From Pseudobacteriovorax antillogorgiicola (lineage in GTDB: Bacteria; Bdellovibrionota_B; Oligoflexia; Oligoflexales; Oligoflexaceae): a DNA stretch of 64,000 nucleotides. The notes under the pieces are model-generated. The model made no database searches and was not told the DNA's origin. It was given only the letters and a program-made list of their open reading frames with translations. How positions within the stretch are numbered: position 1 is the stretch's first letter; each line of letters opens with the position of its first letter. Made by a program: the position numbers and the translations under genes. The stretch is from contig NZ_FWZT01000015.1 of assembly GCF_900177345.1 (NCBI RefSeq), positions 62,001 through 126,000 of the forward strand. Reading direction: 5' to 3'. Positions 1 through 64,000 of the stretch are shown one piece after another.

Positions 1-2
1 AT

Positions 3-824
3 CGCTTTATGGATATCGATCAGAATGTTGCTATGTTCAAGCGGTGTAAAACGAAGACTTTTGTCTCCATTGGCTGCAACAGTCAAGAGTTGGAGCGTGC
101 CAAGGCTCTCGCTGAGGCAGGGGCGGGTTACTTTTGTATCGATGTCGCCCACGCCCACGCAAAATATGTAGGTCAAACACTCAAAGACTTGCGAGATTTG
201 TTGGGCAAGGATGCATGCATCATGGCTGGCAATGTCGCAACTTATGCTGGGGCAGACTATCTTGCGAGTTGTGGGGCTGATGTTATCAAGGTTGGCATTG
301 GTGGGGGATCTGTGTGCACGACTCGCATCAAGACTGGTTTTGGTGTGCCGAATCTAACGGCGATTGCTGAGTGTGCGCGGGTAGGACGCTCGGTTGTAGC
401 AGATGGAGGCATCAAGGCCGCTGGAGATATCGTGAAGGCGCTGGCGTTTGGAGCTGATTTTGTGATGATTGGTAGTATGTTAAGTGGCACTAGGCCTACT
501 CCTGGTGCTGTTCTCACGAGAGACCTCGAAGATGGCAGTCCCTATCGCTACAAGACCTATCGGGGTATGGCCAGCCGAGAGGTAGCAGAGGACTACCATG
601 GGGGTGTTGCTGAATGGAAAACTGCGGAGGGCGTGGCTACGGAAGTACCGTATCGTGAAACCGAAGAAGAGATTATAGCTGACATTATCGGAGGTCTCCG
701 TTCTGGGCTAACCTATGGCGGTGCTGCAACGATCAGGGAGTTGCAACGCAAGCTTAACTACGTAGAGGTGAGTCCAGCGGGAAGGCTTGAATCACTCCCG
801 CACAAGTTAATGCAACACAGCTGA
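3..824 (+). CDS. guaC: GMP reductase (IMPDH/GMPR family), 5'-truncated by window edge
   Basis: Would reduce GMP to IMP with NADPH in purine salvage, in the cytoplasm. The frame is open to the left edge, so roughly the first 70-80 residues of a family protein of about 345 residues are missing. Seen in the sequence: the catalytic-cysteine loop GIGGGSVCTTR, the phosphate-binding stretch VADGGIKAAGDIVKALAFGA, and near the C-terminus YRGMAS, GGVAEW and EVPY. The GGVAEY/SEG/VEVPY block is characteristic of GMP reductases, and the Arg-Tyr flap dyad of IMP dehydrogenases is not apparent. The last residues (VSPAGRLESLPH) resemble IMP dehydrogenase tails, so IMP dehydrogenase is the alternative. It converges on the next gene. 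Confidence 0.8.
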   Translation, partial: RFMDIDQNVAMFKRCKTKTFVSIGCNSQELERAKALAEAGAGYFCIDVAHAHAKYVGQTLKDLRDLLGKDACIMAGNVATYAGADYLASCGADVIKVGIGGGSVCTTRIKTGFGVPNLTAIAECARVGRSVVADGGIKAAGDIVKALAFGADFVMIGSMLSGTRPTPGAVLTRDLEDGSPYRYKTYRGMASREVAEDYHGGVAEWKTAEGVATEVPYRETEEEIIADIIGGLRSGLTYGGAATIRELQRKLNYVEVSPAGRLESLPHKLMQHS

Positions 825-834
825 TACATGGAGA

Positions 835-864
835 GGGAGCTAGCGTATTTAGTGCTAGACTCTC
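835..864. terminator. Hairpin between convergent genes, possible bidirectional terminator
   Basis: GGGAGCTAGC (835-844) pairs with GCTAG plus CTCTC (854-864, one bulged A) around a 9-nt loop. It lies between the GMP reductase stop and the end of the minus-strand lipoprotein. There is no clear T-run on either side, so termination is only a suggestion. Confidence 0.35.
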
Positions 865-869
865 AGCCA

Positions 870-1886
870 TCAATTAAAAGTGCAGTTATTGACCTCAAAG
901 GCCTGGCTATCGCCATTGTCAAAGGTAATCGTGCCAATACTATCTTCAAACTCTACTGTGAAGCTGCTTGTCGGCTCCGTTGCAGCATCACTCTCATAGA
1001 CAAACCCTTGCATGGTACCCGAGATTGGAGAACAGGAATCGTTTTCAAAGCTAAGGTTATCGTAGCGGGTGATTAGTCGGGATTCATCATCAAATGTGGA
1101 ACGTACATCACCACTACGGATGACAAAGCTAGCGAGTCGATTGCTATCTGAAAAACTCTTGGCAATAATCAACGGAGTAGCTTCATCGACTTGCATAGTA
1201 TGTTGGTACGAGCCGGTGGTATCTGTAGAATCGTAGCTAACACTATGGGCGATGCTATAAGACATCGTCTCTACGATTATCCCTGTTGCTTCGCGGCTCA
1301 TTTGAATGGTGCGGTTACCGTTGAGTTCCACTGTTTTGATGAGGAGGACCTCCTCATCTGATAGCCGGGTGATTGTCTTATCGCGCCGCGATTCTTGCTG
1401 GATAGAAAGGCTCAGGCTATCGATCCCTGACCATTGCACTCGGGCGCGACGAGAATCGCTGCTACAGGCAATCTCTTGATTGGGAATGACCCAAGTTGCA
1501 GTGGAGCTGCGGCTGAGTGATTCCTCTACAGTTCTCCGCCGCGCACCGATTCCAACATCGTAGCTAACCGTTCCGCTTGTGGACTTAACGACAACCGTTT
1601 CGCTGCCAGAATCATCGCAGGAGAAGGTGATGTCGAAGCCTGTGTTTTGGGCCAAACTTAAGAGAGATGCACTACTTCGTGAATCATAGGTGTCGGTAAC
1701 AGCTGATAGGGCTTCATTATAGTGATCGCTGGCTACCAATGTGACAACATCTGGATCATCAGCTACCTTAGTTGTTCCGGTGCTACTATCTGGATTGGTT
1801 GGGTTGGCAGGGTTGCCCACCTCAACACCGCAGCTAGCAAAGAACAAGATCATCGATAAGGTGATCAATACAATTTGGATCATCAC
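870..1886 (-). CDS. Lipoprotein, paralogue of the lipoprotein ending at 2795
   Basis: Function unknown. The N-terminus is a short signal peptide ending in the lipobox FASC (Cys about residue 19), so the mature protein is probably lipid-anchored. The rest is Ser/Thr-rich and predicted beta-rich, with paired cysteines. It aligns by eye along most of its length with the product at 2795-3859: both share a CxxDG/S start of the conserved part, an IACSS or VLCDS segment followed by W.G/DxxSLSLS, and a C-terminal SCSPxSG or ECTPTSG motif leading into a VEFxDxxGT-like strand. Its ATG overlaps the stop of the upstream regulator by 4 bp (ATGA), so the two are probably translationally coupled. Real gene: high confidence; role: unknown. 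Confidence 0.75.
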   Translation of the reverse strand: MMIQIVLITLSMILFFASCGVEVGNPANPTNPDSSTGTTKVADDPDVVTLVASDHYNEALSAVTDTYDSRSSASLLSLAQNTGFDITFSCDDSGSETVVVKSTSGTVSYDVGIGARRRTVEESLSRSSTATWVIPNQEIACSSDSRRARVQWSGIDSLSLSIQQESRRDKTITRLSDEEVLLIKTVELNGNRTIQMSREATGIIVETMSYSIAHSVSYDSTDTTGSYQHTMQVDEATPLIIAKSFSDSNRLASFVIRSGDVRSTFDDESRLITRYDNLSFENDSCSPISGTMQGFVYESDAATEPTSSFTVEFEDSIGTITFDNGDSQAFEVNNCTFN

Positions 1887-2755
1887 TTATCTCCTTTGTT
1901 CAAATCGGTTGTTGGAAAGAGCTGGATATTCATCTGATAGACTTCGTCGCATTGATTGCGCTTTTGGTCGGCAAGAGCTAAAATTTTCTTCCTAAATACG
2001 CTAATCTCTTCCTTCAGGCTTGGCAGTAATGTCATCGGAATGGAAATGCTGACTGAACTGATATCTCGCTCTTGGTCTGGAACAGATGTGATGGATTCCT
2101 TGCCAAGATCGATCATCCGTTGATGATATCGAGTTACGGCGATAGAGGCGACTTCATCTCCGGTAGTGACGCGAAGCTTTGTCGGTTCCAGGCGACCCGT
2201 TTCAGGGTTGTCTTCGATCAGCTTCAAACTTTTGAGAAGCTGCAAGCTCTTTCGAGCTTGCTCTGGGCGAATATTGGGCTTGACCGCCTTTGCAATATAG
2301 CTAGGGTCTGCATTAAAGTCAGCCATGAATGTCATTTGATAGATGATCACATGAAACCATTCGCTAAAAAATTCAAGTTGGGACTGACTTTCAGGTTGTG
2401 AAAGAACCTTGGACTTGATTTGCAAAAGCTCCTGAAATAGGTTTTCGCGGCTTTGAGGTTGGCGCGCATTTTGATACTTCACTAAATTTACAAAGTACTT
2501 CTTTTCAGGCCCTGATAATTGTAAGGCTGCGATAACCTTGCTCGCAGCCTTACTGGTAAGGGGACGTTTGCCTTTTATTATGAGGTGAAGGACATTGGTG
2601 CGAGAAAAACCAAGATCTTCAGAAAACCGGATATAGGAGTAACGGTTTAGTTTTGACTTAACAATTTGGTAGACGGCGTCTAAATACTGCCGATAGTCTA
2701 AGTAATCCAGAGGGGAAACTTTTTGTTTCAGCATGTCCATAAGATCTTGATTCAT
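1883..2755 (-). CDS. TIGR02147-family HTH regulator
   Basis: Predicted DNA-binding regulator of the TIGR02147 type, a family common in Fibrobacter and Bdellovibrio relatives. The N-terminus has the typical DYLDYRQYLDAVY opening followed by a Cro/XRE-like helix-turn-helix (about residues 40-75, RFSEDLGFSRTNVLHLI, then KGKRPLTSKAASKV). The middle carries a winged-helix-like segment (ARKSLQLLKSLKLIEDNPETGRL), and the C-terminus the family's helical end (LKEEISVFRKKILALAD). It sits between two paralogous lipoproteins and overlaps the downstream one by 4 bp, which suggests it controls this set. The ATG at 2755 follows AGGAG in the minus-strand leader. Its ligand and target sites are not visible. 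Confidence 0.85.
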   Translation of the reverse strand: MNQDLMDMLKQKVSPLDYLDYRQYLDAVYQIVKSKLNRYSYIRFSEDLGFSRTNVLHLIIKGKRPLTSKAASKVIAALQLSGPEKKYFVNLVKYQNARQPQSRENLFQELLQIKSKVLSQPESQSQLEFFSEWFHVIIYQMTFMADFNADPSYIAKAVKPNIRPEQARKSLQLLKSLKLIEDNPETGRLEPTKLRVTTGDEVASIAVTRYHQRMIDLGKESITSVPDQERDISSVSISIPMTLLPSLKEEISVFRKKILALADQKRNQCDEVYQMNIQLFPTTDLNKGDK

Positions 2756-2766
2756 GGTGCACTCCT

Positions 2767-2787
2767 GAAGCAGGCAGGGCCTGCTTC
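2767..2787. promoter_or_regulatory. Perfect hairpin directly upstream of the regulator's Shine-Dalgarno
   Basis: GAAGCAGGC AGG GCCTGCTTC is a perfect 9-bp stem with a 3-nt loop. In the minus-strand transcript it lies between the lipoprotein stop (2795) and the AGGAG ribosome-binding site of the regulator at 2755. No T-run follows, so an mRNA-processing or translation-modulating hairpin is more likely than a terminator. Confidence 0.5.
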
Positions 2788-2794
2788 CTAGGGC

Positions 2795-3859
2795 TTATTG
2801 AAAGTCTGCCGCATAGCAAAGGTCATAGTCAAAGTCAGTGATCTCCTCTGGGTTATCTGAGTCGGTGATATCCATCAAGGTGTAAGAGCCATTATCAACG
2901 GACACTTCAAGCGTTTTTACTGCAGTATCGCTCCCGTTATCATAGAAATTTGCGGTCAGCTTTCCAGATGTTGGGGTGCACTCACCATCTACAAAGGTGA
3001 TCAGGTAGTCGTCAAAGCTGGTGACGACATAGGACGCATCGTCTTCTGATGCTCTGAGTGAACCTGAACTTATAAGCTTCGACTGCAATTCGTAGCTAGT
3101 TGCATCTCGAACGCTCGTGACGTTAAGCTCTTCACCATCCACTGTTTCAATCGTTAGAGACAAGGACACGTTGTTATCGCTGTTAGATGATGAAACCTCG
3201 CTAGTTCTTGTCACTGAACTGGAAACTGATTTTACCCGGGTAAAGGTCCCATCGCCATTGTCGGTATGAGAGATCCAAGTTATGGTGCGGCTGCCGGAAG
3301 CTGTCTGCTGCTTGGTCCTTGTGGTCTCGCTGTTATCAGAAGAGCGCACCCTTGAATTACTGGAGGACTTACTTCGATCGAAGCTAAGAGAAAGGGAAAG
3401 GTTGCTAATGTCTCCATCCCAGTCTATATCTGCATATGAGTTTGAGCTATCACATAAAACAGCAGTCTCGCCTTGGCTCCAAGTCCTAATGGTTGTGCCA
3501 GAGCCGGTCAATTCTCGTGTGATCGTCGCAAAGCGGGTCGTGAACTCCACTGAGCCACTGATGCTTTTTTCAAGTGTTACCTGGGCACTAGTACCATCTT
3601 CTACACAGCTTCGACTTCTCTCAATTGTTGGCCGAGATTCGTTGCCTTGCAAGGCTAGCGTGCTAGAGTTGCTACTGCTACTACTATCGCTCAACGCTTC
3701 TAAAGCGTCGGTGAGGCTGGTTGATACAGACTCGCTAGAAACCGTTTCACTAGAGCTTAAGCTTGTAGTCGATGTTTCTTCACGCTCGTCACTCTGACCA
3801 CAGGATATCGCAATGCTAGACATGATGCTTAGGCTGATAAGTTTGCTTATGAGGTTCAT
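2795..3859 (-). CDS. Ser/Thr-rich lipoprotein, paralogue of the one at 870-1886
   Basis: Function unknown. It has a signal peptide with lipobox AISC (Cys about residue 20), then a Ser/Thr-rich low-complexity stretch of about 50 residues, then a beta-rich body with conserved cysteines shared with the lipoprotein at 870-1886. The C-terminal part repeats the ECTPTSG motif and ends in an acidic NPEEITDFDYDLC region. It is the first gene of an apparent three-gene minus-strand set (lipoprotein, TIGR02147 regulator, lipoprotein), 39 bp before the regulator. The Ser-rich part generates a long antisense open frame (3282-3797) which I take as an artefact. Surface-exposed or periplasmic location is inferred. 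Confidence 0.75.
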   Translation of the reverse strand: MNLISKLISLSIMSSIAISCGQSDEREETSTTSLSSSETVSSESVSTSLTDALEALSDSSSSSNSSTLALQGNESRPTIERSRSCVEDGTSAQVTLEKSISGSVEFTTRFATITRELTGSGTTIRTWSQGETAVLCDSSNSYADIDWDGDISNLSLSLSFDRSKSSSNSRVRSSDNSETTRTKQQTASGSRTITWISHTDNGDGTFTRVKSVSSSVTRTSEVSSSNSDNNVSLSLTIETVDGEELNVTSVRDATSYELQSKLISSGSLRASEDDASYVVTSFDDYLITFVDGECTPTSGKLTANFYDNGSDTAVKTLEVSVDNGSYTLMDITDSDNPEEITDFDYDLCYAADFQ

Positions 3860-4216
3860 AGACTCTGGTCTCCAATAAAGGTTCGATGTTTTGTTATCAG
3901 GTTGATCTTGCGACCTACAAAGAACCCATCGGCAGTTATATTTTGCACATGAGATTTAAATTTTAAGTTTCTATAATTAATATAATTAAATTTAATTTTT
4001 GAAGGAAAGTTTACTTTATTTTGCATATCAAAATTTTATGTCGGGAAAGATTTTCCTCAGTGTTAATCGAGATTTGTCAACTTGCTTGACAGTCATCTGA
4101 TTCCTGCAAATACCCTGGGTAAGAATGGGGTCTTTTTTTAGATAGATAGCATTGGTTTCGGTTTTGCAATGTTAGCAATGTGGAACTTGTTCGACTCTAT
4201 TATTGGGGAAGCTGTC
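3860..4216. other. AT-rich divergent intergenic region with a candidate promoter
   Basis: About 350 bp between divergent genes. 3955-4040 is very AT-rich and would suit a promoter for the minus-strand lipoprotein set, though no clear -35/-10 pair is visible there. For the plus-strand gene, TTGACA at 4086-4091 is followed after 16 bp by AAATAC (4108-4113), a good -35 with a weak -10. Confidence 0.4.
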
Positions 4217-5554
4217 ATGTGGAAGACCATTGTCGCTGTTTTTTTGCTCTATAATTCCGCTGCTTTTGCCAATACCATTGGCTCCGACCACCAGAACTTT
4301 AACCAGGGTATATCGTTTGTGGACTATTTAACTGTCCATTCAAGCAAGACTTTAGGGGCAGGTGGATTCAGCCTTAGTTTGGGCCTCAATCATGGTGTCA
4401 ACACCCTGCCATACTTCGAACAGCCAGACGGCAATCGTGATATCCTGAAAGAATACAACGATGGGTTGTCAGCTATGGATGTGAACTTTGCTCTCGGACT
4501 AAGCGATCGTTTCGATCTAAGTTTGTCGGTTCCCTATATTGTTCACCAACGAGTGGCTGACGATGATCAGTATCATGGCCAATTCGATAAGATGGGCAAT
4601 ACAGAAGTTCGCGGCGGCTTCAAGTGGCGGTTCTTGGAAGGGGCCATGAGCGGTCTTGCTCTCGTTGGTACTGTCAATTACAATAGGGTAGAAAATAATC
4701 CTTATACCGGTGATGAAGAGTGGCCAGCATATTCCTTAGAGCTAGCTGGTGAATTGCAGTTTGGTCAAATACACTTGGCAGCAAACTTAGGGCACCGGTG
4801 GCGAAACTCTGGTGAGAGTATTGCCTTCGATAATGATACTCCCATTGAGCCCTATGAGAATCAGTGGCTGTTTTCCTCTGCTGTGGAGTGGTTTATCCCA
4901 TCTACGAGATGGAGCGCTCTTGCTGAGTTCTATGGCAACTACACTAAAACAGATATTGTGGCGATTTCACCAAGGAATGCCTCGGTGCTAGAGGGTGTCG
5001 CTGGCCTTCGTTATCGTCCTATCGATCAATTGATTCTGCAGGCTGGTGGTGGTGCTGAAATGCGCCATGCGGTGAGTAGTGCTGATCAGCGCTACTTCGT
5101 TGGCTTGCTTTGGAAGTTTGATATCGATCTCAAGAGGGACGAGCCTGTACTCATCCACGAGCCGGCACCATCTCCACCACAAGTGAAAACAAGCCCTGAC
5201 CTGGTGATACAATTGGAAGATATTCAATTTGCCTATGACTCGTATCGTATGAGCACCGGAAGCGAAAAGTCTAAGTTAGATAAGGTGAAGTCGGTTTTAC
5301 AAAACCATCACATGATCGAAAGGGTTGTTGTGGAGGGCCATGCCTGCAAACTAGGCTCGGACGAATACAACTTCGGACTTAGTGATCGCCGAGCAGACAC
5401 TGTATTGGATTGGGTCGTCGACGAGGTCGGCGTGCCACGAGAAAAGGTTATCCCGGTTGGATACGGTGAATCAAGACCTCATGCAAGTAACGACACTTCT
5501 GAAGGTCGCTCACGAAATCGTCGCGTGAAGTTTGAAATTTTCTACAAGCAATGA
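4217..5554 (+). CDS. OmpA-family outer-membrane protein
   Basis: Predicted outer-membrane beta-barrel protein that binds peptidoglycan through its C-terminus. From the chosen ATG the N-terminus is a signal peptide (MWKTIVAVFLLYNSAAFA). About residues 20-310 look like alternating beta-strands of a barrel, then a short proline-rich linker (EPAPSPPQ), and from about residue 329 an OmpA-like domain with VEGHACKLG, YNFGLSDRRA and GYGESRP, close to the consensus used to hold meso-diaminopimelate. I chose 4217 because GGGGAAGCTGTC precedes it and it gives a clean signal peptide; an upstream in-frame ATG at 4169 would add 16 residues and lacks a ribosome-binding site. Confidence 0.85.
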   Translation: MWKTIVAVFLLYNSAAFANTIGSDHQNFNQGISFVDYLTVHSSKTLGAGGFSLSLGLNHGVNTLPYFEQPDGNRDILKEYNDGLSAMDVNFALGLSDRFDLSLSVPYIVHQRVADDDQYHGQFDKMGNTEVRGGFKWRFLEGAMSGLALVGTVNYNRVENNPYTGDEEWPAYSLELAGELQFGQIHLAANLGHRWRNSGESIAFDNDTPIEPYENQWLFSSAVEWFIPSTRWSALAEFYGNYTKTDIVAISPRNASVLEGVAGLRYRPIDQLILQAGGGAEMRHAVSSADQRYFVGLLWKFDIDLKRDEPVLIHEPAPSPPQVKTSPDLVIQLEDIQFAYDSYRMSTGSEKSKLDKVKSVLQNHHMIERVVVEGHACKLGSDEYNFGLSDRRADTVLDWVVDEVGVPREKVIPVGYGESRPHASNDTSEGRSRNRRVKFEIFYKQ

Positions 5555-5585
5555 AAAAAATAGGGCCCGAGAAATTGGGGCCCTA
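5554..5585 (-). terminator. Intrinsic terminator for the minus-strand DEAD-box gene
   Basis: TAGGGCCC (5561-5568) pairs with GGGCCCTA (5578-5585), a perfect 8-bp GC-rich stem. Read on the minus strand it is followed at once by a run of seven Ts (5560-5554). It lies about 50 bp past the helicase stop. Confidence 0.8.
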
Positions 5586-5603
5586 TTCGTATCAGAAAGT
5601 CTG

Positions 5604-5634
5604 AAATCCGAATGTTTATTCGGATTTTTTTGTT
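5604..5634 (+). terminator. Intrinsic terminator for the OmpA-like gene
   Basis: AAATCCGAAT (5604-5613) and ATTCGGATTT (5618-5627) form a perfect 10-bp stem with a GTTT loop, followed on the plus strand by TTTTGTTTT. It lies about 50 bp past the OmpA-like stop and ends right at the helicase stop codon. Confidence 0.85.
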
Positions 5635-7209
5635 TTAGTTGCTACCAGAACCGTAGCTAGGGTTGTCAGAATTGTAGCGACGAGGTCGTTGATCATAGCG
5701 ATTCTGACCACCTTTTCTGCTGCCGCCCCCTTGAGAACCACCGCGATAAGAACGACGACCTTCGCCGTAGCGTCCCCCTGAGAAACCATCGTTGCTTCGG
5801 CGGCGACGATCACCATATCGCCCACCCTGGCTGTTGTTACGGTCGTAACGGCGTTCAGGACGAGGAGCTTTTAGAGGGCGGTAATCGCCTTCAGAAAGTG
5901 AGGTTCCAAAACCGATTTGCAGCAGTGCTGCAATAGCCTGGTTGGGAGGCACATCTTGCAAAATATTCTCAGAAAGAGTGAAGTAGTGCTCAAATCGACC
6001 TTCTTCACTAGAATTTTGTAAGCTATCCAATGCTCCAGCTAGCTTTGCATGGATTTTCTCTTTCTGGGCTTTGATAATGCTTTGCACCGAAGGTGGTGTT
6101 TGCTTTTCAATCTTACCCTTCGCAACGTGTTGAATCGATCTGAGTCGATGACGCTCTTTAGGGCTGACCAAGCTAATCGCCATACCTTTTTCTCCAGCCC
6201 GACCGGTTCGACCGATTCTGTGGACGTAAGACTCAGGGTGACTTGGTAGAGAGTAGTTCACTACGTGGGTGAGGGCTTTGATGTCGACCCCTCGTGCTGC
6301 CACATCAGTAGCGACAAGAATTTGTAGCTTGCGATTCTTGAAGCGATGAACAATTTTCTCTCGTTGGTTCTGGCTGATGTCACCATGAAGGGCTTCGCTG
6401 CTAAAGCCAGCTTTAATCAGCAGATGATTCACTTCATCTGTTTCCACTTTGGTGTGGCAGAAAACGATACCATAGAAATCTGGATTGGCGTGAATAACCC
6501 GCTCCAAGGCTTCTTGCTTGTCTGAATCATAGACTTCGTAATAAATCTGTTCGGTCAGAGCTGTGGTTAGCTCTTTTGGCCGTAGATTGATTTCGATCTT
6601 TTCTTTCATATAGCGATCGACAATACGGTTGAGCTGTGGTGGCATTGTCGCAGAGAAAAGCAACATCCGACGATTTTCCGGAGCGAAGCTTAGGATTGTT
6701 TCGATATCATCGATAAATCCCATATTAAGCATGTCGTCCGCCTCGTCTAGGACTACATACTGGAGGTCGTCGACTCGAAGTGCCTTCCGATCCAACAAGT
6801 CGATCACGCGGCCCGGAGTTCCGACAACAATCTGAGCGCCCTGCTTAAGGGTTCTGATTTGGCGATCATAGGACGAACCACCGTAGATCGAGCAGATCTT
6901 AAGATTGCGCTGACCTTTGAGGCGATAAATCTCTTCACAGATCTGCTTTGCAAGCTCTCGTGTGGGAGCTAGGATCAAAGCTTGTACCCGCGGTAGATCT
7001 GGATTGATCGTTTCAATTATGGGCAAGCTAAAACTAGCCGTCTTACCAGTACCAGTCTGCGCAAGTCCGAGGATGTCGCGACCGCCGTTTAGTAGTTCTG
7101 GGATACTTTTTGCTTGGATGGGGGTGGGAGTTTTGAAGCCAATGGATTCTAGATTTTCAACAATGTCTTGGCTTAGGCCTAGAGTGGCAAACGTGAGTTC
7201 TTGGGTCAT
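5635..7209 (-). CDS. DEAD-box ATP-dependent RNA helicase with RGG-rich tail
   Basis: RNA unwinding or remodelling, probably in ribosome assembly or mRNA decay. All helicase motifs are visible in order: Q motif with TPTPIQ, AQTGTGKT (Walker A), PTRELA, TPGR, DEAD, SAT, FCHTK, ATDVAARG and HRIGRTGR. After the two RecA-like domains comes a helical segment and then about 85 residues rich in Arg, Gly and Tyr (GGSRKGG, RRYNSD), a basic RNA-binding tail as in DeaD/CshA-type proteins. I chose the ATG at 7209 because the Q-motif region begins just after it; an in-frame ATG at 7260 would add 17 residues without a better ribosome site. The exact subfamily (DeaD, CshA or RhlE) is not settled. Confidence 0.9.
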   Translation of the reverse strand: MTQELTFATLGLSQDIVENLESIGFKTPTPIQAKSIPELLNGGRDILGLAQTGTGKTASFSLPIIETINPDLPRVQALILAPTRELAKQICEEIYRLKGQRNLKICSIYGGSSYDRQIRTLKQGAQIVVGTPGRVIDLLDRKALRVDDLQYVVLDEADDMLNMGFIDDIETILSFAPENRRMLLFSATMPPQLNRIVDRYMKEKIEINLRPKELTTALTEQIYYEVYDSDKQEALERVIHANPDFYGIVFCHTKVETDEVNHLLIKAGFSSEALHGDISQNQREKIVHRFKNRKLQILVATDVAARGVDIKALTHVVNYSLPSHPESYVHRIGRTGRAGEKGMAISLVSPKERHRLRSIQHVAKGKIEKQTPPSVQSIIKAQKEKIHAKLAGALDSLQNSSEEGRFEHYFTLSENILQDVPPNQAIAALLQIGFGTSLSEGDYRPLKAPRPERRYDRNNSQGGRYGDRRRRSNDGFSGGRYGEGRRSYRGGSQGGGSRKGGQNRYDQRPRRYNSDNPSYGSGSN

Positions 7210-7375
7210 ATACTTCTTTCTTTGTCTAACGGCAGCTAACTCCGTCAGAGCCTGCTGCATACCCGATCTTTTACCGATGAATCATCAGTACGTCTTTTTT
7301 GTGTGGTGCTTTTAACGTGAAAACGAATCCGACACAAGGAAATTCCTTAGAAAATTGGGATCTTGCTTCCTGGCT

Positions 7376-7876
7376 CTATAGAATGCTAATGATTTCTAGG
7401 GTTTGGCTGCCAGCTTCAATTTCGTCGCCGGCAAAGCTATCCACCAGTTCCACACCTAACGGGGATTCGGGGCTAACGATACTTACTGGGCTGGTCTGCC
7501 AATTGACGGTCATCCCTGCCCCGTAAGGGGAGAGAAACACCAACTTTTTCTGGTTAGGGTGAATAGATTCGAGAGAGACAAGGCAGCTAACGCCGATGGC
7601 TTGATCCTTGTCAAAAAGAGTGGGTTTAAGAGCCGAGAATGACACGATGTCTGCTCTTAATAAGTTTGCTCGCTCAAACTGAGAGCCAGCAAGATAAGAT
7701 AGCTCAAGGCCGTGGGTATCGTACTTGCTCTTCGCAACGGCATCTTCGTGAGTAGCTCCCCCGTGGGCAGCCTGCGCCGAACGGACAATATCATCTAGGT
7801 TCTGTCTCATCTGAGCAACGATGATCTCGTGGAGTTGTGTTTTATCGGCAAGGGTCTTCTTGTCCAGTGTAGCCAT
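7376..7876 (-). CDS. GreA/GreB-like transcription factor
   Basis: 166 residues with the layout of the GreA/GreB family: an N-terminal charged helical hairpin (about residues 5-75, with AQMRQNLDDIVRSAQ) and a C-terminal globular part with the pattern SPLGVELVDSFAGDEIEAG, matching the family's SPLGxALxGxxxGDxV/I. Family members bind in the RNA polymerase secondary channel and stimulate transcript cleavage or otherwise modulate transcription. The hairpin tip acidic pair of true Gre factors is not obvious, so this may be a Gre-like regulator rather than a cleavage factor. Start: ATG 7876 has GAAGG 9 bp upstream; a TTG at 7885 abuts that GAAGG and is unlikely. Confidence 0.65.
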   Translation of the reverse strand: MATLDKKTLADKTQLHEIIVAQMRQNLDDIVRSAQAAHGGATHEDAVAKSKYDTHGLELSYLAGSQFERANLLRADIVSFSALKPTLFDKDQAIGVSCLVSLESIHPNQKKLVFLSPYGAGMTVNWQTSPVSIVSPESPLGVELVDSFAGDEIEAGSQTLEIISIL

Positions 7877-8106
7877 GGATTGCAACCTTCAATGAAAATC
7901 ACGACCAAAAATGCAAGCATTAGTTCTATCAGATCTTTATGAGGCTGACTATCTAGGTTTAAGCGGAAGCGTGGTATCGAGTGGCCTTGGCATGAGGGGC
8001 GAACTGAAACCAGACGACGGCAGCATCGCCGTCATCACGGATTTTGCGAAGGAGTAGCTGGCAATTCCATATTTGAAACATGGCTTTTGAATCTGAGACC
8101 GAAGAT

Positions 8107-8406
8107 TTAGCGGTTGTAGCTAAATCGATTGCCTCGCCTCTTCTTGCGTTTCTTCTTCTTGCCCCGGTATTCCTCACACTCTTCTGGTAAGGTGCGTACC
8201 ATGCTCTTTCTACAAACTACTGTCTTTTGCGGGCGACGCTCAAAACGGCGCTCATCAGTGGGTTTATCGATCTCTTTCATGAGCGGCTGCCAGTGGAGTT
8301 GGTAATATTCCTCTATGGTCTTATCCACATAAGCCATATCTTGCTTGGTCAGGCACCCCGTCTGCAACAACAGTGGAATCGCCAAAAGCAGGTAAGTAGC
8401 TTTCAT
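8107..8406 (-). CDS. Small basic lipoprotein
   Basis: 99-residue hypothetical lipoprotein. The signal peptide ends in the lipobox LQTGC (Cys about residue 18). The mature part is highly charged, with a Lys/Arg-rich C-terminus (KKKKRKKRRG) and two further cysteines. The ATG at 8406 is preceded by GAGGA with good spacing; an upstream in-frame ATG at 8448 would hide the signal peptide. The basic tail might contact lipopolysaccharide, peptidoglycan or nucleic acid; this is inference only. No family recognised. Confidence 0.65.
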   Translation of the reverse strand: MKATYLLLAIPLLLQTGCLTKQDMAYVDKTIEEYYQLHWQPLMKEIDKPTDERRFERRPQKTVVCRKSMVRTLPEECEEYRGKKKKRKKRRGNRFSYNR

Positions 8407-8661
8407 ACCGTCCTCTAATTTAGTGGTCCCCATTGGAAATATCGGCATGTTTCTGTATAGTCTTTAGGACTTATGGGAAACAGCCTGCGCGCTTTCTTAA
8501 GATCCTATAATGAGTAAGATATTTGGATAGGACTGATTGGGTGCTCATCTTTATTACCACTGAGTCAGAAAAAGCTCTGCCTTGACTGGATAGCCGTCGA
8601 GGCTTGGCTTTCTGATCGGGCAGACCCTCCCTCATTCCGGCGTTTCAAGAGGAGTAAGATA

Positions 8662-10899
8662 TTGAAATCGTTCCTTAAGGTGCTCTCCATCAGCCTTGTG
8701 ATTGGGCTTCTGGCGGGGCTTGTGTTTCTCGACTTTCAGGTAAGGCAAAAGTTTGAAGGTAAAAAGTGGCGACTGCCATCACTTGTCTATGGCCGAGCCA
8801 TGGAGCTGTACGATGGCAAGGAGCTGAACGATCGCTACCTTAGGCGTGAGCTACTTGAAAGTGGCTATATTCCTGTTGTTGATGTTCAAGCCCCTGGTCA
8901 GTTCTCTGTGAGGGGGGATCGCTATAAAATTTATAAGCGAATGTTTCAATTCTGGGATGAAAAAGAGCCAGCGCAGCTGGTTTCGTTTGAAGTGTCAGCG
9001 GGGGGCCTTAGCGATCTAAGCATCGACGAACAGCCCGTAGATCTTGTGAGACTTGAACCTTTAATGGTGGGTGGAATGTATCCCCATCACTTTGAAGATC
9101 GCAAATTGATCAAACTTCAGCAGGCTCCCCAAGTTCTTATTGATGCCTTGATCGCGGTCGAAGATCAGGGCTTCTACGAGCATTGGGGGATCTCCCCGAA
9201 AGGGATCGCAAGAGCTATTTATTCCAATATTAAAGCGGGTCGGGTCGTGCAAGGGGCAAGTACCTTGACACAGCAACTTGTGAAGAACTTCTATTTGAGT
9301 TCCGAGCGAAGTCTGCGAAGAAAGCTTTTGGAAGCAGTTTATTCCTTACTTCTTGAATTGCACTACAGCAAGGAAGAGATCTTAGAAACCTATTTAAACG
9401 AGGTCTATCTCGCTCAAAATGGCAATCGAGCGATTCATGGCTTTGGTCTCGCCTCTGAATACTACTTTAGTAAGTCAATCGAAGAGCTTAGCCTTGACGA
9501 AGCTGCATTGTTGGTGGCTCTAGTCAACGGACCCTCGTACTTCAACCCTCGCCGTCATCCAAAGCGTTGTCTCAGCCGCCGCAACAAAGTGCTAAGAATG
9601 CTTTTTGAAGCAGGGAAAATTGAAGAAGAAGCTTATCAAGAGGCATTGAAAAAGCCCCTTAAAGTGCCTCCGACTCCTAAAACTAAGAGTATTCGCTATC
9701 CAGGATACCTTGATCTCGTCAAACGGCATCTGGAACGTGATTACTACGCCGAAGATTTGCAGGGGGAGGGCATGCGCATCTTTACCGCCTTCGATCCTCA
9801 TTCTCAGTGGGCAGCGGAAGATGCTGTTGATCAGGTAATCAAACGCTGGGGCCGTGCCGGTGAAGATTTAGAGGCTGCGGTGATCGTCGCGGGGGCATCA
9901 GGCGATGTGGAAGCCGTGGTGGGAAGCAAGCGCTCAGGATACCAAGGATTTAACCGTGCCTTGGACAGCAAACGATCTATCGGCTCTCTTGTAAAACCGG
10001 CAGTGGTACTGGCAGCCTTGGAGACGAAGGAGTATGTTCTATCGTCCATGATAGATGACGCTCCCATTGAGCTCAAGCAGGCTGATGGCAAGATATGGAA
10101 ACCTCAGAACTACGATCAAAAGAATCACGGCCTTGTGCCGCTTTATCAAGCACTTTCTCACTCCTACAATCAAGCAACGGTCCGCTTAGGCCTCGATATC
10201 GGGCCTGAAAAAGTTGCCGATACCTTAAGGCGCCTCGGAGTGTCAGATGAGATCCCGACCAATCCAGCGATGTTGCTTGGTTCGTTTGGTTTGAGCCCAT
10301 TCGAAGTGATGAACATCTTCCAAACACTTTCGTCGGCCGGCTTTCGTGCTCAATTGCGCAGCGTACGCTACGTGATGAATTACCGGGATCAGGTTCTTCA
10401 GTCTTATCCTCCCAATATTCAGCAAGTTTTTTCTCCTGGTCTGCTTCATATTCTTCAGTATGCTCTGCAAGTGGTCATGTATGAGGGCACGGGAAAGAGC
10501 GCCTATAACACGATCGATGATGAGCTAAGGGCGGCAGGAAAAACAGGAACCAGTAATGATAAGAGGGATAGCTGGTTTGCTGGCTTTACTGGGGACAAGC
10601 TCTCTGTTGTTTGGATGGGGCGAGACGACTATGCGAAAACCCCCCTCACAGGAAGTTCAGGAGCGCTGCAAGTGTGGGCTCGGTTGATGAAAGATATTTC
10701 TCGGCAACCGCTAAATTTTCAAAAGCCTGACGATGTGGATTATTTTTGGGTGGACGAAGACAATGGTCGTGGTAGTTTCCACTTCTGCCAGGGTGTACGA
10801 AATATGCCATTCTTAAAGGGTCAAGAGCCAGAAGGTCAGTCGCCCTGTATTAAAAGTATGGACCCGGTGATGGACTGGTTTAAACGTTTATTTGAGTAG
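8662..10899 (+). CDS. mrcB: Penicillin-binding protein 1B, bifunctional transglycosylase/transpeptidase
   Basis: Class A penicillin-binding protein that polymerises lipid II and cross-links peptidoglycan. One N-terminal membrane helix (residues 5-25) is followed by a UB2H-like domain (LPSLVYGRAMELYDG onward). The glycosyltransferase motifs are EDQGFYEHWG (catalytic Glu about residue 167), QGASTLTQQLVKNFY, and YLNEVYLAQNG. The transpeptidase has SLVK (Ser about residue 440), SYN as SxN, and KTGTS (about 626). The UB2H domain and GT motif wording place it with PBP1B rather than PBP1A. Start is TTG at 8662, supported by AGAGGAG 7-8 bp upstream. The next gene starts 9 bp later and encodes a TPR lipoprotein. 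Confidence 0.92.
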   Translation: MKSFLKVLSISLVIGLLAGLVFLDFQVRQKFEGKKWRLPSLVYGRAMELYDGKELNDRYLRRELLESGYIPVVDVQAPGQFSVRGDRYKIYKRMFQFWDEKEPAQLVSFEVSAGGLSDLSIDEQPVDLVRLEPLMVGGMYPHHFEDRKLIKLQQAPQVLIDALIAVEDQGFYEHWGISPKGIARAIYSNIKAGRVVQGASTLTQQLVKNFYLSSERSLRRKLLEAVYSLLLELHYSKEEILETYLNEVYLAQNGNRAIHGFGLASEYYFSKSIEELSLDEAALLVALVNGPSYFNPRRHPKRCLSRRNKVLRMLFEAGKIEEEAYQEALKKPLKVPPTPKTKSIRYPGYLDLVKRHLERDYYAEDLQGEGMRIFTAFDPHSQWAAEDAVDQVIKRWGRAGEDLEAAVIVAGASGDVEAVVGSKRSGYQGFNRALDSKRSIGSLVKPAVVLAALETKEYVLSSMIDDAPIELKQADGKIWKPQNYDQKNHGLVPLYQALSHSYNQATVRLGLDIGPEKVADTLRRLGVSDEIPTNPAMLLGSFGLSPFEVMNIFQTLSSAGFRAQLRSVRYVMNYRDQVLQSYPPNIQQVFSPGLLHILQYALQVVMYEGTGKSAYNTIDDELRAAGKTGTSNDKRDSWFAGFTGDKLSVVWMGRDDYAKTPLTGSSGALQVWARLMKDISRQPLNFQKPDDVDYFWVDEDNGRGSFHFCQGVRNMPFLKGQEPEGQSPCIKSMDPVMDWFKRLFE

Positions 10900-10908
10900 A
10901 GGTCGTCA

Positions 10909-11394
10909 ATGAAACTCATTCTTTTAGTCACTGTTATGCTGGGTTTAAGTTCGTGTGTGACCCCTAATCAGGATTTTGAGCCTCCTGAGCCAAAGCCGGA
11001 TCTGCCACCAGAAAAGCCTGAACAGCGCCGACCGACACCTAAAAGTCACCGGCAATCAGGACCGAGGGCTCAGAAAAAAGCAGTGACTCATCTAATTCGC
11101 AAATCCAAATCTCATCTCGATGAAGGGCGGATGGATCAAGCCATCGCTTCCATGGAGCGTGCCTATCGCATCGACTATCGAGATCCTGAAGTTTCCTATA
11201 TGATGGCTCGATCACTGTTCGCTAAAGGTAAAGAAAACCAAGCCGAGCAATGGGCCTTGAAATCTTTGGGCTTATGGCACCCGAGTCAAAGCCATCAGAA
11301 GCGCAAGGCCTGGGAGTTGATATCTCAATGCCGCTTACGTCGTGGAGATTATAAGGGTGCGAATCAGGCGATTGAGGCAGCAAGAAACCTCTAG
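10909..11394 (+). CDS. TPR lipoprotein, candidate PBP1B activator (LpoP-like)
   Basis: 161 residues. Signal peptide with lipobox LSSC (Cys about residue 16), then a proline-rich tether of about 35 residues (EPPEPKPDLPPEKPEQ and on), then two TPR-like helical repeats (about residues 60-155; EGRMDQAIASMERAYRID, KGKENQAEQWALKSLGLW). It lies 9 bp after the PBP1B gene, surely the same transcript. In Pseudomonas the PBP1B activator LpoP is an outer-membrane lipoprotein with a flexible linker and a TPR-like domain encoded beside its PBP1B gene; the same architecture and position are seen here. The functional assignment is inference from that parallel; the TPR lipoprotein reading itself is direct. 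Confidence 0.75.
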   Translation: MKLILLVTVMLGLSSCVTPNQDFEPPEPKPDLPPEKPEQRRPTPKSHRQSGPRAQKKAVTHLIRKSKSHLDEGRMDQAIASMERAYRIDYRDPEVSYMMARSLFAKGKENQAEQWALKSLGLWHPSQSHQKRKAWELISQCRLRRGDYKGANQAIEAARNL

Positions 11395-11701
11395 AGCAGC
11401 TGTTTTTCGAGTGAAATGCCGCAGGGGGCGCTGCTGATTGTTAAGGGTACATTTTTGTCGAAACAAGACGCAGAGATAGGGCTCAAATTAAGTCTCTAAT
11501 TTATGGAAACTTAATTGATTCGTTAAAAGAGATTCACAGTCAAACCTTAATTTAGCTATCATCTTGCTAGGCAAGAAAAGCTTTCCCTCCTAGCGGAGGG
11601 CCAAGTGTTTCCGTCCCTTTAGTGTGCATTTTGAGCCGGGAGTCTGTAGTCAGGCTTCCGGCTCGGGTCGTTTTAATCAAAGGAATTTTTCCGATCATAG
11701 C
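11395..11701. other. Intergenic region with two hairpins between convergent operons
   Basis: About 300 bp with no credible gene. CCCTCC TAGC GGAGGG (11585-11600) is a perfect 6-bp hairpin. GAGCCGGGAG (11633-11642) pairs with CTTCCGGCTC (11655-11664) with one G-T pair, followed on the plus strand by GGGTCGTTTT, so it is a plausible plus-strand terminator although far (about 240 bp) from the lipoprotein stop. A transcript ending there would have a long 3' untranslated region. Confidence 0.4.
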
Positions 11702-14392
11702 TCACGAGAGATACAACCCTAGGGGCAAGTCTTCGCCAAACAGTTGGTTCTGATCTTGATGACTGACAGGAACGTATTCAGATACCACGCGATAATGATG
11801 CTGGTCTGCGCCCAGTGGCTCCAGTTTTTTGAGAAATCTTTGGCGCCATTCTGGACTAATATCCATCTCCCGATCATTTACCATCCGGCCTGCCTGGCTA
11901 TAGAACATATTGAGATTGCGGTAAAGATGATCGTGGCCCCGTAGCGGCTCTAAGGTTTCCGCCCACTGTTCAATAAAGCTTGGTCGAATCACATGTTCCG
12001 GGCCACCGTAGAGAGGTATACGGCTGGCTAAGCGAGAAAGGCACCAGATCTTGGCATCCATATGGGTTTTGCTGCCCTGTGCGATCTGTTGGGCTAGAGC
12101 ATTGCCTAATTGTACTTTGCGATTCATATCCACCCGCTCAAGGGAACCAGCAAGTAAATACTGCTGCGCAGAGCTAGCACGATCCTTTTTCAGGCTGGGA
12201 AAAATCTTATCCCACAGCAGTTCTTGCCGCTCTTTGCTAAGCCCGCCAGCTACTCGTCGCCAAAGAATCCACCACTGTTCTTGCGCGGAAGCTTCTTTGG
12301 GAAACTGAAGGCCCAGTTCATGGGCTCGCCACAATGATTCGATAGCATCCCCATCCTGACTGTGGCCATAACCAGGCCTCATGGTGAAGCCGGCTAGGTT
12401 CAGCCAGCTGACCTCGTGGTCCAGGGAACGTCCCCGTCTTGTGAGCCCAGATTCTAGCTTGCTCCAGATGGATCGTAGCGTTACTAGGTCCCAGTCTTGC
12501 CGTGGGCGGTCTAACAATTGTTCGAGGCTTTTAGCTAATTGCTTGGGTCTTAGTTGAGGGGAATGTTTTCCTTTTCCATAGAGCCCGCGAATGAGAGCTT
12601 CTGTTTTTTCTGTGGGTATCACTTGAACAGCGTGGTTGTTGAACTGTTCATTTGGTGCAGAGTTGGAATCACTAAGATCGAAGCTCAGAGGCCACTGGTC
12701 CTGTTGCTCTTGACTATGACATTCGATTACAAGGCTCCCCGTTTCACGAATCCAGGTTCTGAGACTCACGGCAACTAAAGGATTGCCTTTGACCTTGCTT
12801 TTTAAGCGAGATTGAAGTCTTGCTACACTTTCAAAGTGAGGCTCAAGGGAAACAATCTCGCCGCTTTCATAAGGTCTTGCCGATGAGTCGCTTAATAATT
12901 CAAAAACCACACTGCGATTGAGCTGGGCTCTTAGATCTGGTAAGTCCAAGTCGATCACGGCCTCAGTTTCTTGGCCTTTAGGGATCAGGCACAGTGCTTT
13001 GCTTGTTTTGCCTGCACCGACTTTTAGAAATAAGTTCCTAGGGTATCGAGACTCTACCAATCCTTGCTTGCTCACCTTTGCCCCTAGATAAGCAGAAGCG
13101 CCTTTGGCTACGGCGAGGTCTAAGTCATCCTGTTCTAGTTGTTCAGGAGCGAAGCCCTGCCATCGTTCCAGCTGCTCGCAGATCAGTTCCTGAATGTATC
13201 GTGGCTTCATAGTGCCGCCAGCGAACAAGATGTAGTGAACGTCCGTTCCATCCAAGAATTCGGCCAAATGGTGAGTCACCGCTGGGTCTTGGGCGAATGG
13301 TAAACCCCAGTCTTGAAGGGCATTTTCCGATGAATGGCTGACCTGTTTCCGGGGGCAATGGGGGAAAAACTGTTCCACAGTTTTTAAAACGTCAGCCCGT
13401 TTGAGCTCCTCGCTGAACGTCTGGCCAAAAAGAGAGCTGCCTCCAAGGTGAGCCGTGATATGGAAGCGATCCTGATCGCTACCGCCGAGGACCTTCTCTT
13501 TAATGTCACGGCACTGGTTTAACACTTGGGCCCAAGGATACGAACTCAGATTTTGATCCTGCTTGGCTTCCACCAAGTGGGCTAGAGCCAGATCGATGTT
13601 GTCTCCTCCCAAAAGTATATGGGAGCTAACTCGAATGCGAGACACCGGGGTATCTGGTTTCTCATCAAGTTTTAACAAGGTAAAGTCGCAGGTGCCGCCA
13701 CCGATATCGCATACCAGTACCCGTCTTTCATCCTTCGAACCTGCCAGGGCTTGGTCTCGGCCTTGGGCTTGCCAGTTATAGAAAGCCGCAAGAGGCTCTT
13801 CCAAAAGATGAATTGAGTTTTCGGGATAGCCTGCGTTTAAGGCTGCTTTGAGAGTTAGTTCTTGAGCCACAGGATCGAAGGATGCAGGTACCGTGATTGC
13901 GATTTTTTGATTCTCAAATCTTAGCTGCTCGTCGATAGCTGCCATTTCATAGTTCCAGCAGAGCCTAAGATGATCAAGTAGCTGGGTTCCTGCTTGAATG
14001 GGGGAGAGCCGCTTATCACCTAAAATCTCATCGGAATTCCACGGCAGCAAGGGCTGACTTCTGTCGACGCCTTTGTGAGACAGCCAAGACTTGGCCGAGT
14101 GAATCACTTGGTCGGGTCGTTCCATGGCATGGTCTTTAGCTCCAAGACCAACCATCAGATGAACAGGTGTTTCCCCGTGCAACTTGAGTTTGCCCTCGTG
14201 GCGCTTGATTTGGCTTTTGCTGAGATAAGCCAGAAACGAGGGTAGGGTCTGGCGTTTAACTTCACCACCTTCATACCATTGGGCGATGTCCAAAACCTGA
14301 GGCTGCCCATCTTCTTTATCTAGATCAATATAAGAAAGGGCACAGTTTGAAGTGCCCAAGTCGATGCCGATCAAGTAACGAGGCTTAGTCAT
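11702..14392 (-). CDS. Hsp70-family protein with long C-terminal extension
   Basis: 896 residues. The N-terminal actin-like ATPase has the Hsp70 phosphate-binding motifs GIDLGTSNCALSYI, CDIGGGTCDFTLLKL and FAGGTMKPRY. The last 450 or so residues do not resemble the canonical DnaK substrate domain; family members with this layout carry a DUF3731-type region. It is the last gene of a three-gene minus-strand operon (DUF2760 membrane protein, shorter Hsp70-like protein, this one) and overlaps the preceding stop by 8 bp. No DnaJ or GrpE partner is encoded nearby. Family membership is clear; substrate and role are unknown. The recurring three-gene association in proteobacteria is established, the function is not. 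Confidence 0.85.
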   Translation of the reverse strand: MTKPRYLIGIDLGTSNCALSYIDLDKEDGQPQVLDIAQWYEGGEVKRQTLPSFLAYLSKSQIKRHEGKLKLHGETPVHLMVGLGAKDHAMERPDQVIHSAKSWLSHKGVDRSQPLLPWNSDEILGDKRLSPIQAGTQLLDHLRLCWNYEMAAIDEQLRFENQKIAITVPASFDPVAQELTLKAALNAGYPENSIHLLEEPLAAFYNWQAQGRDQALAGSKDERRVLVCDIGGGTCDFTLLKLDEKPDTPVSRIRVSSHILLGGDNIDLALAHLVEAKQDQNLSSYPWAQVLNQCRDIKEKVLGGSDQDRFHITAHLGGSSLFGQTFSEELKRADVLKTVEQFFPHCPRKQVSHSSENALQDWGLPFAQDPAVTHHLAEFLDGTDVHYILFAGGTMKPRYIQELICEQLERWQGFAPEQLEQDDLDLAVAKGASAYLGAKVSKQGLVESRYPRNLFLKVGAGKTSKALCLIPKGQETEAVIDLDLPDLRAQLNRSVVFELLSDSSARPYESGEIVSLEPHFESVARLQSRLKSKVKGNPLVAVSLRTWIRETGSLVIECHSQEQQDQWPLSFDLSDSNSAPNEQFNNHAVQVIPTEKTEALIRGLYGKGKHSPQLRPKQLAKSLEQLLDRPRQDWDLVTLRSIWSKLESGLTRRGRSLDHEVSWLNLAGFTMRPGYGHSQDGDAIESLWRAHELGLQFPKEASAQEQWWILWRRVAGGLSKERQELLWDKIFPSLKKDRASSAQQYLLAGSLERVDMNRKVQLGNALAQQIAQGSKTHMDAKIWCLSRLASRIPLYGGPEHVIRPSFIEQWAETLEPLRGHDHLYRNLNMFYSQAGRMVNDREMDISPEWRQRFLKKLEPLGADQHHYRVVSEYVPVSHQDQNQLFGEDLPLGLYLS

Positions 14393-16145
14393 GACTCCTC
14401 ACATCAAATTCTAGATTCCACGCCTTGTCCGATTGGGTATGTTGCATTTTTATAGTCATCGTCCCAAGCTCGTCTATATCAGCGTCGAGCCATACGGGGA
14501 TGCTTTGGTCTTCGAGATCGTTAAGATCAATCGTGCTTTTTAGGCGGAAGGTATTTTCCAGATCTCGGTCGGCATTGGCGATTTCATCGCCTAGTTGATC
14601 ACCGGCTCGGGTGCGAGAGCTATAGAACTTAAACTCCACCTCTTGCCCTGCTTTTAACGAAAATGTGCGTTTGGGAAGCCGTAGGTGACTTCCCTCTTCG
14701 GTGCCCTGAGGGACAAGACACAAGCCTTTCGTCGGTGCTTTGAAACCAGGAATAGCCATTCCAGAAGACTCGATTCCAAGATAATAAGAGTTTGCTGTTC
14801 CTGACTTGATTCTTAAGTGGGTTTGGCTCGTTTTGAGGTGACTGTAAAACGCAGCTCCTTTGGCAACAGCTAGGTTGCAGTCATCCCCTGCAAGGCTTTG
14901 GACGGGGGCACCGTTCCATTCGCGGAGGGTTTCTTCAAGCCTTTGCCGCAGGCGAAGGCTGTTGAACACTCCCCCATTGAATAGGATCTTATTGGGCTTA
15001 ATCTGTTGAGCTTGGCCATCCCAACAAGCTCCCGCCCGGCTGGCAAGGCCTTCATGTGAGGCAATATTTTTTGCAGCCTGGCTTAGAAACTCTGCAAGGT
15101 GCTTGGTGATGGCTGGGTCTTGTTCGTAGTTGAGACCAAAGTCTTTCAGGCCACTTTCCACCTCTCTCGTGGGGCGGGCATCCCTGGCACAGGTCGGAAA
15201 GAAACCATCGATAATCATTTCCCGAATCCAGGCCTGTTGAATTTCGGCTGAGATTGCTTTGGCAAATAAATCGCTGCCACGGGACGCAATTCCCACGGTG
15301 ATGCTGGGCAAGTCTGCTTGCAGAAGCAGGGCTTCTTTTGCTTGACGGACCTGGTAAACCAAAGATGCGAACTGCCAGTCGTCGATCGTTTGTCCCTGGT
15401 TCTCAAGTTCCATGCGGGCGCGAAAGGCTAAGGCAAGATCCATGTTGTCGCCACCAAGGAGCAAGTGTTGGCCCACAGCCATACGCTCCAGCTCTAGCTC
15501 ACCGTCAGCGTCTGACACAGCTACGAGGCTGAAATCTGAGGTGCCGCCCCCGACATCACACACCAAGATCATATCACCGTCGCTGAGCTGCTCACGCCAG
15601 GTTTCGTGGTGATCGGCAATCCAAGAATATACCGCAGCCAAAGGCTCTTCAAGCAGGGTTAGCTGTTCAAAGCCAGCGGCTCTGGCCGCTTGTTGAGTCA
15701 AACGGCGAGCGTTCTCGTCGAAAGATGCTGGCACGGTGATCACCACTCCGCTCCAATCTTTCACCCGAGACTCGGCTGCTGTCTTAACAAACGATAGAAT
15801 GTATTGAGAAGCCTCGATGGGCGAGAGTTTCTCCTCTGGAATATCGCTGTTCCACGGCAAGATTTTCTGTTCGCGATTTACCTGGTGGTGACACAACCAC
15901 GATTTTGCCGAACTCACAGTTCGGTCGGGCTGAGACTTGCCCTGATCCTTGGCCCACTCTCCAAATTGAAGCGAATTGGATCCAGGGGGGATAAAAATGA
16001 CAGATGGTAGGGAATCTCGTTCTAATTCCTCGTTTAGGCCGACGTCTTGACGAACAGGAATCACTTGCGCCTGTTCATCTTTATAGCAGGCAACCGCAGT
16101 GTTGGATGTACCAAGGTCGATGCCGACCCCTTGATTCAAACTCAT
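14385..16145 (-). CDS. Hsp70-family protein (DnaK-like ATPase)
   Basis: 586 residues. Actin-like ATPase motifs are visible: GIDLGTSNTAVACYKD at the N-terminus, TVPASFDENARRLTQQAA, EEPLAAVYSW, CDVGGGTSDFSLVAV and FNGGVFNSLRLRQRL. The C-terminal about 130 residues are a short beta-rich part (FSLKAGQEVEFKFYSSRTR) in place of a full substrate-binding domain and lid. The two Hsp70-like proteins in this operon are clearly related to each other but differ in length and end. The ATG overlaps the DUF2760 stop by 4 bp (ATGA) and its own stop overlaps the next start by 8 bp, so the three proteins are likely made in fixed ratio. Confidence 0.88.
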   Translation of the reverse strand: MSLNQGVGIDLGTSNTAVACYKDEQAQVIPVRQDVGLNEELERDSLPSVIFIPPGSNSLQFGEWAKDQGKSQPDRTVSSAKSWLCHHQVNREQKILPWNSDIPEEKLSPIEASQYILSFVKTAAESRVKDWSGVVITVPASFDENARRLTQQAARAAGFEQLTLLEEPLAAVYSWIADHHETWREQLSDGDMILVCDVGGGTSDFSLVAVSDADGELELERMAVGQHLLLGGDNMDLALAFRARMELENQGQTIDDWQFASLVYQVRQAKEALLLQADLPSITVGIASRGSDLFAKAISAEIQQAWIREMIIDGFFPTCARDARPTREVESGLKDFGLNYEQDPAITKHLAEFLSQAAKNIASHEGLASRAGACWDGQAQQIKPNKILFNGGVFNSLRLRQRLEETLREWNGAPVQSLAGDDCNLAVAKGAAFYSHLKTSQTHLRIKSGTANSYYLGIESSGMAIPGFKAPTKGLCLVPQGTEEGSHLRLPKRTFSLKAGQEVEFKFYSSRTRAGDQLGDEIANADRDLENTFRLKSTIDLNDLEDQSIPVWLDADIDELGTMTIKMQHTQSDKAWNLEFDVRSHD

Positions 16146-16948
16146 AATTCTACTTCCGCTGGCATGATAATCATATTGTCTGGGTTAAGTGGCGTTGTGC
16201 GCCTCGGTAGGCTCAGGCGATTGGTTTTCCAACCTTTGTGCACCAGACGACCTTGTGAGGGTATGGTTTCAGATTGCCTTCCTGAAAAGCGATACAGTTG
16301 GTCGGCGTCATCCGTAGCTAGGGCTACCAGGCTTCCTTCTGCATCGTTATGAATTGGAGCAATGTCGAGAAACTCTTGGAGCGCCTTTTTGCAGCCACTG
16401 TGTACGACACGGGCGGCTGCACCCACCTGAGCGTCAGGGTACTGGGATATATCGCCCATGACGAAGTCTATAAATCGGCCTTTTTTCTGCAAGGTACTCA
16501 GAAGCGTGATCACATCACCTTCTCCACTATTGCTAGCTTGCTGCTCGGCTTGCCGCTCTAGATCCAGGCGTCTCTTCGCCTCTTCTTCAAACTTCTGGTA
16601 GACTTCCTGCCGCTCCTCAGCTGCAGTGCTGATTTTTTTGCTTAGCTCCATTGATTGCGACTGAGCTGCTTCTAGCTGGTCTTTTGCCGTTTTTAGCTCC
16701 TCAGCGAGAGTCTGTCGAACATGGTTGTCTTGGATCGTCTGATCTTGGTAGTTTTTGAGCCTTGCTGCCATGTCTTTCATTGTTCGCTGACGCCATATGA
16801 GCTGGAGCGATGCCAGTGAGGCCAAGGAAATGCCACCTAGGGCGATCCATGGAAGACGGCTCGCGAGGGACGATTCTACCGCGTCAGGAATAACAAGATT
16901 TAAAGAAAGCGCAACGGCGCTCAAAAAACTAAGTAGGAAAACAACCAT
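16142..16948 (-). CDS. DUF2760-domain membrane protein
   Basis: 268 residues. Two N-terminal membrane segments (about residues 2-20 and 32-52), then a coiled coil of about 80 residues (QDQTIQDNHVRQTLAEELKT through RRLDLERQAEQQ), then a C-terminal DUF2760 domain. Its hallmark is seen as LLSTLQKKGRFIDFVMGDIS, QVGAAARVVHSGC and GRLVHKGWK. It anchors the operon at the membrane and precedes two Hsp70-like genes with 4-bp and 8-bp overlaps, suggesting a membrane-bound chaperone complex (inference). Start: ATG at 16948 has GGAGG 5 bp upstream; an ATG at 16960 in frame lacks one. Role not known for the family. Confidence 0.88.
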   Translation of the reverse strand: MVVFLLSFLSAVALSLNLVIPDAVESSLASRLPWIALGGISLASLASLQLIWRQRTMKDMAARLKNYQDQTIQDNHVRQTLAEELKTAKDQLEAAQSQSMELSKKISTAAEERQEVYQKFEEEAKRRLDLERQAEQQASNSGEGDVITLLSTLQKKGRFIDFVMGDISQYPDAQVGAAARVVHSGCKKALQEFLDIAPIHNDAEGSLVALATDDADQLYRFSGRQSETIPSQGRLVHKGWKTNRLSLPRRTTPLNPDNMIIMPAEVEL

Positions 16949-17099
16949 ACCATCCTCCATTTCATTGGAAGACCGTTTTACGCAACAGCCGCCTTTGAGA
17001 CAAGCCTAATCACAAATAATAATCACTATGACATGGTAAAGGCGTCAGTTCTTCTGCCGATAAGGATTATAGCTGTCATTATGGCGAGGGAGTTCAAGC

Positions 17100-17753
17100 A
17101 TGAGAGCGATCACGGGGGTGATTCTTCTAGGGGTAGCGTTAGGCATCCCAACGAGTGTCTTGGCGGGGATCGATATCTCTCCGTACTATAGCATCAAGTC
17201 GACAAAGTCTGTGACTCCGGGCAACAACAATAAAACCATCGAAAACGAAAAGGTGACTCAGCGCCAAGAGTATGGGGTAAGAGCAACAATTTCAATGTGG
17301 CGCTTGCTCAAGTTTCAGGCATCGGTAGGGCAGAGTGAACACACGAAGTCAGAGAACGTTACTGAAGTTGCCGATGAGTACGACGAGATCAACTTTCAGG
17401 AGGAGTTGGAAATTGACACAAGTGATCCCACTGCGGACGTTACAATCAAAGAGACCCAGAGAATTGGCAAACTCTCCTTGGTCGTCGATCCAAGCTTTTC
17501 TATCTTCATTGCTAGAGTCAAGCTAGGGATCACAGCTCGTCAAAGAATCATCGATCGCTCACAGCAAGGCTTGCCTGATACCCAAGTTGTCGAGGGCCCG
17601 ACTTACAAGCCCCATTCAGGCATTGGTTTTGGTGTGCGGTTGACATCTCAGATTTATTGGATGGCGGAGTATGAGTTCTACCATTACAAATATCCACCGG
17701 ACATCGAGCCTTTTGAGCGAGAGTTGAGCGTTTCGTTCTCAGTCTCGATCTAA
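17100..17753 (+). CDS. Exported protein, probable small outer-membrane beta-barrel
   Basis: 217 residues. Signal peptide with likely cleavage after VLA (residue 22). The remainder alternates hydrophobic and polar residues and ends with a short strand SVSFSVSI, as in outer-membrane barrels of 8-10 strands. An acidic/threonine-rich loop (about residues 75-120) may be extracellular. GGGAG precedes the ATG by 8 bp. No specific family recognised. It is divergent from the Hsp70/DUF2760 operon and convergent with apaG. Confidence 0.6.
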   Translation: MRAITGVILLGVALGIPTSVLAGIDISPYYSIKSTKSVTPGNNNKTIENEKVTQRQEYGVRATISMWRLLKFQASVGQSEHTKSENVTEVADEYDEINFQEELEIDTSDPTADVTIKETQRIGKLSLVVDPSFSIFIARVKLGITARQRIIDRSQQGLPDTQVVEGPTYKPHSGIGFGVRLTSQIYWMAEYEFYHYKYPPDIEPFERELSVSFSVSI

Positions 17754-17782
17754 AAAGGACTATTTTCTTAGCTCACCGGAAG

Positions 17783-18205
17783 TTAGTGCAAGCGAGTTTC
17801 TTCGAAAGAGGCTGGTGGGCTGGCGGTTTCATCATCATCAGGCCGTAGAAAAAAAAGCGGGATTTTGATTTCAAACTCCCGATTCTTGGGCCCTACCATG
17901 TAGTACTTTCCTCGCATATTGCCGGTGGGAGTGGTGAGAGGGCAGCCGCTAGTGTAGGAAAACGTCTCTCCGGGGCGAATGATGGGTTGCTTGCCAACCA
18001 CACCATCACCGATCACATGCTCTTCGTTGCCAGTTCCATCACGAATGATCCAATGCCGGCTCAGTAACTGGCATGGATTCTTACTGTTATTTTCGATGGT
18101 AACCGTATACGAGTAAATGAAATAGTGATGGCCACCGCTGTACTCTTCAGAAATAAACTCAGGTTCGACTGTGATGCGAAATCCGTGTGTGTCTCTAAAA
18201 TACAT
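17783..18205 (-). CDS. apaG: ApaG-domain protein
   Basis: 140 residues, slightly longer than the usual 125. It has the ApaG immunoglobulin-like fold signature: YTVTIEN, LLSRHWIIRDGTG, VVGKQPIIRPGETFSYTSG and GNMRGKYYMV. ApaG proteins are annotated with cobalt/magnesium resistance phenotypes and a polyphosphate/pyrophosphate-binding-type loop; the molecular role in bacteria is not firmly fixed. The extra residues are at the acidic/proline C-terminus (DDDETASPPASF). Single gene; 53 bp separates it from the exchanger gene upstream, so they could share a transcript. Confidence 0.9.
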   Translation of the reverse strand: MYFRDTHGFRITVEPEFISEEYSGGHHYFIYSYTVTIENNSKNPCQLLSRHWIIRDGTGNEEHVIGDGVVGKQPIIRPGETFSYTSGCPLTTPTGNMRGKYYMVGPKNREFEIKIPLFFLRPDDDETASPPASFEETRLH

Positions 18206-18258
18206 CGTCCACGAGCCTCCCTTTGATTCTTGCCACCAGCTATAGCATATTCTTTTTT

Positions 18259-19275
18259 CTAGGTCACGAAGTCTCTCATACCGATGATGGTCATATAAGA
18301 TACATAGAGGATGAGGAAGACGATTCCAGTTTGTCGGTTGAGGTTAAATTTCACCGATCGCCGCGCCATAAGTCCCAAGAATCCAAATGAAATCAGGGTA
18401 TGGACCAACATATCAAAGACCCCCCAGGCATTGATGAAAATCGGAAAAAATGTTGCAGCACTGCCCAACACAAACGCCAGATTCATCAAATTTGAACCAA
18501 GGATATTACCGATGGCCATATCGCCTTTTTTCTTGCCTGCTGCGGCTAGACTTGCCACCAGTTCGGGAAGGCTTGTACCGAACGCCACAATCGTCAGGCC
18601 AATGGTGCTTTCTGGGACTCCCAGTTTTTGTGCGATGCCAATGGCGCTTTGAACGGTGAACTCACCTCCCAGGATGATCATGGCAGTTCCGGCGATTAAA
18701 TAGAGAATCGCTTTTGAAAGTGGGAGTTCATCGTCGTCTTCACCGTCATCGTTATCTTCGCTGGGAAGAATTTCTAAAACACCGTCCTTTCGTTTGCCAA
18801 TGATACGAAAAATAAAGGCTACAAAAAAGGCGAGTAAACTGAGTCCTCCGAAAGTTCCAAGCTCTGATGTGAAGAAGATGCCTTCCTTATTATCGGTGCT
18901 GCTCGCAATTACTACCACAGCAAAGGTCAGAACCAGCCCGAAGAAAAAGTAAATGTCCTTATGGACCTCTTCAGGGGCTTTCAAGGGCATGATGAGCGAT
19001 GTGGCCCCTAGAATGAGCAGGATGTTGGCAATATTCGAGCCCACCACATTGGAGTACGATAGTTCCGGAGAACCATAGATCGCAGCCTGGATGGACACTA
19101 CAAATTCAGGCAAAGATGTTCCAAAGGCAATCACAGTAAGGCCAATAATCAACTCTGATATTTTTAATTCACGGGCCAAGGCACTTGCACCATCAATCAA
19201 CCAGTCAGCGCCCTTCATTAACACATAAAGGCTAGCAGCGAAAATCAGCACAACGAGGAAAATATTGTCAGGCAA
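18259..19275 (-). CDS. Calcium/sodium antiporter (CaCA superfamily, YrbG-like)
   Basis: Inner-membrane cation exchanger with about ten membrane helices in two inverted halves. Both signature alpha-repeats are present: GLTVIAFGTSLPEFVVS in the first half and GLTIVAFGTSLPELVAS in the second, with the acidic Glu of each ion-binding site retained. A hydrophilic acidic loop (EDNDDGEDDDELP) separates the halves. Start: TTG at 19275 follows AAGGAGG with 5-nt spacing; a TTG at 19290 would place that ribosome-binding site inside the gene, so 19275 is preferred. About 338 residues, usual for the family. Ion specificity (Ca2+/Na+ or Ca2+/H+) cannot be read from the sequence. Confidence 0.9.
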   Translation of the reverse strand: MPDNIFLVVLIFAASLYVLMKGADWLIDGASALARELKISELIIGLTVIAFGTSLPEFVVSIQAAIYGSPELSYSNVVGSNIANILLILGATSLIMPLKAPEEVHKDIYFFFGLVLTFAVVVIASSTDNKEGIFFTSELGTFGGLSLLAFFVAFIFRIIGKRKDGVLEILPSEDNDDGEDDDELPLSKAILYLIAGTAMIILGGEFTVQSAIGIAQKLGVPESTIGLTIVAFGTSLPELVASLAAAGKKKGDMAIGNILGSNLMNLAFVLGSAATFFPIFINAWGVFDMLVHTLISFGFLGLMARRSVKFNLNRQTGIVFLILYVSYMTIIGMRDFVT

Positions 19276-19508
19276 AATGGCCTCCTTCAATTTACAGACG
19301 GTCCAGGTACCTAAGGTTGTTACCAGCGTTTCCTGGGATTTTCACCATGGTTTCACGGTTCTTCAACTCCCTCAAGGAAAAAGGCTCGAAAAAATGACTC
19401 ATTAGGCACCGTAGCCTTTTGAAATCCTTAGCTTTGGCAGCTCTAGTGAAACTATGTATCAATCTGATGCAGGCCATTGGCCGACGGGAAGGTTCTAAGG
19501 AGGTTGTG

Positions 19509-19706
19509 ATGGCAATTGGCAAGGTGATTCGGATTCCCCCTAATGGCTATACTTGGGGGCAAGTTCGTGACGAATACGGCAATAGTTGGAGCGTCCGCGG
19601 CAGAGACATTCCGTCAGGGAAATCAGCGGGTGACGATCTCGCCTATCGATTGGACTTTAGCAGTCCCACAGATTCCCCAAGAATCGTTTCCATCGAAGAT
19701 GATTAA
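19509..19706 (+). CDS. Small OB-fold/cold-shock-like protein
   Basis: 65 residues. GKVIRIPPNGYTWGQVRDE, then GNSWSVRGRDIP and a C-terminal PRIVSIEDD follow the rhythm of a cold-shock domain (start GKVxxF, a GYGFI-like strand, a DVFVHxSDI-like strand, and a final VxNV strand), but the RNA-binding aromatic motifs are altered: Tyr-Thr-Trp replaces the RNP1 KGYGFI. The assignment is therefore tentative. The ATG has AAGGAGG 5-6 bp upstream, a strong site. Its stop overlaps the stop of the opposite-strand gene (19703-20638). Confidence 0.5.
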   Translation: MAIGKVIRIPPNGYTWGQVRDEYGNSWSVRGRDIPSGKSAGDDLAYRLDFSSPTDSPRIVSIEDD

Positions 19707-20638
19707 GAGCTTTCTTTCAGTTGCTCATCAAGCATCCGATCAATGTCTTCCTGGTTTTCGTTGGCTCGGATCTTAATGCCTTCGAGGGCTTCAAACCGTT
19801 CCGCAAGTTCGTCATGGCTTGCCAAGCGGTCGGGCCTGACTCCTTGGCCATCACGCATATCTTTTAGTATGAGATAACTGCACTTGGCGGCATCTACTAA
19901 TATTTGGTAGTGGGTGCTATCAATCTCGGTGCGATCTGTGCCTTCATAGGTGCGACCAATCGCGTCGATGATTTCAGCTAGATGACGGAGCTTAGGGTAT
20001 CCTTCCTTGTTGCCAAAGAAGTGAAAAGCGCCAATGAGTCCATTAAACCGCTGACCGATATCGATCACTTGCTGGAGGTTGCTACGGTCTTTGGCGATAT
20101 CATTAATCATAGTGATGGTATCTTTGATATGAACGGAGGTTTCAATCAAAGTCAAGGCAGGACCCTTCCTTTGCTCCGTCGGCAACCCATTATCACCAGC
20201 TTGCAACGGTGCTGCGACGTTGGGCTTTCTCTTTGCTTTTTTGCTGTGAAATGCGCGATTGAACTGAGCTTGTCGAAGGGGCGGACGCTCCAGGAATAGT
20301 TTCTTAAAAATGGCTTGATAGCGCTCTTTGTCTTCGGCTTGAGCTTCGTCGATAATACATAGAACCTTTACATCAGGATTGCGGCAAACATTGGCGAATC
20401 TGCTGAGAGCCTTTTCAAGATCATGGGGCGAAAACATGGAGCCATCGATCACGAAGTTCAACATTAAATCATCGCGATTGATCGCATCTACAGCATCTTC
20501 GATGTCTTCTACTGTTGTCTTCTCAGCAGGGAAGGCAGCCCCATTTAGAAATGAGACGGACTTTGCCTTAAACTCCCGATCGCGACACAGGATGACACTA
20601 CGAACCTTCTCTTTTCGCAGACCAGCTATAGCTGCCAA
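19703..20638 (-). CDS. Receiver-like protein with helical (HPt-like) C-terminus
   Basis: 311 residues, no family firmly recognised. The N-terminal about 120 residues follow an alternating strand/helix pattern like a response-regulator receiver: RSVILCRD, then LNFVIDGSMFS where the phospho-acceptor strand would be, and VLCIIDEAQ. The acidic pocket is not canonical. A basic linker (KKAKRKPN) is followed by a helical segment of about 100 residues (TLIETSVHIKDTITMINDI to KCSYLILKDM) of the size of a histidine-phosphotransfer bundle; a candidate His lies in IGAFHFFGNK. It overlaps the convergent small gene by 4 bp and lies 89 bp after the hydrolase gene. Role in signalling is inference. Confidence 0.55.
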   Translation of the reverse strand: MAAIAGLRKEKVRSVILCRDREFKAKSVSFLNGAAFPAEKTTVEDIEDAVDAINRDDLMLNFVIDGSMFSPHDLEKALSRFANVCRNPDVKVLCIIDEAQAEDKERYQAIFKKLFLERPPLRQAQFNRAFHSKKAKRKPNVAAPLQAGDNGLPTEQRKGPALTLIETSVHIKDTITMINDIAKDRSNLQQVIDIGQRFNGLIGAFHFFGNKEGYPKLRHLAEIIDAIGRTYEGTDRTEIDSTHYQILVDAAKCSYLILKDMRDGQGVRPDRLASHDELAERFEALEGIKIRANENQEDIDRMLDEQLKESS

Positions 20639-20727
20639 CTCTAGGCTCCTTCAAAACTTTTCTCTTTCGCCCATCGGCAGCTATTGGCAAAGACTTAGCT
20701 TTTTCTATAGCATCAATCCAAAGTTCA

Positions 20728-21582
20728 TCAAAGATGGCCTACATCTAGAAATTGACCAATAATCTTCGCTAATTCCCCTGGTGATTCCATATGTAGGTGA
20801 TGGCCCCCAGAAACTGTTATCTGGCTAAGCTGTTTAACCATCTCTAGACGTTGCTCAACCAACGCTGCATTTGATAGAAATGTATTGTTGCCTCGAATAA
20901 AAAGCGTGGGGCATTCGATGCTCTTTAGATAGGCTTGTACTTGAGGCTCAGAATAGAGACGCGCTGAAGGGAGTTTCAGCCGAGGGTCATGAGTCCATTG
21001 AATCCCATCAGGAGTCGCCCGAGTACCGCGAACGGTGAGGGTTTTGGCGATCTCATAGGAAAGGTTGCCAGATTTTTGTCTCGTTTGAATGGCTGCATCG
21101 AGATCGTCGTAATACGGATTGGTTCTACCCCCATTGCGAAGCCAGGACTCCACAGCTTGAGCCATGCGGGACGGCGCTTCGTCTTCTGCTAGACTTAAGG
21201 GGCCGATGGACTCAATAAGGGCCAAGGACCGAACTCGGTCTGGAAAGCATGCTGCATAGAGGCTCGCAATGGCTCCTCCCATTGAATGGCCAATCAAATG
21301 GCAGCGATCGAGATCGAGACTTTTCAAAAGTTCTGCAATGAAAAAAATATAGTCGTGAAAATGACTAATTTGGCTTGGGAGGTGGTGGTCGGACCGCCCG
21401 TGACCAGGAAGGTCGATCGCTAAGATTTTTTGCTCATTCATCTCGCTTAGAAGGCTCTTGAAGCTATGACAATTGTCTAGCCAACCGTGGAGGGCGATCA
21501 CTTCAGGCCTGTCACCTTCAAAGTTCTGAATGCCTGATATTTGCAGATCGAATCGTGGTAGCTGGACCTTGGTTTCAATCAT
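20728..21582 (-). CDS. Alpha/beta hydrolase
   Basis: 284 residues, cytoplasmic (no signal peptide). Motifs of the alpha/beta-hydrolase fold: LHGWLDN (oxyanion hole), AIDLPGHGRSD, nucleophile elbow GHSMGG with Ser100, and GGHHLHME carrying the catalytic His near the C-terminus. The HGWLDN/GHSMGG/HHLHME set resembles serine-hydrolase-like proteins of the SERHL type. Substrate unknown. The gene upstream of the receiver-like gene on the minus strand; possible two-gene transcript. Confidence 0.85.
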   Translation of the reverse strand: MIETKVQLPRFDLQISGIQNFEGDRPEVIALHGWLDNCHSFKSLLSEMNEQKILAIDLPGHGRSDHHLPSQISHFHDYIFFIAELLKSLDLDRCHLIGHSMGGAIASLYAACFPDRVRSLALIESIGPLSLAEDEAPSRMAQAVESWLRNGGRTNPYYDDLDAAIQTRQKSGNLSYEIAKTLTVRGTRATPDGIQWTHDPRLKLPSARLYSEPQVQAYLKSIECPTLFIRGNNTFLSNAALVEQRLEMVKQLSQITVSGGHHLHMESPGELAKIIGQFLDVGHL

Positions 21583-21860
21583 AACGAATGTTCCCAGTTG
21601 CTTGCTAAATTTTCAAGGTATCGCTTTTTAAGCATGCTCGTCTAACAAAAAATGGCCAGCGGGCTGATTCCCGTTCGTTTTGCACAACAGGAATCAGCCT
21701 AAAAAAACTTACTTTTCTGTCTACATTGCACTACTTGAGGGCAGCTTCTCACATAAAAGCATGGGTTTAGGCTACTTTGCAAAAAGGTGGCGGGGGTTAT
21801 CGCTCAGCCTTCTGTTGGGATGCCGAAAACGAAGGAGTATGTCGAAATCGGAGGAAACTG

Positions 21861-23492
21861 ATGAAGAAAGCTCCGCTTCCAGAGAACGAAGAGCCTCGGA
21901 TCAAGCTGCTACAGGACTTGCGAATCCTAGATAGCGAACTTGAGAAGACCTACGATGATATCACGAAACTTGCGGCGAGAATCTGTGGAGTTCCGATCTG
22001 TCTTGTCAGCCTCGTCGACGAGGATCGGCAATGGTTCAAATCTCACCATGGTCTGGAAGCCCGAGAGACTCCACGAGACTTTGCCTTTTGTGCTCATGCC
22101 ATTCTTGGTGATGAGGTTTTTGAAGTTCCTGATGCCCGAAAAGACGAGCGATTTTCCGATAACCCCCTCGTCACAGATAATCCTAACGTGATCTTTTATG
22201 CAGGCTATCCTTTGGAAATGGAAAATGATTTGAAATTAGGCACGCTTTGCGTCATCGATCACCAACCGAAGGTCCTCACAGAAGATCAAAGAGATGCGCT
22301 CAAGAGCCTAAGCTCCCAGGTCATAACCTTGTTTAAGTTGAGGCGATCAAACTATCGTTTACAAACAGCCTTAGAAAACAAAGCTAATATGCTATCAACC
22401 ATGAGCCATGAGATACGGACACCGTTGAATGGTGTTCTAGGGATGACCGAACTCCTACTGGACACGGAGTTAGAGCCGCGACAGAAGGAAATGCTTGAAA
22501 CCGTTCGAGACTGTGGTCATGGCTTGATCACAATCCTCAATGATATACTTGATTTTAGCAAGTTGGAAATTGGCAAGGTCGAGCTTCATGCAGAAGCCTT
22601 TGACCTGCCAAAAACCATCCAGAATAGCCTCTACCTATTCGAGTCGAACGCTGCTAGCAAGGGTTTAAGTCTTGAATACAAGTCTCTTGATGGAACGCCG
22701 GAACTGGTGATGGGAGACGAGTATCGGCTTCGCCAGGTTCTTCAAAACTTGATAAGCAACGCCCTAAAGTTCACTGAACAAGGTGGTGTCACCGTTGAGT
22801 CGACCGGTCGCAAGGTGGAAGACGGATGCGAAGTGACCATCAAAGTAGCCGATACTGGAATGGGAATCGCCAAGGATGCGCAGGTTAAGCTATTTCAATC
22901 GTTTTCACAGACGGATGCATCGATCGCACGAAAATACGGCGGCACGGGTTTAGGCTTGGCAATTTCGAAGAACTTAGTAGAGCTGATGCGGGGGCGGATC
23001 GAAGTTTCCTCGGAGCTAGGCAAGGGAACAACATTTACTATCGTGATTCCCTTCGAAAAGGCAGATGGCTTGGCGGAAACCACAGAAGGAGAGCAGGAAG
23101 AGATCGATGTTAGTGACCTAGCGATTCTAGTTGCCGAGGATAATGGTGTGAATCAGGTCATAGCAAAAAGTATGTTGGAAGCTCTTGGAGCCACCATCGA
23201 TTTGGTGGAAGACGGTCAGCATGCGGTTGAAGCAGCCAGAACGAAATCCTATGATTTAGTTTTCATGGATTGTCACATGCCTGGAATGGATGGCTATGCA
23301 GCAACTCGAACAATCAAAGATGATCTTGGGAACAATGCTCCCTACGTTGTAGCCTTGACAGCATCGAGTACTGAAGACGATCAGAAACGTTGTCGAGATG
23401 CAGGTATGGATGACTTCATGAGCAAACCAATTAGTAAAAAAAACCTACGGGCATTTTTCCGGAAGTTTCTAAATTCTAAGCAGGCTGCTTGA
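21861..23492 (+). CDS. Hybrid sensor histidine kinase: GAF, HisKA, HATPase, receiver
   Basis: 543 residues, soluble. GAF domain (about residues 20-160; GVPICLVSLVDEDRQWFKS and DFAFCAHAI, the wording of GAF domains that precede kinases). H-box MSHEIRTPLNG with His about residue 183; ATPase motifs NLISNALKFTEQGG, DTGMGI and GGTGLGLAISK. C-terminal receiver with AEDN, phospho-acceptor Asp in FMDCHMPG (about 469), Thr in ALTAS and Lys in SKP, all intact. Start ATG 21861 has CGGAGGAAACTG directly upstream; a longer frame to 21777 has no ribosome site. No dedicated output partner lies adjacent, so phosphorelay is likely to an unlinked protein. Confidence 0.93.
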   Translation: MKKAPLPENEEPRIKLLQDLRILDSELEKTYDDITKLAARICGVPICLVSLVDEDRQWFKSHHGLEARETPRDFAFCAHAILGDEVFEVPDARKDERFSDNPLVTDNPNVIFYAGYPLEMENDLKLGTLCVIDHQPKVLTEDQRDALKSLSSQVITLFKLRRSNYRLQTALENKANMLSTMSHEIRTPLNGVLGMTELLLDTELEPRQKEMLETVRDCGHGLITILNDILDFSKLEIGKVELHAEAFDLPKTIQNSLYLFESNAASKGLSLEYKSLDGTPELVMGDEYRLRQVLQNLISNALKFTEQGGVTVESTGRKVEDGCEVTIKVADTGMGIAKDAQVKLFQSFSQTDASIARKYGGTGLGLAISKNLVELMRGRIEVSSELGKGTTFTIVIPFEKADGLAETTEGEQEEIDVSDLAILVAEDNGVNQVIAKSMLEALGATIDLVEDGQHAVEAARTKSYDLVFMDCHMPGMDGYAATRTIKDDLGNNAPYVVALTASSTEDDQKRCRDAGMDDFMSKPISKKNLRAFFRKFLNSKQAA

Positions 23493-23634
23493 TCTCTCGC
23501 CGTAATTGCTTGATAATCACCGAATTCACCAGTCCACCAAAGACTTTTGCTGTACGTCTGTCACTGGCTACTAGAATTTTTTTTCTTTTAATGCTCCAAT
23601 AGCGAAAATTTAACTCGATATTAAGGATCGGAAT

Positions 23635-24573
23635 ATGAAGCCCGTACTGCTAGTGGTGGCCTGTCTACCGCTTTGGTTGGCCTGTGGTCAGCCTATGGAT
23701 TCGGAATTAGATGGAAGTGAAACGAAGCTACAATGGTGGCTTAAAATTGCACCACGCTGCGAGGGATTCCCAGCGAAGGAACACTGCGATGACGGTGATA
23801 CAAATCTGTTCAATGGTCTGCTTTGTGCTGTAGGCGTCGAAGATGCTTGTGATGCTGTTCGGGAAGGTCAGGGTGCTGACGGCCGGTGGTGGCGCTCACC
23901 GAGACGAGTTGATGGCCAGATGGGACAAGAGAAAACCTTCTCAAGAGATATGGCAATGGGAAGTTTCCTCTATATCGTGGCAAGTCGTGATCAGGTGGCC
24001 GCGCAGTCTTGGTTTGAATGGATGAAATCCAATCGCGCATGTTCTGTAGAAAAACCTTGGGGTGGTGGGTGTTTGATTCGTGGCCCCTGGCGCTTATGCC
24101 GGGATGCTAATAATCAAAGCTGTTGGGCAACTCCTGGGATTTTTGGGATCTATCGCCGCGTTTATCGCTATCTCGGCTTAGATCCGGAGCCGATCATGGA
24201 GCAAAGCAAAGATACCGACCACAGTATTGTAAAGGTTGAGGCTTCGGTAAATCCACTTGGTTACGAACTCCACCTCAAGGGAGTTCATGTTCTGCTTAAA
24301 CGAATGATGGGTGAGCAGAGGACCTTGATGGCAGAGGTAGCGGCAATTTTGAAAGATCGGCAGGGGGATAATCCATTTTTTCGATATCTTGCTGATGGCG
24401 ATACTGCAAAAACACGAGCACTTCTTGATACGATGTGCCCGAAAGTTGGTGAGCTGCCGCAGCGATTCTACCAATGGTCTTGGGAGCGGGATACCAAGGA
24501 GAGAGCTTGGGAAGATAGTATGATCTGGGACTGCATCTTCATGGAAATATTAAGTCGAGATGGCCTGCTATGA
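23635..24573 (+). CDS. Cys/Trp-rich lipoprotein of unknown function
   Basis: 312 residues. Signal peptide with lipobox LACG (Cys about residue 17). The mature protein is rich in Trp and Cys (HCDDGD, FNGLLCAVG, GRWWRSPRR, FSRDMAMGSFLYIV, GGGCLIRGPW), predicted mostly helical, suggestive of an extracytoplasmic helical-toroid-like enzyme, but no catalytic motif is recognised. The ATG follows TCGGAATA, a weak ribosome site (GGA). Likely monocistronic, between the hybrid kinase and an intergenic region with a possible small RNA. Confidence 0.65.
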   Translation: MKPVLLVVACLPLWLACGQPMDSELDGSETKLQWWLKIAPRCEGFPAKEHCDDGDTNLFNGLLCAVGVEDACDAVREGQGADGRWWRSPRRVDGQMGQEKTFSRDMAMGSFLYIVASRDQVAAQSWFEWMKSNRACSVEKPWGGGCLIRGPWRLCRDANNQSCWATPGIFGIYRRVYRYLGLDPEPIMEQSKDTDHSIVKVEASVNPLGYELHLKGVHVLLKRMMGEQRTLMAEVAAILKDRQGDNPFFRYLADGDTAKTRALLDTMCPKVGELPQRFYQWSWERDTKERAWEDSMIWDCIFMEILSRDGLL

Positions 24574-24725
24574 GGCTTTTTTTCGCCCAACATGAGAGGC
24601 TACCTAGAAAAGTCTGGAGAGATCTTGCGGGACTGATGAATATTTAATGACATAAGTTTTATCGGATTCCTTCTGATTGGTAGCTTGTATGGCGTATAAA
24701 TGACATATCTTGCGACTGAACTGTC

Positions 24726-24731
24726 TATAAT
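24726..24731 (+). promoter_or_regulatory. Perfect -10 box in intergenic region
   Basis: TATAAT with no convincing -35 hexamer 16-18 bp upstream. With the extended -10 at 24804-24812 it makes this region a candidate source of a plus-strand transcript ending at the terminator at 24874-24905. Confidence 0.3.
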
Positions 24732-24818
24732 TGCAGTTTTTACGCAAAATTTAAAAATCGTAGTTGACTGGCTGGCCAAGGCAGAGGTTTACCAAGTTAG
24801 TTATGGTATAGACATTTT

Positions 24819-24905
24819 CATTATTTGATCGATACGCTAAGCTATCATCAATTACATTTCTCCTTTTCATGGGCTCGATGTGACTCCTCATATCGAGTTT
24901 TTTTT
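24819..24905 (+). ncRNA. Candidate small RNA (about 87 nt)
   Basis: An extended -10 (TG at 24804-24805, TATAGA at 24807-24812) would start a transcript near 24819 that ends at a strong intrinsic terminator. No open frame of note lies within. The RNA would contain a pyrimidine-rich stretch CATTTCTCCTTTTC, complementary to purine-rich Shine-Dalgarno sequences, single-stranded before the terminator stem, as in base-pairing small RNAs. Start site is uncertain; a start from the -10 at 24726 would give about 170 nt. Confidence 0.35.
24874..24905 (+). terminator. Strong intrinsic terminator with eight Ts
   Basis: CTCGATGTGA (24874-24883) pairs with TCATATCGAG (24888-24897) through ten pairs, one G-T, around a CTCC loop, followed by T8. 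It lies 300 bp beyond the nearest plus-strand gene stop (24573), which is far for that gene's own terminator. Confidence 0.8.
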
Positions 24906-24949
24906 AGAGTGGATTTTTATAAACATGCCAGGGGCGATTTCACCTGCTC

Positions 24950-25756
24950 TTAGTCTGCTTGGGTATCTTTTAGTGACTTAAAGGGAATTTCGATCGTGGA
25001 AAGACCTTGCGCCAAGCCAGCATCCTGAAGCCAAACACTGTCATCGTAGATCAGAAATTGCTGAGTTTTAAGCTTGTAGGAATAGATAAAGCTATTGAAG
25101 TTGTTTCGATAGTAGACCGTATCGACCTGATTGAGCGGACTCTCTTCGGGGATAAGTTCCGGGTCAGACTGCAGGTAGCCGCCGGCCTTCCAGCCTATGA
25201 AGCTGGCTACTTCGAAATCGCTCAGACCGAGGTCGCTATGCTCGCTGATCAGCGTCGGCTGCTCAACTTGTAAAACAATATTTTCTTCTTGCCCAGCAAC
25301 CCCCTGATAAGTCTCGTACTCTGAGTGGCAAGAGGTGCAGTAGCGCTGCATTAAAGGCTGAATCACGTCATCGTATGTGATTGCACTCGTCAAGGAGAGC
25401 TCACTTGCCGAGCTGTTCACCAAAAGCAGCTCGATTTGGTAGTCGCAAACCGAATAGAGACTGTAGGTATGGAGAGCTTCATCTACATAAGTCTGTAAAT
25501 CTTCAATGGCTTCAGTGGTCGCTGGGCATTCATCCCCTTGTGGGGTGAGGTTTAAATAGAAGCGATTAATCAAAGATTTGATCTCGGGGACCTCTGATTC
25601 CAAGCTTGTGCGATCGGGCAAATAGACTCTAAGTTCAGTTGTCTCCTGAACTGTGGCGTCGCTCGATATGGGTGCTGCTCTTTGATTGAGGTCTTCGGCG
25701 CAAGATACGACGAGTGCTGATGACAGCAAAAGGCATAAGTTTTGGCTCAATTTCAA
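24950..25756 (-). CDS. Lipoprotein with a single c-type heme motif
   Basis: 268 residues. Signal peptide with lipobox VVSC (Cys about residue 19). A CTSCH heme-attachment motif occurs in ITYDDVIQPLMQRYCTSCHS, the wording seen before heme sites in many cytochrome-like lipoproteins (xxVxPxxxxxCxxCH). No clear distal methionine ligand motif follows. The region before it contains paired cysteines (DECPATTE, SVCDYQIE). Electron-transfer role is inference; the motif could also be vestigial because only about 110 residues follow it and little of a cytochrome fold is recognisable. Confidence 0.65.
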   Translation of the reverse strand: MKLSQNLCLLLSSALVVSCAEDLNQRAAPISSDATVQETTELRVYLPDRTSLESEVPEIKSLINRFYLNLTPQGDECPATTEAIEDLQTYVDEALHTYSLYSVCDYQIELLLVNSSASELSLTSAITYDDVIQPLMQRYCTSCHSEYETYQGVAGQEENIVLQVEQPTLISEHSDLGLSDFEVASFIGWKAGGYLQSDPELIPEESPLNQVDTVYYRNNFNSFIYSYKLKTQQFLIYDDSVWLQDAGLAQGLSTIEIPFKSLKDTQAD

Positions 25757-26008
25757 TCTCCCTCCCTACAAGGTCTTCGGAGGCGTTGCGAGATTTTTAA
25801 ATCAAAGTTGAGAATTAAGGATGGATAAGAAGAAAACGGAGCTATTTTAATGACATGGACTTGAGTTGAATTGAGGGTGACCCACAATACCCGTGAAAAG
25901 CGAACTAAGCAATGCTTGTCGCTACGGAATTTTTCCCAATTAGCCATTGATATCAGCTAATTGGGTTACGATACATCACTTACAATAAGCAAGGCCCTGT
26001 TAAATCCT

Positions 26009-26227
26009 CTAGTTAGCCTTCAAGCCTTTAGATTCGGCGTGCTTCTTGTCCTCGGAGTCCTTCTTCTTTACGATGGTCTCCAATGGTGTTTCTTCTTTTT
26101 CGGCGTCAGCCTGTGCTTCAACCGCTGCATCTTCACCGAAAACTTCAGCGTAAATTTCACGATCTTTTGGGGTCATGCAAGCTTGGCTAACCAGTGCGAT
26201 ACTAAAAATACTGATGACTACTTTCAT
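26009..26227 (-). CDS. Small charged lipoprotein
   Basis: 72 residues. Signal peptide with lipobox SQAC (Cys about residue 17) followed by a short, mostly helical, Glu/Lys/Ala-rich tail with no recognised domain. ATG 26227 follows GGGAGTTCCTT; an ATG at 26260 in frame would precede the signal peptide with 11 residues and is unlikely. Probably a stand-alone envelope lipoprotein. Confidence 0.65.
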   Translation of the reverse strand: MKVVISIFSIALVSQACMTPKDREIYAEVFGEDAAVEAQADAEKEETPLETIVKKKDSEDKKHAESKGLKAN

Positions 26228-26388
26228 AAGGAACTCCCTTCTTTTTCCAAAGAGCTGCAATCCTTATTCCACTTAAGTCTGTCCTGAATTCGATCTGTTA
26301 CGCCTCTTGGTGATCTCTTTTTGGTCGAATTCTTGATTGCTGTGACTTGATCATTGACACCACAATCTGGTTTAAACGCACTGGTTTT

Positions 26389-26721
26389 TCAAAGCTTTTT
26401 CGCCGACAAGACCTTGACCATCGGCCCAGCCATGCAGATACTCATCATCCCCTGGGTAGGCTCTACCTGGACTTCAAGTTTTAAACCATCTTGCTCAAGT
26501 GTAGGGTCTAGGTTAATCGGCTGCATCCTTCTACCATCACTTGTTTCAAACAGAAATTTGCAGCCATCTAATCCTTTCGCATCGATCACTTTTACCGTCA
26601 AGTTCTCGCTTAGTTTTGTTTGCTTTTGGTCTTGCATTGGCTCCTCCTTTTTCGATTCGCTGGATCCTTTGGTGCAAGATGAAAGGGCTACTAGTACTGT
26701 AATGATCCAAAGATTCTTCAT
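26389..26721 (-). CDS. Small lipoprotein coupled to the FabG-like gene
   Basis: 110 residues. Signal peptide with lipobox LSSC (Cys about residue 16), Lys/Glu/Gln-rich linker, then a small beta-rich part (GLDGCKFLFETSDGRRMQ, then MMSICMAGP) containing two cysteines that may pair. Its ATG begins 2 bp after the reductase stop and uses a GGGAG inside that gene's end, so it is translationally coupled. Function unknown; a domain of this GCKFLxET style appears in small copper- or ligand-binding envelope proteins, but I cannot confirm that here. Confidence 0.65.
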   Translation of the reverse strand: MKNLWIITVLVALSSCTKGSSESKKEEPMQDQKQTKLSENLTVKVIDAKGLDGCKFLFETSDGRRMQPINLDPTLEQDGLKLEVQVEPTQGMMSICMAGPMVKVLSAKKL

Positions 26722-26723
26722 AT

Positions 26724-28139
26724 TTAAGCTCCCATCATGTGTCCACCGCAAACCCTAAGTACGGCTCCGTTAACTCCTTGTGAGGCCTGGCTTGCCAAAA
26801 AACAGATCGCATTGGCTACATCATTCGGAACACCGCCTTGGCTTAAGGTCGATAGGCGGCGTGCGAACTGCCTTGTGAGAAACGGCATTCGCTCTGTCAT
26901 GGGAGTTTCAATAAATCCCGGTGCCACTGCATTGGCAGTAATGCCTCGTGGTGCGAGTGTTTCAGATAGAGCTTTGACGTAGCCGACTAAACCAGCCTTG
27001 GCTGTAGCGTAGTTGGTCTGGCCAAAGTTGCCAGCAAGTCCTGATATAGACGATAGGCAGATCACGCGGCCATGATCACGAAATAGTTCGGTCTTGCAAA
27101 GGTGGTCAGTGATTTGAATGATCGATCCCAAATTTACAGCAAGTACTTGATCCCAATGAACTTCTACCATTCGTTTTAAAGTCTTATCGCGAGTTACTCC
27201 AGCGTTATGGATAAGAACATCAACATAACCTACGGCCTGTTTGATCTCTGCCTCTAGCTTCACGCCATTATCTGGGAGGCCGAGGGACATAGGGATCGCT
27301 GTTCCGTCAACTTTTTTGGCCAAGTCCTCCAGTGCTTCGCGATTATCCTCGTGATCTAAACAAAGCACATGGGCACCCTCTTCGAAAAGCGCAAGCACCG
27401 TACTTTTGCCGATACCCCCAGTGGCGCCGGTAACCAAGACGGATTTGCCTGCCAGCGAGCCTCCAAGAAGGTATGAATCGTTCTCTTTGGCAAGAGTCGA
27501 TACTTCTAAGACTTGGCCTGTGATAAAGGCGCTGTAATCCGATAGGAGAAACTGCACGAGAGGAGCTGCACGCTTGCCTCCCTCCTCGTCGAGAGGGGCT
27601 TGAACGATCTGAACGGTGCTACCCTTGTTACCTAATTCCTTAGAGAGGCTTTTACCGAAGCCGATCAAAGCCTGCGCAACGGTCGCTTCTTCTGGATCAT
27701 CACACATCGTGGGTACTTTAGATAGAATCACAACCCTAGTGTTGGGGCTTATAAATTGTGTGATGTTGTGGAAAAACTCATAGGCATCTTTTAAGTCGTT
27801 CACATACTTTATTGAACTGCCATCGTAGAGTACGGCTTTCGCCTTCGAAACCATACTGCTATTGTCTAGAGCTTGGAGTTGATAGTGATCTATATTGGCG
27901 AACCTTTCAGCAGCCACAGAAGGAGCCAGAATGAGTGAAGCACCGATGCTAACCAGGCTTCTGGCCAGACCTGATTGCAAGTTGCCATCACCGCCAATGA
28001 TCACATCTGTGTCTCGCAGAATCCGCTCTCCCCATGGGGCTGATGCTCTAGTAAGCACTGGTGGTGGGTTGATCCCTGCCTTTTTGAGGATATTTTGTAT
28101 TAGAGCCGAATTGGAAAGTTCAAGAAGGGAGTCTTTCAT
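26724..28139 (-). CDS. High-molecular-weight FabG-like 3-oxoacyl reductase (SDR)
   Basis: 471 residues, about twice a standard FabG. The C-terminal 250 residues are a complete short-chain dehydrogenase: VTGATGGIGKSTV (NADP-binding), NAGVTRD, active-site Ser in SSISG, YATAK (catalytic Tyr and Lys), and the FabG-type PGFIETPMTERM. The N-terminal 210 residues look like a second, degenerate Rossmann domain, as in the mycobacterial FabG4 type. Likely reduces 3-oxoacyl thioesters in a fatty-acid or storage-lipid route. Downstream gene is a coupled small lipoprotein. The gene is divergent from the giant kinase gene. Confidence 0.88.
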   Translation of the reverse strand: MKDSLLELSNSALIQNILKKAGINPPPVLTRASAPWGERILRDTDVIIGGDGNLQSGLARSLVSIGASLILAPSVAAERFANIDHYQLQALDNSSMVSKAKAVLYDGSSIKYVNDLKDAYEFFHNITQFISPNTRVVILSKVPTMCDDPEEATVAQALIGFGKSLSKELGNKGSTVQIVQAPLDEEGGKRAAPLVQFLLSDYSAFITGQVLEVSTLAKENDSYLLGGSLAGKSVLVTGATGGIGKSTVLALFEEGAHVLCLDHEDNREALEDLAKKVDGTAIPMSLGLPDNGVKLEAEIKQAVGYVDVLIHNAGVTRDKTLKRMVEVHWDQVLAVNLGSIIQITDHLCKTELFRDHGRVICLSSISGLAGNFGQTNYATAKAGLVGYVKALSETLAPRGITANAVAPGFIETPMTERMPFLTRQFARRLSTLSQGGVPNDVANAICFLASQASQGVNGAVLRVCGGHMMGA

Positions 28140-28355
28140 CGAGTCCTCGTGTTAACTGGTTTTCTTGGCTGCCAAACAGCCTAGCAAACCCCCTGTCTTC
28201 CAGCAAGCAACAAGCAGGAATGACAAGCCCTTTGCTAAAATCTTGAACAATCGTAAACCGAGACTCTTCCTTGTGGGGCAGCTTAGACCGTGAAAATGGT
28301 TAAGAAACGCCTGGATTATCCGACAGATAGCTTGAATCGCACAAAGGAACTGATT

Positions 28356-31300
28356 ATGCCTTTGAACTTCAAAAAAAAGAGTCTCCTTCAACCGGAACCA
28401 AGCACTGCCAGTGTACCGGGTTACCACTCTTTAGTCCGCATTTTTGAGAGCCCCAGGAGTCGGATTTTTCGTGCGATTCGAAAGAAGGATCAAAAGAAAG
28501 TCGTTCTGAAAATCTTGCAAGAAGAGTTTATCGAGCGCAGTGAGATCCTGAGGTACAAAAACCAATTTTCCATACTTTCCCACAGCGACTTGAAATGCGC
28601 CCCTCGGGTGCTAGACTTGGTCAAGTATCATAACAGCCCCATGTTGGTCTTCGAAGACACGGGAATTGACTCGTTGCAGTCTTTGCTAGAGCAAAGTTCC
28701 TTGAAGATCAAAGAGGCCTTAGAGATTGCCATAGCAATTACAGAAGCCTTGATGGAGTTGCATAGCCACAGTATCATCCATAAGGATATTAACCCAAGTA
28801 ATCTCCTTTACGACCGGAAGACAGGTGAAATCCAAGTCATCGACTTTGGTATTTCTACCCAACTGAGCCGCGAGCATATGGCTCTTGATGCTGAGATGGT
28901 TACAGAGGGCAGCCTACCCTATATGTCTCCAGAGCAAACAGGTCGTATGAATCGCTACCTCGACAGCCGCACGGACCTCTATTCTCTTGGAATCGTGATT
29001 TACGAACTCTTAACGGGGGCAGTTCCATTTCAGTCTGAAGATCCTTTGCAACTCATTCACTACCACATTGCCAAAAGGCCTATCCCCCCGAAAGAATTGG
29101 ATAATGGGATCCCAGGAGTGCTTTCCGACATTGTGATGAAGCTCTTAAGTAAGAATGTCGAGGATCGCTATCAAAGTGCTTGGGGAGTTAAAGCAGATCT
29201 GCAAAAGTGTGCCGAGGGATTGCGGGATAGCCACTATGTAAGAAAGTTTCCACTAGGCTTGCAAGATGTTTCAAACCAGTTGCGCATCTCACAAAATCTC
29301 TATGGGCGGTCGCAGGAGGTTGCGCTACTGCAAAGCAACTACGAGTCCGTTGTTGGGGGTAATAAGGTGGCTGTTTTTATTAGCGGCTACCCTGGGGTTG
29401 GAAAAACATCGCTAACTAAAGAGCTTTATAAGCAGGTGAGTCATCATCGTGGTTTCTATATCAGTGGCAAGTATGAGATCCTCCGCCGTAGCGTGCCATA
29501 CAGCGCAATCACTGAGGCGTTTACAGAACTTTGTCGACAGATCCTAAGTGAATCGGAATATCTACTCCATGAATGGCGCCATAAGATTCAAAATGCTCTA
29601 GGGGATAATGGTCAGGTGATGGTTGACCTTGTGCCTGAACTTGAGCATATCATTGGAGTCCAGCCTGCAGCTCAACTCCTAGGACCTAGTGAAAGCGAAA
29701 ATCGGTTCTTAGTCCTATTTAAGAAGTTCGTGAAAATATTTGCCCAGGCGAATCACCCTCTTGTCATGTATCTTGACGATCTTCAGTGGATCGACTTGAG
29801 TTCCATACGATTGCTACAGATGTTATTGGAAGACAGTGATTTAGAAGGTTTATACTTTATCGGTGCATTTCGCGACAAAGACATAGGACCGACTCATCCA
29901 TTGGGGCTTATGATGGAACGACTGCAGGAAGCATCTATCATTATCGATCAGATTCATTTGCAGCCTTTAAGCCTACCCGACATCAATCGGATGGTTGCTG
30001 ATACGCTCCACACAACAGTCGAAAAATCTGAAGCACTGAGCGATCTCGTGTTCCAAAAAACGGGCGGAAACCCATTCTTTACTGAAGAATTCTTGAAGAA
30101 TCTTTATACAAACAAACTTCTATACTTTGAAGCTCAGAAAGGCCACTGGGACTGGGAGCTTGATAAGATTAAATATGCGGATCTAACCGATAATGTAGTA
30201 GAACTTATGACGGAGAAGATCAAGCGCCTTCCCGAAGGAACGGTGGAGTTGATTCGCTATGGAGCCTGTATCGGTGCTCGCTTTGATCTTGCAACTCTGG
30301 CTACAGTTGCAAATTCAAATCTCACCCGTGTTGCTCAGGGGCTCCATCAGGCGATCAACGAAGGTCTTGTGATACCCATTGGCGATAACTACCGCCTGAT
30401 CGAGTTGGACATCCCGATTGCTCCTGATGAGGTAAAGATCGAGTATCGCTTTGCTCATGATCGAATCTTGCAAGCAGCCTGTGATCTCATGGAAAGTCGT
30501 CAACGGAAATTTGTCCGGCGGCGGGTGGCAAAGATTATGCTTGACCAGGGGGATCAATTTCGCGAAGAAAATATTTTTACCATCGTCAATCACCTGAATC
30601 AGAGCATGGAACTCATTCAGGCAAAAGATGAGTTAATCGAGCTATTAAAACTGAATCTTGATGCGGCACGGAAGGCCAAAAGCTCCTCGGCGTACCCCTT
30701 AGCATTTGAATATCTTTCCAGTAGTTATGATCTTATCGATGAGACCATGTGGGACACTCACTGTGATCTTCTCATCGACTTCTGCCAGGAGGCCTGTGAA
30801 GTTGCATTCCTGGCTCAGGAAATTGCTGCCATGGAGAAGTTTGCCAGCCTAGTCTTGCAGAAAGGGCGCAATCTCCTAGAAAAGATTCCGATCTACGAAA
30901 CCCAAGTGCAAGCCGCAGTAGCTCGCAATGATATGATGACTGCTGTGAGCCAAGGCAAAGAAATTCTGGGGCAACTTGGTGTTCGTGTGCCTGATAATCC
31001 AAGCCTTGCACAGATTCTCAAGGGCTTTGCATGGTGTTGGTGGAAGCTCCTCGGTGTCGATACTCAAAAGATTCTTGATAAGCAAGAAATGAAAGATCCC
31101 TATCAGCTAGCTAGGATTCATTTTCAGTACAGCTTGTCTCAATGTATATTTCTTTATATGCCAAAGCAGGTTCCCTTATCCATATGTGATTCGATCCTGA
31201 CCACAATGAAGCATGGAGTTGCTCCCACATCGGCTCTAGCTTTTACGAGCTATGGGATTATGATCTCTGGAATTTTCCATGCCTATGATACCGGCTACCG

Positions 31301-33353
31301 CTATGGAGAGCTGGGGATTCAACTTTATCAAAGGCTCAAGGCCAAAGAGGTGGAAGCGACGATTTTAGTGACCTTTAACTTATATATAAGGCCATGGAAG
31401 GATCCTGTACGCTCCACTCTGCCGTCTCTTCTCGAAGCTTATCAAAGTGGGCTTGACTCTGGTAACATCGAGTTTGCAGTCCATGGGGCTATGGGCTACT
31501 GCTATCGCTCCTTTCTAGCAGGAGTGGAATTGCGCTCGGTGCAGAAGGATATGAAGAATTACCGCCAAGCGATTCGATCACTGGCTCATCATGGCAATAC
31601 CTATATTTTAGACCTCTATCACCAAGCCGTTGAGAATCTGGTCAGCGAAGACGAAGCCATCGAGCCCTGGCGAATCAAAGGCGACTACTACGATGATGAC
31701 GAGATGCTTGTGACTCATCGTCAGAACAAGGATGCTGCTGGCTTGTTTCTCACCTACTTTATGAAGGTGAAGATGGCTTATATCTACGAACAGAATGAGC
31801 TAGCCCTTGAGTGGGGTGAGGCAGCAAAGAAGGAATTTAAGGCTGGAATCGGTACCTACAACGGGACGGTCTTCTATTTTTACCGCGCCTTGTCGCTTCT
31901 AAAGGCAGTGCAAGCCGGTGCAGGAATTGAAAGAAAGCGGTTTCTAAGAGAAGCAAAGTCGATTACTAAGAAATTTAAAAAGTGGGCTAAGGCAAGCTAT
32001 GACAACCAGGGACATCGCTATCTTATTCTGAAAGCTGAGTGGCAGCGACTCCATGGGCGCAGCTTTCAGGCTCAGCAACTCTATGACGAGGCGATTACCG
32101 TTGCTAGGCATCATGAGTTTTATCAAGATGAGGCACTAGGTAATGAGCTAGCAGCCATGTTTCACCTAGCTGAAAATCGGCACACCATGGCAGTCGCCTA
32201 TATGAAGCGGGCTCGGTATGGCTACCAAAGATGGGGCGCATTATCCAAGGTTTCTTATTTGGAAAAGAACTATCCTCATCTTATCAACAGCCCTGGAGAT
32301 CGAACGCTTACTGGTTCACTAGCGACCATGTCTTCATCTACTATTGACATCACCACTCTTAAAAAAGCTCTTTTGGCTATAGCTGAAGAAACGATTCACA
32401 GTCGCATGCTGGAGAAAATAATTTCTAGCGCTATAGAATTTGCTGGTGCACAAAAGGGTATTCTGCTCCTTAAAAAAGACGGCGAGTTTTATGTGGAAGC
32501 AGAAGGCTCCACAGATCTAGAGAAGCCCAAAATCTTACAGTCCATTCCCCTAGAGGAATCTGAAGAGATTTGTATCGCTGTAATCAATTACGTAAAACGC
32601 ACAGCGAAGCCCATCGTGATTGATGATGCCCAAGTCGACCAGGATTTAATCGCATCACTCAGCAAAGACCCCTATATTGTTAAGAATAAGGTCAAGTCGA
32701 TCCTCTGTATTCCGATTCTGGTTGGCGGAGCCGCAGGCTCCGAGATCATCGGCCTTCTATATCTGGAAAACAATCATACTTCTAATACCTTTACTGTGGA
32801 AAGAATTGAAACCTTAGAAATTATCTGTCTTTCTGCAGCCGGTCGACTAGAGCTTTCTGTGAAGGCAGCCACCGATGGGCTGACAGGCTTATATAATCAC
32901 GACTACTTCCAAAATATGCTAGAGCAGGAAATCCTACAATCCCAGAGACAGCTTCGTAATCTGTCTTTGGTCATGATCGACATCGATCATTTCAAGAAAT
33001 TTAACGATAAATGGGGGCACCAAGTTGGTGACTTGGTCCTAAAACACGTTGCAGACCTTGTGAAGCAGACTTGCAGAAAGTCGGATATAGTTGCGCGATA
33101 TGGTGGTGAAGAGTTAAGCGTGATACTTCCCGAAACAAATAGCGATCTTGCTGAAAACGTGGCGGAAAGGATTCGACAAGTCATCGAAAAGAGTATCGTG
33201 GAACATGAAGGTCATCACCTCAATGTGACTGTTTCACTTGGGGTTTCCTATCTCCGTGAGGATATTCGCACTGCCACCGCTTTAATTAAGCGAGCCGATG
33301 AAGCCTTGTATGCTTCCAAAGAAAATGGTCGAAACTGTGTGACTCTCACATAG
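28356..33353 (+). CDS. Multi-domain Ser/Thr kinase, AAA-type ATPase, GAF, GGDEF signalling protein
   Basis: 1665 residues from the preferred ATG. Order: protein-kinase domain (about 20-290; HKDINPSNLL in place of HRDLKPEN, VIDFG, MSPEQTGR), P-loop ATPase with GYPGVGKTS (Walker A about 340) and LDDLQWID (Walker B), a long TPR-like helical region (about 600-1300), GAF domain (about 1330-1490) and diguanylate cyclase (from about 1504). The cyclase signature is GGEEL rather than GGEEF, preceded by RKSD, which fits the RxxD inhibitory site. Proteins of the kinase/ATPase/GAF layout are known as large sensory kinases; GGDEF at the end links it to cyclic di-GMP. ATG 28356 is chosen because of AAAGGA 7-8 bp upstream and a normal kinase N-terminus; GTG 28290 is possible. 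Confidence 0.9.
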   Translation: MPLNFKKKSLLQPEPSTASVPGYHSLVRIFESPRSRIFRAIRKKDQKKVVLKILQEEFIERSEILRYKNQFSILSHSDLKCAPRVLDLVKYHNSPMLVFEDTGIDSLQSLLEQSSLKIKEALEIAIAITEALMELHSHSIIHKDINPSNLLYDRKTGEIQVIDFGISTQLSREHMALDAEMVTEGSLPYMSPEQTGRMNRYLDSRTDLYSLGIVIYELLTGAVPFQSEDPLQLIHYHIAKRPIPPKELDNGIPGVLSDIVMKLLSKNVEDRYQSAWGVKADLQKCAEGLRDSHYVRKFPLGLQDVSNQLRISQNLYGRSQEVALLQSNYESVVGGNKVAVFISGYPGVGKTSLTKELYKQVSHHRGFYISGKYEILRRSVPYSAITEAFTELCRQILSESEYLLHEWRHKIQNALGDNGQVMVDLVPELEHIIGVQPAAQLLGPSESENRFLVLFKKFVKIFAQANHPLVMYLDDLQWIDLSSIRLLQMLLEDSDLEGLYFIGAFRDKDIGPTHPLGLMMERLQEASIIIDQIHLQPLSLPDINRMVADTLHTTVEKSEALSDLVFQKTGGNPFFTEEFLKNLYTNKLLYFEAQKGHWDWELDKIKYADLTDNVVELMTEKIKRLPEGTVELIRYGACIGARFDLATLATVANSNLTRVAQGLHQAINEGLVIPIGDNYRLIELDIPIAPDEVKIEYRFAHDRILQAACDLMESRQRKFVRRRVAKIMLDQGDQFREENIFTIVNHLNQSMELIQAKDELIELLKLNLDAARKAKSSSAYPLAFEYLSSSYDLIDETMWDTHCDLLIDFCQEACEVAFLAQEIAAMEKFASLVLQKGRNLLEKIPIYETQVQAAVARNDMMTAVSQGKEILGQLGVRVPDNPSLAQILKGFAWCWWKLLGVDTQKILDKQEMKDPYQLARIHFQYSLSQCIFLYMPKQVPLSICDSILTTMKHGVAPTSALAFTSYGIMISGIFHAYDTGYRYGELGIQLYQRLKAKEVEATILVTFNLYIRPWKDPVRSTLPSLLEAYQSGLDSGNIEFAVHGAMGYCYRSFLAGVELRSVQKDMKNYRQAIRSLAHHGNTYILDLYHQAVENLVSEDEAIEPWRIKGDYYDDDEMLVTHRQNKDAAGLFLTYFMKVKMAYIYEQNELALEWGEAAKKEFKAGIGTYNGTVFYFYRALSLLKAVQAGAGIERKRFLREAKSITKKFKKWAKASYDNQGHRYLILKAEWQRLHGRSFQAQQLYDEAITVARHHEFYQDEALGNELAAMFHLAENRHTMAVAYMKRARYGYQRWGALSKVSYLEKNYPHLINSPGDRTLTGSLATMSSSTIDITTLKKALLAIAEETIHSRMLEKIISSAIEFAGAQKGILLLKKDGEFYVEAEGSTDLEKPKILQSIPLEESEEICIAVINYVKRTAKPIVIDDAQVDQDLIASLSKDPYIVKNKVKSILCIPILVGGAAGSEIIGLLYLENNHTSNTFTVERIETLEIICLSAAGRLELSVKAATDGLTGLYNHDYFQNMLEQEILQSQRQLRNLSLVMIDIDHFKKFNDKWGHQVGDLVLKHVADLVKQTCRKSDIVARYGGEELSVILPETNSDLAENVAERIRQVIEKSIVEHEGHHLNVTVSLGVSYLREDIRTATALIKRADEALYASKENGRNCVTLT

Positions 33354-33514
33354 CTAGTCTATCTGTTTAGTTGCTTATACGCGCATTAAAAAGCCAATTG
33401 AAACAGTGTCTACGATACGCCTCCGGTGTTTTAGGTTCTGTAGTCCAATCCCCTTTGTAAGTCATATATACGCTGTATGTGTTTTAACATGCAGACTACT
33501 CTATATTTATGAAT

Positions 33515-33534
33515 CTCTTAAGAGGTTGTTGACA
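33515..33534 (+). promoter_or_regulatory. Palindrome and -35 box upstream of the protease gene
   Basis: CTCTTAAGAG (33515-33524) is a perfect 10-bp palindrome lying just before TTGACA (33529-33534). After 17 bp comes TAAAAG, a poor -10. A promoter with an overlapping operator is plausible; the protease ATG is about 90 bp downstream. Confidence 0.35.
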
Positions 33535-33622
33535 AAGAGTTAAATGAAAGTTAAAAGTTTGACTAGCCAGCCAGTTATAAAACGCCAAGCGTTAATGACA
33601 TCATAGATTGCAGGAGTTCAGA

Positions 33623-34336
33623 ATGAAAAAAGCCCTACTTTTTACGCCACTCATGGCCCTATTCTTCAACGCATGTGGTAGCCAAAGTGACGAGTTATCC
33701 GAACCAAAAGTGGTCATCGGCAGCAATGACCTCGTAAAATACACGGCTGATGATACCTACTCCCAGGCGGTTGGAGTGATGGTAAGCGGCTGCACAGTAA
33801 CTCATATTGGTGGCAACCTCGGTCTAACAGCAGGCCACTGCGTGACAGGATACTCCTGCGAAGAAAACTACGATGTAGTTTGGAACTATCGGGAAAACAA
33901 TCAAGGTGACGGGACAAGATCAAGGTCAAGCTGTGTTGAAGTCCTTTCACGTCAGTACAGTTCCAGCGTCGACACCCCTCTAGATTATGCGATTGTTCGA
34001 TATGATCGCGCTCCGGAGGCTTACCGACAAATCGACTTTCAAAAACCTGTTGCGGGTGACGAGATTACGATCCTTTCCCATCCAGCGGTCCGCACTTTAG
34101 AGTGGTCGGGTTGGTGTACGATTGACGGAAACTGGAGTGCTAACAAATTCGCCTACCAATGTGATACTGAAGGTGGTAGCAGTGGCGCAGCAGTTCTAAA
34201 TCGTTCGTTGCGAGTGGTCGGCGTTCACAATTTGGGAAGCTCTGCTGCCGGCTACAATGCTGGATCGTACATGGTGGATGTCTTTAGTGATCTGCCTCAA
34301 AGCCTTCAAGATGAGTTGCAAAACCTACAGCTGTAA
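33623..34336 (+). CDS. Secreted trypsin-like serine protease lipoprotein (S1 family)
   Basis: 237 residues. Signal peptide with lipobox FNAC (Cys about residue 17), so likely lipid-anchored. Catalytic triad in the S1 order: His in LTAGHC (about 71), Asp in DTPLDYAIVRYD, Ser in EGGSSGAAV. Cysteine pairs around the His and near the Ser match disulfides of secreted trypsins. No long propeptide. ATG 33623 follows AGGAGTTCAGA, a strong site. It is followed by a strong terminator, so it is a single-gene transcript. Role may be degradation of extracellular protein (inference). Confidence 0.88.
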   Translation: MKKALLFTPLMALFFNACGSQSDELSEPKVVIGSNDLVKYTADDTYSQAVGVMVSGCTVTHIGGNLGLTAGHCVTGYSCEENYDVVWNYRENNQGDGTRSRSSCVEVLSRQYSSSVDTPLDYAIVRYDRAPEAYRQIDFQKPVAGDEITILSHPAVRTLEWSGWCTIDGNWSANKFAYQCDTEGGSSGAAVLNRSLRVVGVHNLGSSAAGYNAGSYMVDVFSDLPQSLQDELQNLQL

Positions 34337-34353
34337 AGCAGAAGGTCAAAGAT

Positions 34354-34387
34354 GGGCAGCTCGATCCTACGAGTTGCCCTTTATTCT
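34354..34387 (+). terminator. Intrinsic terminator after the protease gene
   Basis: GGGCAGCTCG (34354-34363) pairs with CGAGTTGCCC (34370-34379), ten pairs with one G-T, loop ATCCTA, followed by TTTATTCT. Confidence 0.8.
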
Positions 34388-34423
34388 ATTAAGGCGCTAG
34401 GATCCATCGTTGGCTTGCTTTTC

Positions 34424-34678
34424 TTATTTTTTGAAGAATACTTTTCCGCCAATAATCTTAAAGGCGGGTGCTCCTCGGATAAGAGCTTCACGGCCGAATA
34501 CTTGCGAACAGTGGGGGCAAGCTCCATCGCCACTCGTGTAGTCTTCTACAATTCGTTCTTTAAAACACTTTACTAGAGACCCTGTTCCACCTTTGCGATA
34601 GCGAAAGAGCTGGCCCCGACACTTGGAGCAGTATACCTTAACCGTAGTGCTAGGTCCTTTTGGATTGGGTTTTGCCAT
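34424..34678 (-). CDS. Zinc-ribbon protein
   Basis: 84 residues. Two Cys pairs, CSKC near the N-terminus and CPHC about 40 residues later, with the intervening LFRYRKGGTGSLVKC motif, form a conserved small zinc-ribbon family found in bacteria and archaea. The nucleic-acid or protein partner is unknown. ATG 34678 has AGGGGAAGCG just upstream; ATG 34693 in frame has no site and would add 5 residues. Single gene between convergent and co-directional genes. Confidence 0.8.
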   Translation of the reverse strand: MAKPNPKGPSTTVKVYCSKCRGQLFRYRKGGTGSLVKCFKERIVEDYTSGDGACPHCSQVFGREALIRGAPAFKIIGGKVFFKK

Positions 34679-34768
34679 ACGCTTCCCCTGCATTTAGCAG
34701 CTATTGTGAGAGAAGTCCTTCTGATTGCTTAGAGCTTTAACCGGCTAAGTTTGCACAAATATCTGTGT

Positions 34769-35626
34769 TCAAGATGGAAGGGCGGGGAAAACTAGCCCAA
34801 AATGTCCTTTAGCAACAAAGCCAAGTTGCTCATAAGCCTTGATAGCAGCGTGATTGTCTTTGCCTGTGAACAAGCTTGCCCGGCAGATGGATCGCATTCT
34901 TAGATCTTCCAGCTGCCTGCTGATCAAGCGTCTGGCATAACCTTTGGAACGATGATCCTCACTAGTATAAACTCCCCCAACTTGAGCCGTATTATCGACG
35001 ATAGCGTTGGCGCTGGAGATAGCTATCAGTCGACCGTCTATAAATAAGCCCCAATGCCTTTCTTGTTGAGTCGCAAGGGCAAAGCTTTTCTGAATCTCAT
35101 ACAAGGATTCAGAGATGGGAATGTTGAGCTCATGGCAATATGCGAGTCGAAGTTGGTACCAAGCAGCAAAGTCACTAGAATCGAGCAGACGAATGTTATC
35201 CTGGAACTCAATATCGATGTTTCCAATTTGATCAAGCACCATGGTAGCTTCTTCGCTAATCATGCGTAATTTAGACCAGATTCCATTGTATACCAGGCAT
35301 GTAGCCAAACTGCTGACAGCATGCCAATTACCAAGCATGCCCGAGATTGGAAACGGCTCAGATACCACATGGTCAAGAATTTGCTCACATGACTCCTCGT
35401 TTAAAATCTCGGGATCTATGTGAACTAACAGGCGACCGTTGGTGTTCATCGAGAACACCCCCATAATTTCATCCGCAGATAAGATGATTTTCGTAACTTG
35501 GTCGGTAGAACTTTGAGATTGGCGGCGAGATGCCTCTATGAGAAACATGGCTTCATGAAAGTTACTGAACAGATAGTACTGAGCGTCTTTCATTAAAGTT
35601 AGATGCCAGGGAACAATCTTAAGCAC
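34769..35626 (-). CDS. GNAT-family N-acetyltransferase
   Basis: 285 residues. The C-terminal half has the GNAT acetyl-CoA site: VGGVYTSEDHRSKGYARRLI with the R-x-x-G-x-A pyrophosphate loop, followed by a helix and ending in AYEQLGFV, the usual motif B. The N-terminal about 130 residues are a separate helical/beta part with the family's paired-domain arrangement. The gene overlaps the end of the flippase gene by 8 bp and starts at GTG 35626, preceded by GAGGAG with 7-nt spacing, so it is translationally coupled. Substrate unknown; an amino sugar or a lipid-linked sugar would fit a flippase partner (inference). Confidence 0.8.
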   Translation of the reverse strand: MLKIVPWHLTLMKDAQYYLFSNFHEAMFLIEASRRQSQSSTDQVTKIILSADEIMGVFSMNTNGRLLVHIDPEILNEESCEQILDHVVSEPFPISGMLGNWHAVSSLATCLVYNGIWSKLRMISEEATMVLDQIGNIDIEFQDNIRLLDSSDFAAWYQLRLAYCHELNIPISESLYEIQKSFALATQQERHWGLFIDGRLIAISSANAIVDNTAQVGGVYTSEDHRSKGYARRLISRQLEDLRMRSICRASLFTGKDNHAAIKAYEQLGFVAKGHFGLVFPALPS

Positions 35627-36908
35627 GGCGGTTCTCCTCTGATTTAAACAGTCCGAAGTAAGCACCAGCGCCATGTTGTATACCATAGCCAACTAAAATC
35701 CCGATGAATATGGGAGCAGTGTAGTACTCGCTAAACCATGCAGAGGGCATTAAGACATAGCACAACCCGATGGTGGCACCTTGCAAGGCTGATCCCCAGC
35801 TTATCACATGGCTCAAGCTGCGATCCATCAGGCCCACATTGATCATACTAACTAGAGAGGTGAACACCTGGGCAAACCCTAGGGGAACAAAGAGTTTTAG
35901 AAAGGTAGTGTGGTCGAGGGACCTAAAAAATAAATTGAGCGTCAGCGGGAACGAGAAAATTGCAATATAGCCTAGGCAGGCTCCAAGAACTAAGAGTGAC
36001 ACAAATTTTAGCTGACTAGCCAGATGATATTGATCTTGGCCGAACATTTTTGCCGACACGACATTGACTAGAATCTGGATCAGTAATGATAAAGGAGCCA
36101 TTAGCATATAACTGACATTATATGCAGACAGCGACGTTTCACCGATAACCCGCAGGACGAGGATCGAATAAAGATAGGCCGTGAGCCAGCGGAAGAGGGT
36201 CGACCAGAACAAGTGCTTCATATCCTTGATCAAGATCCAAATGGCCTTCAAATCAGGCTTGGAAAGGAAGCCGTGGCGATGAGCCCAGTGGAGTCCAGGT
36301 AGGGCAACTGTTAGGTACAGAGCTGGGAATGCTAGGAAAAGCCAAGGGTTTTCTATAGTAGTGGGGCTCTGCTCTGCCTTAAGGATGATGATGCCAACCA
36401 TTGCTATAAAAACGATCAGACCAACAATGCGCGCCGTGCGGTGGAGAAGAGTTAAGAATAACGATTGTTTTGCATAGCCTAGTTCCTCAAGACAAAGCAG
36501 CATGGCGATAGGTATATAACTCAAGGAATAGAAAAATAAGGCGCCAGCTAAAAAACTCGATAGTTCGCTGACAACTATAAAAACACAGGTAGCAAGGATT
36601 GCCGTGACAGCAAGCAAGGCGCGGAGGGCCAAGATATCCCCGAATACCGGCTTGCCCAGCTGCTTACTTAGGCGGCGGATGACATCTGCCTGGATTCCAA
36701 ACTCGATTATCACGAAATATATCGTGAAAGTTCCGAATATAGTGGATATTTGAGAGAAGTTAGGGTTCGTTAGAACGTGATTGAGAAAGGAAAGATTTGC
36801 AAACTGTAGTCCCCCTGCTGCTATTGAGACGATAAACGTCAGCAGGCCTAGGGCCTTGTAGCTAGATTTTTTTAACAATGACCGTCCTAAGGTGAGTGGT
36901 TCCTGCAA
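35619..36908 (-). CDS. Polysaccharide flippase-like membrane protein (MVF/MATE-like)
   Basis: 429 residues with about twelve hydrophobic membrane segments in the rhythm of the Wzx/MurJ/MATE clan: N-terminal FIVSIAAGGLQFANLSFLNH, a charged loop (IRRLSKQLGKP), and paired helices to the end. Conserved clan motifs are few, so the assignment rests on overall hydrophobicity and length. It is coupled to the acetyltransferase at its 3' end. Probable role: translocation of a lipid-linked glycan or other lipid across the inner membrane. It is divergent from the VTC/CotH operon; the 424-bp gap between them carries the repeated operator-like sites. Confidence 0.72.
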   Translation of the reverse strand: MQEPLTLGRSLLKKSSYKALGLLTFIVSIAAGGLQFANLSFLNHVLTNPNFSQISTIFGTFTIYFVIIEFGIQADVIRRLSKQLGKPVFGDILALRALLAVTAILATCVFIVVSELSSFLAGALFFYSLSYIPIAMLLCLEELGYAKQSLFLTLLHRTARIVGLIVFIAMVGIIILKAEQSPTTIENPWLFLAFPALYLTVALPGLHWAHRHGFLSKPDLKAIWILIKDMKHLFWSTLFRWLTAYLYSILVLRVIGETSLSAYNVSYMLMAPLSLLIQILVNVVSAKMFGQDQYHLASQLKFVSLLVLGACLGYIAIFSFPLTLNLFFRSLDHTTFLKLFVPLGFAQVFTSLVSMINVGLMDRSLSHVISWGSALQGATIGLCYVLMPSAWFSEYYTAPIFIGILVGYGIQHGAGAYFGLFKSEENRRA

Positions 36909-37142
36909 ATCGCCCCCGATACTAAATAAGTGTAGCTACCAATGCAATATTTTATCAGTCAAAAACACATGATTCTCTAGGTATCGATCCACAACAAGGC
37001 CAGTTGATCGGGATGGATCACAGCTCTTCACTGAGAAATGATAATTCAAATGGATTAACTCTCCCATGTATGCCACCTTACGGCAGGAGCAGGCTCGGGT
37101 GAAAATCAGAAAATGGTCAATCATACTTAGCCATTGCAACAA

Positions 37143-37158
37143 AAACGAACGTTTGAAT
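37143..37158. promoter_or_regulatory. Operator-like site, copy 1
   Basis: AAACGAACGTTTGAAT. The core AAACG-AA-CGTTT is an inverted repeat. Written as (A)AAAC-GAAC-GTTTG it fits the published G/C-AAAC-N2-4-GTTTG/C consensus of the TetR-family regulator PsrA in the arms, except for the first flanking base. Confidence 0.55.
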
Positions 37159-37207
37159 CAAGTCCTATTCCCCAGCGCCGATAGATGTTATAACATACGA
37201 TTGTATG

Positions 37208-37223
37208 AAACGAACGTTTGAAT
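37208..37223. promoter_or_regulatory. Operator-like site, copy 2
   Basis: Identical 16-bp copy, 65 bp downstream of the first (about six helical turns). Here the flanking base is G, so GAAAC-GAAC-GTTTG matches the PsrA-type consensus completely. It lies 110 bp before the VTC-protein start. Confidence 0.55.
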
Positions 37224-37332
37224 TGGTCTTTCGTACAAAAATCTGTCAAGGCAGTTGATAGCTGTAGGAGTGTCGGGCGTATTGTGGGGATTTTGCCATA
37301 GATAACTCAGAGACTTAGAAGGGGAATGACAA

Positions 37333-38067
37333 TTGCTTAACTTAGAATCGGAAGAGCTGCATAATGTTGAGGTTCAAATGCGGAAGTTGGCGGTTCAAAA
37401 CTATAATGAGTATAAGTTTCATGTCTCACAAGAGTCTTTGAGCTACGTTCTCGATGTGCTTCGTTCCCTCTACGGTGGGTCTGATCCATTCCCAGAAGGT
37501 ATCGTGGATTCGATCTACTACGATACAGCTGACCGGCATTTGTATCAGCAGTGCTTGAATGGTTCTTCGAAGAAAACCAAGTTTAGAATCCGGGGTTATG
37601 GTGATGGTACTTTTCACCAGCTCCATCAAAAAGATAAAAATCTGCTGACGGTTGACAAAAAGAAGCAGAAGATCCACCCTGTGTCGCTTGTTGGATTTTC
37701 TGCCCCAGATTGGTATCAACTTCAGCCAGCAGGTGAGGATGATAAAAGCTTCCGCGGTATCTATTCTATTGCCGAACAGTATGGAGCTCTATTCCCTGTG
37801 ATTCGCGTTCGCTATAAGCGATATCGATTTCGTGTTTACGATTATAGGATGACGCTCGATACCCATATCCAAGTGATGGGCTTTGCCAATGGCACCGACT
37901 TCCGCCAGAGCTATGGGATCCTTCCTCACCATGTATTGGAGATCAAAACTGTAGACCCAAGGCCTCATTTGCCATTGCTTGGCCTTTCTCGACTGCCTCA
38001 GATTTCATTTTCGAAATTTATGCTGGGGCTTAACTTACTCGGAACCGGCGATTATAGCTGTTACTAG
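37333..38067 (+). CDS. VTC-domain protein (polyphosphate-polymerase-like)
   Basis: 244 residues forming one VTC/CYTH-type tunnel domain. Conserved basic and acidic residues lining the tunnel are visible in order: EYKFHVS at the start, SIYYDTADRHLYQQ, KFRIRGY, a Lys-rich strand (DKKKQKI), RVRYKRYRFRVYDYRMTLD, and VLEIKT. In eukaryotic VTC4 this fold makes inorganic polyphosphate from ATP; bacterial relatives occur with DUF4956 and CotH genes and their product is not certain. Starts at TTG 37333 after AAGGGG; ATG 37378 with GAGG 5 bp upstream is an equally good choice. First gene of a five-gene run. Confidence 0.85.
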   Translation: MLNLESEELHNVEVQMRKLAVQNYNEYKFHVSQESLSYVLDVLRSLYGGSDPFPEGIVDSIYYDTADRHLYQQCLNGSSKKTKFRIRGYGDGTFHQLHQKDKNLLTVDKKKQKIHPVSLVGFSAPDWYQLQPAGEDDKSFRGIYSIAEQYGALFPVIRVRYKRYRFRVYDYRMTLDTHIQVMGFANGTDFRQSYGILPHHVLEIKTVDPRPHLPLLGLSRLPQISFSKFMLGLNLLGTGDYSCY

Positions 38068-38079
38068 CGGAGATGTGTG

Positions 38080-38775
38080 ATGAATTCTTTTGTAGATACG
38101 TTTTCAGAAATGGATTTGGAAGCCGGGATTCAAGGAGATGTAGGTAGTTTCGCCCTTGTCATGATTGTTGCGATCTTATTTGGCGTCCTCTTGTTCCTTC
38201 TTTATAACCTCTATTTTCACGATAATGAGCCCCAAGATGGTAGTTTGGCGAGGAGCTTGATTCTCTTAACGCCAGCTCTTACAGCCACTTTCTGGATGAT
38301 CCAGTCAAGTGTAATTTTGTCTCTAGGTCTTCTTGGCTCGCTTTCATTCGTACGATTCAGGACTCCTGTGAAGCGATCGGAAGATGTGACGTTCATTGTG
38401 ATCGCTCTAGCGGTTTCCATTGCCTGCGCCACGATGAATTTTGCCATTGGTGCGGTGCTGGTTGGAATTCTGTTTGCATTTACAATCATTCGTAATTTCT
38501 GGACAGTAAGCCTTTCGGGTAAGGGGCGTTTTGCGGTGGTGACCTTCAACACCAGGCAGGATACCACTGTGGCCGCCATAAAAGAGGCCTTTAAAAGTGT
38601 GGGACTTCAGTCACAATTCGTAAGCTCTCGCTCCTATGATGGCATCACGTCGTTCGTGTTCAATGCCTCGAAGGTTTCTAAAGAGCAGCATGAGGCCTTG
38701 TCAGTAAAGCTATCTGAATTCGATCGCGAAGCGAGCTTTAACATTTTCTATCCTAACGATCGACTCGGAGTGTAG
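38080..38775 (+). CDS. DUF4956 membrane protein
   Basis: 231 residues. About five membrane helices: FALVMIVAILFGVLLFLLYN, LILLTPALTATFWMIQ, SSVILSLGLLGSLSFVRF, VIALAVSIACATMNFAIG, and ILFAFTIIRNFWTV. The conserved GSLSFVRFRTPVK stretch after the third helix marks DUF4956. The C-terminal about 70 residues are a soluble ferredoxin-like part. DUF4956 and VTC proteins are repeatedly found as neighbours in bacteria. Likely anchors or feeds the VTC enzyme at the membrane (inference). ATG 38080 has CGGAG 7 bp upstream; GTG 38077 is the alternative. Confidence 0.85.
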   Translation: MNSFVDTFSEMDLEAGIQGDVGSFALVMIVAILFGVLLFLLYNLYFHDNEPQDGSLARSLILLTPALTATFWMIQSSVILSLGLLGSLSFVRFRTPVKRSEDVTFIVIALAVSIACATMNFAIGAVLVGILFAFTIIRNFWTVSLSGKGRFAVVTFNTRQDTTVAAIKEAFKSVGLQSQFVSSRSYDGITSFVFNASKVSKEQHEALSVKLSEFDREASFNIFYPNDRLGV

Positions 38776-38777
38776 CC

Positions 38778-39836
38778 ATGGTTCATTGGAATCGGCAAAA
38801 AACTAGAAATATCCTTTTGATGCAAATTACTGGTTTGCTGTTCACCATATTAACGTTCATCCTGCTGACGCAGCAAGATGGAGCAGCTGAGGGTCAATTA
38901 CCTAATCTTCAGATCGAGAGCGCGATCACAATGCCTCTCAAAGAGCTTTCGGGTATCCACTGGCGGAACACTACGCGCGGTCTCGAACTGGTTGCGATCG
39001 GTGATAAGAAAGCCGAGCTAGCTATCATGGATATGGCCAGTGGCGAGATCCGAAAAGAAAGCTTTCGGGATTTGATTTTAGACCAATTCTCCCTATGTGC
39101 TCACGCTGATAATAGCGTATGTGCCAAGTTTCTGAAAAAGATCCTGGCGGACTGGGAGGCTATTCGGATCGACGGCAGTGGCCGTATCTACCTCTTGCAG
39201 GAGCATTCAGAAGCTGTGATCGTTCTTGATCCTAATCTCGATCGCATTCCAGCTGTTCTTAATTTCAACTTGCTTGAAATGTTTCCAGAAAAAGCAAAAA
39301 AGTCAGGCCGTAAATTTCCCTCGAATGCCTTGGGTGAAGGCTTACTACTTATGAATCAAGGGCACTTCGTCGTTGCCAAGGAGTCAGCGCCTATGGCCTT
39401 GATTGAGTTTGGCCCAGAAGGGTCGATACCCATGGGTTTGCACGGTTCCACAGTTTTGGCCCCTGGAAAGTCATTTGAGCTTCCAACATCAGGTAAGAAC
39501 CGTCACCGCTATAAGGCTCTAGCATACTGGGATTTGGCAGCTGATGGTAAATGTGATTTTAGCGATATTGAGTTTGCTCGTGGGCAAATTTTTGTTTTGA
39601 GTCAACGATGTCAAAGGATTATAGTGTTCGATTCGTTGACCCCCAAGCACGGAGAACTGCGCCCTTCTGCAACGTACGCCTTGCCATCTGTGATTAAGAA
39701 TCCAGAGGCCTTGGCAGTATTGCCAGACGGACGCTTGGTGGTTGGTAGTGACATTCGAAGCAAAAAGGATAACGTGTTTATCCTGAAAAGCCCTTTCGCA
39801 GAGTGGGCTTCTAGTGAGCAAAAGGACCTTCTATGA
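38778..39836 (+). CDS. Exported beta-propeller-like protein (SdiA-regulated/esterase-like phytase type)
   Basis: 352 residues. One N-terminal hydrophobic segment (about 12-35), either a membrane anchor or uncleaved signal, then repeated four-stranded patterns with ELSGIHWRN, WEAIRIDGSGRIYLLQE, ALGEGLLLM, DLAADGKCDFSDIEFARG and NPEALAVLPDGRLVVGSD, as in beta-propellers of the SdiA-regulated or phytase-esterase-like families. Two Cys (LCAHADNSVC) may pair. It starts 2 bp after the DUF4956 stop. A calcium/phosphate-binding propeller would suit a phosphate-linked system (inference). Confidence 0.7.
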   Translation: MVHWNRQKTRNILLMQITGLLFTILTFILLTQQDGAAEGQLPNLQIESAITMPLKELSGIHWRNTTRGLELVAIGDKKAELAIMDMASGEIRKESFRDLILDQFSLCAHADNSVCAKFLKKILADWEAIRIDGSGRIYLLQEHSEAVIVLDPNLDRIPAVLNFNLLEMFPEKAKKSGRKFPSNALGEGLLLMNQGHFVVAKESAPMALIEFGPEGSIPMGLHGSTVLAPGKSFELPTSGKNRHRYKALAYWDLAADGKCDFSDIEFARGQIFVLSQRCQRIIVFDSLTPKHGELRPSATYALPSVIKNPEALAVLPDGRLVVGSDIRSKKDNVFILKSPFAEWASSEQKDLL

Positions 39837-40825
39837 GACATAGCTGGCTTGTCTACCTGGCGCCTGGGATTGTATTTCTAGGAACCGATGCCCTTGCCAA
39901 ACCCGATTTCAAGCTTGATGCCTATGTGGCATCGGAGATGGAGGTCGAGAGCTTTAAGAATGGCGAATCAAGCCATGAAGGTAAGGTAGAGATTAAGAGC
40001 AAGCGAAAGAACGGCGTCCGCGCTGAGTTCGGTGTTAGATTTCGCAGTCAGGAAAATGATGTTTTGATCCGTGAGGCTCTGGTGAATAAAAAGCTGAGCG
40101 GAGATCGTCGCCTCGAATTTGGCTACGGCAAAAAGCGATTCGGCTTGGAATACGGCTACGGAAAAACATCGCGCTCCACCATTGATCGGAGCATTTTATA
40201 TCGTCGTTTGGAAGTCTTCACCTATGCTGGACGCGAGTCTATGATTCGTTATTACAAGAAAATGGACTCGGAAGCCGGTACCACTGGTTATTCCCTCGAA
40301 GCAGGCCATTCTGAGGCTCAAAATACCAGCACAATCGGCTCTGTTCAGACTCCTTTAAATAATTATTGGAGCTTTGGCTACTGGCTACAACTTCAGTCCG
40401 ATCACATAGACGATGGCCAACAATTTGTTTGGGCTACAATGCCGACTCTTGCCTTTGAAGATGGACAGCATCTGTTCCAGTGGGAAATCTTAGCCGGTAT
40501 CGACCCTGAAGAAACAGAACTTCGTAAGACTGTCGGAGATAATGACCGCGTTCTATTTGCTGGTACAAAACTGCACTTTGAGCAGAAGAGACCTTTGGAA
40601 GACGATGAGTGGTGGCAGTGGATTGTGCAGTCAGCCTTTATCTACCACGACTTGGACCTCATGGGATTCAATACCGTTTCCTTACTCGCGGGAATCAACT
40701 ATGGATTCGACCCTATTCGTCTTGCTTTCAATGTTGAAGGTATCGGCTCTACGACTAGAATCGATGTAAATGATCGAAATTTTACCGAAAGTCGCGCTAA
40801 GATTGAGTTGTTGTATGAATTCTAA
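39833..40825 (+). CDS. Outer-membrane beta-barrel protein
   Basis: 330 residues. Signal peptide cleaved after ALA (about residue 22), then an antiparallel barrel with alternating strands, Arg/Glu pairs and Tyr/Trp girdles; it ends in EFRAKIELLYEF-like strand with terminal Phe, the usual recognition signal for barrel assembly. Probably a porin-like channel of 12-16 strands. ATG overlaps the preceding stop by 4 bp (ATGA), and the CotH gene starts inside its 3' end. Substrate unknown. Confidence 0.75.
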   Translation: MRHSWLVYLAPGIVFLGTDALAKPDFKLDAYVASEMEVESFKNGESSHEGKVEIKSKRKNGVRAEFGVRFRSQENDVLIREALVNKKLSGDRRLEFGYGKKRFGLEYGYGKTSRSTIDRSILYRRLEVFTYAGRESMIRYYKKMDSEAGTTGYSLEAGHSEAQNTSTIGSVQTPLNNYWSFGYWLQLQSDHIDDGQQFVWATMPTLAFEDGQHLFQWEILAGIDPEETELRKTVGDNDRVLFAGTKLHFEQKRPLEDDEWWQWIVQSAFIYHDLDLMGFNTVSLLAGINYGFDPIRLAFNVEGIGSTTRIDVNDRNFTESRAKIELLYEF

Positions 40826-41933
40826 TTCGATAGTTTGGCTATTCATCGCTATTCTCTCCGTGACGTCTTGCGGAAATGAGAAGAGTTTGCCAGATTATGG
40901 CTTGCGCAAGGTTGAGATTGAAATTGACGATGAAACCCTCGGGGAACTTAATAATTCCTACCAGGCCAAAAGACCATTCGCTGCTTTGGTTACCATCGAT
41001 GGTAGGGAGTATCGCACTGATCTAAACTATGCTGGGAAATCCACCCTTGATGCTTTCAAGAAGAGCTTCCAGCTTAGTTTCAAGGATCAGAGAACTTTTA
41101 AAGGCCGTAGCTCGTTAAGGCTAAGTTCTCAGTATGTTGATAATAGTTTACTCCGCTCTCTCATTGGTTTTAAAACGTTTTCAGAAGCAGGAGTCATAAG
41201 CCCCGATGTTGAACCCGCCGTGGTCTATCTGAACGGCCGGTATCAGGGGCTCTATCATATGATCGAACCAGTGGATGAGGAATTTTTTTCCGTCCGGTCA
41301 CTTGAGGTGAAAGACTTATATAAGGCTAAGTTCGCCAATGCTGGGTTCGACCGTGATTTTATAGATCGTCTCGGAGATGCTTACTCAGTTCGTTTGGATC
41401 CAAAAGATATATCACCACTTCGGTATCTGTGGGAGCAGGCGCTGTCTAACGACGCCGTGCGAGCTAATGACAATATTGAAAAAGTTTTGGACGTTGATCA
41501 GTATCTAAGATATGTGGCAGCTGCAGTCGCCATGAATCATTGGGATGGCTTCGACAATAACTATTTTCTTGCTCGCCTTCGAGATGGTCGGTTTCGTATG
41601 ATCCCTTGGGATCTTGATCGAGTATTTGAAGATCGAGCTTATGAGGATGGTGGCATCTGGGGGAAAAACGGTCTCACCAATCAGATCTTACAGAACGTTG
41701 AGTACCGGCAAGTTTATATTTCGCACTTAGAAAGGGTTATCTCACAGCTAGAGGAGCGTGATCTGGAATCAGAGATCGATAGCTGGACCAAGAACCTACG
41801 CTCAGCTTATGAAGATGATCCCATCATCTCGTCGAGGGCCCCCATTGATGAGAGTCACAGTGAACTTAGGAATAATATCCAAGTATGGCTAGCGACCTTG
41901 AAAAGCCAGTTGGCAGCTGAAAAAGCGATTTAA
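40815..41933 (+). CDS. CotH-family kinase-like lipoprotein
   Basis: 372 residues. Signal peptide with lipobox VTSC (Cys about residue 20). CotH domain with NYAGKSTLDAFKKSF, a lysine and backbone pattern of the kinase N-lobe, and the catalytic stretch AMNHWDGFDNNYFLAR followed by RMIPWDLDRVF, which matches the CotH DxxxGNxYxY and IPWDLD motifs. CotH proteins are atypical protein kinases known from spore coats and surface proteins. Here it is predicted to act in the periplasm or on the surface. ATG 40815 lies 11 bp inside the barrel gene; only a weak ribosome site precedes it. Confidence 0.85.
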   Translation: MNSNSIVWLFIAILSVTSCGNEKSLPDYGLRKVEIEIDDETLGELNNSYQAKRPFAALVTIDGREYRTDLNYAGKSTLDAFKKSFQLSFKDQRTFKGRSSLRLSSQYVDNSLLRSLIGFKTFSEAGVISPDVEPAVVYLNGRYQGLYHMIEPVDEEFFSVRSLEVKDLYKAKFANAGFDRDFIDRLGDAYSVRLDPKDISPLRYLWEQALSNDAVRANDNIEKVLDVDQYLRYVAAAVAMNHWDGFDNNYFLARLRDGRFRMIPWDLDRVFEDRAYEDGGIWGKNGLTNQILQNVEYRQVYISHLERVISQLEERDLESEIDSWTKNLRSAYEDDPIISSRAPIDESHSELRNNIQVWLATLKSQLAAEKAI

Positions 41934-42371
41934 AAAATCTTGGCCCCAAAAGGACTACCTTTGGAGCCAATAAAAAAGGGGGTATCAAAACAAACAACCA
42001 ACCATGTTGGCCTTCGTCTCAATCCATTTTCGTTTCCATTGTTCGCCCTTATAGGCATTAATTCATCCCAAATCAATGCATATCTTCTCAAGGTCATTGC
42101 CGCCAAGCTACGGAAAGTTTCCAGTTTCTGTAGGTTAATTTGTCCTAAATCAAGCTAGACTTAGCTTTGAAATAAATTACTCCCTTGAACCCTTGATCAA
42201 TAAATTAACAATCGCATGGTTTTGGTAGGTGCCATAAAAAATACCAGGACAAAGCTGCTATCGGCTCCTTGCATTTGGAAGAATCTCGTTGACTCTTAGC
42301 GGTTCGCGGATTCCACCGAAGTTGGGAAAGAATGCTATGGCATTCGGGGGACAATTATCGGGGGAGCATGG
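41934..42371. other. 438-bp intergenic region
   Basis: No credible gene. TTGGCCCCAAAAGG (41940-41953) pairs imperfectly with CCTTTGGAGCCAA (41958-41970), just after the CotH stop. On the plus strand it is followed by A-rich sequence, while the T-run lies on the minus strand side, so as a terminator it is oriented oddly. Toward the VWA gene TTGACT (42290) is a possible -35, with no clear -10. The rest shows nothing recognisable. Confidence 0.4.
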
Positions 42372-44456
42372 ATGATGAGCAACTCTCTGGAAAGAGGACT
42401 ATGGAGCCTCTTGCTTTCGTGGATCTTATTACTGGTTTCTTGTCATGAAGAAGTTCGTTTCAACAGCAATGGACGGGTTCAGAGCTACGATCAAAGCCTT
42501 GTAAAGGAATATCAATTCCAAGCAGGAACGATTCGATCAGACTCCATCTACTTCGAGCCGAAAAAACTGTCGTTCGACCATAGAATTGTGCTTGAGCAGA
42601 TTCCCAATGGCTATGCGAAAACCTTTCAGATGGTCAGGCCAATCCAGAAAGAGGAATTTATTCAAGGTGGCCAAGGGCGATCTCAAAAAGACGACTTTGC
42701 CCTCATTGAGTCTGGCTATCTCGACCTTCTAATTGTCATCGACAATTCGTCTAGCATGGAGGCGTTTCAGCTCCAGCTACAAAAACGCTTTAAAAACTTG
42801 CTTAGTAACATCTCCAATACCAATTGGCAGATAGCGGTGGCGACCACTTCGAGTAGCTGTTTGCGCTCTGCCCTTGATGGAACCAAAATATTGAAGCGGA
42901 CTGATTTTGATATATCCTCAGCCACTGCTCAAAGGCGATTTGAACAGCTCATTTCAGCTGGTGTTAACGGCAGCACAGTAGAGAAAGGTATCTTGACTGC
43001 GACTGAGGCTTTGCAAGGAGATTGTGGTGATACTCGCTTCCCATGGACGCGAGCAGATTCGCAGAAAGCAGTGCTCATCGTATCTGATGAAAAAAACTGT
43101 GGTAGTGCTAGCAACGAAGGCTGTGTCGCGGAGGAATATAGTTCCGCAGATTACTTTCTAAGTCGATCACCGAGAAATACTAGGGTTTATGGATTGCTTC
43201 TTTTCCAAGATGATTTTGCCGCCTGTCCTAACTCTGGAGGATATGACAATCAATATCCGAGCGAATATATGCGCTTGATTCAAGAAACAGGTGGACTGGC
43301 TGGGGAAATCTGTCAAGCCGACTATAGCGAAGTTCTGGAAACCATTTCTAGCCATGTGAGCAAGGATATCAAAAGGCGTTTTTCACTCACCTTCCAGCCT
43401 GATCCAGGCACTCTTAAAGTATATTTGGATGGGGAGCTACTAACTGATGGTTACGTTCTTATTGGTCAAGAGCTGCGCTTGATGATCACACCAAGCTTGG
43501 AGAGCGAAATGCTCTTTGTCGACTACACCTATGGCAGGCAGTCCATGCGTCACTACTTTGATTTAAGCAAACCCATCGATCCTGAAACCTTGGAAGTCGT
43601 GGTCGACCAAGAAATCAAATCACCAGACGACTTTTATATCATGGAAGGCAAGACTGTTGTGTTTCGTAATGTGCCAGCGGCCAGTTCGAAATTGAAGTTT
43701 TCTTATCGCCAGGATGGATTATTGAAGAAGACATTTCCTTTAACTTGGCCATCGGATGCTCTCATTCAAAGCGTTCGCGTGAACGGTAACGAGTTGCCAG
43801 TGGAAATTGATTATGATCGCCAATGGCTGAAATTCAACGATCCTCCGATGGATGGAGCTGAGGTGAGCCTTGAGTATCAGCAAGCCAATGCCAAGATCCT
43901 CGACTACCCGATTCCGCAGTATCAAAATAGGCATATCCAGTCCATCGAAATTATAGATGCAGAAACCGCTGAACCTATCGACTTCCAAATTGTAAACAGC
44001 TATATCAAATTCAAGCCTGAGGAGGTTTGGCCAGGTCGTGAATTGGTGGCCAGCATCCAATTATTACCAAGAGAGGATGATAGTCTTTTCCAGTTCACCG
44101 TGCCTCCAACCGTAATCCCGGATTCTATGGTTGTGACAACCCTCGATGGTGAGGATTGTGCCGATAGCTTGGATATCCACAACGGCGATGTCAAGCTAAG
44201 CTGCGATGAGTCTATTGATGGTGGCTTGGCTGTGAGTTATCGCTACATCGAAAAGTATACCAATCAGTTTGTGGTGGATCAGGAGGACGACCCCCAAAGC
44301 ATCTGGAGAGTGTTCATCGACGGTGTGGAGTACACCAAGTTTCAAAGGCTTGATGGGAATCTCATTATTCCCCCGGAAGACTTGGAGCCAGGAAGTTCGG
44401 TGGCGATTCAGATAACCCCACCTATTAGGGTAACAGCAGTTTCAAAAAAATATTGA
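42372..44456 (+). CDS. VWA-domain lipoprotein
   Basis: 694 residues. Signal peptide with lipobox LVSC (Cys about residue 24). A von Willebrand factor A domain occupies about residues 115-330, with the metal-ion site in LIVIDNSSSM (DxSxS) and an additional Asp in LIVSDEKNCG. Four repeats of a beta module of about 60 residues follow (for example LKVYLDGELLTDGYVL and SVRVNGNELPVEIDYDRQ), giving a stalk-like C-terminus. Probably a surface or periplasmic adhesion or protein-binding lipoprotein. Single gene with AT-rich flanks. GGGGGAG precedes the ATG. Confidence 0.8.
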   Translation: MMSNSLERGLWSLLLSWILLLVSCHEEVRFNSNGRVQSYDQSLVKEYQFQAGTIRSDSIYFEPKKLSFDHRIVLEQIPNGYAKTFQMVRPIQKEEFIQGGQGRSQKDDFALIESGYLDLLIVIDNSSSMEAFQLQLQKRFKNLLSNISNTNWQIAVATTSSSCLRSALDGTKILKRTDFDISSATAQRRFEQLISAGVNGSTVEKGILTATEALQGDCGDTRFPWTRADSQKAVLIVSDEKNCGSASNEGCVAEEYSSADYFLSRSPRNTRVYGLLLFQDDFAACPNSGGYDNQYPSEYMRLIQETGGLAGEICQADYSEVLETISSHVSKDIKRRFSLTFQPDPGTLKVYLDGELLTDGYVLIGQELRLMITPSLESEMLFVDYTYGRQSMRHYFDLSKPIDPETLEVVVDQEIKSPDDFYIMEGKTVVFRNVPAASSKLKFSYRQDGLLKKTFPLTWPSDALIQSVRVNGNELPVEIDYDRQWLKFNDPPMDGAEVSLEYQQANAKILDYPIPQYQNRHIQSIEIIDAETAEPIDFQIVNSYIKFKPEEVWPGRELVASIQLLPREDDSLFQFTVPPTVIPDSMVVTTLDGEDCADSLDIHNGDVKLSCDESIDGGLAVSYRYIEKYTNQFVVDQEDDPQSIWRVFIDGVEYTKFQRLDGNLIIPPEDLEPGSSVAIQITPPIRVTAVSKKY

Positions 44457-44601
44457 CAAACCTAGCTGAAACCCATACTTCTGCATGGATTTGATCATCT
44501 TAACTATCTGAGTTGTCGACATGTTTCTGTCTATCGGTGCCGCTGCCATGTCGCTGGGAGTATCGATTTCAACGCTTAGACGCTGCCCCCCGGCATAAAG
44601 A

Positions 44602-44877
44602 TTAGCGATCGAGTTTTGAAAGATCTTCGTCTGCCCTCTCGGATATCAAGAAGACTTTTTCATCACCTCCAAAGGCTTCAAATTTCTTGGTCCTTATTGA
44701 AAGAGAAGATCTGTCAACAGAGAGTCGTTCATCTCTTAAGTTGATCTCACCTCCAAGAATCGCTTGCCGCAAAACTTTTCGATATTGAGAAGGGTTCAAT
44801 GCTTCCTTCATAACTGTTCCTTGCCCGCTATAAGCAGGAAGACTGAAACCAACGAGTGCAAGAATTAGTAATCTCAT
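44602..44877 (-). CDS. Small exported protein coupled to a TIGR02147-like regulator
   Basis: 91 residues with a signal peptide (MRLLILALVGFSLPAYSGQ, cleavage after about residue 18). The mature part has no Cys and no recognised domain, with a basic middle (RDERLSVDRSSLSIRTKK). Its ATG overlaps the regulator's stop by 4 bp (ATGA). The same regulator-then-exported-protein overlap is seen at 1883-1886, so the arrangement is probably meaningful. Confidence 0.7.
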   Translation of the reverse strand: MRLLILALVGFSLPAYSGQGTVMKEALNPSQYRKVLRQAILGGEINLRDERLSVDRSSLSIRTKKFEAFGGDEKVFLISERADEDLSKLDR

Positions 44878-45662
44878 TTTTTCACCTCATCATCACCAAA
44901 GTTTTCTTTATCGAAGAGATTAAATACAGCGGACACGTAAAAGGGAATGTTGCCCTGATAACGGGGATCATGCTTAATTCGTGATATTTCTTGTGAAGCT
45001 CTATAGATTGCCTTCTTTACCTCAGATAGACCTTCCATGTTTAATGACTCTGTATGTCTTACAATCGCAGCACCACTTGTGCCTAAAAGCCCTGAGTCAA
45101 ACCTATCGAGGTCGAATGATATCCCCCTCATAACTGTCTTTGAATCCCATAGAGCAAACTCTTTTTCTTTGTTCGAGATCCTACCATCTGTGTCTATCTG
45201 CAGATGATCCTCTTCCAGTAACTCGTCGACAGAGTCCAGTCCTGCTAGGCCTCGCAATCTCTCAATCTGCTTTCTTGTGGTTCCCTCATTCGTAGAGGCT
45301 AGGTTGTAAATCAAGTCCCCTACTTCTGTTGTAAGGTGTCTCGTGAGACTATCTGAGTTGAGATGCACTGAACCATCGCTGTCTGGTTGATATGTCGATT
45401 TGAGGATGGAGCCCATCTCTGGAAAGTGCTTCTCAATAAACGCTGCTAGGTCACTTTTGTTCAACATGACTGCCATAATAGCAACGAGATTTTCGAACTG
45501 AGGCTTAGCTTCTCCCTGAATGAATCGCGTGACAGTACTTCTTGATACATTAGCCCTTTTGGCTATCTGCGAGAAAGCTGACTTGCACTTATAGCGTAGT
45601 AAGTACTCATCATAGATAGTTTGAATTTCTGCTACCATATTATCCGAAAGAAAAGAATCCAT
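44874..45662 (-). CDS. TIGR02147-like HTH regulator
   Basis: 262 residues. N-terminal XRE-like helix-turn-helix (about residues 28-60; FSQIAKRANVSRSTVTRFIQGEAKP), a middle winged-helix-like part (RKQIERLRGLAGLDSVDELLEEDHLQIDTDGRISN), and a C-terminal helical part with EVKKAIYRASQEISRI and LFD, matching the end of TIGR02147-type regulators such as the one at 1883-2755. Divergent from the exported-protein/CPBP-protease genes starting at 45873, so it likely controls them and the coupled small gene. ATG 45662 has GAGG with 7-nt spacing. Confidence 0.7.
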   Translation of the reverse strand: MDSFLSDNMVAEIQTIYDEYLLRYKCKSAFSQIAKRANVSRSTVTRFIQGEAKPQFENLVAIMAVMLNKSDLAAFIEKHFPEMGSILKSTYQPDSDGSVHLNSDSLTRHLTTEVGDLIYNLASTNEGTTRKQIERLRGLAGLDSVDELLEEDHLQIDTDGRISNKEKEFALWDSKTVMRGISFDLDRFDSGLLGTSGAAIVRHTESLNMEGLSEVKKAIYRASQEISRIKHDPRYQGNIPFYVSAVFNLFDKENFGDDEVKK

Positions 45663-45872
45663 CCAAATGCCTCGTATTCCTTAGTCAATTACCCAGTTGG
45701 AACGTAGCACACGTAATTACTCACTGTGAACAGGTTTTTCGCCCCACGGTGCAGATTTTTCTTGACCAGGCTCGTTGACTCTAGGGCTTGAAAACCTGTA
45801 CTCACAGTTTCCAGTTGTTGACTCGATGAATGTTGAGTTGTAATTTGCACCCGAATTGGGAGACTACGAAGT

Positions 45873-46490
45873 ATGTTGAAGAAGTTGACTCTAGCTAGCC
45901 TTTTGTTTAGCCTTGCTCCAACCGCATCAGCAATGGAGACAATTGTCATAACGGCTCCAAAACCTGGACCATCGATGGGCGGCACTGGCCTGGGTCGCGG
46001 TGGGTCATCTAGCGGAAGCGGTAGCGCAAGCTCTGGATCGAATGGCAAATCGAAGAGTGAGAAGGCCAAGGCTAGGTCAAACCGAAATAAGACTCATAAG
46101 AAAAAAGCAAAAAAAATCGGCGAAATCAATAGCGGTTTCATTGATGTGGTCCTCACTGCTATTGATGAGTTTGCAGCTATCTTCCAAGATCGAGGCGAAG
46201 GCTACTCGGCAAGTATCGAGGAGAAAATTGTAACTGATAAAGACGGTAACATACTTGAGAAGAAAAAGACGAAACAGTGCAAAGTTGATAGCTACCGAGG
46301 CAGTAACCCATGCTCAATGATTCGTATCCAAAACATTCGGTCTGGTGACTCTGACAAGAAGTATAAAGTGTCCATTCACCTCTTTTATGTGAATTCCCGC
46401 GGTCAAGAGCGAACTTTAACGTCCCATGAATCTGGCGTTTCATTCGAAGTCGACTCTCTCGATGAACTATATGACCTCGATATCATTTAA
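45873..46490 (+). CDS. Small exported Gly/Ser-rich protein with TonB-box-like mature N-terminus
   Basis: 205 residues. Signal peptide MLKKLTLASLLFSLAPTASA; predicted cleavage gives a mature start METIVITAPKP, which matches the TonB-box pattern (D/E-T-hydrophobic-V-hydrophobic-T-A) at the position it takes in TonB-dependent receptors. Then a Gly/Ser-rich flexible linker (about residues 34-60), a strongly basic stretch (KSEKAKARSNRNKTHKKKAKK) and a C-terminal beta-rich domain of about 110 residues with two Cys (QCKVDSYRGSNPC). No barrel and no plug domain are present. First gene of an apparent three-gene set with a CPBP protease. Export is clear; any TonB link is inference. Confidence 0.7.
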   Translation: MLKKLTLASLLFSLAPTASAMETIVITAPKPGPSMGGTGLGRGGSSSGSGSASSGSNGKSKSEKAKARSNRNKTHKKKAKKIGEINSGFIDVVLTAIDEFAAIFQDRGEGYSASIEEKIVTDKDGNILEKKKTKQCKVDSYRGSNPCSMIRIQNIRSGDSDKKYKVSIHLFYVNSRGQERTLTSHESGVSFEVDSLDELYDLDII

Positions 46491-46507
46491 CCGGAGGTAG
46501 CTGTAGA

Positions 46508-47251
46508 ATGAGACTTGCCTTTGAAATAGTTGTCGTAGGCTTACTGTGCTTATCGGCACCGCTGTTTTACCATTGGCAAGTCGATATTCCTCATTGGCTA
46601 AGTCTTGCCGTTGTTCTATCAGCTTACTTGGTTCTCAATAGAGGATTTCCTAAACTCGGTAGTACTAGTCTCTCTGGTCTCAATAAAGCTACCTCGCTAA
46701 GCATCCTCTTATCGATAGTCATCATGCTCTTATTTGCCTCGAAAGAAGCAATTTATGTTGACGGCATCGAGATTCAGTACACACACAAGCTCAGTCTGGA
46801 GCCTCCGTTAAAGATTATATATACAATATTTACCTCTGCTCTAATGGAGGAAATACTCTTTAGAGTAATGCTGATTGGCCTGTTAGCAAAGCTGAACTTC
46901 AGATTCAAGATACTTATTTCCTCTATAGTATTTACGCTTTCCCATGTTTCCCTATACCAGCTCGAAATCCCCCTCATACATAGGGCCGAGACAGCAAGTC
47001 AGTTGCTTTTGTCTGGCCTACTTCTTGGGATGCTATATAAAAGATACTCACTTTCAACAGCGGTAGTCTTTCACATTCTTTACAACAGCTACACGGCATT
47101 TCTAAGGCCAGTCCTTGTTAACCTAGAAAGACTCCAGCTCGGCCTGCTGCTGTGCCTTGGAGTCATCTATTCGCTGATAGTTGTAGGTAGGGAGATCAAG
47201 ATCATCGTCAACAATCGACTAATCGAAAAACACTGGAGTTTAGATACATGA
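46508..47251 (+). CDS. CPBP-family intramembrane metalloprotease
   Basis: 247 residues, six to eight membrane segments. The CPBP/CAAX-protease motifs are present: EEILFR (EExxxR) near residue 113, FTLSHVSLY with a His, and a C-terminal VVFHILYN with the second His. These residues make up the membrane-embedded active site in the family (Rce1/Abi type), which matures lipoproteins, prenylated proteins, bacteriocins or pheromone precursors. GGAGG 10 bp before the ATG. It overlaps the next gene by 4 bp (ATGA), and lies 17 bp after the exported-protein gene. Confidence 0.88.
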   Translation: MRLAFEIVVVGLLCLSAPLFYHWQVDIPHWLSLAVVLSAYLVLNRGFPKLGSTSLSGLNKATSLSILLSIVIMLLFASKEAIYVDGIEIQYTHKLSLEPPLKIIYTIFTSALMEEILFRVMLIGLLAKLNFRFKILISSIVFTLSHVSLYQLEIPLIHRAETASQLLLSGLLLGMLYKRYSLSTAVVFHILYNSYTAFLRPVLVNLERLQLGLLLCLGVIYSLIVVGREIKIIVNNRLIEKHWSLDT

Positions 47252-47799
47252 CAAAACTGCTAGCTTATCTAGCTATGGGTCTGCTACTAACTGGTTTCAG
47301 TAGTTCCTACCACTATACAAAATCTTCTCCTGGCGAATACATTGAAGCCAAGAGAGTTGACGGTGTATGGTCGGTAAGGACGAAAAAAGATGGTGAGTTT
47401 CGTCCAAGTACCAAAGAAGAGGTCGATAGGTTGATCCTAGAAATGGATCTTCGAGTTTCAAGTAATGCCCAGAGGAGAATAGAGAAACATGATGCTGTTA
47501 AAGACATCTTAGCTGATTCTCCTGCGTCAACGACGAGAACAGAAATGATGACCTCCTTACTTGTGAGGAAATCCTTCTCCAATGCAGTCGTCATCGATGT
47601 TCTAGATAATCTAGACGAGGTTGGCGCCTCGATTCATCGTGCAGAGTTTCTCGCCAAAATTATAGATAACACTACTGACCTTATAGTCATGAGAAGGATT
47701 ATCGATAGTATTGACGAAGTTTCTCACATCACTGGCAGAGAAGAACTATTGAAAGCCTTATCTAGAAAGCTACTGGCGCTATCCGAGCAAAAACTATAG
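47248..47799 (+). CDS. Exported helical protein of the CPBP cassette
   Basis: 183 residues. Signal peptide about 20 residues (MTKLLAYLAMGLLLTGFSSS) without a lipobox Cys. The mature part begins with a basic beta-like stretch (YIEAKRVDGVWSVRTKKDGE) and is then helical, with repeated pairs of helices (VVIDVLDNLDEVGASIHRAEF, VMRRIIDSIDEVSHITGREEL) like short HEAT-type or bundle repeats. No family recognised. ATG overlaps the protease stop by 4 bp, so the three genes are likely co-translated. Confidence 0.7.
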   Translation: MTKLLAYLAMGLLLTGFSSSYHYTKSSPGEYIEAKRVDGVWSVRTKKDGEFRPSTKEEVDRLILEMDLRVSSNAQRRIEKHDAVKDILADSPASTTRTEMMTSLLVRKSFSNAVVIDVLDNLDEVGASIHRAEFLAKIIDNTTDLIVMRRIIDSIDEVSHITGREELLKALSRKLLALSEQKL

Positions 47800-48213
47800 C
47801 CTTGGTCTCTATGCACCACTAATAGTCAAACTCTGCTGGATCAAGAGCTAGACGATCAAGGTAGTCTTTTAGGAACGCCAATTATAGTCTAGCAAACAAA
47901 CGCAAGTGCCCAGAGATTGGACACTCATTCGTCACAGCCTTGTGCGGCTGTGGCTTTCACTTATCATTTCAAGTCCTTGAAAACGCTCGTATTCCCTCGA
48001 AAAATGGAACTAATCTTGCAATATCAAAGGGTTGGCAGAGTTCGAATCTTGTCGTGAGTATGATTCCAAGAGGCTTTTTTGCCTTAGGAAGCAGGGAATT
48101 AGACTATTGTTTGCTGCTAAATTCTTGGAATGACCCTCATTACATGAATTTCAAAGCTCGGCCTTAGAAATTTCCGAAACGTAGTCAAATTTCTTAGGTA
48201 AAAATAAATCGTT
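47800..48213. other. 414-bp intergenic region with possible tRNA relic and RNA-like inverted repeats
   Basis: No credible gene. It holds a tRNA-like 3' fragment (48026-48054) and an inverted repeat ATTCCAAGA (48063-48071)/TCTTGGAAT (48123-48131). Inside lie AGGC-TTTTTT-GCCT (48071-48084) and AGCAG/CTGCT (48090-48094, 48114-48118), together a possible three-way junction. Nothing else recognised. Confidence 0.4.
48026..48054 (+). other. Possible degenerate tRNA 3' half (serine-type)
   Basis: AAAGGGTTGGCAGAGTTCGAATCTTGTCG resembles the variable-loop and T-arm part of tRNA-Ser(UGA): the CAGAGTTCGAATCT core equals the T-arm of many bacterial tRNAs and AAAGGGTT is seen in E. coli serT. Upstream, CTTGAAAACG (about 47973-47982) is like that tRNA's anticodon loop, but the interval is too long and no D-arm or acceptor stem can be drawn. 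The T-stem is degraded. At best a relic, such as an old attachment site. Confidence 0.25.
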
Positions 48214-49170
48214 ATGCAGATTGGACCTTATATATTGCAGGAGAAAATTGGCGAAGGTGCGCTGGGAGAAGTGTTTCGCGCTCTCAACACCCTCGACTCG
48301 TCGCAGGTAGCGATTAAAAAGCTCCATGCCCGTCTGGAAAACGATCCAAAGTTCATTGGTATCTTGCAGCATGAAATGCTGGTCGCTTCTAAGCTTGATC
48401 ACCCAAACCTGCTCAAGATGCTCGACTTTAAAGCTGAGCCACCCCATGTATACTTTGTCACAAAGTTTGTCGATGGCTGGCCTCTCAAGGGTTTGTTAAA
48501 AAAGGTCGGGCGGATACCTCCATTGGTTGCATTGGCAATTGTCTACGAGGTTCTCAAGGCTCTAGACTACCTTCACCTTCGGGACATGATCCATGCCGAT
48601 CTTTCGTCAGGAAATATTTTGTTGAACCGGGACGGGTCTCTCGTGATTTCTGACTATGGTCTCGTGAGCGACCTAGCTACGGATCGCTTCAAGTATGAAC
48701 TTGTGGGGACTCCTGGCTACTACTCCCCGGAGCATGTGACGAGCCAGGCTATTGGCCCATATTCAGATCTTTACGTGGTAGGCCTTCATCTCATTGAGAT
48801 GATCAATGGCGTCAAGCCCATTCTTCTCGGCAGATCACGAGACCATGCGACTGAGATCTTCAAGTTAATGAACCAATATCAGCCAAGCTTAAAGTGTGAT
48901 TCAAGAACCCTATCAGACGCCCTTCAGCAATTGCTTCATGGCTGCTTGCAGATCAAGCCACAGAATCGATGGCCTCAAGCTGAGCATATTGCAGAAATTA
49001 TTGTGAAGATTCTGAAGATTTTTGGCATCAACAACCCTGTTCTTGCTATAAGGCAATATCTATACGACTGCCGATTCACTTCGATGTGTATCGAGTACGA
49101 ACAGCCGATCTATACTGGCAATGTCCCATACTCAGTAGAAGACCTGACTCTCTTAAGTAATAGCATTTAA
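48214..49170 (+). CDS. Ser/Thr protein kinase (Hanks type), soluble
   Basis: 318 residues. Kinase domain from residue 1 to about 265: GEGALGEVFRA (glycine loop), VAIKKL with the ATP-binding Lys, HADLSSGNIL in place of HRDLKPxN, SDYGLV where DFG is usual, and GTPGYYSPEH. The catalytic Asp in HxD is retained. The C-terminal 50 residues are a short helical tail with no membrane segment, so it probably acts in the cytoplasm. Ribosome site is weak. The short gap to the lipoprotein at 49212 suggests co-transcription. Target unknown. Confidence 0.85.
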   Translation: MQIGPYILQEKIGEGALGEVFRALNTLDSSQVAIKKLHARLENDPKFIGILQHEMLVASKLDHPNLLKMLDFKAEPPHVYFVTKFVDGWPLKGLLKKVGRIPPLVALAIVYEVLKALDYLHLRDMIHADLSSGNILLNRDGSLVISDYGLVSDLATDRFKYELVGTPGYYSPEHVTSQAIGPYSDLYVVGLHLIEMINGVKPILLGRSRDHATEIFKLMNQYQPSLKCDSRTLSDALQQLLHGCLQIKPQNRWPQAEHIAEIIVKILKIFGINNPVLAIRQYLYDCRFTSMCIEYEQPIYTGNVPYSVEDLTLLSNSI

Positions 49171-49211
49171 ACCCGATACTTCTCTCGTAAAATTCCATAG
49201 GAGTCCAATAG

Positions 49212-50537
49212 ATGAAAATACTCATTCCATTGATTCTGATCAGTCTCATAGTTGGGAATTGTAAAGAAGACTCCGATGATAGTGGTGGTGGCGTTGCTGT
49301 TCTCAGTTCAGATAGCAGTCGAGTTGTATTTCAGGTAGATCCAGGTGCAAATCAAGAGGTGGCGGCTCCCGCGGAATCCTCATTCGCTGGAACCGTGGTG
49401 CAATTTCCAGCGGGCACTTTTAGCGAAAGTTTCCAACTAACCCTGCAAGAGGGGATATCCCTTAGTAACAACGAGCTTCAAAGAATTTTCGAATTAGATG
49501 CAGAATTAACAGTTACAGCAGCAGGACCAGCAGTCGAGCTTAAGCCAGATACTTTGGTTGGAGTCTCCGCCCCTTTTAATCTATCGATACCCAAACCTAC
49601 AGAAGACGGTAGCAATCTCGCCGTTTTGTATCGGGGGATCAACGAATTAGGAAATTGGGATTGGGGTTTGCTTGGTAGTGACGCGATTCAAGATCAGGGC
49701 ACCCAGGTGTCTTTTAGCAGCAGCTACTTAGGTCGCTTTCAAGCCGTGTATCTATCCGCAGCGGTTGCGGAATCCTTAGGCCTATCAGATGCTGGCTCAG
49801 GGCCCTGGTACGGCTATGAGTTCGATCTATACTCGGATTTTCAAAACCCTACGGAAACTGGGCCAGATCTTGTCTACGGTGCTTTTTCTGGCGATAAGGG
49901 AGTGGTTTCTAAGTTTCAAATCAATGGGGTCGATCTGGTCCCTCTGCCCGGCTATAGCTTCGGTGACCTCAGAACTACGGTAGCAGCCAATGTATTCGAT
50001 GAATCAGACATCACCAAAGCGGGCCCTTGGGTTTTTACCCCTAGTTTCGACTATGGAGTTATGCTTGAGGCAAAAACCGGCGAAGCGGTATTCAACACTC
50101 GTATCTTACAACGGGTGCCGAGTACAGCGATACCAACAGAGGCTGTGACCTGGGAGGCCATGGTGGGCAGTTACCAAGGCTACAGTGTGCAAATGACAAG
50201 CTCTGGTGTTGATGCCAAGGTCGGAACTGCGTTTGTTGACAGCGTCGAGCTAAGCTATGCTGATGGAACCGTGTCTCTATCAGGTACCTTTGGGCAAAAG
50301 GGTTTGGTTGCGACCCTAAGCCCAAATACAAATACACCCATTGCCCAAGCACTGGGCTTTATCGAAGGAACGTCTGATATTGAGGGCACAAGTCTTAAAA
50401 CTTTTGGCTTTGTGTCCCCAGACCAAAAAGCACTAGCCCTGGTTCTTTGTCCTGCCGAATCTTGCCCCGTAGGAGATGGTACCGGCAGCTATAGTGGCCA
50501 GACTCTACAGCTAGCTCTCTTCGTTATTGAGGACTAG
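49212..50537 (+). CDS. Lipoprotein of unknown function
   Basis: 441 residues. Signal peptide with lipobox VGNC (Cys about residue 17) followed by a Gly/Asp-rich linker (DDSGGG). About residues 35-190 resemble a ZU5-like beta-sandwich (VVQFPAGTFSESFQLTLQ, a long run of strands), and the C-terminus is a second beta domain. GGAG precedes the ATG. Its 3' end overlaps the opposite-strand acylase gene by 14 bp. Outer-membrane or surface location is inferred from the lipobox only. Confidence 0.65.
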   Translation: MKILIPLILISLIVGNCKEDSDDSGGGVAVLSSDSSRVVFQVDPGANQEVAAPAESSFAGTVVQFPAGTFSESFQLTLQEGISLSNNELQRIFELDAELTVTAAGPAVELKPDTLVGVSAPFNLSIPKPTEDGSNLAVLYRGINELGNWDWGLLGSDAIQDQGTQVSFSSSYLGRFQAVYLSAAVAESLGLSDAGSGPWYGYEFDLYSDFQNPTETGPDLVYGAFSGDKGVVSKFQINGVDLVPLPGYSFGDLRTTVAANVFDESDITKAGPWVFTPSFDYGVMLEAKTGEAVFNTRILQRVPSTAIPTEAVTWEAMVGSYQGYSVQMTSSGVDAKVGTAFVDSVELSYADGTVSLSGTFGQKGLVATLSPNTNTPIAQALGFIEGTSDIEGTSLKTFGFVSPDQKALALVLCPAESCPVGDGTGSYSGQTLQLALFVIED

Positions 50538-52917
50538 CTCCATCTTGAGCCTTGGTGCTCACCTGCATTTTTTCCTTGATCTGTGGCTTGAGCCACAGCT
50601 GGCTGTAGCCCTCTGTGGAAGGGTCAGGGTTGAGTAGCGCCCGTCGATAGGTTCCCGAGAGATATGAGTCGACTTGATCCCGGTAATGAGGGTCAAGAAA
50701 TCGCCCCGATTGCCCCGTTGGTAGAACTGAGAGAGACTCTTCGGGCTTGGCAAAATCAATGATTCTCCTGGTCGCAGGTCCATGAACAGCATTTGCTGAT
50801 CCGGTGCCGAAGCGATAGGCGATTTGGTTTAACGTCTCCATTCCTCCTGGTGCAGGATAGGGACCTAAGTTTAGGAACAATCCTAGGACTGGGATCTTTC
50901 CCAGGGGATGATCGAAACTCACTTGATGATGGCGCCCCCAAACCCACGTTTGAAGCTCTTGACCATACTTTTCTGATAAGGCCCGCAGGGTTTTACGCCA
51001 GGCTTCAATGATCACGTCGTTCATCGTTTCGCGATACTGGGTTTCGACGTTGTTCCACCAGGGCGAATAGGGCTTGCGAGATACGCTCATGAGGCTTTTT
51101 AAGGCGATCTCGCGGTCGATAAACTCCTCAAAAAGCTCGGCTCCCATCTCATCTCTGAATGTTGCAGCGACCAGCTGATAGATATATTCAGAAAAAATGG
51201 TGGGTGCAATATCCTGGGTATGGTGCTCTCCCTCCCAGCGATCAAGAATTGCTATGGCCTCTTTGCTGAGCAACACCTTTGGGTCTTGCCTCGACAGAGT
51301 TCGCTTAAGAGCTATGACAAGGGGTTGGTGAAAACTGATTTTCGTGTCATTTTGAAAGCGTTTGAAATCGTCCACCGTGAAAGATCGAGCGTTACCAAGC
51401 AAAAATTCTAATCGTTGAGCTCGTTCTGGGTAGGAGTAATAACCAGGAACACCATCGGCTGGTTGCTCGTTGGCAGATGATAGAAAGCCTTTTGCCGGGT
51501 TCACCTGATGCGGGTTGCTGTTCAAGCTGCGAAAGCTGGTTTGGAACTTATCCGCTGCGGCAACCTGAAAATGATCTTCCACCCGATTAAGCTGGGGAAT
51601 CAAGCCTGTTGTCCACCAGCCAATGTCTCCTGATCGATTCGCATATAAAACGTTGAGCGACGGGGCTGCAATTTTTTGGACCGCAGCTTCAGCAGATGCT
51701 ATGTCGCTTGCACTAAGGAGTTCGTAAAGGCCATGGAATGTTTCAGGGGTTACCTGTTGAAAGGTCCAGCGAACGCTTAGCAACTGGCCGTCCAAGAGGT
51801 GATCCATGATAGGGCCTTTGTCACTGCTTAGTACGGTAAACTGATGGGGCTCCTCGCCACGGACTTTGATGGTTTCGGGTCTGCTTGCCAAGGGAATGCT
51901 TTGTTCACCTCTCAGGATATGACCTGGTCTATGGGGATCGGGAGTTTCCAGTATAAGATCGATATCGTTGTTGTGAAAGATCGTAAGCCCCCAGCCGTGA
52001 CTGCTATTGTTACCTAAGAGGGGGAGGCTAATCAAAGGCAGAAAGTGACCATAAATCTCCAAGTCGGGCGCTTTTAGGTAAGCCTCGTACCAGATGGAGG
52101 GGTTGGAAAATCTAATGTGGGTGTCATTGGCAAGCATAGGCTTACCTGATTGTGACTTCTCTCCAGAAACGACCCAGGCATTGCTTCCCTGAAACCTCCC
52201 ATAAGTATCGATAGATTCTTCTACCTGCGCGATGCGCTCCCGAAATAATCGGGACACTTCAGGTTGCCTGTGAGATAGATTGTTCGAGTCGGCGCCGAAG
52301 TCTAAATCATCCATGTGGGCTGGGCTGATCTTTGACCCAGCTTGATAGAGCCAAAGGTCGGTCTTGAGGCCACGGTCGAAAGTATAAGAGATATAGGCGG
52401 CAGCCGAAATAATATCTTCCAATGTGAACGGTTGTGGCCGACCTGGCCCGAGGAGGACTTCCAGTGGAAGCTTGCCAGTTTCCACATAGTTATTCACACC
52501 AGCAAGGTAGGAACTCATGTCTTGGAAGGCAGGGTGTTTGAGATCAGCTGACGCCACCAAGTCCTTTGCCATCCGATGGATCCCAAGGCTCCGAAAGAAA
52601 ATATCGGTCTCAAGGCGCTCAGGTCCTGCAATCTCCGCGATGCGACCCTGGGCAATGCGCCGAATCCCTTCCATTTGAAGAAGCCTATCCTGAGCGTGCA
52701 AGTAACCGAGAGCAAAATAAGCATCATGACGGCTTTCGGCATTGATGTGGGGAACGCCCCACTGGTTGAATATGACTTGGGTGTCACCTTTGATGCCAAC
52801 ACTTTTGATCTCTCCCGATCTCATGGGAAGAGCTTCATACTCGTACCAAAACGCTCCAGCAACAGCGAGAATGCACGTGGTAAAAAGAGACAGTATTACG
52901 ACCTTGATGACTCTCAT
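50524..52917 (-). CDS. Penicillin-acylase-family N-terminal-nucleophile hydrolase
   Basis: 797 residues. An N-terminal membrane segment or signal (about 3-25) leads to the alpha chain (NQWGVPHINAESRHDAYFALGYLHAQDRLLQ, with the family's G-x-P-H-I-x-A and AQDRL motifs). The catalytic N-terminal Ser of the beta chain lies in QGSNAWVVSG at about residue 244, at the autocleavage point. Other family residues: NDTHI, and NPHQV/FLSSANEQ in the beta chain. Substrates in the family include beta-lactams, acyl-homoserine lactones and other amides; exact substrate unclear. ATG 52917 has GGGGAA upstream; ATG 52929 adds four residues. Single gene. Confidence 0.9.
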   Translation of the reverse strand: MRVIKVVILSLFTTCILAVAGAFWYEYEALPMRSGEIKSVGIKGDTQVIFNQWGVPHINAESRHDAYFALGYLHAQDRLLQMEGIRRIAQGRIAEIAGPERLETDIFFRSLGIHRMAKDLVASADLKHPAFQDMSSYLAGVNNYVETGKLPLEVLLGPGRPQPFTLEDIISAAAYISYTFDRGLKTDLWLYQAGSKISPAHMDDLDFGADSNNLSHRQPEVSRLFRERIAQVEESIDTYGRFQGSNAWVVSGEKSQSGKPMLANDTHIRFSNPSIWYEAYLKAPDLEIYGHFLPLISLPLLGNNSSHGWGLTIFHNNDIDLILETPDPHRPGHILRGEQSIPLASRPETIKVRGEEPHQFTVLSSDKGPIMDHLLDGQLLSVRWTFQQVTPETFHGLYELLSASDIASAEAAVQKIAAPSLNVLYANRSGDIGWWTTGLIPQLNRVEDHFQVAAADKFQTSFRSLNSNPHQVNPAKGFLSSANEQPADGVPGYYSYPERAQRLEFLLGNARSFTVDDFKRFQNDTKISFHQPLVIALKRTLSRQDPKVLLSKEAIAILDRWEGEHHTQDIAPTIFSEYIYQLVAATFRDEMGAELFEEFIDREIALKSLMSVSRKPYSPWWNNVETQYRETMNDVIIEAWRKTLRALSEKYGQELQTWVWGRHHQVSFDHPLGKIPVLGLFLNLGPYPAPGGMETLNQIAYRFGTGSANAVHGPATRRIIDFAKPEESLSVLPTGQSGRFLDPHYRDQVDSYLSGTYRRALLNPDPSTEGYSQLWLKPQIKEKMQVSTKAQDGASPQ

Positions 52918-53266
52918 TGAATTCCCCATTCGTCATGTGAAACATCAAGGAATCATGGAACAGCCTCCTTGTCAATTACGACGTGCTTCCACTAGTTATT
53001 TTTGTCAGGTTTCCACTGGAAATAGTCTTGTGTCGATTTGTCGACCAAAATATTTTTAAAGAGTTTTTGCTCTAGGCTTAGTGTTTGAACTTTCATTCCC
53101 AGCAAACGCTTCAGCATTCTTAACATGTCAGTGTATCAACCTCCAAAAATCAGGCAAGCATCATAGCCAAGAATTCTAGGCTTCTCAAGGTCACAATCCC
53201 TAGGACAGTTGATTCTAGGGCACGTTGAGCGATAAAATAGGTTATCGCCAAAAAAAAGGAGTTGTC
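52918..53266. other. 349-bp divergent intergenic region with a leader hairpin
   Basis: No gene. GCGATAA (53229-53235) and TTATCGC (53242-53248) form a perfect 7-bp stem immediately before AAAAAAAGGAG, the ribosome site of the cytochrome lipoprotein, so it would lie in that mRNA's leader. TTCTAGG/CCTAGGA motifs recur at about 53170-53220. No strong promoter seen. Confidence 0.4.
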
Positions 53267-53812
53267 ATGATTCAACGCATCGCCATGATTGCTATGCTGA
53301 GCTGGGGTCTGGGTAGTTGTACCAGGTGTAGCCAGAGTCAGGAGCCGGAGGCTGACGCTCCTGCTGATACTGTCGAAGCGCCGCAAGATGAAGTTCATTC
53401 TATGGCTAAGCCAACAGGGCAACCCGATGAAGACGGGGCAATCTTTGAGAAAAAGAAGGTAACTCCGGTTCAGATCCTGAAGATGAAAGAGATCGAAAAC
53501 GATGGCCAAGACTTTGCGTATACGAAGGATAACACCGATAAAGGTAAGGCAATCTATATGGCGCAGTGCTCTCGTTGCCACGGAGTTGAGGGTCGCGGTG
53601 ATGGGCCAGAAGAGCGACAGCTTTCCATTGCCCCTACCAACCTCCGAGAGTGGGAGTTAAAATTCGGCTCATCCATCGAGGATCTTGTCTATACCATTAA
53701 CTACGGTAGAAGTGAGGGCGAGATGCCCGCCTTTCGGGACCAGCTTAGCGAAGAGGACATATGGACCGTGGCTTATTATGTGGAAGCCTGGGTTTCCCAA
53801 GCTAATCCATAG
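53267..53812 (+). CDS. Cytochrome-c lipoprotein (single heme)
   Basis: 181 residues. Signal peptide with lipobox GSC (Cys about residue 17), an acidic/proline linker of about 60 residues, then a class-I cytochrome c domain: heme site CSRCH (about residue 101) in AIYMAQCSRCHGVEG, GDGPE, and the distal ligand Met in EGEMPAF (about 153), with the closing helix EEDIWTVAYYVEAW. Membrane-tethered electron carrier, likely in the periplasm. ATG 53267 follows AAGGAGTTGTC. Nearby genes give no clear partner oxidoreductase. Confidence 0.88.
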   Translation: MIQRIAMIAMLSWGLGSCTRCSQSQEPEADAPADTVEAPQDEVHSMAKPTGQPDEDGAIFEKKKVTPVQILKMKEIENDGQDFAYTKDNTDKGKAIYMAQCSRCHGVEGRGDGPEERQLSIAPTNLREWELKFGSSIEDLVYTINYGRSEGEMPAFRDQLSEEDIWTVAYYVEAWVSQANP

Positions 53813-53825
53813 AGAAAGCGAACGT

Positions 53826-53888
53826 CCGCCCTCTGCTTTGGGAGCCATGATGGAAACTATTCCAAATTTGTAAAGCTATAGAGGGCGG
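53826..53888. repeat. Perfect 9-bp inverted repeat
   Basis: CCGCCCTCT (53826-53834) and AGAGGGCGG (53880-53888) are exact inverted copies separated by 45 bp, between the cytochrome lipoprotein and the REC/PilZ-like gene. It could fold as a transcript stem or mark a protein-binding loop; no T-run follows. Confidence 0.45.
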
Positions 53889-54019
53889 CTCTGACCTGAT
53901 AGAATGACTCCAAAATTCCCACCCCAAGAAGTGTTCGATCCGCTTAAGATGTTCCGACGTATCTGAAGACTTATTTCGATGTTCGAGTCAACCGTTGAGA
54001 ATCATCGGGAGGCAGAACT

Positions 54020-55945
54020 TTGAAATCTAAGTACGATCTATCCATATTTATTAAGGAAAATGCCTTAGGGATTGTATCCGATCTTGGCCCTTTGGCAAGA
54101 CTCCGGGATCGCACCCACGCTCTCGTAGAACTCAATCTATTTCAAGTAGAGTTTATCACTAGAAGTGCAATTAACGAGCTGATTGCAGAGGTGGATATGT
54201 ATCCTCATTTTGTCTTTGTGATCAATCAGGTGCGCTTCAGTGTTCTAAAGCAAATCTTTATCACAGGTCAACTTCCCTCCCACGTAAAAGTAGATCAAAT
54301 TAGAGTAGAGGAGCGAACTGGTGGATCGGCTGGTGTGGAGAGAGACAGATGTCGCAGTTTACCAGTCCTCGACCTGATCAAGAACCTCGGACAGAGCGAA
54401 TCTTGTAACGGTAGCCACTTCCTAAACGAGCAGACACTTGCATGCTTCTTTAATCACGTTCTCACTCAGGTAGATCTCAGACCTCTGTATCCCACCAGCT
54501 TAGAATTTTGGCAATCCTACGGTGCATTTGTGGGTACAACATTCGATCATGTGACCTTTCAAATCCAAGGTATTTACTTTTATATCGAAAGTCTTCTACC
54601 GTCGTTACCCATGAGCTTTGAAGAAAATGATAACTTGACTGTAGAGCTTTTCACTGACTTCTCAGAGCTTACGAAGCAGCTTCACGTGATCGACGATATT
54701 ATCGATTTTCGCCTTGAAAGGTTGTTGTCTGTGGATTGGAGTGATGACTATTGCCCCGATAGTGAGATACTGGATTTCTTGCTGGCAGTAGAACGGGCGA
54801 CCAATGTGGTGCCATGCTTAGAAAACCTGGCTGATGATGTCGGTCGGAAGTTCAATCGCTGGCTTGATTGTGCGCCCCTTGCTCTCAATCCACAACTAAG
54901 GCAGCGCAAAGCACTTCTTTCAGCCAACTTACAAAGCTTCGACCTTTATCGACAAATGATCGAGCACCGGTTGGATGAAGTTCGTGCCCTGAGACTACTC
55001 ATCGGTCAGTCAGGGGATCATGTCATCAGCCGCTGGCAGAAAATTATTAGCGGAAGCATCCGTTCTAGGTTCGAGGTGAAGGCTTTTCAAGCATTCTTTG
55101 GCAGCCGTTTCGATCCTTTCATCGAGCCGGAAGAACGCTTAGATTCAGGTTCTGTGTTAATATTCGAAAGAGAGGTCAAGGCCATGGAGCAAAAACTTGA
55201 TGAGCGTCCTACGGTACTGGTTGCGGAAGATGAGGCGATGCTTCTTGATTCCATTTCTATCTTCCTCCATGAAGAGGGTTATCACGTCATTGAAGCAAAG
55301 GATGGGGCAGAGGCTTTTGAACTTTTTCGGCAGCACAAGGTTGATATTCTTGTAACTGATATTCGCATGCCGAAAATGACTGGTGACGTGTTGATCGCAG
55401 ATATTATGAAGGTTCGACAGCTTCCCATCGTGGTCTTTACTGGCTATTCTGATGTGCCAAACTATAGATTACGAGATCTTGGTGCCAGCGATATCATTGC
55501 AAAGCCTGTAGACTTTTCTGAATTGAGCGATGCGATCCGTAGGCGCCTAAGAAAAAACCACTTGGAAAGTGAATTAGAGGCGGTTGCTCACCTAAAGCTT
55601 CTTGAAACTCGTTTGGAGAATGAAAACGCAGATCGTACTATTCGCCTGGGCCGTGATGGTTTCTTTCTGTGCGGAGATTGGACTGGGTACAATCGGGGTG
55701 ACACTGTTCGTTTCAATATTGATCATGAAGACCCCAAACTACCCTTGCTTGTCGGGGTTGGAAAAATCTATTGGGCAAACCACAGCAAATATCGTGATGA
55801 GGAAATTTGCCCTGGGATCATGATCGAGTTTTTGTCTCTCGACGATCAAGGTGCTTCGGTTAAGGCATGGCTAGAAAAGGCGTCACCACTAAGCTCTATT
55901 CCTTTAATTTTGGAAAGTGAGCGCGGGGGCAGAAATGCTGCATGA
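54020..55945 (+). CDS. Receiver-domain protein with N-terminal domain and PilZ-like C-terminus
   Basis: 641 residues. The N-terminal 390 residues are an unrecognised helical/beta region (with CPDSEILDFLLAVERA). A receiver lies at about 395-515, with AEDE, phospho-acceptor Asp in VTDIRMPK, Thr in VFTGY and Lys in IAKP, all intact. The C-terminus (about 540-620; LGRDGFFLCGDWTGYNRGDTVRF) follows the PilZ layout (SxxGxFL, then G-x-x-V-x-F) but the first Arg motif is weak, so it may not bind cyclic di-GMP. Start TTG 54020 with GGGAGG upstream. Overlaps the next gene by 11 bp; first of a three-gene operon. Confidence 0.75.
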   Translation: MKSKYDLSIFIKENALGIVSDLGPLARLRDRTHALVELNLFQVEFITRSAINELIAEVDMYPHFVFVINQVRFSVLKQIFITGQLPSHVKVDQIRVEERTGGSAGVERDRCRSLPVLDLIKNLGQSESCNGSHFLNEQTLACFFNHVLTQVDLRPLYPTSLEFWQSYGAFVGTTFDHVTFQIQGIYFYIESLLPSLPMSFEENDNLTVELFTDFSELTKQLHVIDDIIDFRLERLLSVDWSDDYCPDSEILDFLLAVERATNVVPCLENLADDVGRKFNRWLDCAPLALNPQLRQRKALLSANLQSFDLYRQMIEHRLDEVRALRLLIGQSGDHVISRWQKIISGSIRSRFEVKAFQAFFGSRFDPFIEPEERLDSGSVLIFEREVKAMEQKLDERPTVLVAEDEAMLLDSISIFLHEEGYHVIEAKDGAEAFELFRQHKVDILVTDIRMPKMTGDVLIADIMKVRQLPIVVFTGYSDVPNYRLRDLGASDIIAKPVDFSELSDAIRRRLRKNHLESELEAVAHLKLLETRLENENADRTIRLGRDGFFLCGDWTGYNRGDTVRFNIDHEDPKLPLLVGVGKIYWANHSKYRDEEICPGIMIEFLSLDDQGASVKAWLEKASPLSSIPLILESERGGRNAA

Positions 55946-58070
55946 TAAAGAAAGAGCAAGGCTTTTGCTCGTCGAACCAGCTTCGACAGTGCGGCAAATG
56001 ATTTCAGATGTCCTTAAAGACATGGGATTCAATAATATCATGCTTGCATCGAAGGGTAAGGATGCTTTGCATATTCTTGAAGTGGAAACTGTGGACTGGC
56101 TCATTACGTCCACCTTGATCAATGACGATGTGAATTTCATTCACCTCCTTGACATCATCGTGAAACAACCAGAGCTGCGGCGGGTCCGAACCAGTGTTTT
56201 AATTGAGTCAGACACAGAAGAGTATGTATTGCCCTTGGCATTTGAACTAGGGCTGTTCTCGTGGCACAGGAAGGCCTATGTGAAAGAAAACATCGTTGGA
56301 GAGTTTGAAGACCTGTTCTCCCTATTCTCTATTAAAAAGAAGAGCGATATTCTTACCTCAGCCGAATACCTTAGAAAGTATCTAGATGAATCGAGAAGCT
56401 ATCGCAATCGCCTCATCTTTGAGCAAAACTTACTGAGTCTATTCCCAGGGTCGAGTCAATGTCTGCTGGCACTGGCAGAAGCTCAGAAACTCAATGATCG
56501 GGAAAAAGATGCTCTGCTTACATTGCAACAAGTGGAGATACTCAACCCTAAACTTAAGCCACTTTGCGACAGAATTCGCAATTCAATAGATGCGTCACTT
56601 GATACAGCTTTGCGAGAGGGCAAGGCTCAAAACTGCTTGTCTCTCAAGCGGTGTGTGGTTATCGATTCTGATACTGATGCCCTCCATCATATTAGCGAGC
56701 TATTAAGCCATATTGGGGGCAAGTCCATCGAGTGTTTCGAAGATGGCGATACTGCTTTCTTGAGCTTGAAGCAGCAGCCAGAGCCCAGTGCTATTTTTAT
56801 GGAATGGCGCGTTCCAGGAATTACCGGACCTGTATTGATCCAAAGAATTCGCAATCATGGATTGTCCTCAGTTCCAATTATCATTGTGAGTTCTTTGGTA
56901 GACAAACAGGATGTTAACCTCATCAAGGAAATGGGAGTTGATGACCTTCTTCACAAGCCCTTTGAATCAGATAAATTTTATGCGACTTTGATTTGGTGTA
57001 TTCAACAGAATCGCAAGCCTTCAGAACAGCGATCTTATGAGCTAAAGATCCAACGTTTGCTTGATCAAGAAAAGTTCGCAGAAGCGGAACGACTTTCCTT
57101 TGAGTTTTTGAAGGACCCTCGTATCAATAACATCGATAAAATTGCTGTCCAAGCCCAACTTAAGTTTGTGGAAGGAGATTTTAAGAAGGTAGTCAACCTT
57201 TGTTTCACGGTTTTAAAACAGCGCCCTGAAGACTTGAAAATTCTCAATCTTCTCGGTAAAACTTACCTTAAATTGTCACGATTCGAAAAAGCACTCCTTT
57301 GTTTCGACAAGGCTCAAAAGCTCTCGCCAGCGAATATCAAGCGATTGATCGATATTGCGGACATAAATCTGGAGCTAGGCAAGGATGAGGACTTCGAAGG
57401 AGCGGTTCAAAAAGCAAAAGAGATCGATGGTGAATCAGAGTTAGTGAAGCAAGTTGATTGTCGCCTCGCTCTAGAAAAAGGTGAAACTGCGACGTCGAGG
57501 AGTCTTTTTAAAGAAATCGATCACCTTCCTAGCATTGTTCGCGATATGAACAATCGGGCGGTCGCCTTGGCTAGAAACGGCCGGTATGAGGATGGTATCA
57601 ACTTGTATCAAAACACTTTGGTGTCCTTCAATAAAGACCATCAAGAGCTTCATAAGATTGTTAGTTATAACTTAGCCATGGCCTATGCTCGCTATGGCGA
57701 CTTAGTGAAGGCTGAGTCAACTTTGGCTTCCTTGGGCGATGGTGACTTTGGAATCTATAAGAAGATTAAGTCATTGCTGGCTAAGGTAAAGGTATGCTTG
57801 CAGGAGGGGCGGTCGCTCACCTTCAATACCAGTTTTGAAGAGCTACATCAATCACCTGTGAGGGATGGCGAGGCTCAGGATGAGGAACAAGAACTTGTGG
57901 ATATCGATCAGGAGCTAAGTTCACTGACAAATGCTCTTCAGGCGCAGCAAGGAGATATTTGCTGTCATCTTTTGTTTTTCGATGTTCAAGGCCTATGTAT
58001 GGAAGCAGAGAAGCTAAGGGATAACGGGCCGCACTTCAAGCTGCGGCAAGCAATTGGAAAAGTTGTCTAA
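55935..58070 (+). CDS. Double pseudo-receiver TPR protein
   Basis: 711 residues. Receiver-like domain 1 (about 5-125): the acidic pair is VEP and the phospho-acceptor position is Ser/Thr (LITSTLIND). Receiver-like domain 2 (about 245-365): the acidic pocket (VIDSD), SS and KPF are normal, but the acceptor Asp is Glu in FMEWRVPG. Neither can be phosphorylated normally; Glu often mimics the active state. The remaining about 340 residues are TPR repeats (QRPEDLKILNLLGKTYLKL and others). ATG 55935 has GGGGG 6 bp upstream; GTG 55917 is possible. TAATG junction to the HDOD gene. Confidence 0.85.
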   Translation: MLHDKERARLLLVEPASTVRQMISDVLKDMGFNNIMLASKGKDALHILEVETVDWLITSTLINDDVNFIHLLDIIVKQPELRRVRTSVLIESDTEEYVLPLAFELGLFSWHRKAYVKENIVGEFEDLFSLFSIKKKSDILTSAEYLRKYLDESRSYRNRLIFEQNLLSLFPGSSQCLLALAEAQKLNDREKDALLTLQQVEILNPKLKPLCDRIRNSIDASLDTALREGKAQNCLSLKRCVVIDSDTDALHHISELLSHIGGKSIECFEDGDTAFLSLKQQPEPSAIFMEWRVPGITGPVLIQRIRNHGLSSVPIIIVSSLVDKQDVNLIKEMGVDDLLHKPFESDKFYATLIWCIQQNRKPSEQRSYELKIQRLLDQEKFAEAERLSFEFLKDPRINNIDKIAVQAQLKFVEGDFKKVVNLCFTVLKQRPEDLKILNLLGKTYLKLSRFEKALLCFDKAQKLSPANIKRLIDIADINLELGKDEDFEGAVQKAKEIDGESELVKQVDCRLALEKGETATSRSLFKEIDHLPSIVRDMNNRAVALARNGRYEDGINLYQNTLVSFNKDHQELHKIVSYNLAMAYARYGDLVKAESTLASLGDGDFGIYKKIKSLLAKVKVCLQEGRSLTFNTSFEELHQSPVRDGEAQDEEQELVDIDQELSSLTNALQAQQGDICCHLLFFDVQGLCMEAEKLRDNGPHFKLRQAIGKVV

Positions 58071-59056
58071 TGAAAGAATGTAAGACTTGTGGTCGAAAGT
58101 TTAGTTCAGAGCGTGATTTCCTCAGCGGAACGTCACGGTGGAGAACCTGCTTGAATCGTGTGATTATGTTCAACTGTAGCTGTGGATCGACCCTCACCAT
58201 CAAAGGTGAGTTGTTTGACTGGTTTAGCCCGACAAAGCTGATGAGTCCGGAGCAGAAACTTGCATTTGGCGAGATGAAAATGGATGACTCTTTGCCTAGA
58301 GTTTCGGCGCAGATTTTCGAAATTCAGGAGAAGGTGCTAGACGAACGTCTATCGGCACAAGCACTGGCGGACGCCATCCGAGGCGAACCAGCATTGGCTG
58401 CGGAAATCCTCCATTTAGCGAATCTAAAGGTCGGAGGGAAGGCTGGCCGCGTTCAACAGCTAGCTCATGCAATTGCTTATCTGAGTAGAAAAGAATTGCA
58501 GCAATTTGTCTTGATGGCAACGGTCAAAGATTTTTCATTCAAGGCGAAGATCTTTTCTTTTGAAAAGTTTTGGAGGAAATCTCTTATGACTGGAAGAGTT
58601 GCCAGTTACCTTTGCCCGAAATTTTTCCCGAAATGTGCTGAGCTAGCGTTTATCTATGGTTCTCTATTGAATGTGGGTAAGCTTGCGTTAGGATTTTACC
58701 AGCCTCGGCTTATTGATCGTCTCATCAAGACTAGCTTGGATGCTGATCTAAGTTGGAACATGGTCGAAGGTGAACTAGCATTCAATCATCGAATGCTGGG
58801 CACTGTCGCAGGCATTATCTGGGCTTTTCCGAATGACTTGATCGAGATCATTGATGATCATCATACCTCATTTACCAAGAGTACATTTAGTTCACTGCTA
58901 CGGTTTTCAAATGAATGGAGCCATATTCTATTAGACGAGCCTCAATTTGTTGACAGAGAAATTTTGGAGTGTGGTTTCCAAGTTTTTCAGTTTGAGGAAC
59001 AGCGACTTTTGGAAGAGATGAAAGCAGCGATTAGTGTGACTCCAATCGCTGCTTAG
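58070..59056 (+). CDS. HDOD-domain protein with N-terminal zinc ribbon
   Basis: 328 residues. N-terminal zinc-ribbon-like segment with CKTCGRKF and FNCSCG (four Cys in about 45 residues), then an HDOD domain (about residues 70-270): DSLPRVSAQIFEIQEKV, IRGEPALAAEILHLAN, SLLNVGKLALGF and the conserved IIDDHHTSF near the end. HDOD proteins are usually non-enzymatic signalling platforms. The start codon shares a base with the upstream stop (TAATG), so it is translationally coupled. Converges with a lipoprotein gene. Probably works with its two operon partners. Confidence 0.85.
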   Translation: MKECKTCGRKFSSERDFLSGTSRWRTCLNRVIMFNCSCGSTLTIKGELFDWFSPTKLMSPEQKLAFGEMKMDDSLPRVSAQIFEIQEKVLDERLSAQALADAIRGEPALAAEILHLANLKVGGKAGRVQQLAHAIAYLSRKELQQFVLMATVKDFSFKAKIFSFEKFWRKSLMTGRVASYLCPKFFPKCAELAFIYGSLLNVGKLALGFYQPRLIDRLIKTSLDADLSWNMVEGELAFNHRMLGTVAGIIWAFPNDLIEIIDDHHTSFTKSTFSSLLRFSNEWSHILLDEPQFVDREILECGFQVFQFEEQRLLEEMKAAISVTPIAA

Positions 59057-59073
59057 CTAGTCTTAAGTTGGAT

Positions 59074-59493
59074 TTAGAGACAGTAAGGTCCATCCAGTGT
59101 GATGCGGTAGTCATGGAAACCGGTGCTGATATCAAATCTTTGGAAACCTCCATCCCGAAAATAGTAAGTGTCATAGCTCGCTGCATAGAGAAAGGTAAAG
59201 TTGTCTTCAAAGGTGAAAGTGATATCGCCACCAAAATGATCCCACTTCATCACAAGATCCTCGCCAACATAGGGAGTATCGATATGAACAGTACCTTCGT
59301 CATCAGAAAAGTTATCTAGGTTGATACAATCGCTATAAATAAACTCTGTTCTGTTGTTGCTATAGACCTCATAGATCTTATAGCTAATATAGTCTGGTGG
59401 GCTATCGTGGCTCCCACTTGAGTGAATGGCAACGCCACATGCTTGTAATAGGCTGAAGAGTGCAATAGCTAGGCTTATGTTAATCAATTTCAT
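59074..59493 (-). CDS. Small lipoprotein
   Basis: 139 residues. Signal peptide with lipobox LQACG (Cys about residue 19). The mature part is Tyr/Asp/Phe-rich and beta-predicted (EFIYSDCINLDNFSDD, FTFEDNFTFLYAASYD), with one Cys in the middle and one near the end that may pair. No family recognised. AAGGAC precedes the ATG in the leader. Its leader carries two tandem hairpins (59520-59559). Confidence 0.65.
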   Translation of the reverse strand: MKLINISLAIALFSLLQACGVAIHSSGSHDSPPDYISYKIYEVYSNNRTEFIYSDCINLDNFSDDEGTVHIDTPYVGEDLVMKWDHFGGDITFTFEDNFTFLYAASYDTYYFRDGGFQRFDISTGFHDYRITLDGPYCL

Positions 59494-59701
59494 TTGTCTT
59501 GTCCTTTGGTCTGGTTAATGGTCTGGGCGTCACACCCATACCATGCCTTTCGCAAGGGCTGTGCCGAACATAACTATCTATAAGTATTGGATTAAATTTG
59601 ATTTGTTGGCTTAAAGTGGGGTCCCACCTGTGCTTTGGGGGACACAGATCGACCCGGAAATTCACATATGAAAATGTGGCGTATTGCTGTTATGAGCCGG
59701 C
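59494..59701. other. Structured leader/intergenic region
   Basis: Three hairpins: GGTCTGGG (59520-59527) with CCCATACC (59535-59542), one mismatch, loop CGTCACA; CCTT TCGC AAGG (59546-59557); and GGGTC (59619-59623)/GACCC (59651-59655) enclosing CTGTG/CACAG (59628-59632/59643-59647). The first two would lie in the leader of the minus-strand lipoprotein (59493). I do not recognise a known riboswitch. Confidence 0.4.
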
Positions 59702-60367
59702 CTAGGAGAGGATAGGTTCGTCGCTCGCAGCGAATAGCGCAACATTGCCGATAACCTTGGTTTCAACATACTTGAAGTGATTGCTCAACATACTCCGTAA
59801 GCTATTGAGACTGTCGTACTCATTGCCAAAGACTCCCTTGCGGTTGTATAGTTCAAGAATGACCCTGCCTGGGAAATTAAATGGTTTTTGTTGGCCGAGG
59901 ATTGTAGCTCCAAAGAGAATACCGAATGGCTGAAGGATAGATTTGAGGTTTTTGATTGCAGGCTCCTTTTTCATCATGGGGCCTTCAAGACAGTGGATCA
60001 CATAGTTCAGGCTGATAGAATCAAATGGTGCGATGTCTTGTCGAATGGGCCTAAGGATGTCATGAATAAAAATTTCTGGGCTAAAGCGAGAGAGAACTTT
60101 CTCAGCTGAATCGAGGCTATTGCGATTGATATCCATTAAACCAAGGCGAACTGCTGATTTTGTAATTTTACTGCGATTCAAATAGTAGCCGGTGCCGACT
60201 CCCACATCAAGATGATTCAAGGATTGAAATCGCTGGAAATGCTCCAATTGGCGCTTGGTAGGGCAGTTCCAGAAAAAGCGATTCGAGATCTTCAGCACCC
60301 AAAGGTCATAGATTTTTAAGACAAGCCTGGTATAAGCTCGTGCACTGGCTGGGGCAGCAGCTTCCAA
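59702..60367 (-). CDS. SAM-dependent methyltransferase
   Basis: 221 residues. Class-I methyltransferase fold: motif I LDVGVGTGYYLNR, a second strand with MDINRNSL (acidic residue for the ribose), and the post-II/III region DSISLNYVIHCLEG. The Tyr/Asn-rich region before motif I (RFFWNCPTKRQLEHFQRF) is usual for small-molecule methyltransferases acting on polyketide-like or phospholipid-like substrates, which cannot be specified here. Single gene; upstream of a histidine kinase on the opposite strand. Confidence 0.8.
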   Translation of the reverse strand: MEAAAPASARAYTRLVLKIYDLWVLKISNRFFWNCPTKRQLEHFQRFQSLNHLDVGVGTGYYLNRSKITKSAVRLGLMDINRNSLDSAEKVLSRFSPEIFIHDILRPIRQDIAPFDSISLNYVIHCLEGPMMKKEPAIKNLKSILQPFGILFGATILGQQKPFNFPGRVILELYNRKGVFGNEYDSLNSLRSMLSNHFKYVETKVIGNVALFAASDEPILS

Positions 60368-60544
60368 AGCGCCCTCCTTTTCTCCTTAAAGCCGGTATCG
60401 ATTCTTGGTAGAGAATAGTATATCAGCACTTTAGGTGGTGAATATTATTAATTTTATTTAAGACTGCCAAACTCGGTGACATTAAATGAGTATTCATTCT
60501 CAAGTACCTGCGTAACTATCCCGAACAAATGGAAAGACACCACG

Positions 60545-62281
60545 ATGACGATTAGAGTCACTATGAACTTTAGGTTAGCTGTTGCTTCTACTATCCAAGC
60601 ATTGGTGGAAGCTGGTGAAAACTATGTATCGGGCCATGAGGAGCGTGAGAGGCTCAAGCTCCTCAACGTCGTGTGCCTTTTACTTGCTAGCATTTGCTTC
60701 TGCTATGTTGTTGGTCTAGGGCCGTTCGTGGGACTTATTCATATTATCCCTATGTTCTTAGCGGGAGTCCTCTATTTACTCGCGATTTATTGCAATAGCC
60801 GAGGCTTCCTTTGGTTGGGGCAGCAGAGTGCGTTCTTTATCGGAAATGTCCTAGTGTTTATCGTTAATGAGACTTTCGGCTCCAGCTGCCAAACATATTT
60901 ATACTACATCGTCGGAGGTTTCTTTGCCTTTCCTCTTCTGAACCATCAAGCCAAACCCTACAAGATTTTTTGGTCTGGGCTCTCCCTAAGTCTGCTTATC
61001 ATCTGCCACTTTAACGAAACGGTATTCACAACACCCATCGATACAAGTAAGGAGTTTAAATCGGGGCTGGTTTTTGTCTCACAATTCGGTGTTTTCCTCC
61101 TTTCATCGATCTTAACGTGGAACCTTGTGAACTTTAATGATCGTTTGTTTGAGGAGGTTCGCTATCAAAACAATCTACTCAGGAAAACCCACCTGATTGG
61201 CAAGCTTGGTAGCTTCGAGCTTCTTACTGAGCGGCAGACTTGGATACTATCTGAAGACTTCTGTCGTATTTGCGGCTTGGATACGGGCCTAGCCTTTAAG
61301 GAGATTCCTGTGGATGAAAACCTTATTCACCCAGACTCTCGTCAGATTATTCGAGAAGCCTATATATCTACTCGAACTGCATCCCAGGCTGCTATCGAAC
61401 TAGAGTATCAGATGGTCAGAGCGGATAATGGCAAGATCATCGATGTAAAAAGCTTCATGGACATTGAGCGGGACAGGAGGGGCTGTACAGTAAAAGTTCT
61501 CGGTATTATGCAGGATATCACTGAAGAAAAAGCTAGAGCTGCGACTATTAAGGAGCAGGAAGCGAAGATTCTGGCAAACTCGAAACTATCGTCATTGGGT
61601 GAAATGGCAGCTGGTGTTGCCCATGAGATTAACAACCCCTTAGCCATCATCAGTGGCAAGTCGCAACAACTACTTCAGCTCGTGGAGCGAAAGCGCGATA
61701 CACCTGAGATGATGGTCAGTGGTCTGAGTAAGATTGTCTCCACGGCGGAGCGGATCGCGAAGATCATTCGAGGTTTGCGCTCGTTTTCTCGGAACTCCGA
61801 GGGTGATCCCATGGAGCCTTTTGCCCTTTCTCAAATTCTCGACGAAACCCTAGCCCTGTGTCATGAAAAGTTAAAGTATAGTGGAGTGGCTCTAGAGTGG
61901 CCTGAGGTTGATGGGATTATCGTGGAATGTCGCCCGACGGAAATTTCCCAAATTCTTATGAATCTTATCAGTAATGCTCTCTCTGAAGTGGAGAACCATC
62001 AAGAGCCATGGATTCGTATCGAGTGTCAAACCACTCCAGATCGGGTCGATATTCTTATTGTCGATAGCGGTAAGGGTATTCCCACGGTTGTGCAAGAGAA
62101 GATGATGCAGCCGTTCTTCACAACTAAGGAACTAGGGCAGGGGACAGGTTTAGGGCTCAGCATTTCAAAAGGTATCGCCGATCAGCATGGTGGTAGCCTC
62201 GACTACGAACTGTTTGAAAATCATACGTGTTTTCGACTCAGTTTGCCACGGAAGAAGCAGCTGGGAGAGCGAGTGGCTTGA
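60545..62281 (+). CDS. Membrane sensor histidine kinase with PAS domain
   Basis: 578 residues. Six predicted membrane helices in about residues 30-205 (LLNVVCLLLASICFCYVVG, IIPMFLAGVLYLLAIYC, FFIGNVLVFIV and others), then a PAS domain (about 210-325; KLGSFELLTERQTWILSEDF, the wording of PAS-fold sensors), H-box VAHEINNPLAII with His about 359, and ATPase motifs NLISNALSEV, DSGKGI and GTGLGLSISK. No receiver. NtrB-like H-box wording. Start uncertain: ATG 60545 (weak GGA upstream) is used; GTG 60476 or ATG 60563 are possible. Convergent with tdh. Confidence 0.88.
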   Translation: MTIRVTMNFRLAVASTIQALVEAGENYVSGHEERERLKLLNVVCLLLASICFCYVVGLGPFVGLIHIIPMFLAGVLYLLAIYCNSRGFLWLGQQSAFFIGNVLVFIVNETFGSSCQTYLYYIVGGFFAFPLLNHQAKPYKIFWSGLSLSLLIICHFNETVFTTPIDTSKEFKSGLVFVSQFGVFLLSSILTWNLVNFNDRLFEEVRYQNNLLRKTHLIGKLGSFELLTERQTWILSEDFCRICGLDTGLAFKEIPVDENLIHPDSRQIIREAYISTRTASQAAIELEYQMVRADNGKIIDVKSFMDIERDRRGCTVKVLGIMQDITEEKARAATIKEQEAKILANSKLSSLGEMAAGVAHEINNPLAIISGKSQQLLQLVERKRDTPEMMVSGLSKIVSTAERIAKIIRGLRSFSRNSEGDPMEPFALSQILDETLALCHEKLKYSGVALEWPEVDGIIVECRPTEISQILMNLISNALSEVENHQEPWIRIECQTTPDRVDILIVDSGKGIPTVVQEKMMQPFFTTKELGQGTGLGLSISKGIADQHGGSLDYELFENHTCFRLSLPRKKQLGERVA

Positions 62282-62291
62282 TGGATGGAGC

Positions 62292-62306
62292 TGGCTTGTT
62301 AAGCCA
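62292..62306. terminator. Small hairpin between convergent genes
   Basis: TGGCTT GTT AAGCCA (62292-62306) is a perfect 6-bp stem between the kinase stop (62281) and the tdh stop (62336). It lacks a T-run. Confidence 0.3.
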
Positions 62307-62335
62307 AGCCCCCAATGAGGTAAGTACCAATGAAG

Positions 62336-63370
62336 CTACCAGGAAAGAACAACCTTGCCTGATAATCCTTCGTTCATAATGGCAAAACCCTTCTCATAGT
62401 CATCCACATTCATGCGGTGTGTGATGATAGGCTCAAGATCCAAGCCACTTTGCAGCATGGATGCCATCTTGTACCAGGTTTCAAACATCTCACGGCCATA
62501 GATGCCTTTGATTTGCAAACCTTTGAATACTACCAAACTCCAATCAATGGCCACTTGATCTGGAAAGATCCCAAGAAGAGCAATTTTGCCGCCATGGTTC
62601 AAGCTTTCGAGCATGCTGTTAAAGGCATGGGCATTGCCAGACATCTCTAGGCCAACATCAAAGCCTTCCGTCATCTTCAATTCACGCATGACATCATAGA
62701 GCTGACGATCTTTTACATTAACGGTGCATGTTGCGCCCATTTTTTGAGCGAGGTCGAGACGGTAATTATTGATATCTGTAACGACCACATGTCGCGCACC
62801 AGCATGGCGAGCTACGGCAGCAGCCATAATTCCAATGGGACCTGCACCAGTAATCAAGACGTCTTCGCCCACTAGATCGAATGATAAGGCCGTGTGAACG
62901 GCATTACCATATGGATCAAAAATTGAAGCGATATCATCGCTGATATCGTCTGGAATCTTAAAGGCATTCCGTGCCGGAATAACAAGATACTCCGCAAAGC
63001 TACCTTGGCGATTGACTCCGACTCCAACGGTGTTTCGGCAAAGGTGGCGAGTGCCAGCGCGGCAGTTGCGACAATGGCCACAGGTTATGTGACCTTCTCC
63101 AGATACGCGATCGCCCTTTTGATAACCCTTGACATGGCTACCAACCTTTTCCACAACACCTAAAAACTCATGTCCGGTTACCATAGGAACAGGAATGGTT
63201 TTCTGAGACCACTGATCCCAGTTATAGATGTGGAGGTCAGTGCCACATATTGCGGTCTTTTTGATCTTGATGAGCAAGTCATCCGGGCCCATTTCGGGGA
63301 TCTTAACTTCTTCCATCCACAAGCCTGGCTTACGATGACGTTTTACCAGTGCTTTCATTAATGTCGACAT
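62336..63370 (-). CDS. tdh: L-threonine 3-dehydrogenase
   Basis: 344 residues. Zinc-dependent medium-chain alcohol dehydrogenase that oxidises L-threonine to 2-amino-3-ketobutyrate with NAD. Motifs: [14 protein letters not shown] (catalytic-zinc Cys), [12 protein letters not shown], structural-zinc Cys cluster [15 protein letters not shown], and the Rossmann motif [11 protein letters not shown]. These match the Tdh family closely at full length. It is 12 bp downstream of kbl on the same strand, the usual kbl-tdh order. Confidence 0.97.
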
Positions 63371-63381
63371 AAGTGTCTCCT

Positions 63382-64000
63382 CTACTGAATGATGCCGAGC
63401 TTTCGCCCTACCTTGGCAAAGGCATCAACAGCTTGTTGTAGTTCTTCGAGCGTATGGGCAGCACTCATCTGGGTGCGAATACGAGCTTCCCCTTTGGGAA
63501 CGACTGGGAAAGAAAAGCCTATCACGTAAATTCCTTCATCCATCAAAGCATCAGCCATCTCGGAAGCTAGCTTGGCATCTCCGAGCATGACAGGAATAAT
63601 GGGGTGTTCTCCTGGCAAGAGTTTGAATCCAAGTTCGGTCATCTTCTCACGGAAGTATTGACTGTTGCGACGGAGAGTTTCAATCAAGGTACGATCGGTT
63701 TCCAGCATATCCAACACCTTAATCGTCGTTGCCGCAATCACTGGGGCCAGCGAGTTTGAAAAAAGATACGGGCGCGACCGCTGGCGTAACCAAGCAATGA
63801 TCTCTTTCCGACCGGAGGTATAGCCGCCGGACGCTCCCCCCAGTGCCTTACCCAAGGTGCCCGTGATGATATCGATGCGATCCATCACCTGGCAGTGTTC
63901 GTGAGTCCCGCGACCGCTCTCACCAACAAATCCAACAGCATGGGAATCGTCGACCATCACCATTGCTCCATACTTATCTGCCAGGTCACAGATCTCGTTT
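63382..64000 (-). CDS. kbl: Glycine C-acetyltransferase (2-amino-3-ketobutyrate CoA ligase), 5'-truncated by window edge
   Basis: PLP enzyme that cleaves 2-amino-3-ketobutyrate with CoA into glycine and acetyl-CoA, the step after Tdh. The frame runs off the right edge; about the C-terminal half is present (206 residues of a family about 400). Seen: [20 protein letters not shown] (PLP-site Asp-His), [13 protein letters not shown] with the PLP Lys, [11 protein letters not shown], and [13 protein letters not shown]. Wording matches Kbl closely. Operon partner tdh lies 11 bp downstream. Confidence 0.97.

What the first reader, a model, noticed from the sequence alone, without database searches (positions are those of the whole stretch)
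44602..47799. Accessory cassette: divergent regulator with small exported protein versus exported protein, CPBP protease and exported helical protein
Five genes, three with signal peptides, one intramembrane protease with EExxxR and His motifs, and one TIGR02147-like regulator transcribed in the opposite direction. The two plus-strand downstream genes overlap by 4 bp. CPBP proteases often process or confer immunity to peptides. The set could be a peptide maturation, signalling or competition system.
Basis: partly seen in the sequence, partly recalled or inferred. Interest (0 to 1): 0.65.

Follow-up and report, generated by a model that had tools for sequence, protein, structure and literature searches.

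The report
Switch-plus-secreted-protein cassette with membrane protease
A marine relative of predatory bacteria carries a recurring gene pair (a DNA-binding switch plus a small exported protein, about 17 copies in this genome), and this copy sits back to back with an operon for an exported protein that may plug into the TonB energy machinery and a membrane protease, a set found again in a related genus.

Summary
In detail: five genes at 44602-47799, three exported, a CPBP protease with its three motifs, two ATGA overlaps, a 210-bp divergent gap. Two levels were found. (1) Regulator plus small exported protein is a repeated module: 17 regulator matches in this genome, 14 in a Pseudobacteriovorax MAG. 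The regulators are a distant sister family of DUF4423/TIGR02147. 70 of 79 full-length copies are followed at once by an exported ORF, most often with a 4-nt overlap, and most partners in the two main genomes have a Gly-rich motif just after the signal peptide. (2) Regulator, small protein, Gly/Ser-rich exported protein and CPBP recur twice in the MAG, once co-directional and once divergent as here. Single-sequence searches had missed this. The helical gene is not in the conserved core. The Gly/Ser-rich proteins begin with a TonB-box-like segment of the kind seen in these genomes' own TonB-dependent receptors. The cargo hangs on two separate regulator clades, so switch and cargo are modular. 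Best reading: a regulated, secreted, TonB-engaging effector with a CPBP partner (immunity or processing). Linkage is well supported; function is inference.

The parts
44602..44877 (-). small exported partner protein, 91 aa (signal peptide, then SGQGTVM)
   Evidence: ORF; ATGA overlap with regulator; same position and GQTTVM motif in the orthologous cassette L155
44809..44826 (-). Gly-containing motif GQGTVM directly after the signal peptide of the small protein
   Evidence: read from the sequence; counterparts in the partner proteins of other copies; Gly enrichment 86% against 7%
44874..45662 (-). DUF4423-related transcriptional regulator, 262 aa: XRE-type HTH, winged-HTH-like middle, C-terminal helices
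45663..45872 (.). divergent intergenic region, presumed control region
   Evidence: no inverted repeat above shuffles; no sigma-70 site above chance
45873..46490 (+). Gly/Ser/Lys-rich exported protein, 205 aa, with two Cys in the C-terminal part
   Evidence: homologues L155:9124-9762 (z 12-14) and L175:6538-7146 (E=1.3e-24 to a two-row profile)
45933..45965 (+). TonB-box-like segment METIVITAPKP at the mature N-terminus
   Evidence: same type as in TonB-dependent receptors of the same genomes
46508..47251 (+). CPBP (Rce1-like) membrane protease, 247 aa
   Evidence: PF02517; E114 E115 R119, F142, H146, H189 and N193 invariant among four cassette CPBPs
47248..47799 (+). helical exported protein, 183 aa; accessory of this copy
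   Evidence: 4-nt overlap; absent from the other two cassettes; one lipoprotein relative elsewhere in G001
47931..47954 (+). terminator-like stem-loop after the plus-strand operon
   Evidence: pattern scan, (6 found, 3.1 expected in the region, so weak)

Best explanation
The locus is a switch module with a cargo operon. The switch is a DUF4423-related regulator, encoded with a 4-nt overlap with its own small exported partner (shown: linkage, overlap, export signal; inferred: that the partner reports an envelope or extracellular state to the regulator, or is its first target). The switch controls the divergent operon (inferred from the shared 210-bp region and from the recurrence of the set). 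The cargo is an exported protein whose mature N-terminus carries a TonB-box-like segment, followed by a flexible linker and a region with two cysteines, together with a CPBP membrane protease. Most likely the exported protein is a secreted, TonB-engaging effector used against related cells in the manner of a TonB-dependent bacteriocin, and the CPBP protease protects the producer or processes the effector (inferred). The helical exported protein is an accessory of this copy.
For: Three cassettes with the same four genes in two genera and two orientations. The Gly/Ser protein was found only beside such regulator pairs in 56 genomes. CPBP within 3 kb of a regulator: 3 against 0.18 expected, P about 8e-4. 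TonB-box-like N-termini ETIVITAPK, EHIEVVGAP, EHIEVPGTR match the type in TonB-dependent receptors of the same genomes, e.g. ERIQVTGSR, ERVEVTGTR, EKIEIVGSR. Cargo sits on two separate regulator clades while the two G001 cargo proteins are closest to each other (38% against 24%), so cargo moves as a unit. Divergent exported operons are over-represented next to these regulators, 6 of 30 against 6 of 276, p=3e-4. CPBP proteins are known in bacteriocin loci (PMC9298176, which cites reports of immunity).
Against: No killing domain is recognised in the Gly/Ser protein and its model is poor (pLDDT 50). It has a Sec signal peptide, which colicins lack (general knowledge). The TonB-box match is a short pattern defined after seeing the sequences. 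No operator or promoter stands out. In the one CAAX protease case read here, SilX, a role in immunity was argued against.
Confidence: 0.36

Rival explanations
1. Autocrine or pheromone signalling: the small exported protein is processed, perhaps by the CPBP protease, to a Gly-rich peptide that is taken back and binds the regulator of the overlapping gene, as with PapR/PlcR or AimP/AimR; the divergent operon is the output.
For: Receptor-then-exported-partner gene order with overlap in 70 of 79 copies; strong divergence of pairs with a retained Gly motif; some pairs lie in phage-like surroundings; SilX is a CAAX protease implicated in signal-peptide processing.
Against: The regulator model has no TPR domain and no full-length PDB match. 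Mature partners are 60-100 aa or more, not short peptides. Most pairs have no CPBP gene beside them.
Confidence: 0.22
2. Own-cell TonB or envelope control: the Gly/Ser protein stays in the periplasm, engages the cell's own TonB and modulates receptor-driven uptake; the CPBP protease is part of its turnover or sensing. No competition is involved.
For: Sec signal plus TonB-box-like segment places it where TonB is; many TonB-dependent receptors in the genome, 34 plug matches.
Against: Scattered presence (three copies in 56 genomes) and fast divergence (24% identity between genera) suit an accessory effector better than core physiology.
Confidence: 0.2
3. The regulator pair and the Gly/Ser-CPBP operon are merely neighbours; only the pair is a functional unit.
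For: Most copies of the pair have no such operon beside them.
Against: The Gly/Ser protein was found three times and each time directly beside such a pair, on two regulator clades and in two orientations.
Confidence: 0.1

Closest known systems
TIGR02147 / DUF4423 (PF14394) regulators of Bdellovibrionota-like bacteria
   Same: End-to-end profile homology (prob 97.1, E=5e-11); also mostly followed by a gene for an exported protein
   Different: Below the Pfam and NCBIfam cut-offs; partners are small soluble Gly-motif proteins rather than CGxxxGNP lipoproteins
CPBP / Rce1-like membrane proteases, as bacteriocin immunity proteins or as SilX (PMC9298176)
   Same: PF02517 member with EExxxR, FxxxH and HxxxN motifs, encoded beside small exported proteins
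   Different: Gram-negative setting; partner is a Gly/Ser-rich protein with a TonB-box-like end, not a class II bacteriocin or SilCR
TonB-dependent bacteriocins (colicin type)
   Same: N-terminal TonB-box-like segment, flexible Gly-rich linker, C-terminal part; adjacent membrane protein that could give immunity
   Different: Sec signal peptide; no known killing domain; protease-type rather than classical immunity protein
RRNPP receptor/pheromone pairs (PlcR/PapR, AimR/AimP)
   Same: Regulator gene directly followed by a gene for a small exported partner, in many diverged copies, some in phage-like surroundings
   Different: No TPR fold in the regulator model; partner much longer than a pheromone precursor

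Membership tests
TIGR02147/DUF4423 regulators | match to PF14394 or TIGR02147 at the curated cut-off | tested here: not met
   no TIGR02147 hit; 3 of 12 paralogues reach PF14394 only at E of about 0.016 or worse
TIGR02147/DUF4423 regulators | homology over the whole length | tested here: met
   hhalign prob 97.1, E=5e-11, 216 columns
CPBP/Rce1-like protease | PF02517 at cut-off and EExxxR, FxxxH, HxxxN motifs | tested here: met
   52.6 bits against 22.4; motif residues invariant in four
CPBP/Rce1-like protease | proteolytic activity | not testable with these tools
   needs an assay
Myxosortase / Mrt C-terminal sorting proteases | equivalog score of the protease and a C-terminal sorting tail on the partner | tested here: not met
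   MrtS 28.7 bits of 130, MrtJ 26.3 of 75; none of the exported proteins ends in a membrane tail
RRNPP peptide receptors | TPR peptide-binding domain behind the HTH | tested here: not met
   confident model, PDB matches confined to HTH parts; Rgg2 and ComR only at E of about 0.7 or worse with TM about 0.2
TonB-dependent bacteriocin | TonB box near the N-terminus | tested here: inconclusive
   sequence resemblance to the genomes' own TonB boxes; binding not tested; pattern defined after the fact
TonB-dependent bacteriocin | recognisable cytotoxic domain | tested here: not met
   no family
TonB-dependent bacteriocin | kills cells that lack the cognate immunity gene | not testable with these tools
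   needs an assay

The most novel reading that the evidence does not exclude
Regulator plus exported-partner pairs form a large, undescribed class of one-component switches in these Gram-negative bacteria, in which each regulator senses the state of its own exported partner (or a Gly-rich peptide from it) and drives a private cargo; the window copy drives a TonB-box effector with a CPBP partner, and other copies ride on prophages.
Probability: 0.2. Interest if true: 0.82.

Novelty: new variant of a known kind. Interest (0 to 1): 0.6.

Why it matters
DUF4423/TIGR02147-type regulators are abundant in these bacteria yet hardly studied: the library holds no paper with the term TIGR02147 and one with DUF4423. 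That they and a divergent sister family are mostly encoded directly before, and often overlapping, an exported protein with a short conserved motif at its mature N-terminus gives a direct handle on what they sense. The window's cassette adds a defined, testable output: a TonB-box-like exported protein with a membrane protease.

Tried and rejected
Single-sequence searches suggested that the operon had no relatives; that was wrong, and the relatives came from reading the neighbourhood of the orthologous regulator. Accidental neighbourhood was rejected because of the two further cassettes. C-terminal sorting protease (myxosortase type) was rejected by score and by lack of tails. RRNPP membership was rejected by fold. 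An operator palindrome in the divergent region was sought; the best inverted repeat is no better than shuffles (168 of 1000). No sigma-70-type promoter was found in the gap and the region total is not above chance. Scans of GTDB contigs with the regulator, viral contigs and plasmids found nothing new; the GTDB scan with the cargo found only the two G001 copies. The Gly/Ser protein model from three sequences is too poor to search with. Foldseek of the regulator against viral models gave weak matches, the strongest of which are HTH regulators. The other CPBP loci of the two genomes were checked for the same exported neighbour; none of the seven that the script displayed has one, and two (L215, L219) it did not display.

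Full report
What is there. Regulator and small exported gene overlap by ATGA, as do CPBP and helical gene. CPBP is a clear PF02517 member with its motifs. The small exported and Gly/Ser proteins match no database family; the helical one has only sub-cut-off hits.

The left half is a module of its own. A search of the window's genome with the regulator gave 12 matches, itself included. A profile gave 17 matches here, 14 in G001 (the MAG Pseudobacteriovorax sp. DT_89, identified through), 4-6 in each of five genomes of a third genus, and matches in 28 of 56 genomes. I fetched the loci and read downstream. Of 79 full-length regulators with enough sequence, 70 are followed within -45 to +75 nt by an ORF with a signal-peptide-like N-terminus, 30 of them at exactly -4. 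In gene calls of the two main genomes 29 of 32 regulators are followed by such a gene of at most 220 aa, against 23 of 384 other genes (Fisher 4e-27). The partners have a Gly-rich stretch directly after the signal peptide: 86% have three or more Gly in an 8-residue window, against 7% of other exported proteins. Otherwise they are very diverged and match no Pfam model. Export was judged by a hydrophobicity rule, not SignalP.

What the regulator is. AlphaFold gives a confident model (pLDDT 90.6): XRE-type HTH, a winged-HTH-like middle and C-terminal helices. PDB matches are confined to HTH parts and none is significant. DUF4423 proper has 31 matches in this genome, and many of those genes too are followed by exported proteins, often lipoproteins whose mature end starts CGxxxGNP.

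The right half is conserved after all. The regulator's orthologue in G001 (L155; 43% identity; tree support 100/100) is followed by its small exported protein (GQTTVM against GQGTVM), then by an exported protein alignable to the window's Gly/Ser protein (shuffle z 12-14) and a CPBP gene, all in one direction. A profile of the two Gly/Ser proteins found a third copy at E=1.3e-24, again beside a regulator pair and in the divergent layout of the window, followed by two CPBP genes (L175). The L175 regulator belongs to another clade (with L011 and L012, 98/87), while the two G001 cargo proteins are closest to each other (38% against 24% to the window): cargo and switch have been re-matched. CPBP genes near these regulators exceed chance (3 regulators against 0.18 expected, P about 8e-4). 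The helical gene is specific to the window copy; its only relative is a lipoprotein elsewhere in G001.

What the Gly/Ser protein may do. After the signal peptide the three proteins contain METIVITAPKP, VDDDVEHIEVVGAPI and VDDDIEHIEVPGTRI. TonB-dependent receptors of the same genomes carry ERIQVTGSRI, ERVEVTGTRI, EKIEIVGSRI and the like before the plug. Among the exported proteins of the gene calls scanned, the pattern was matched only by the two G001 cargo proteins and one further ORF of L175; the window protein was not scanned there because the caller chose an internal start. The pattern was defined after the fact. A Gly/Ser/Lys linker and a part with two conserved cysteines follow; AF2 suggests a long helix and strands, but at pLDDT 50.

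Mechanism. Shown: linkage, export signals, overlaps, recurrence, re-matching of cargo and switch. Inferred: control of the divergent operon, engagement of TonB, use against other cells, immunity or processing by CPBP. A Gram-positive precedent for a CAAX protease in signal-peptide processing next to a bacteriocin cluster is SilX (PMC9298176), where the deletion mutant argued against a role in immunity. Own-cell TonB control and peptide signalling remain live rivals.

Verdict. The scores reflect a strong genomic pattern with an unproven function.

Noticed in passing
window 870-2755 (-); also L125-L170: DUF4423 proper: a second, larger set of regulators (31 matches in this genome) mostly followed by exported proteins, many of them lipoproteins starting CGxExGNP, CGVEVGNP or CGTYIGNP; the window holds one such pair. 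I know of no description of this motif.
   Followed up: partly
L124:4399-5507, L117:6383-7389, L179:6040-7118, L186:859-1961: Several regulator/exported-protein pairs lie in phage-like surroundings (RecT and exonuclease VIII; phage-type DNA methyltransferase), so pairs travel on mobile elements.
   Followed up: partly
L118:7227-8818, L119:8191-10231, L186:2467-5481: Other pairs sit beside divergent operons of two to four orphan exported proteins, the same layout as in the window with different cargo.
   Followed up: partly
L175:9368-9580 (+): After the third cassette, a 70-aa exported ORF with another TonB-box-like end (EVERVTVFGARSDRF), close to the contig end.
   Followed up: no
L116:6139-6861: Only full-length regulator of the own genome without an exported partner directly downstream; perhaps a lost partner.
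   Followed up: no
window 40770-41933, 42372-44456 and 48214-49170 (+): Neighbours: CotH-type kinase lipoprotein, VWA protein weakly like the NCBIfam 'MIDAS family adhesin', and a Ser/Thr protein kinase.
   Followed up: no
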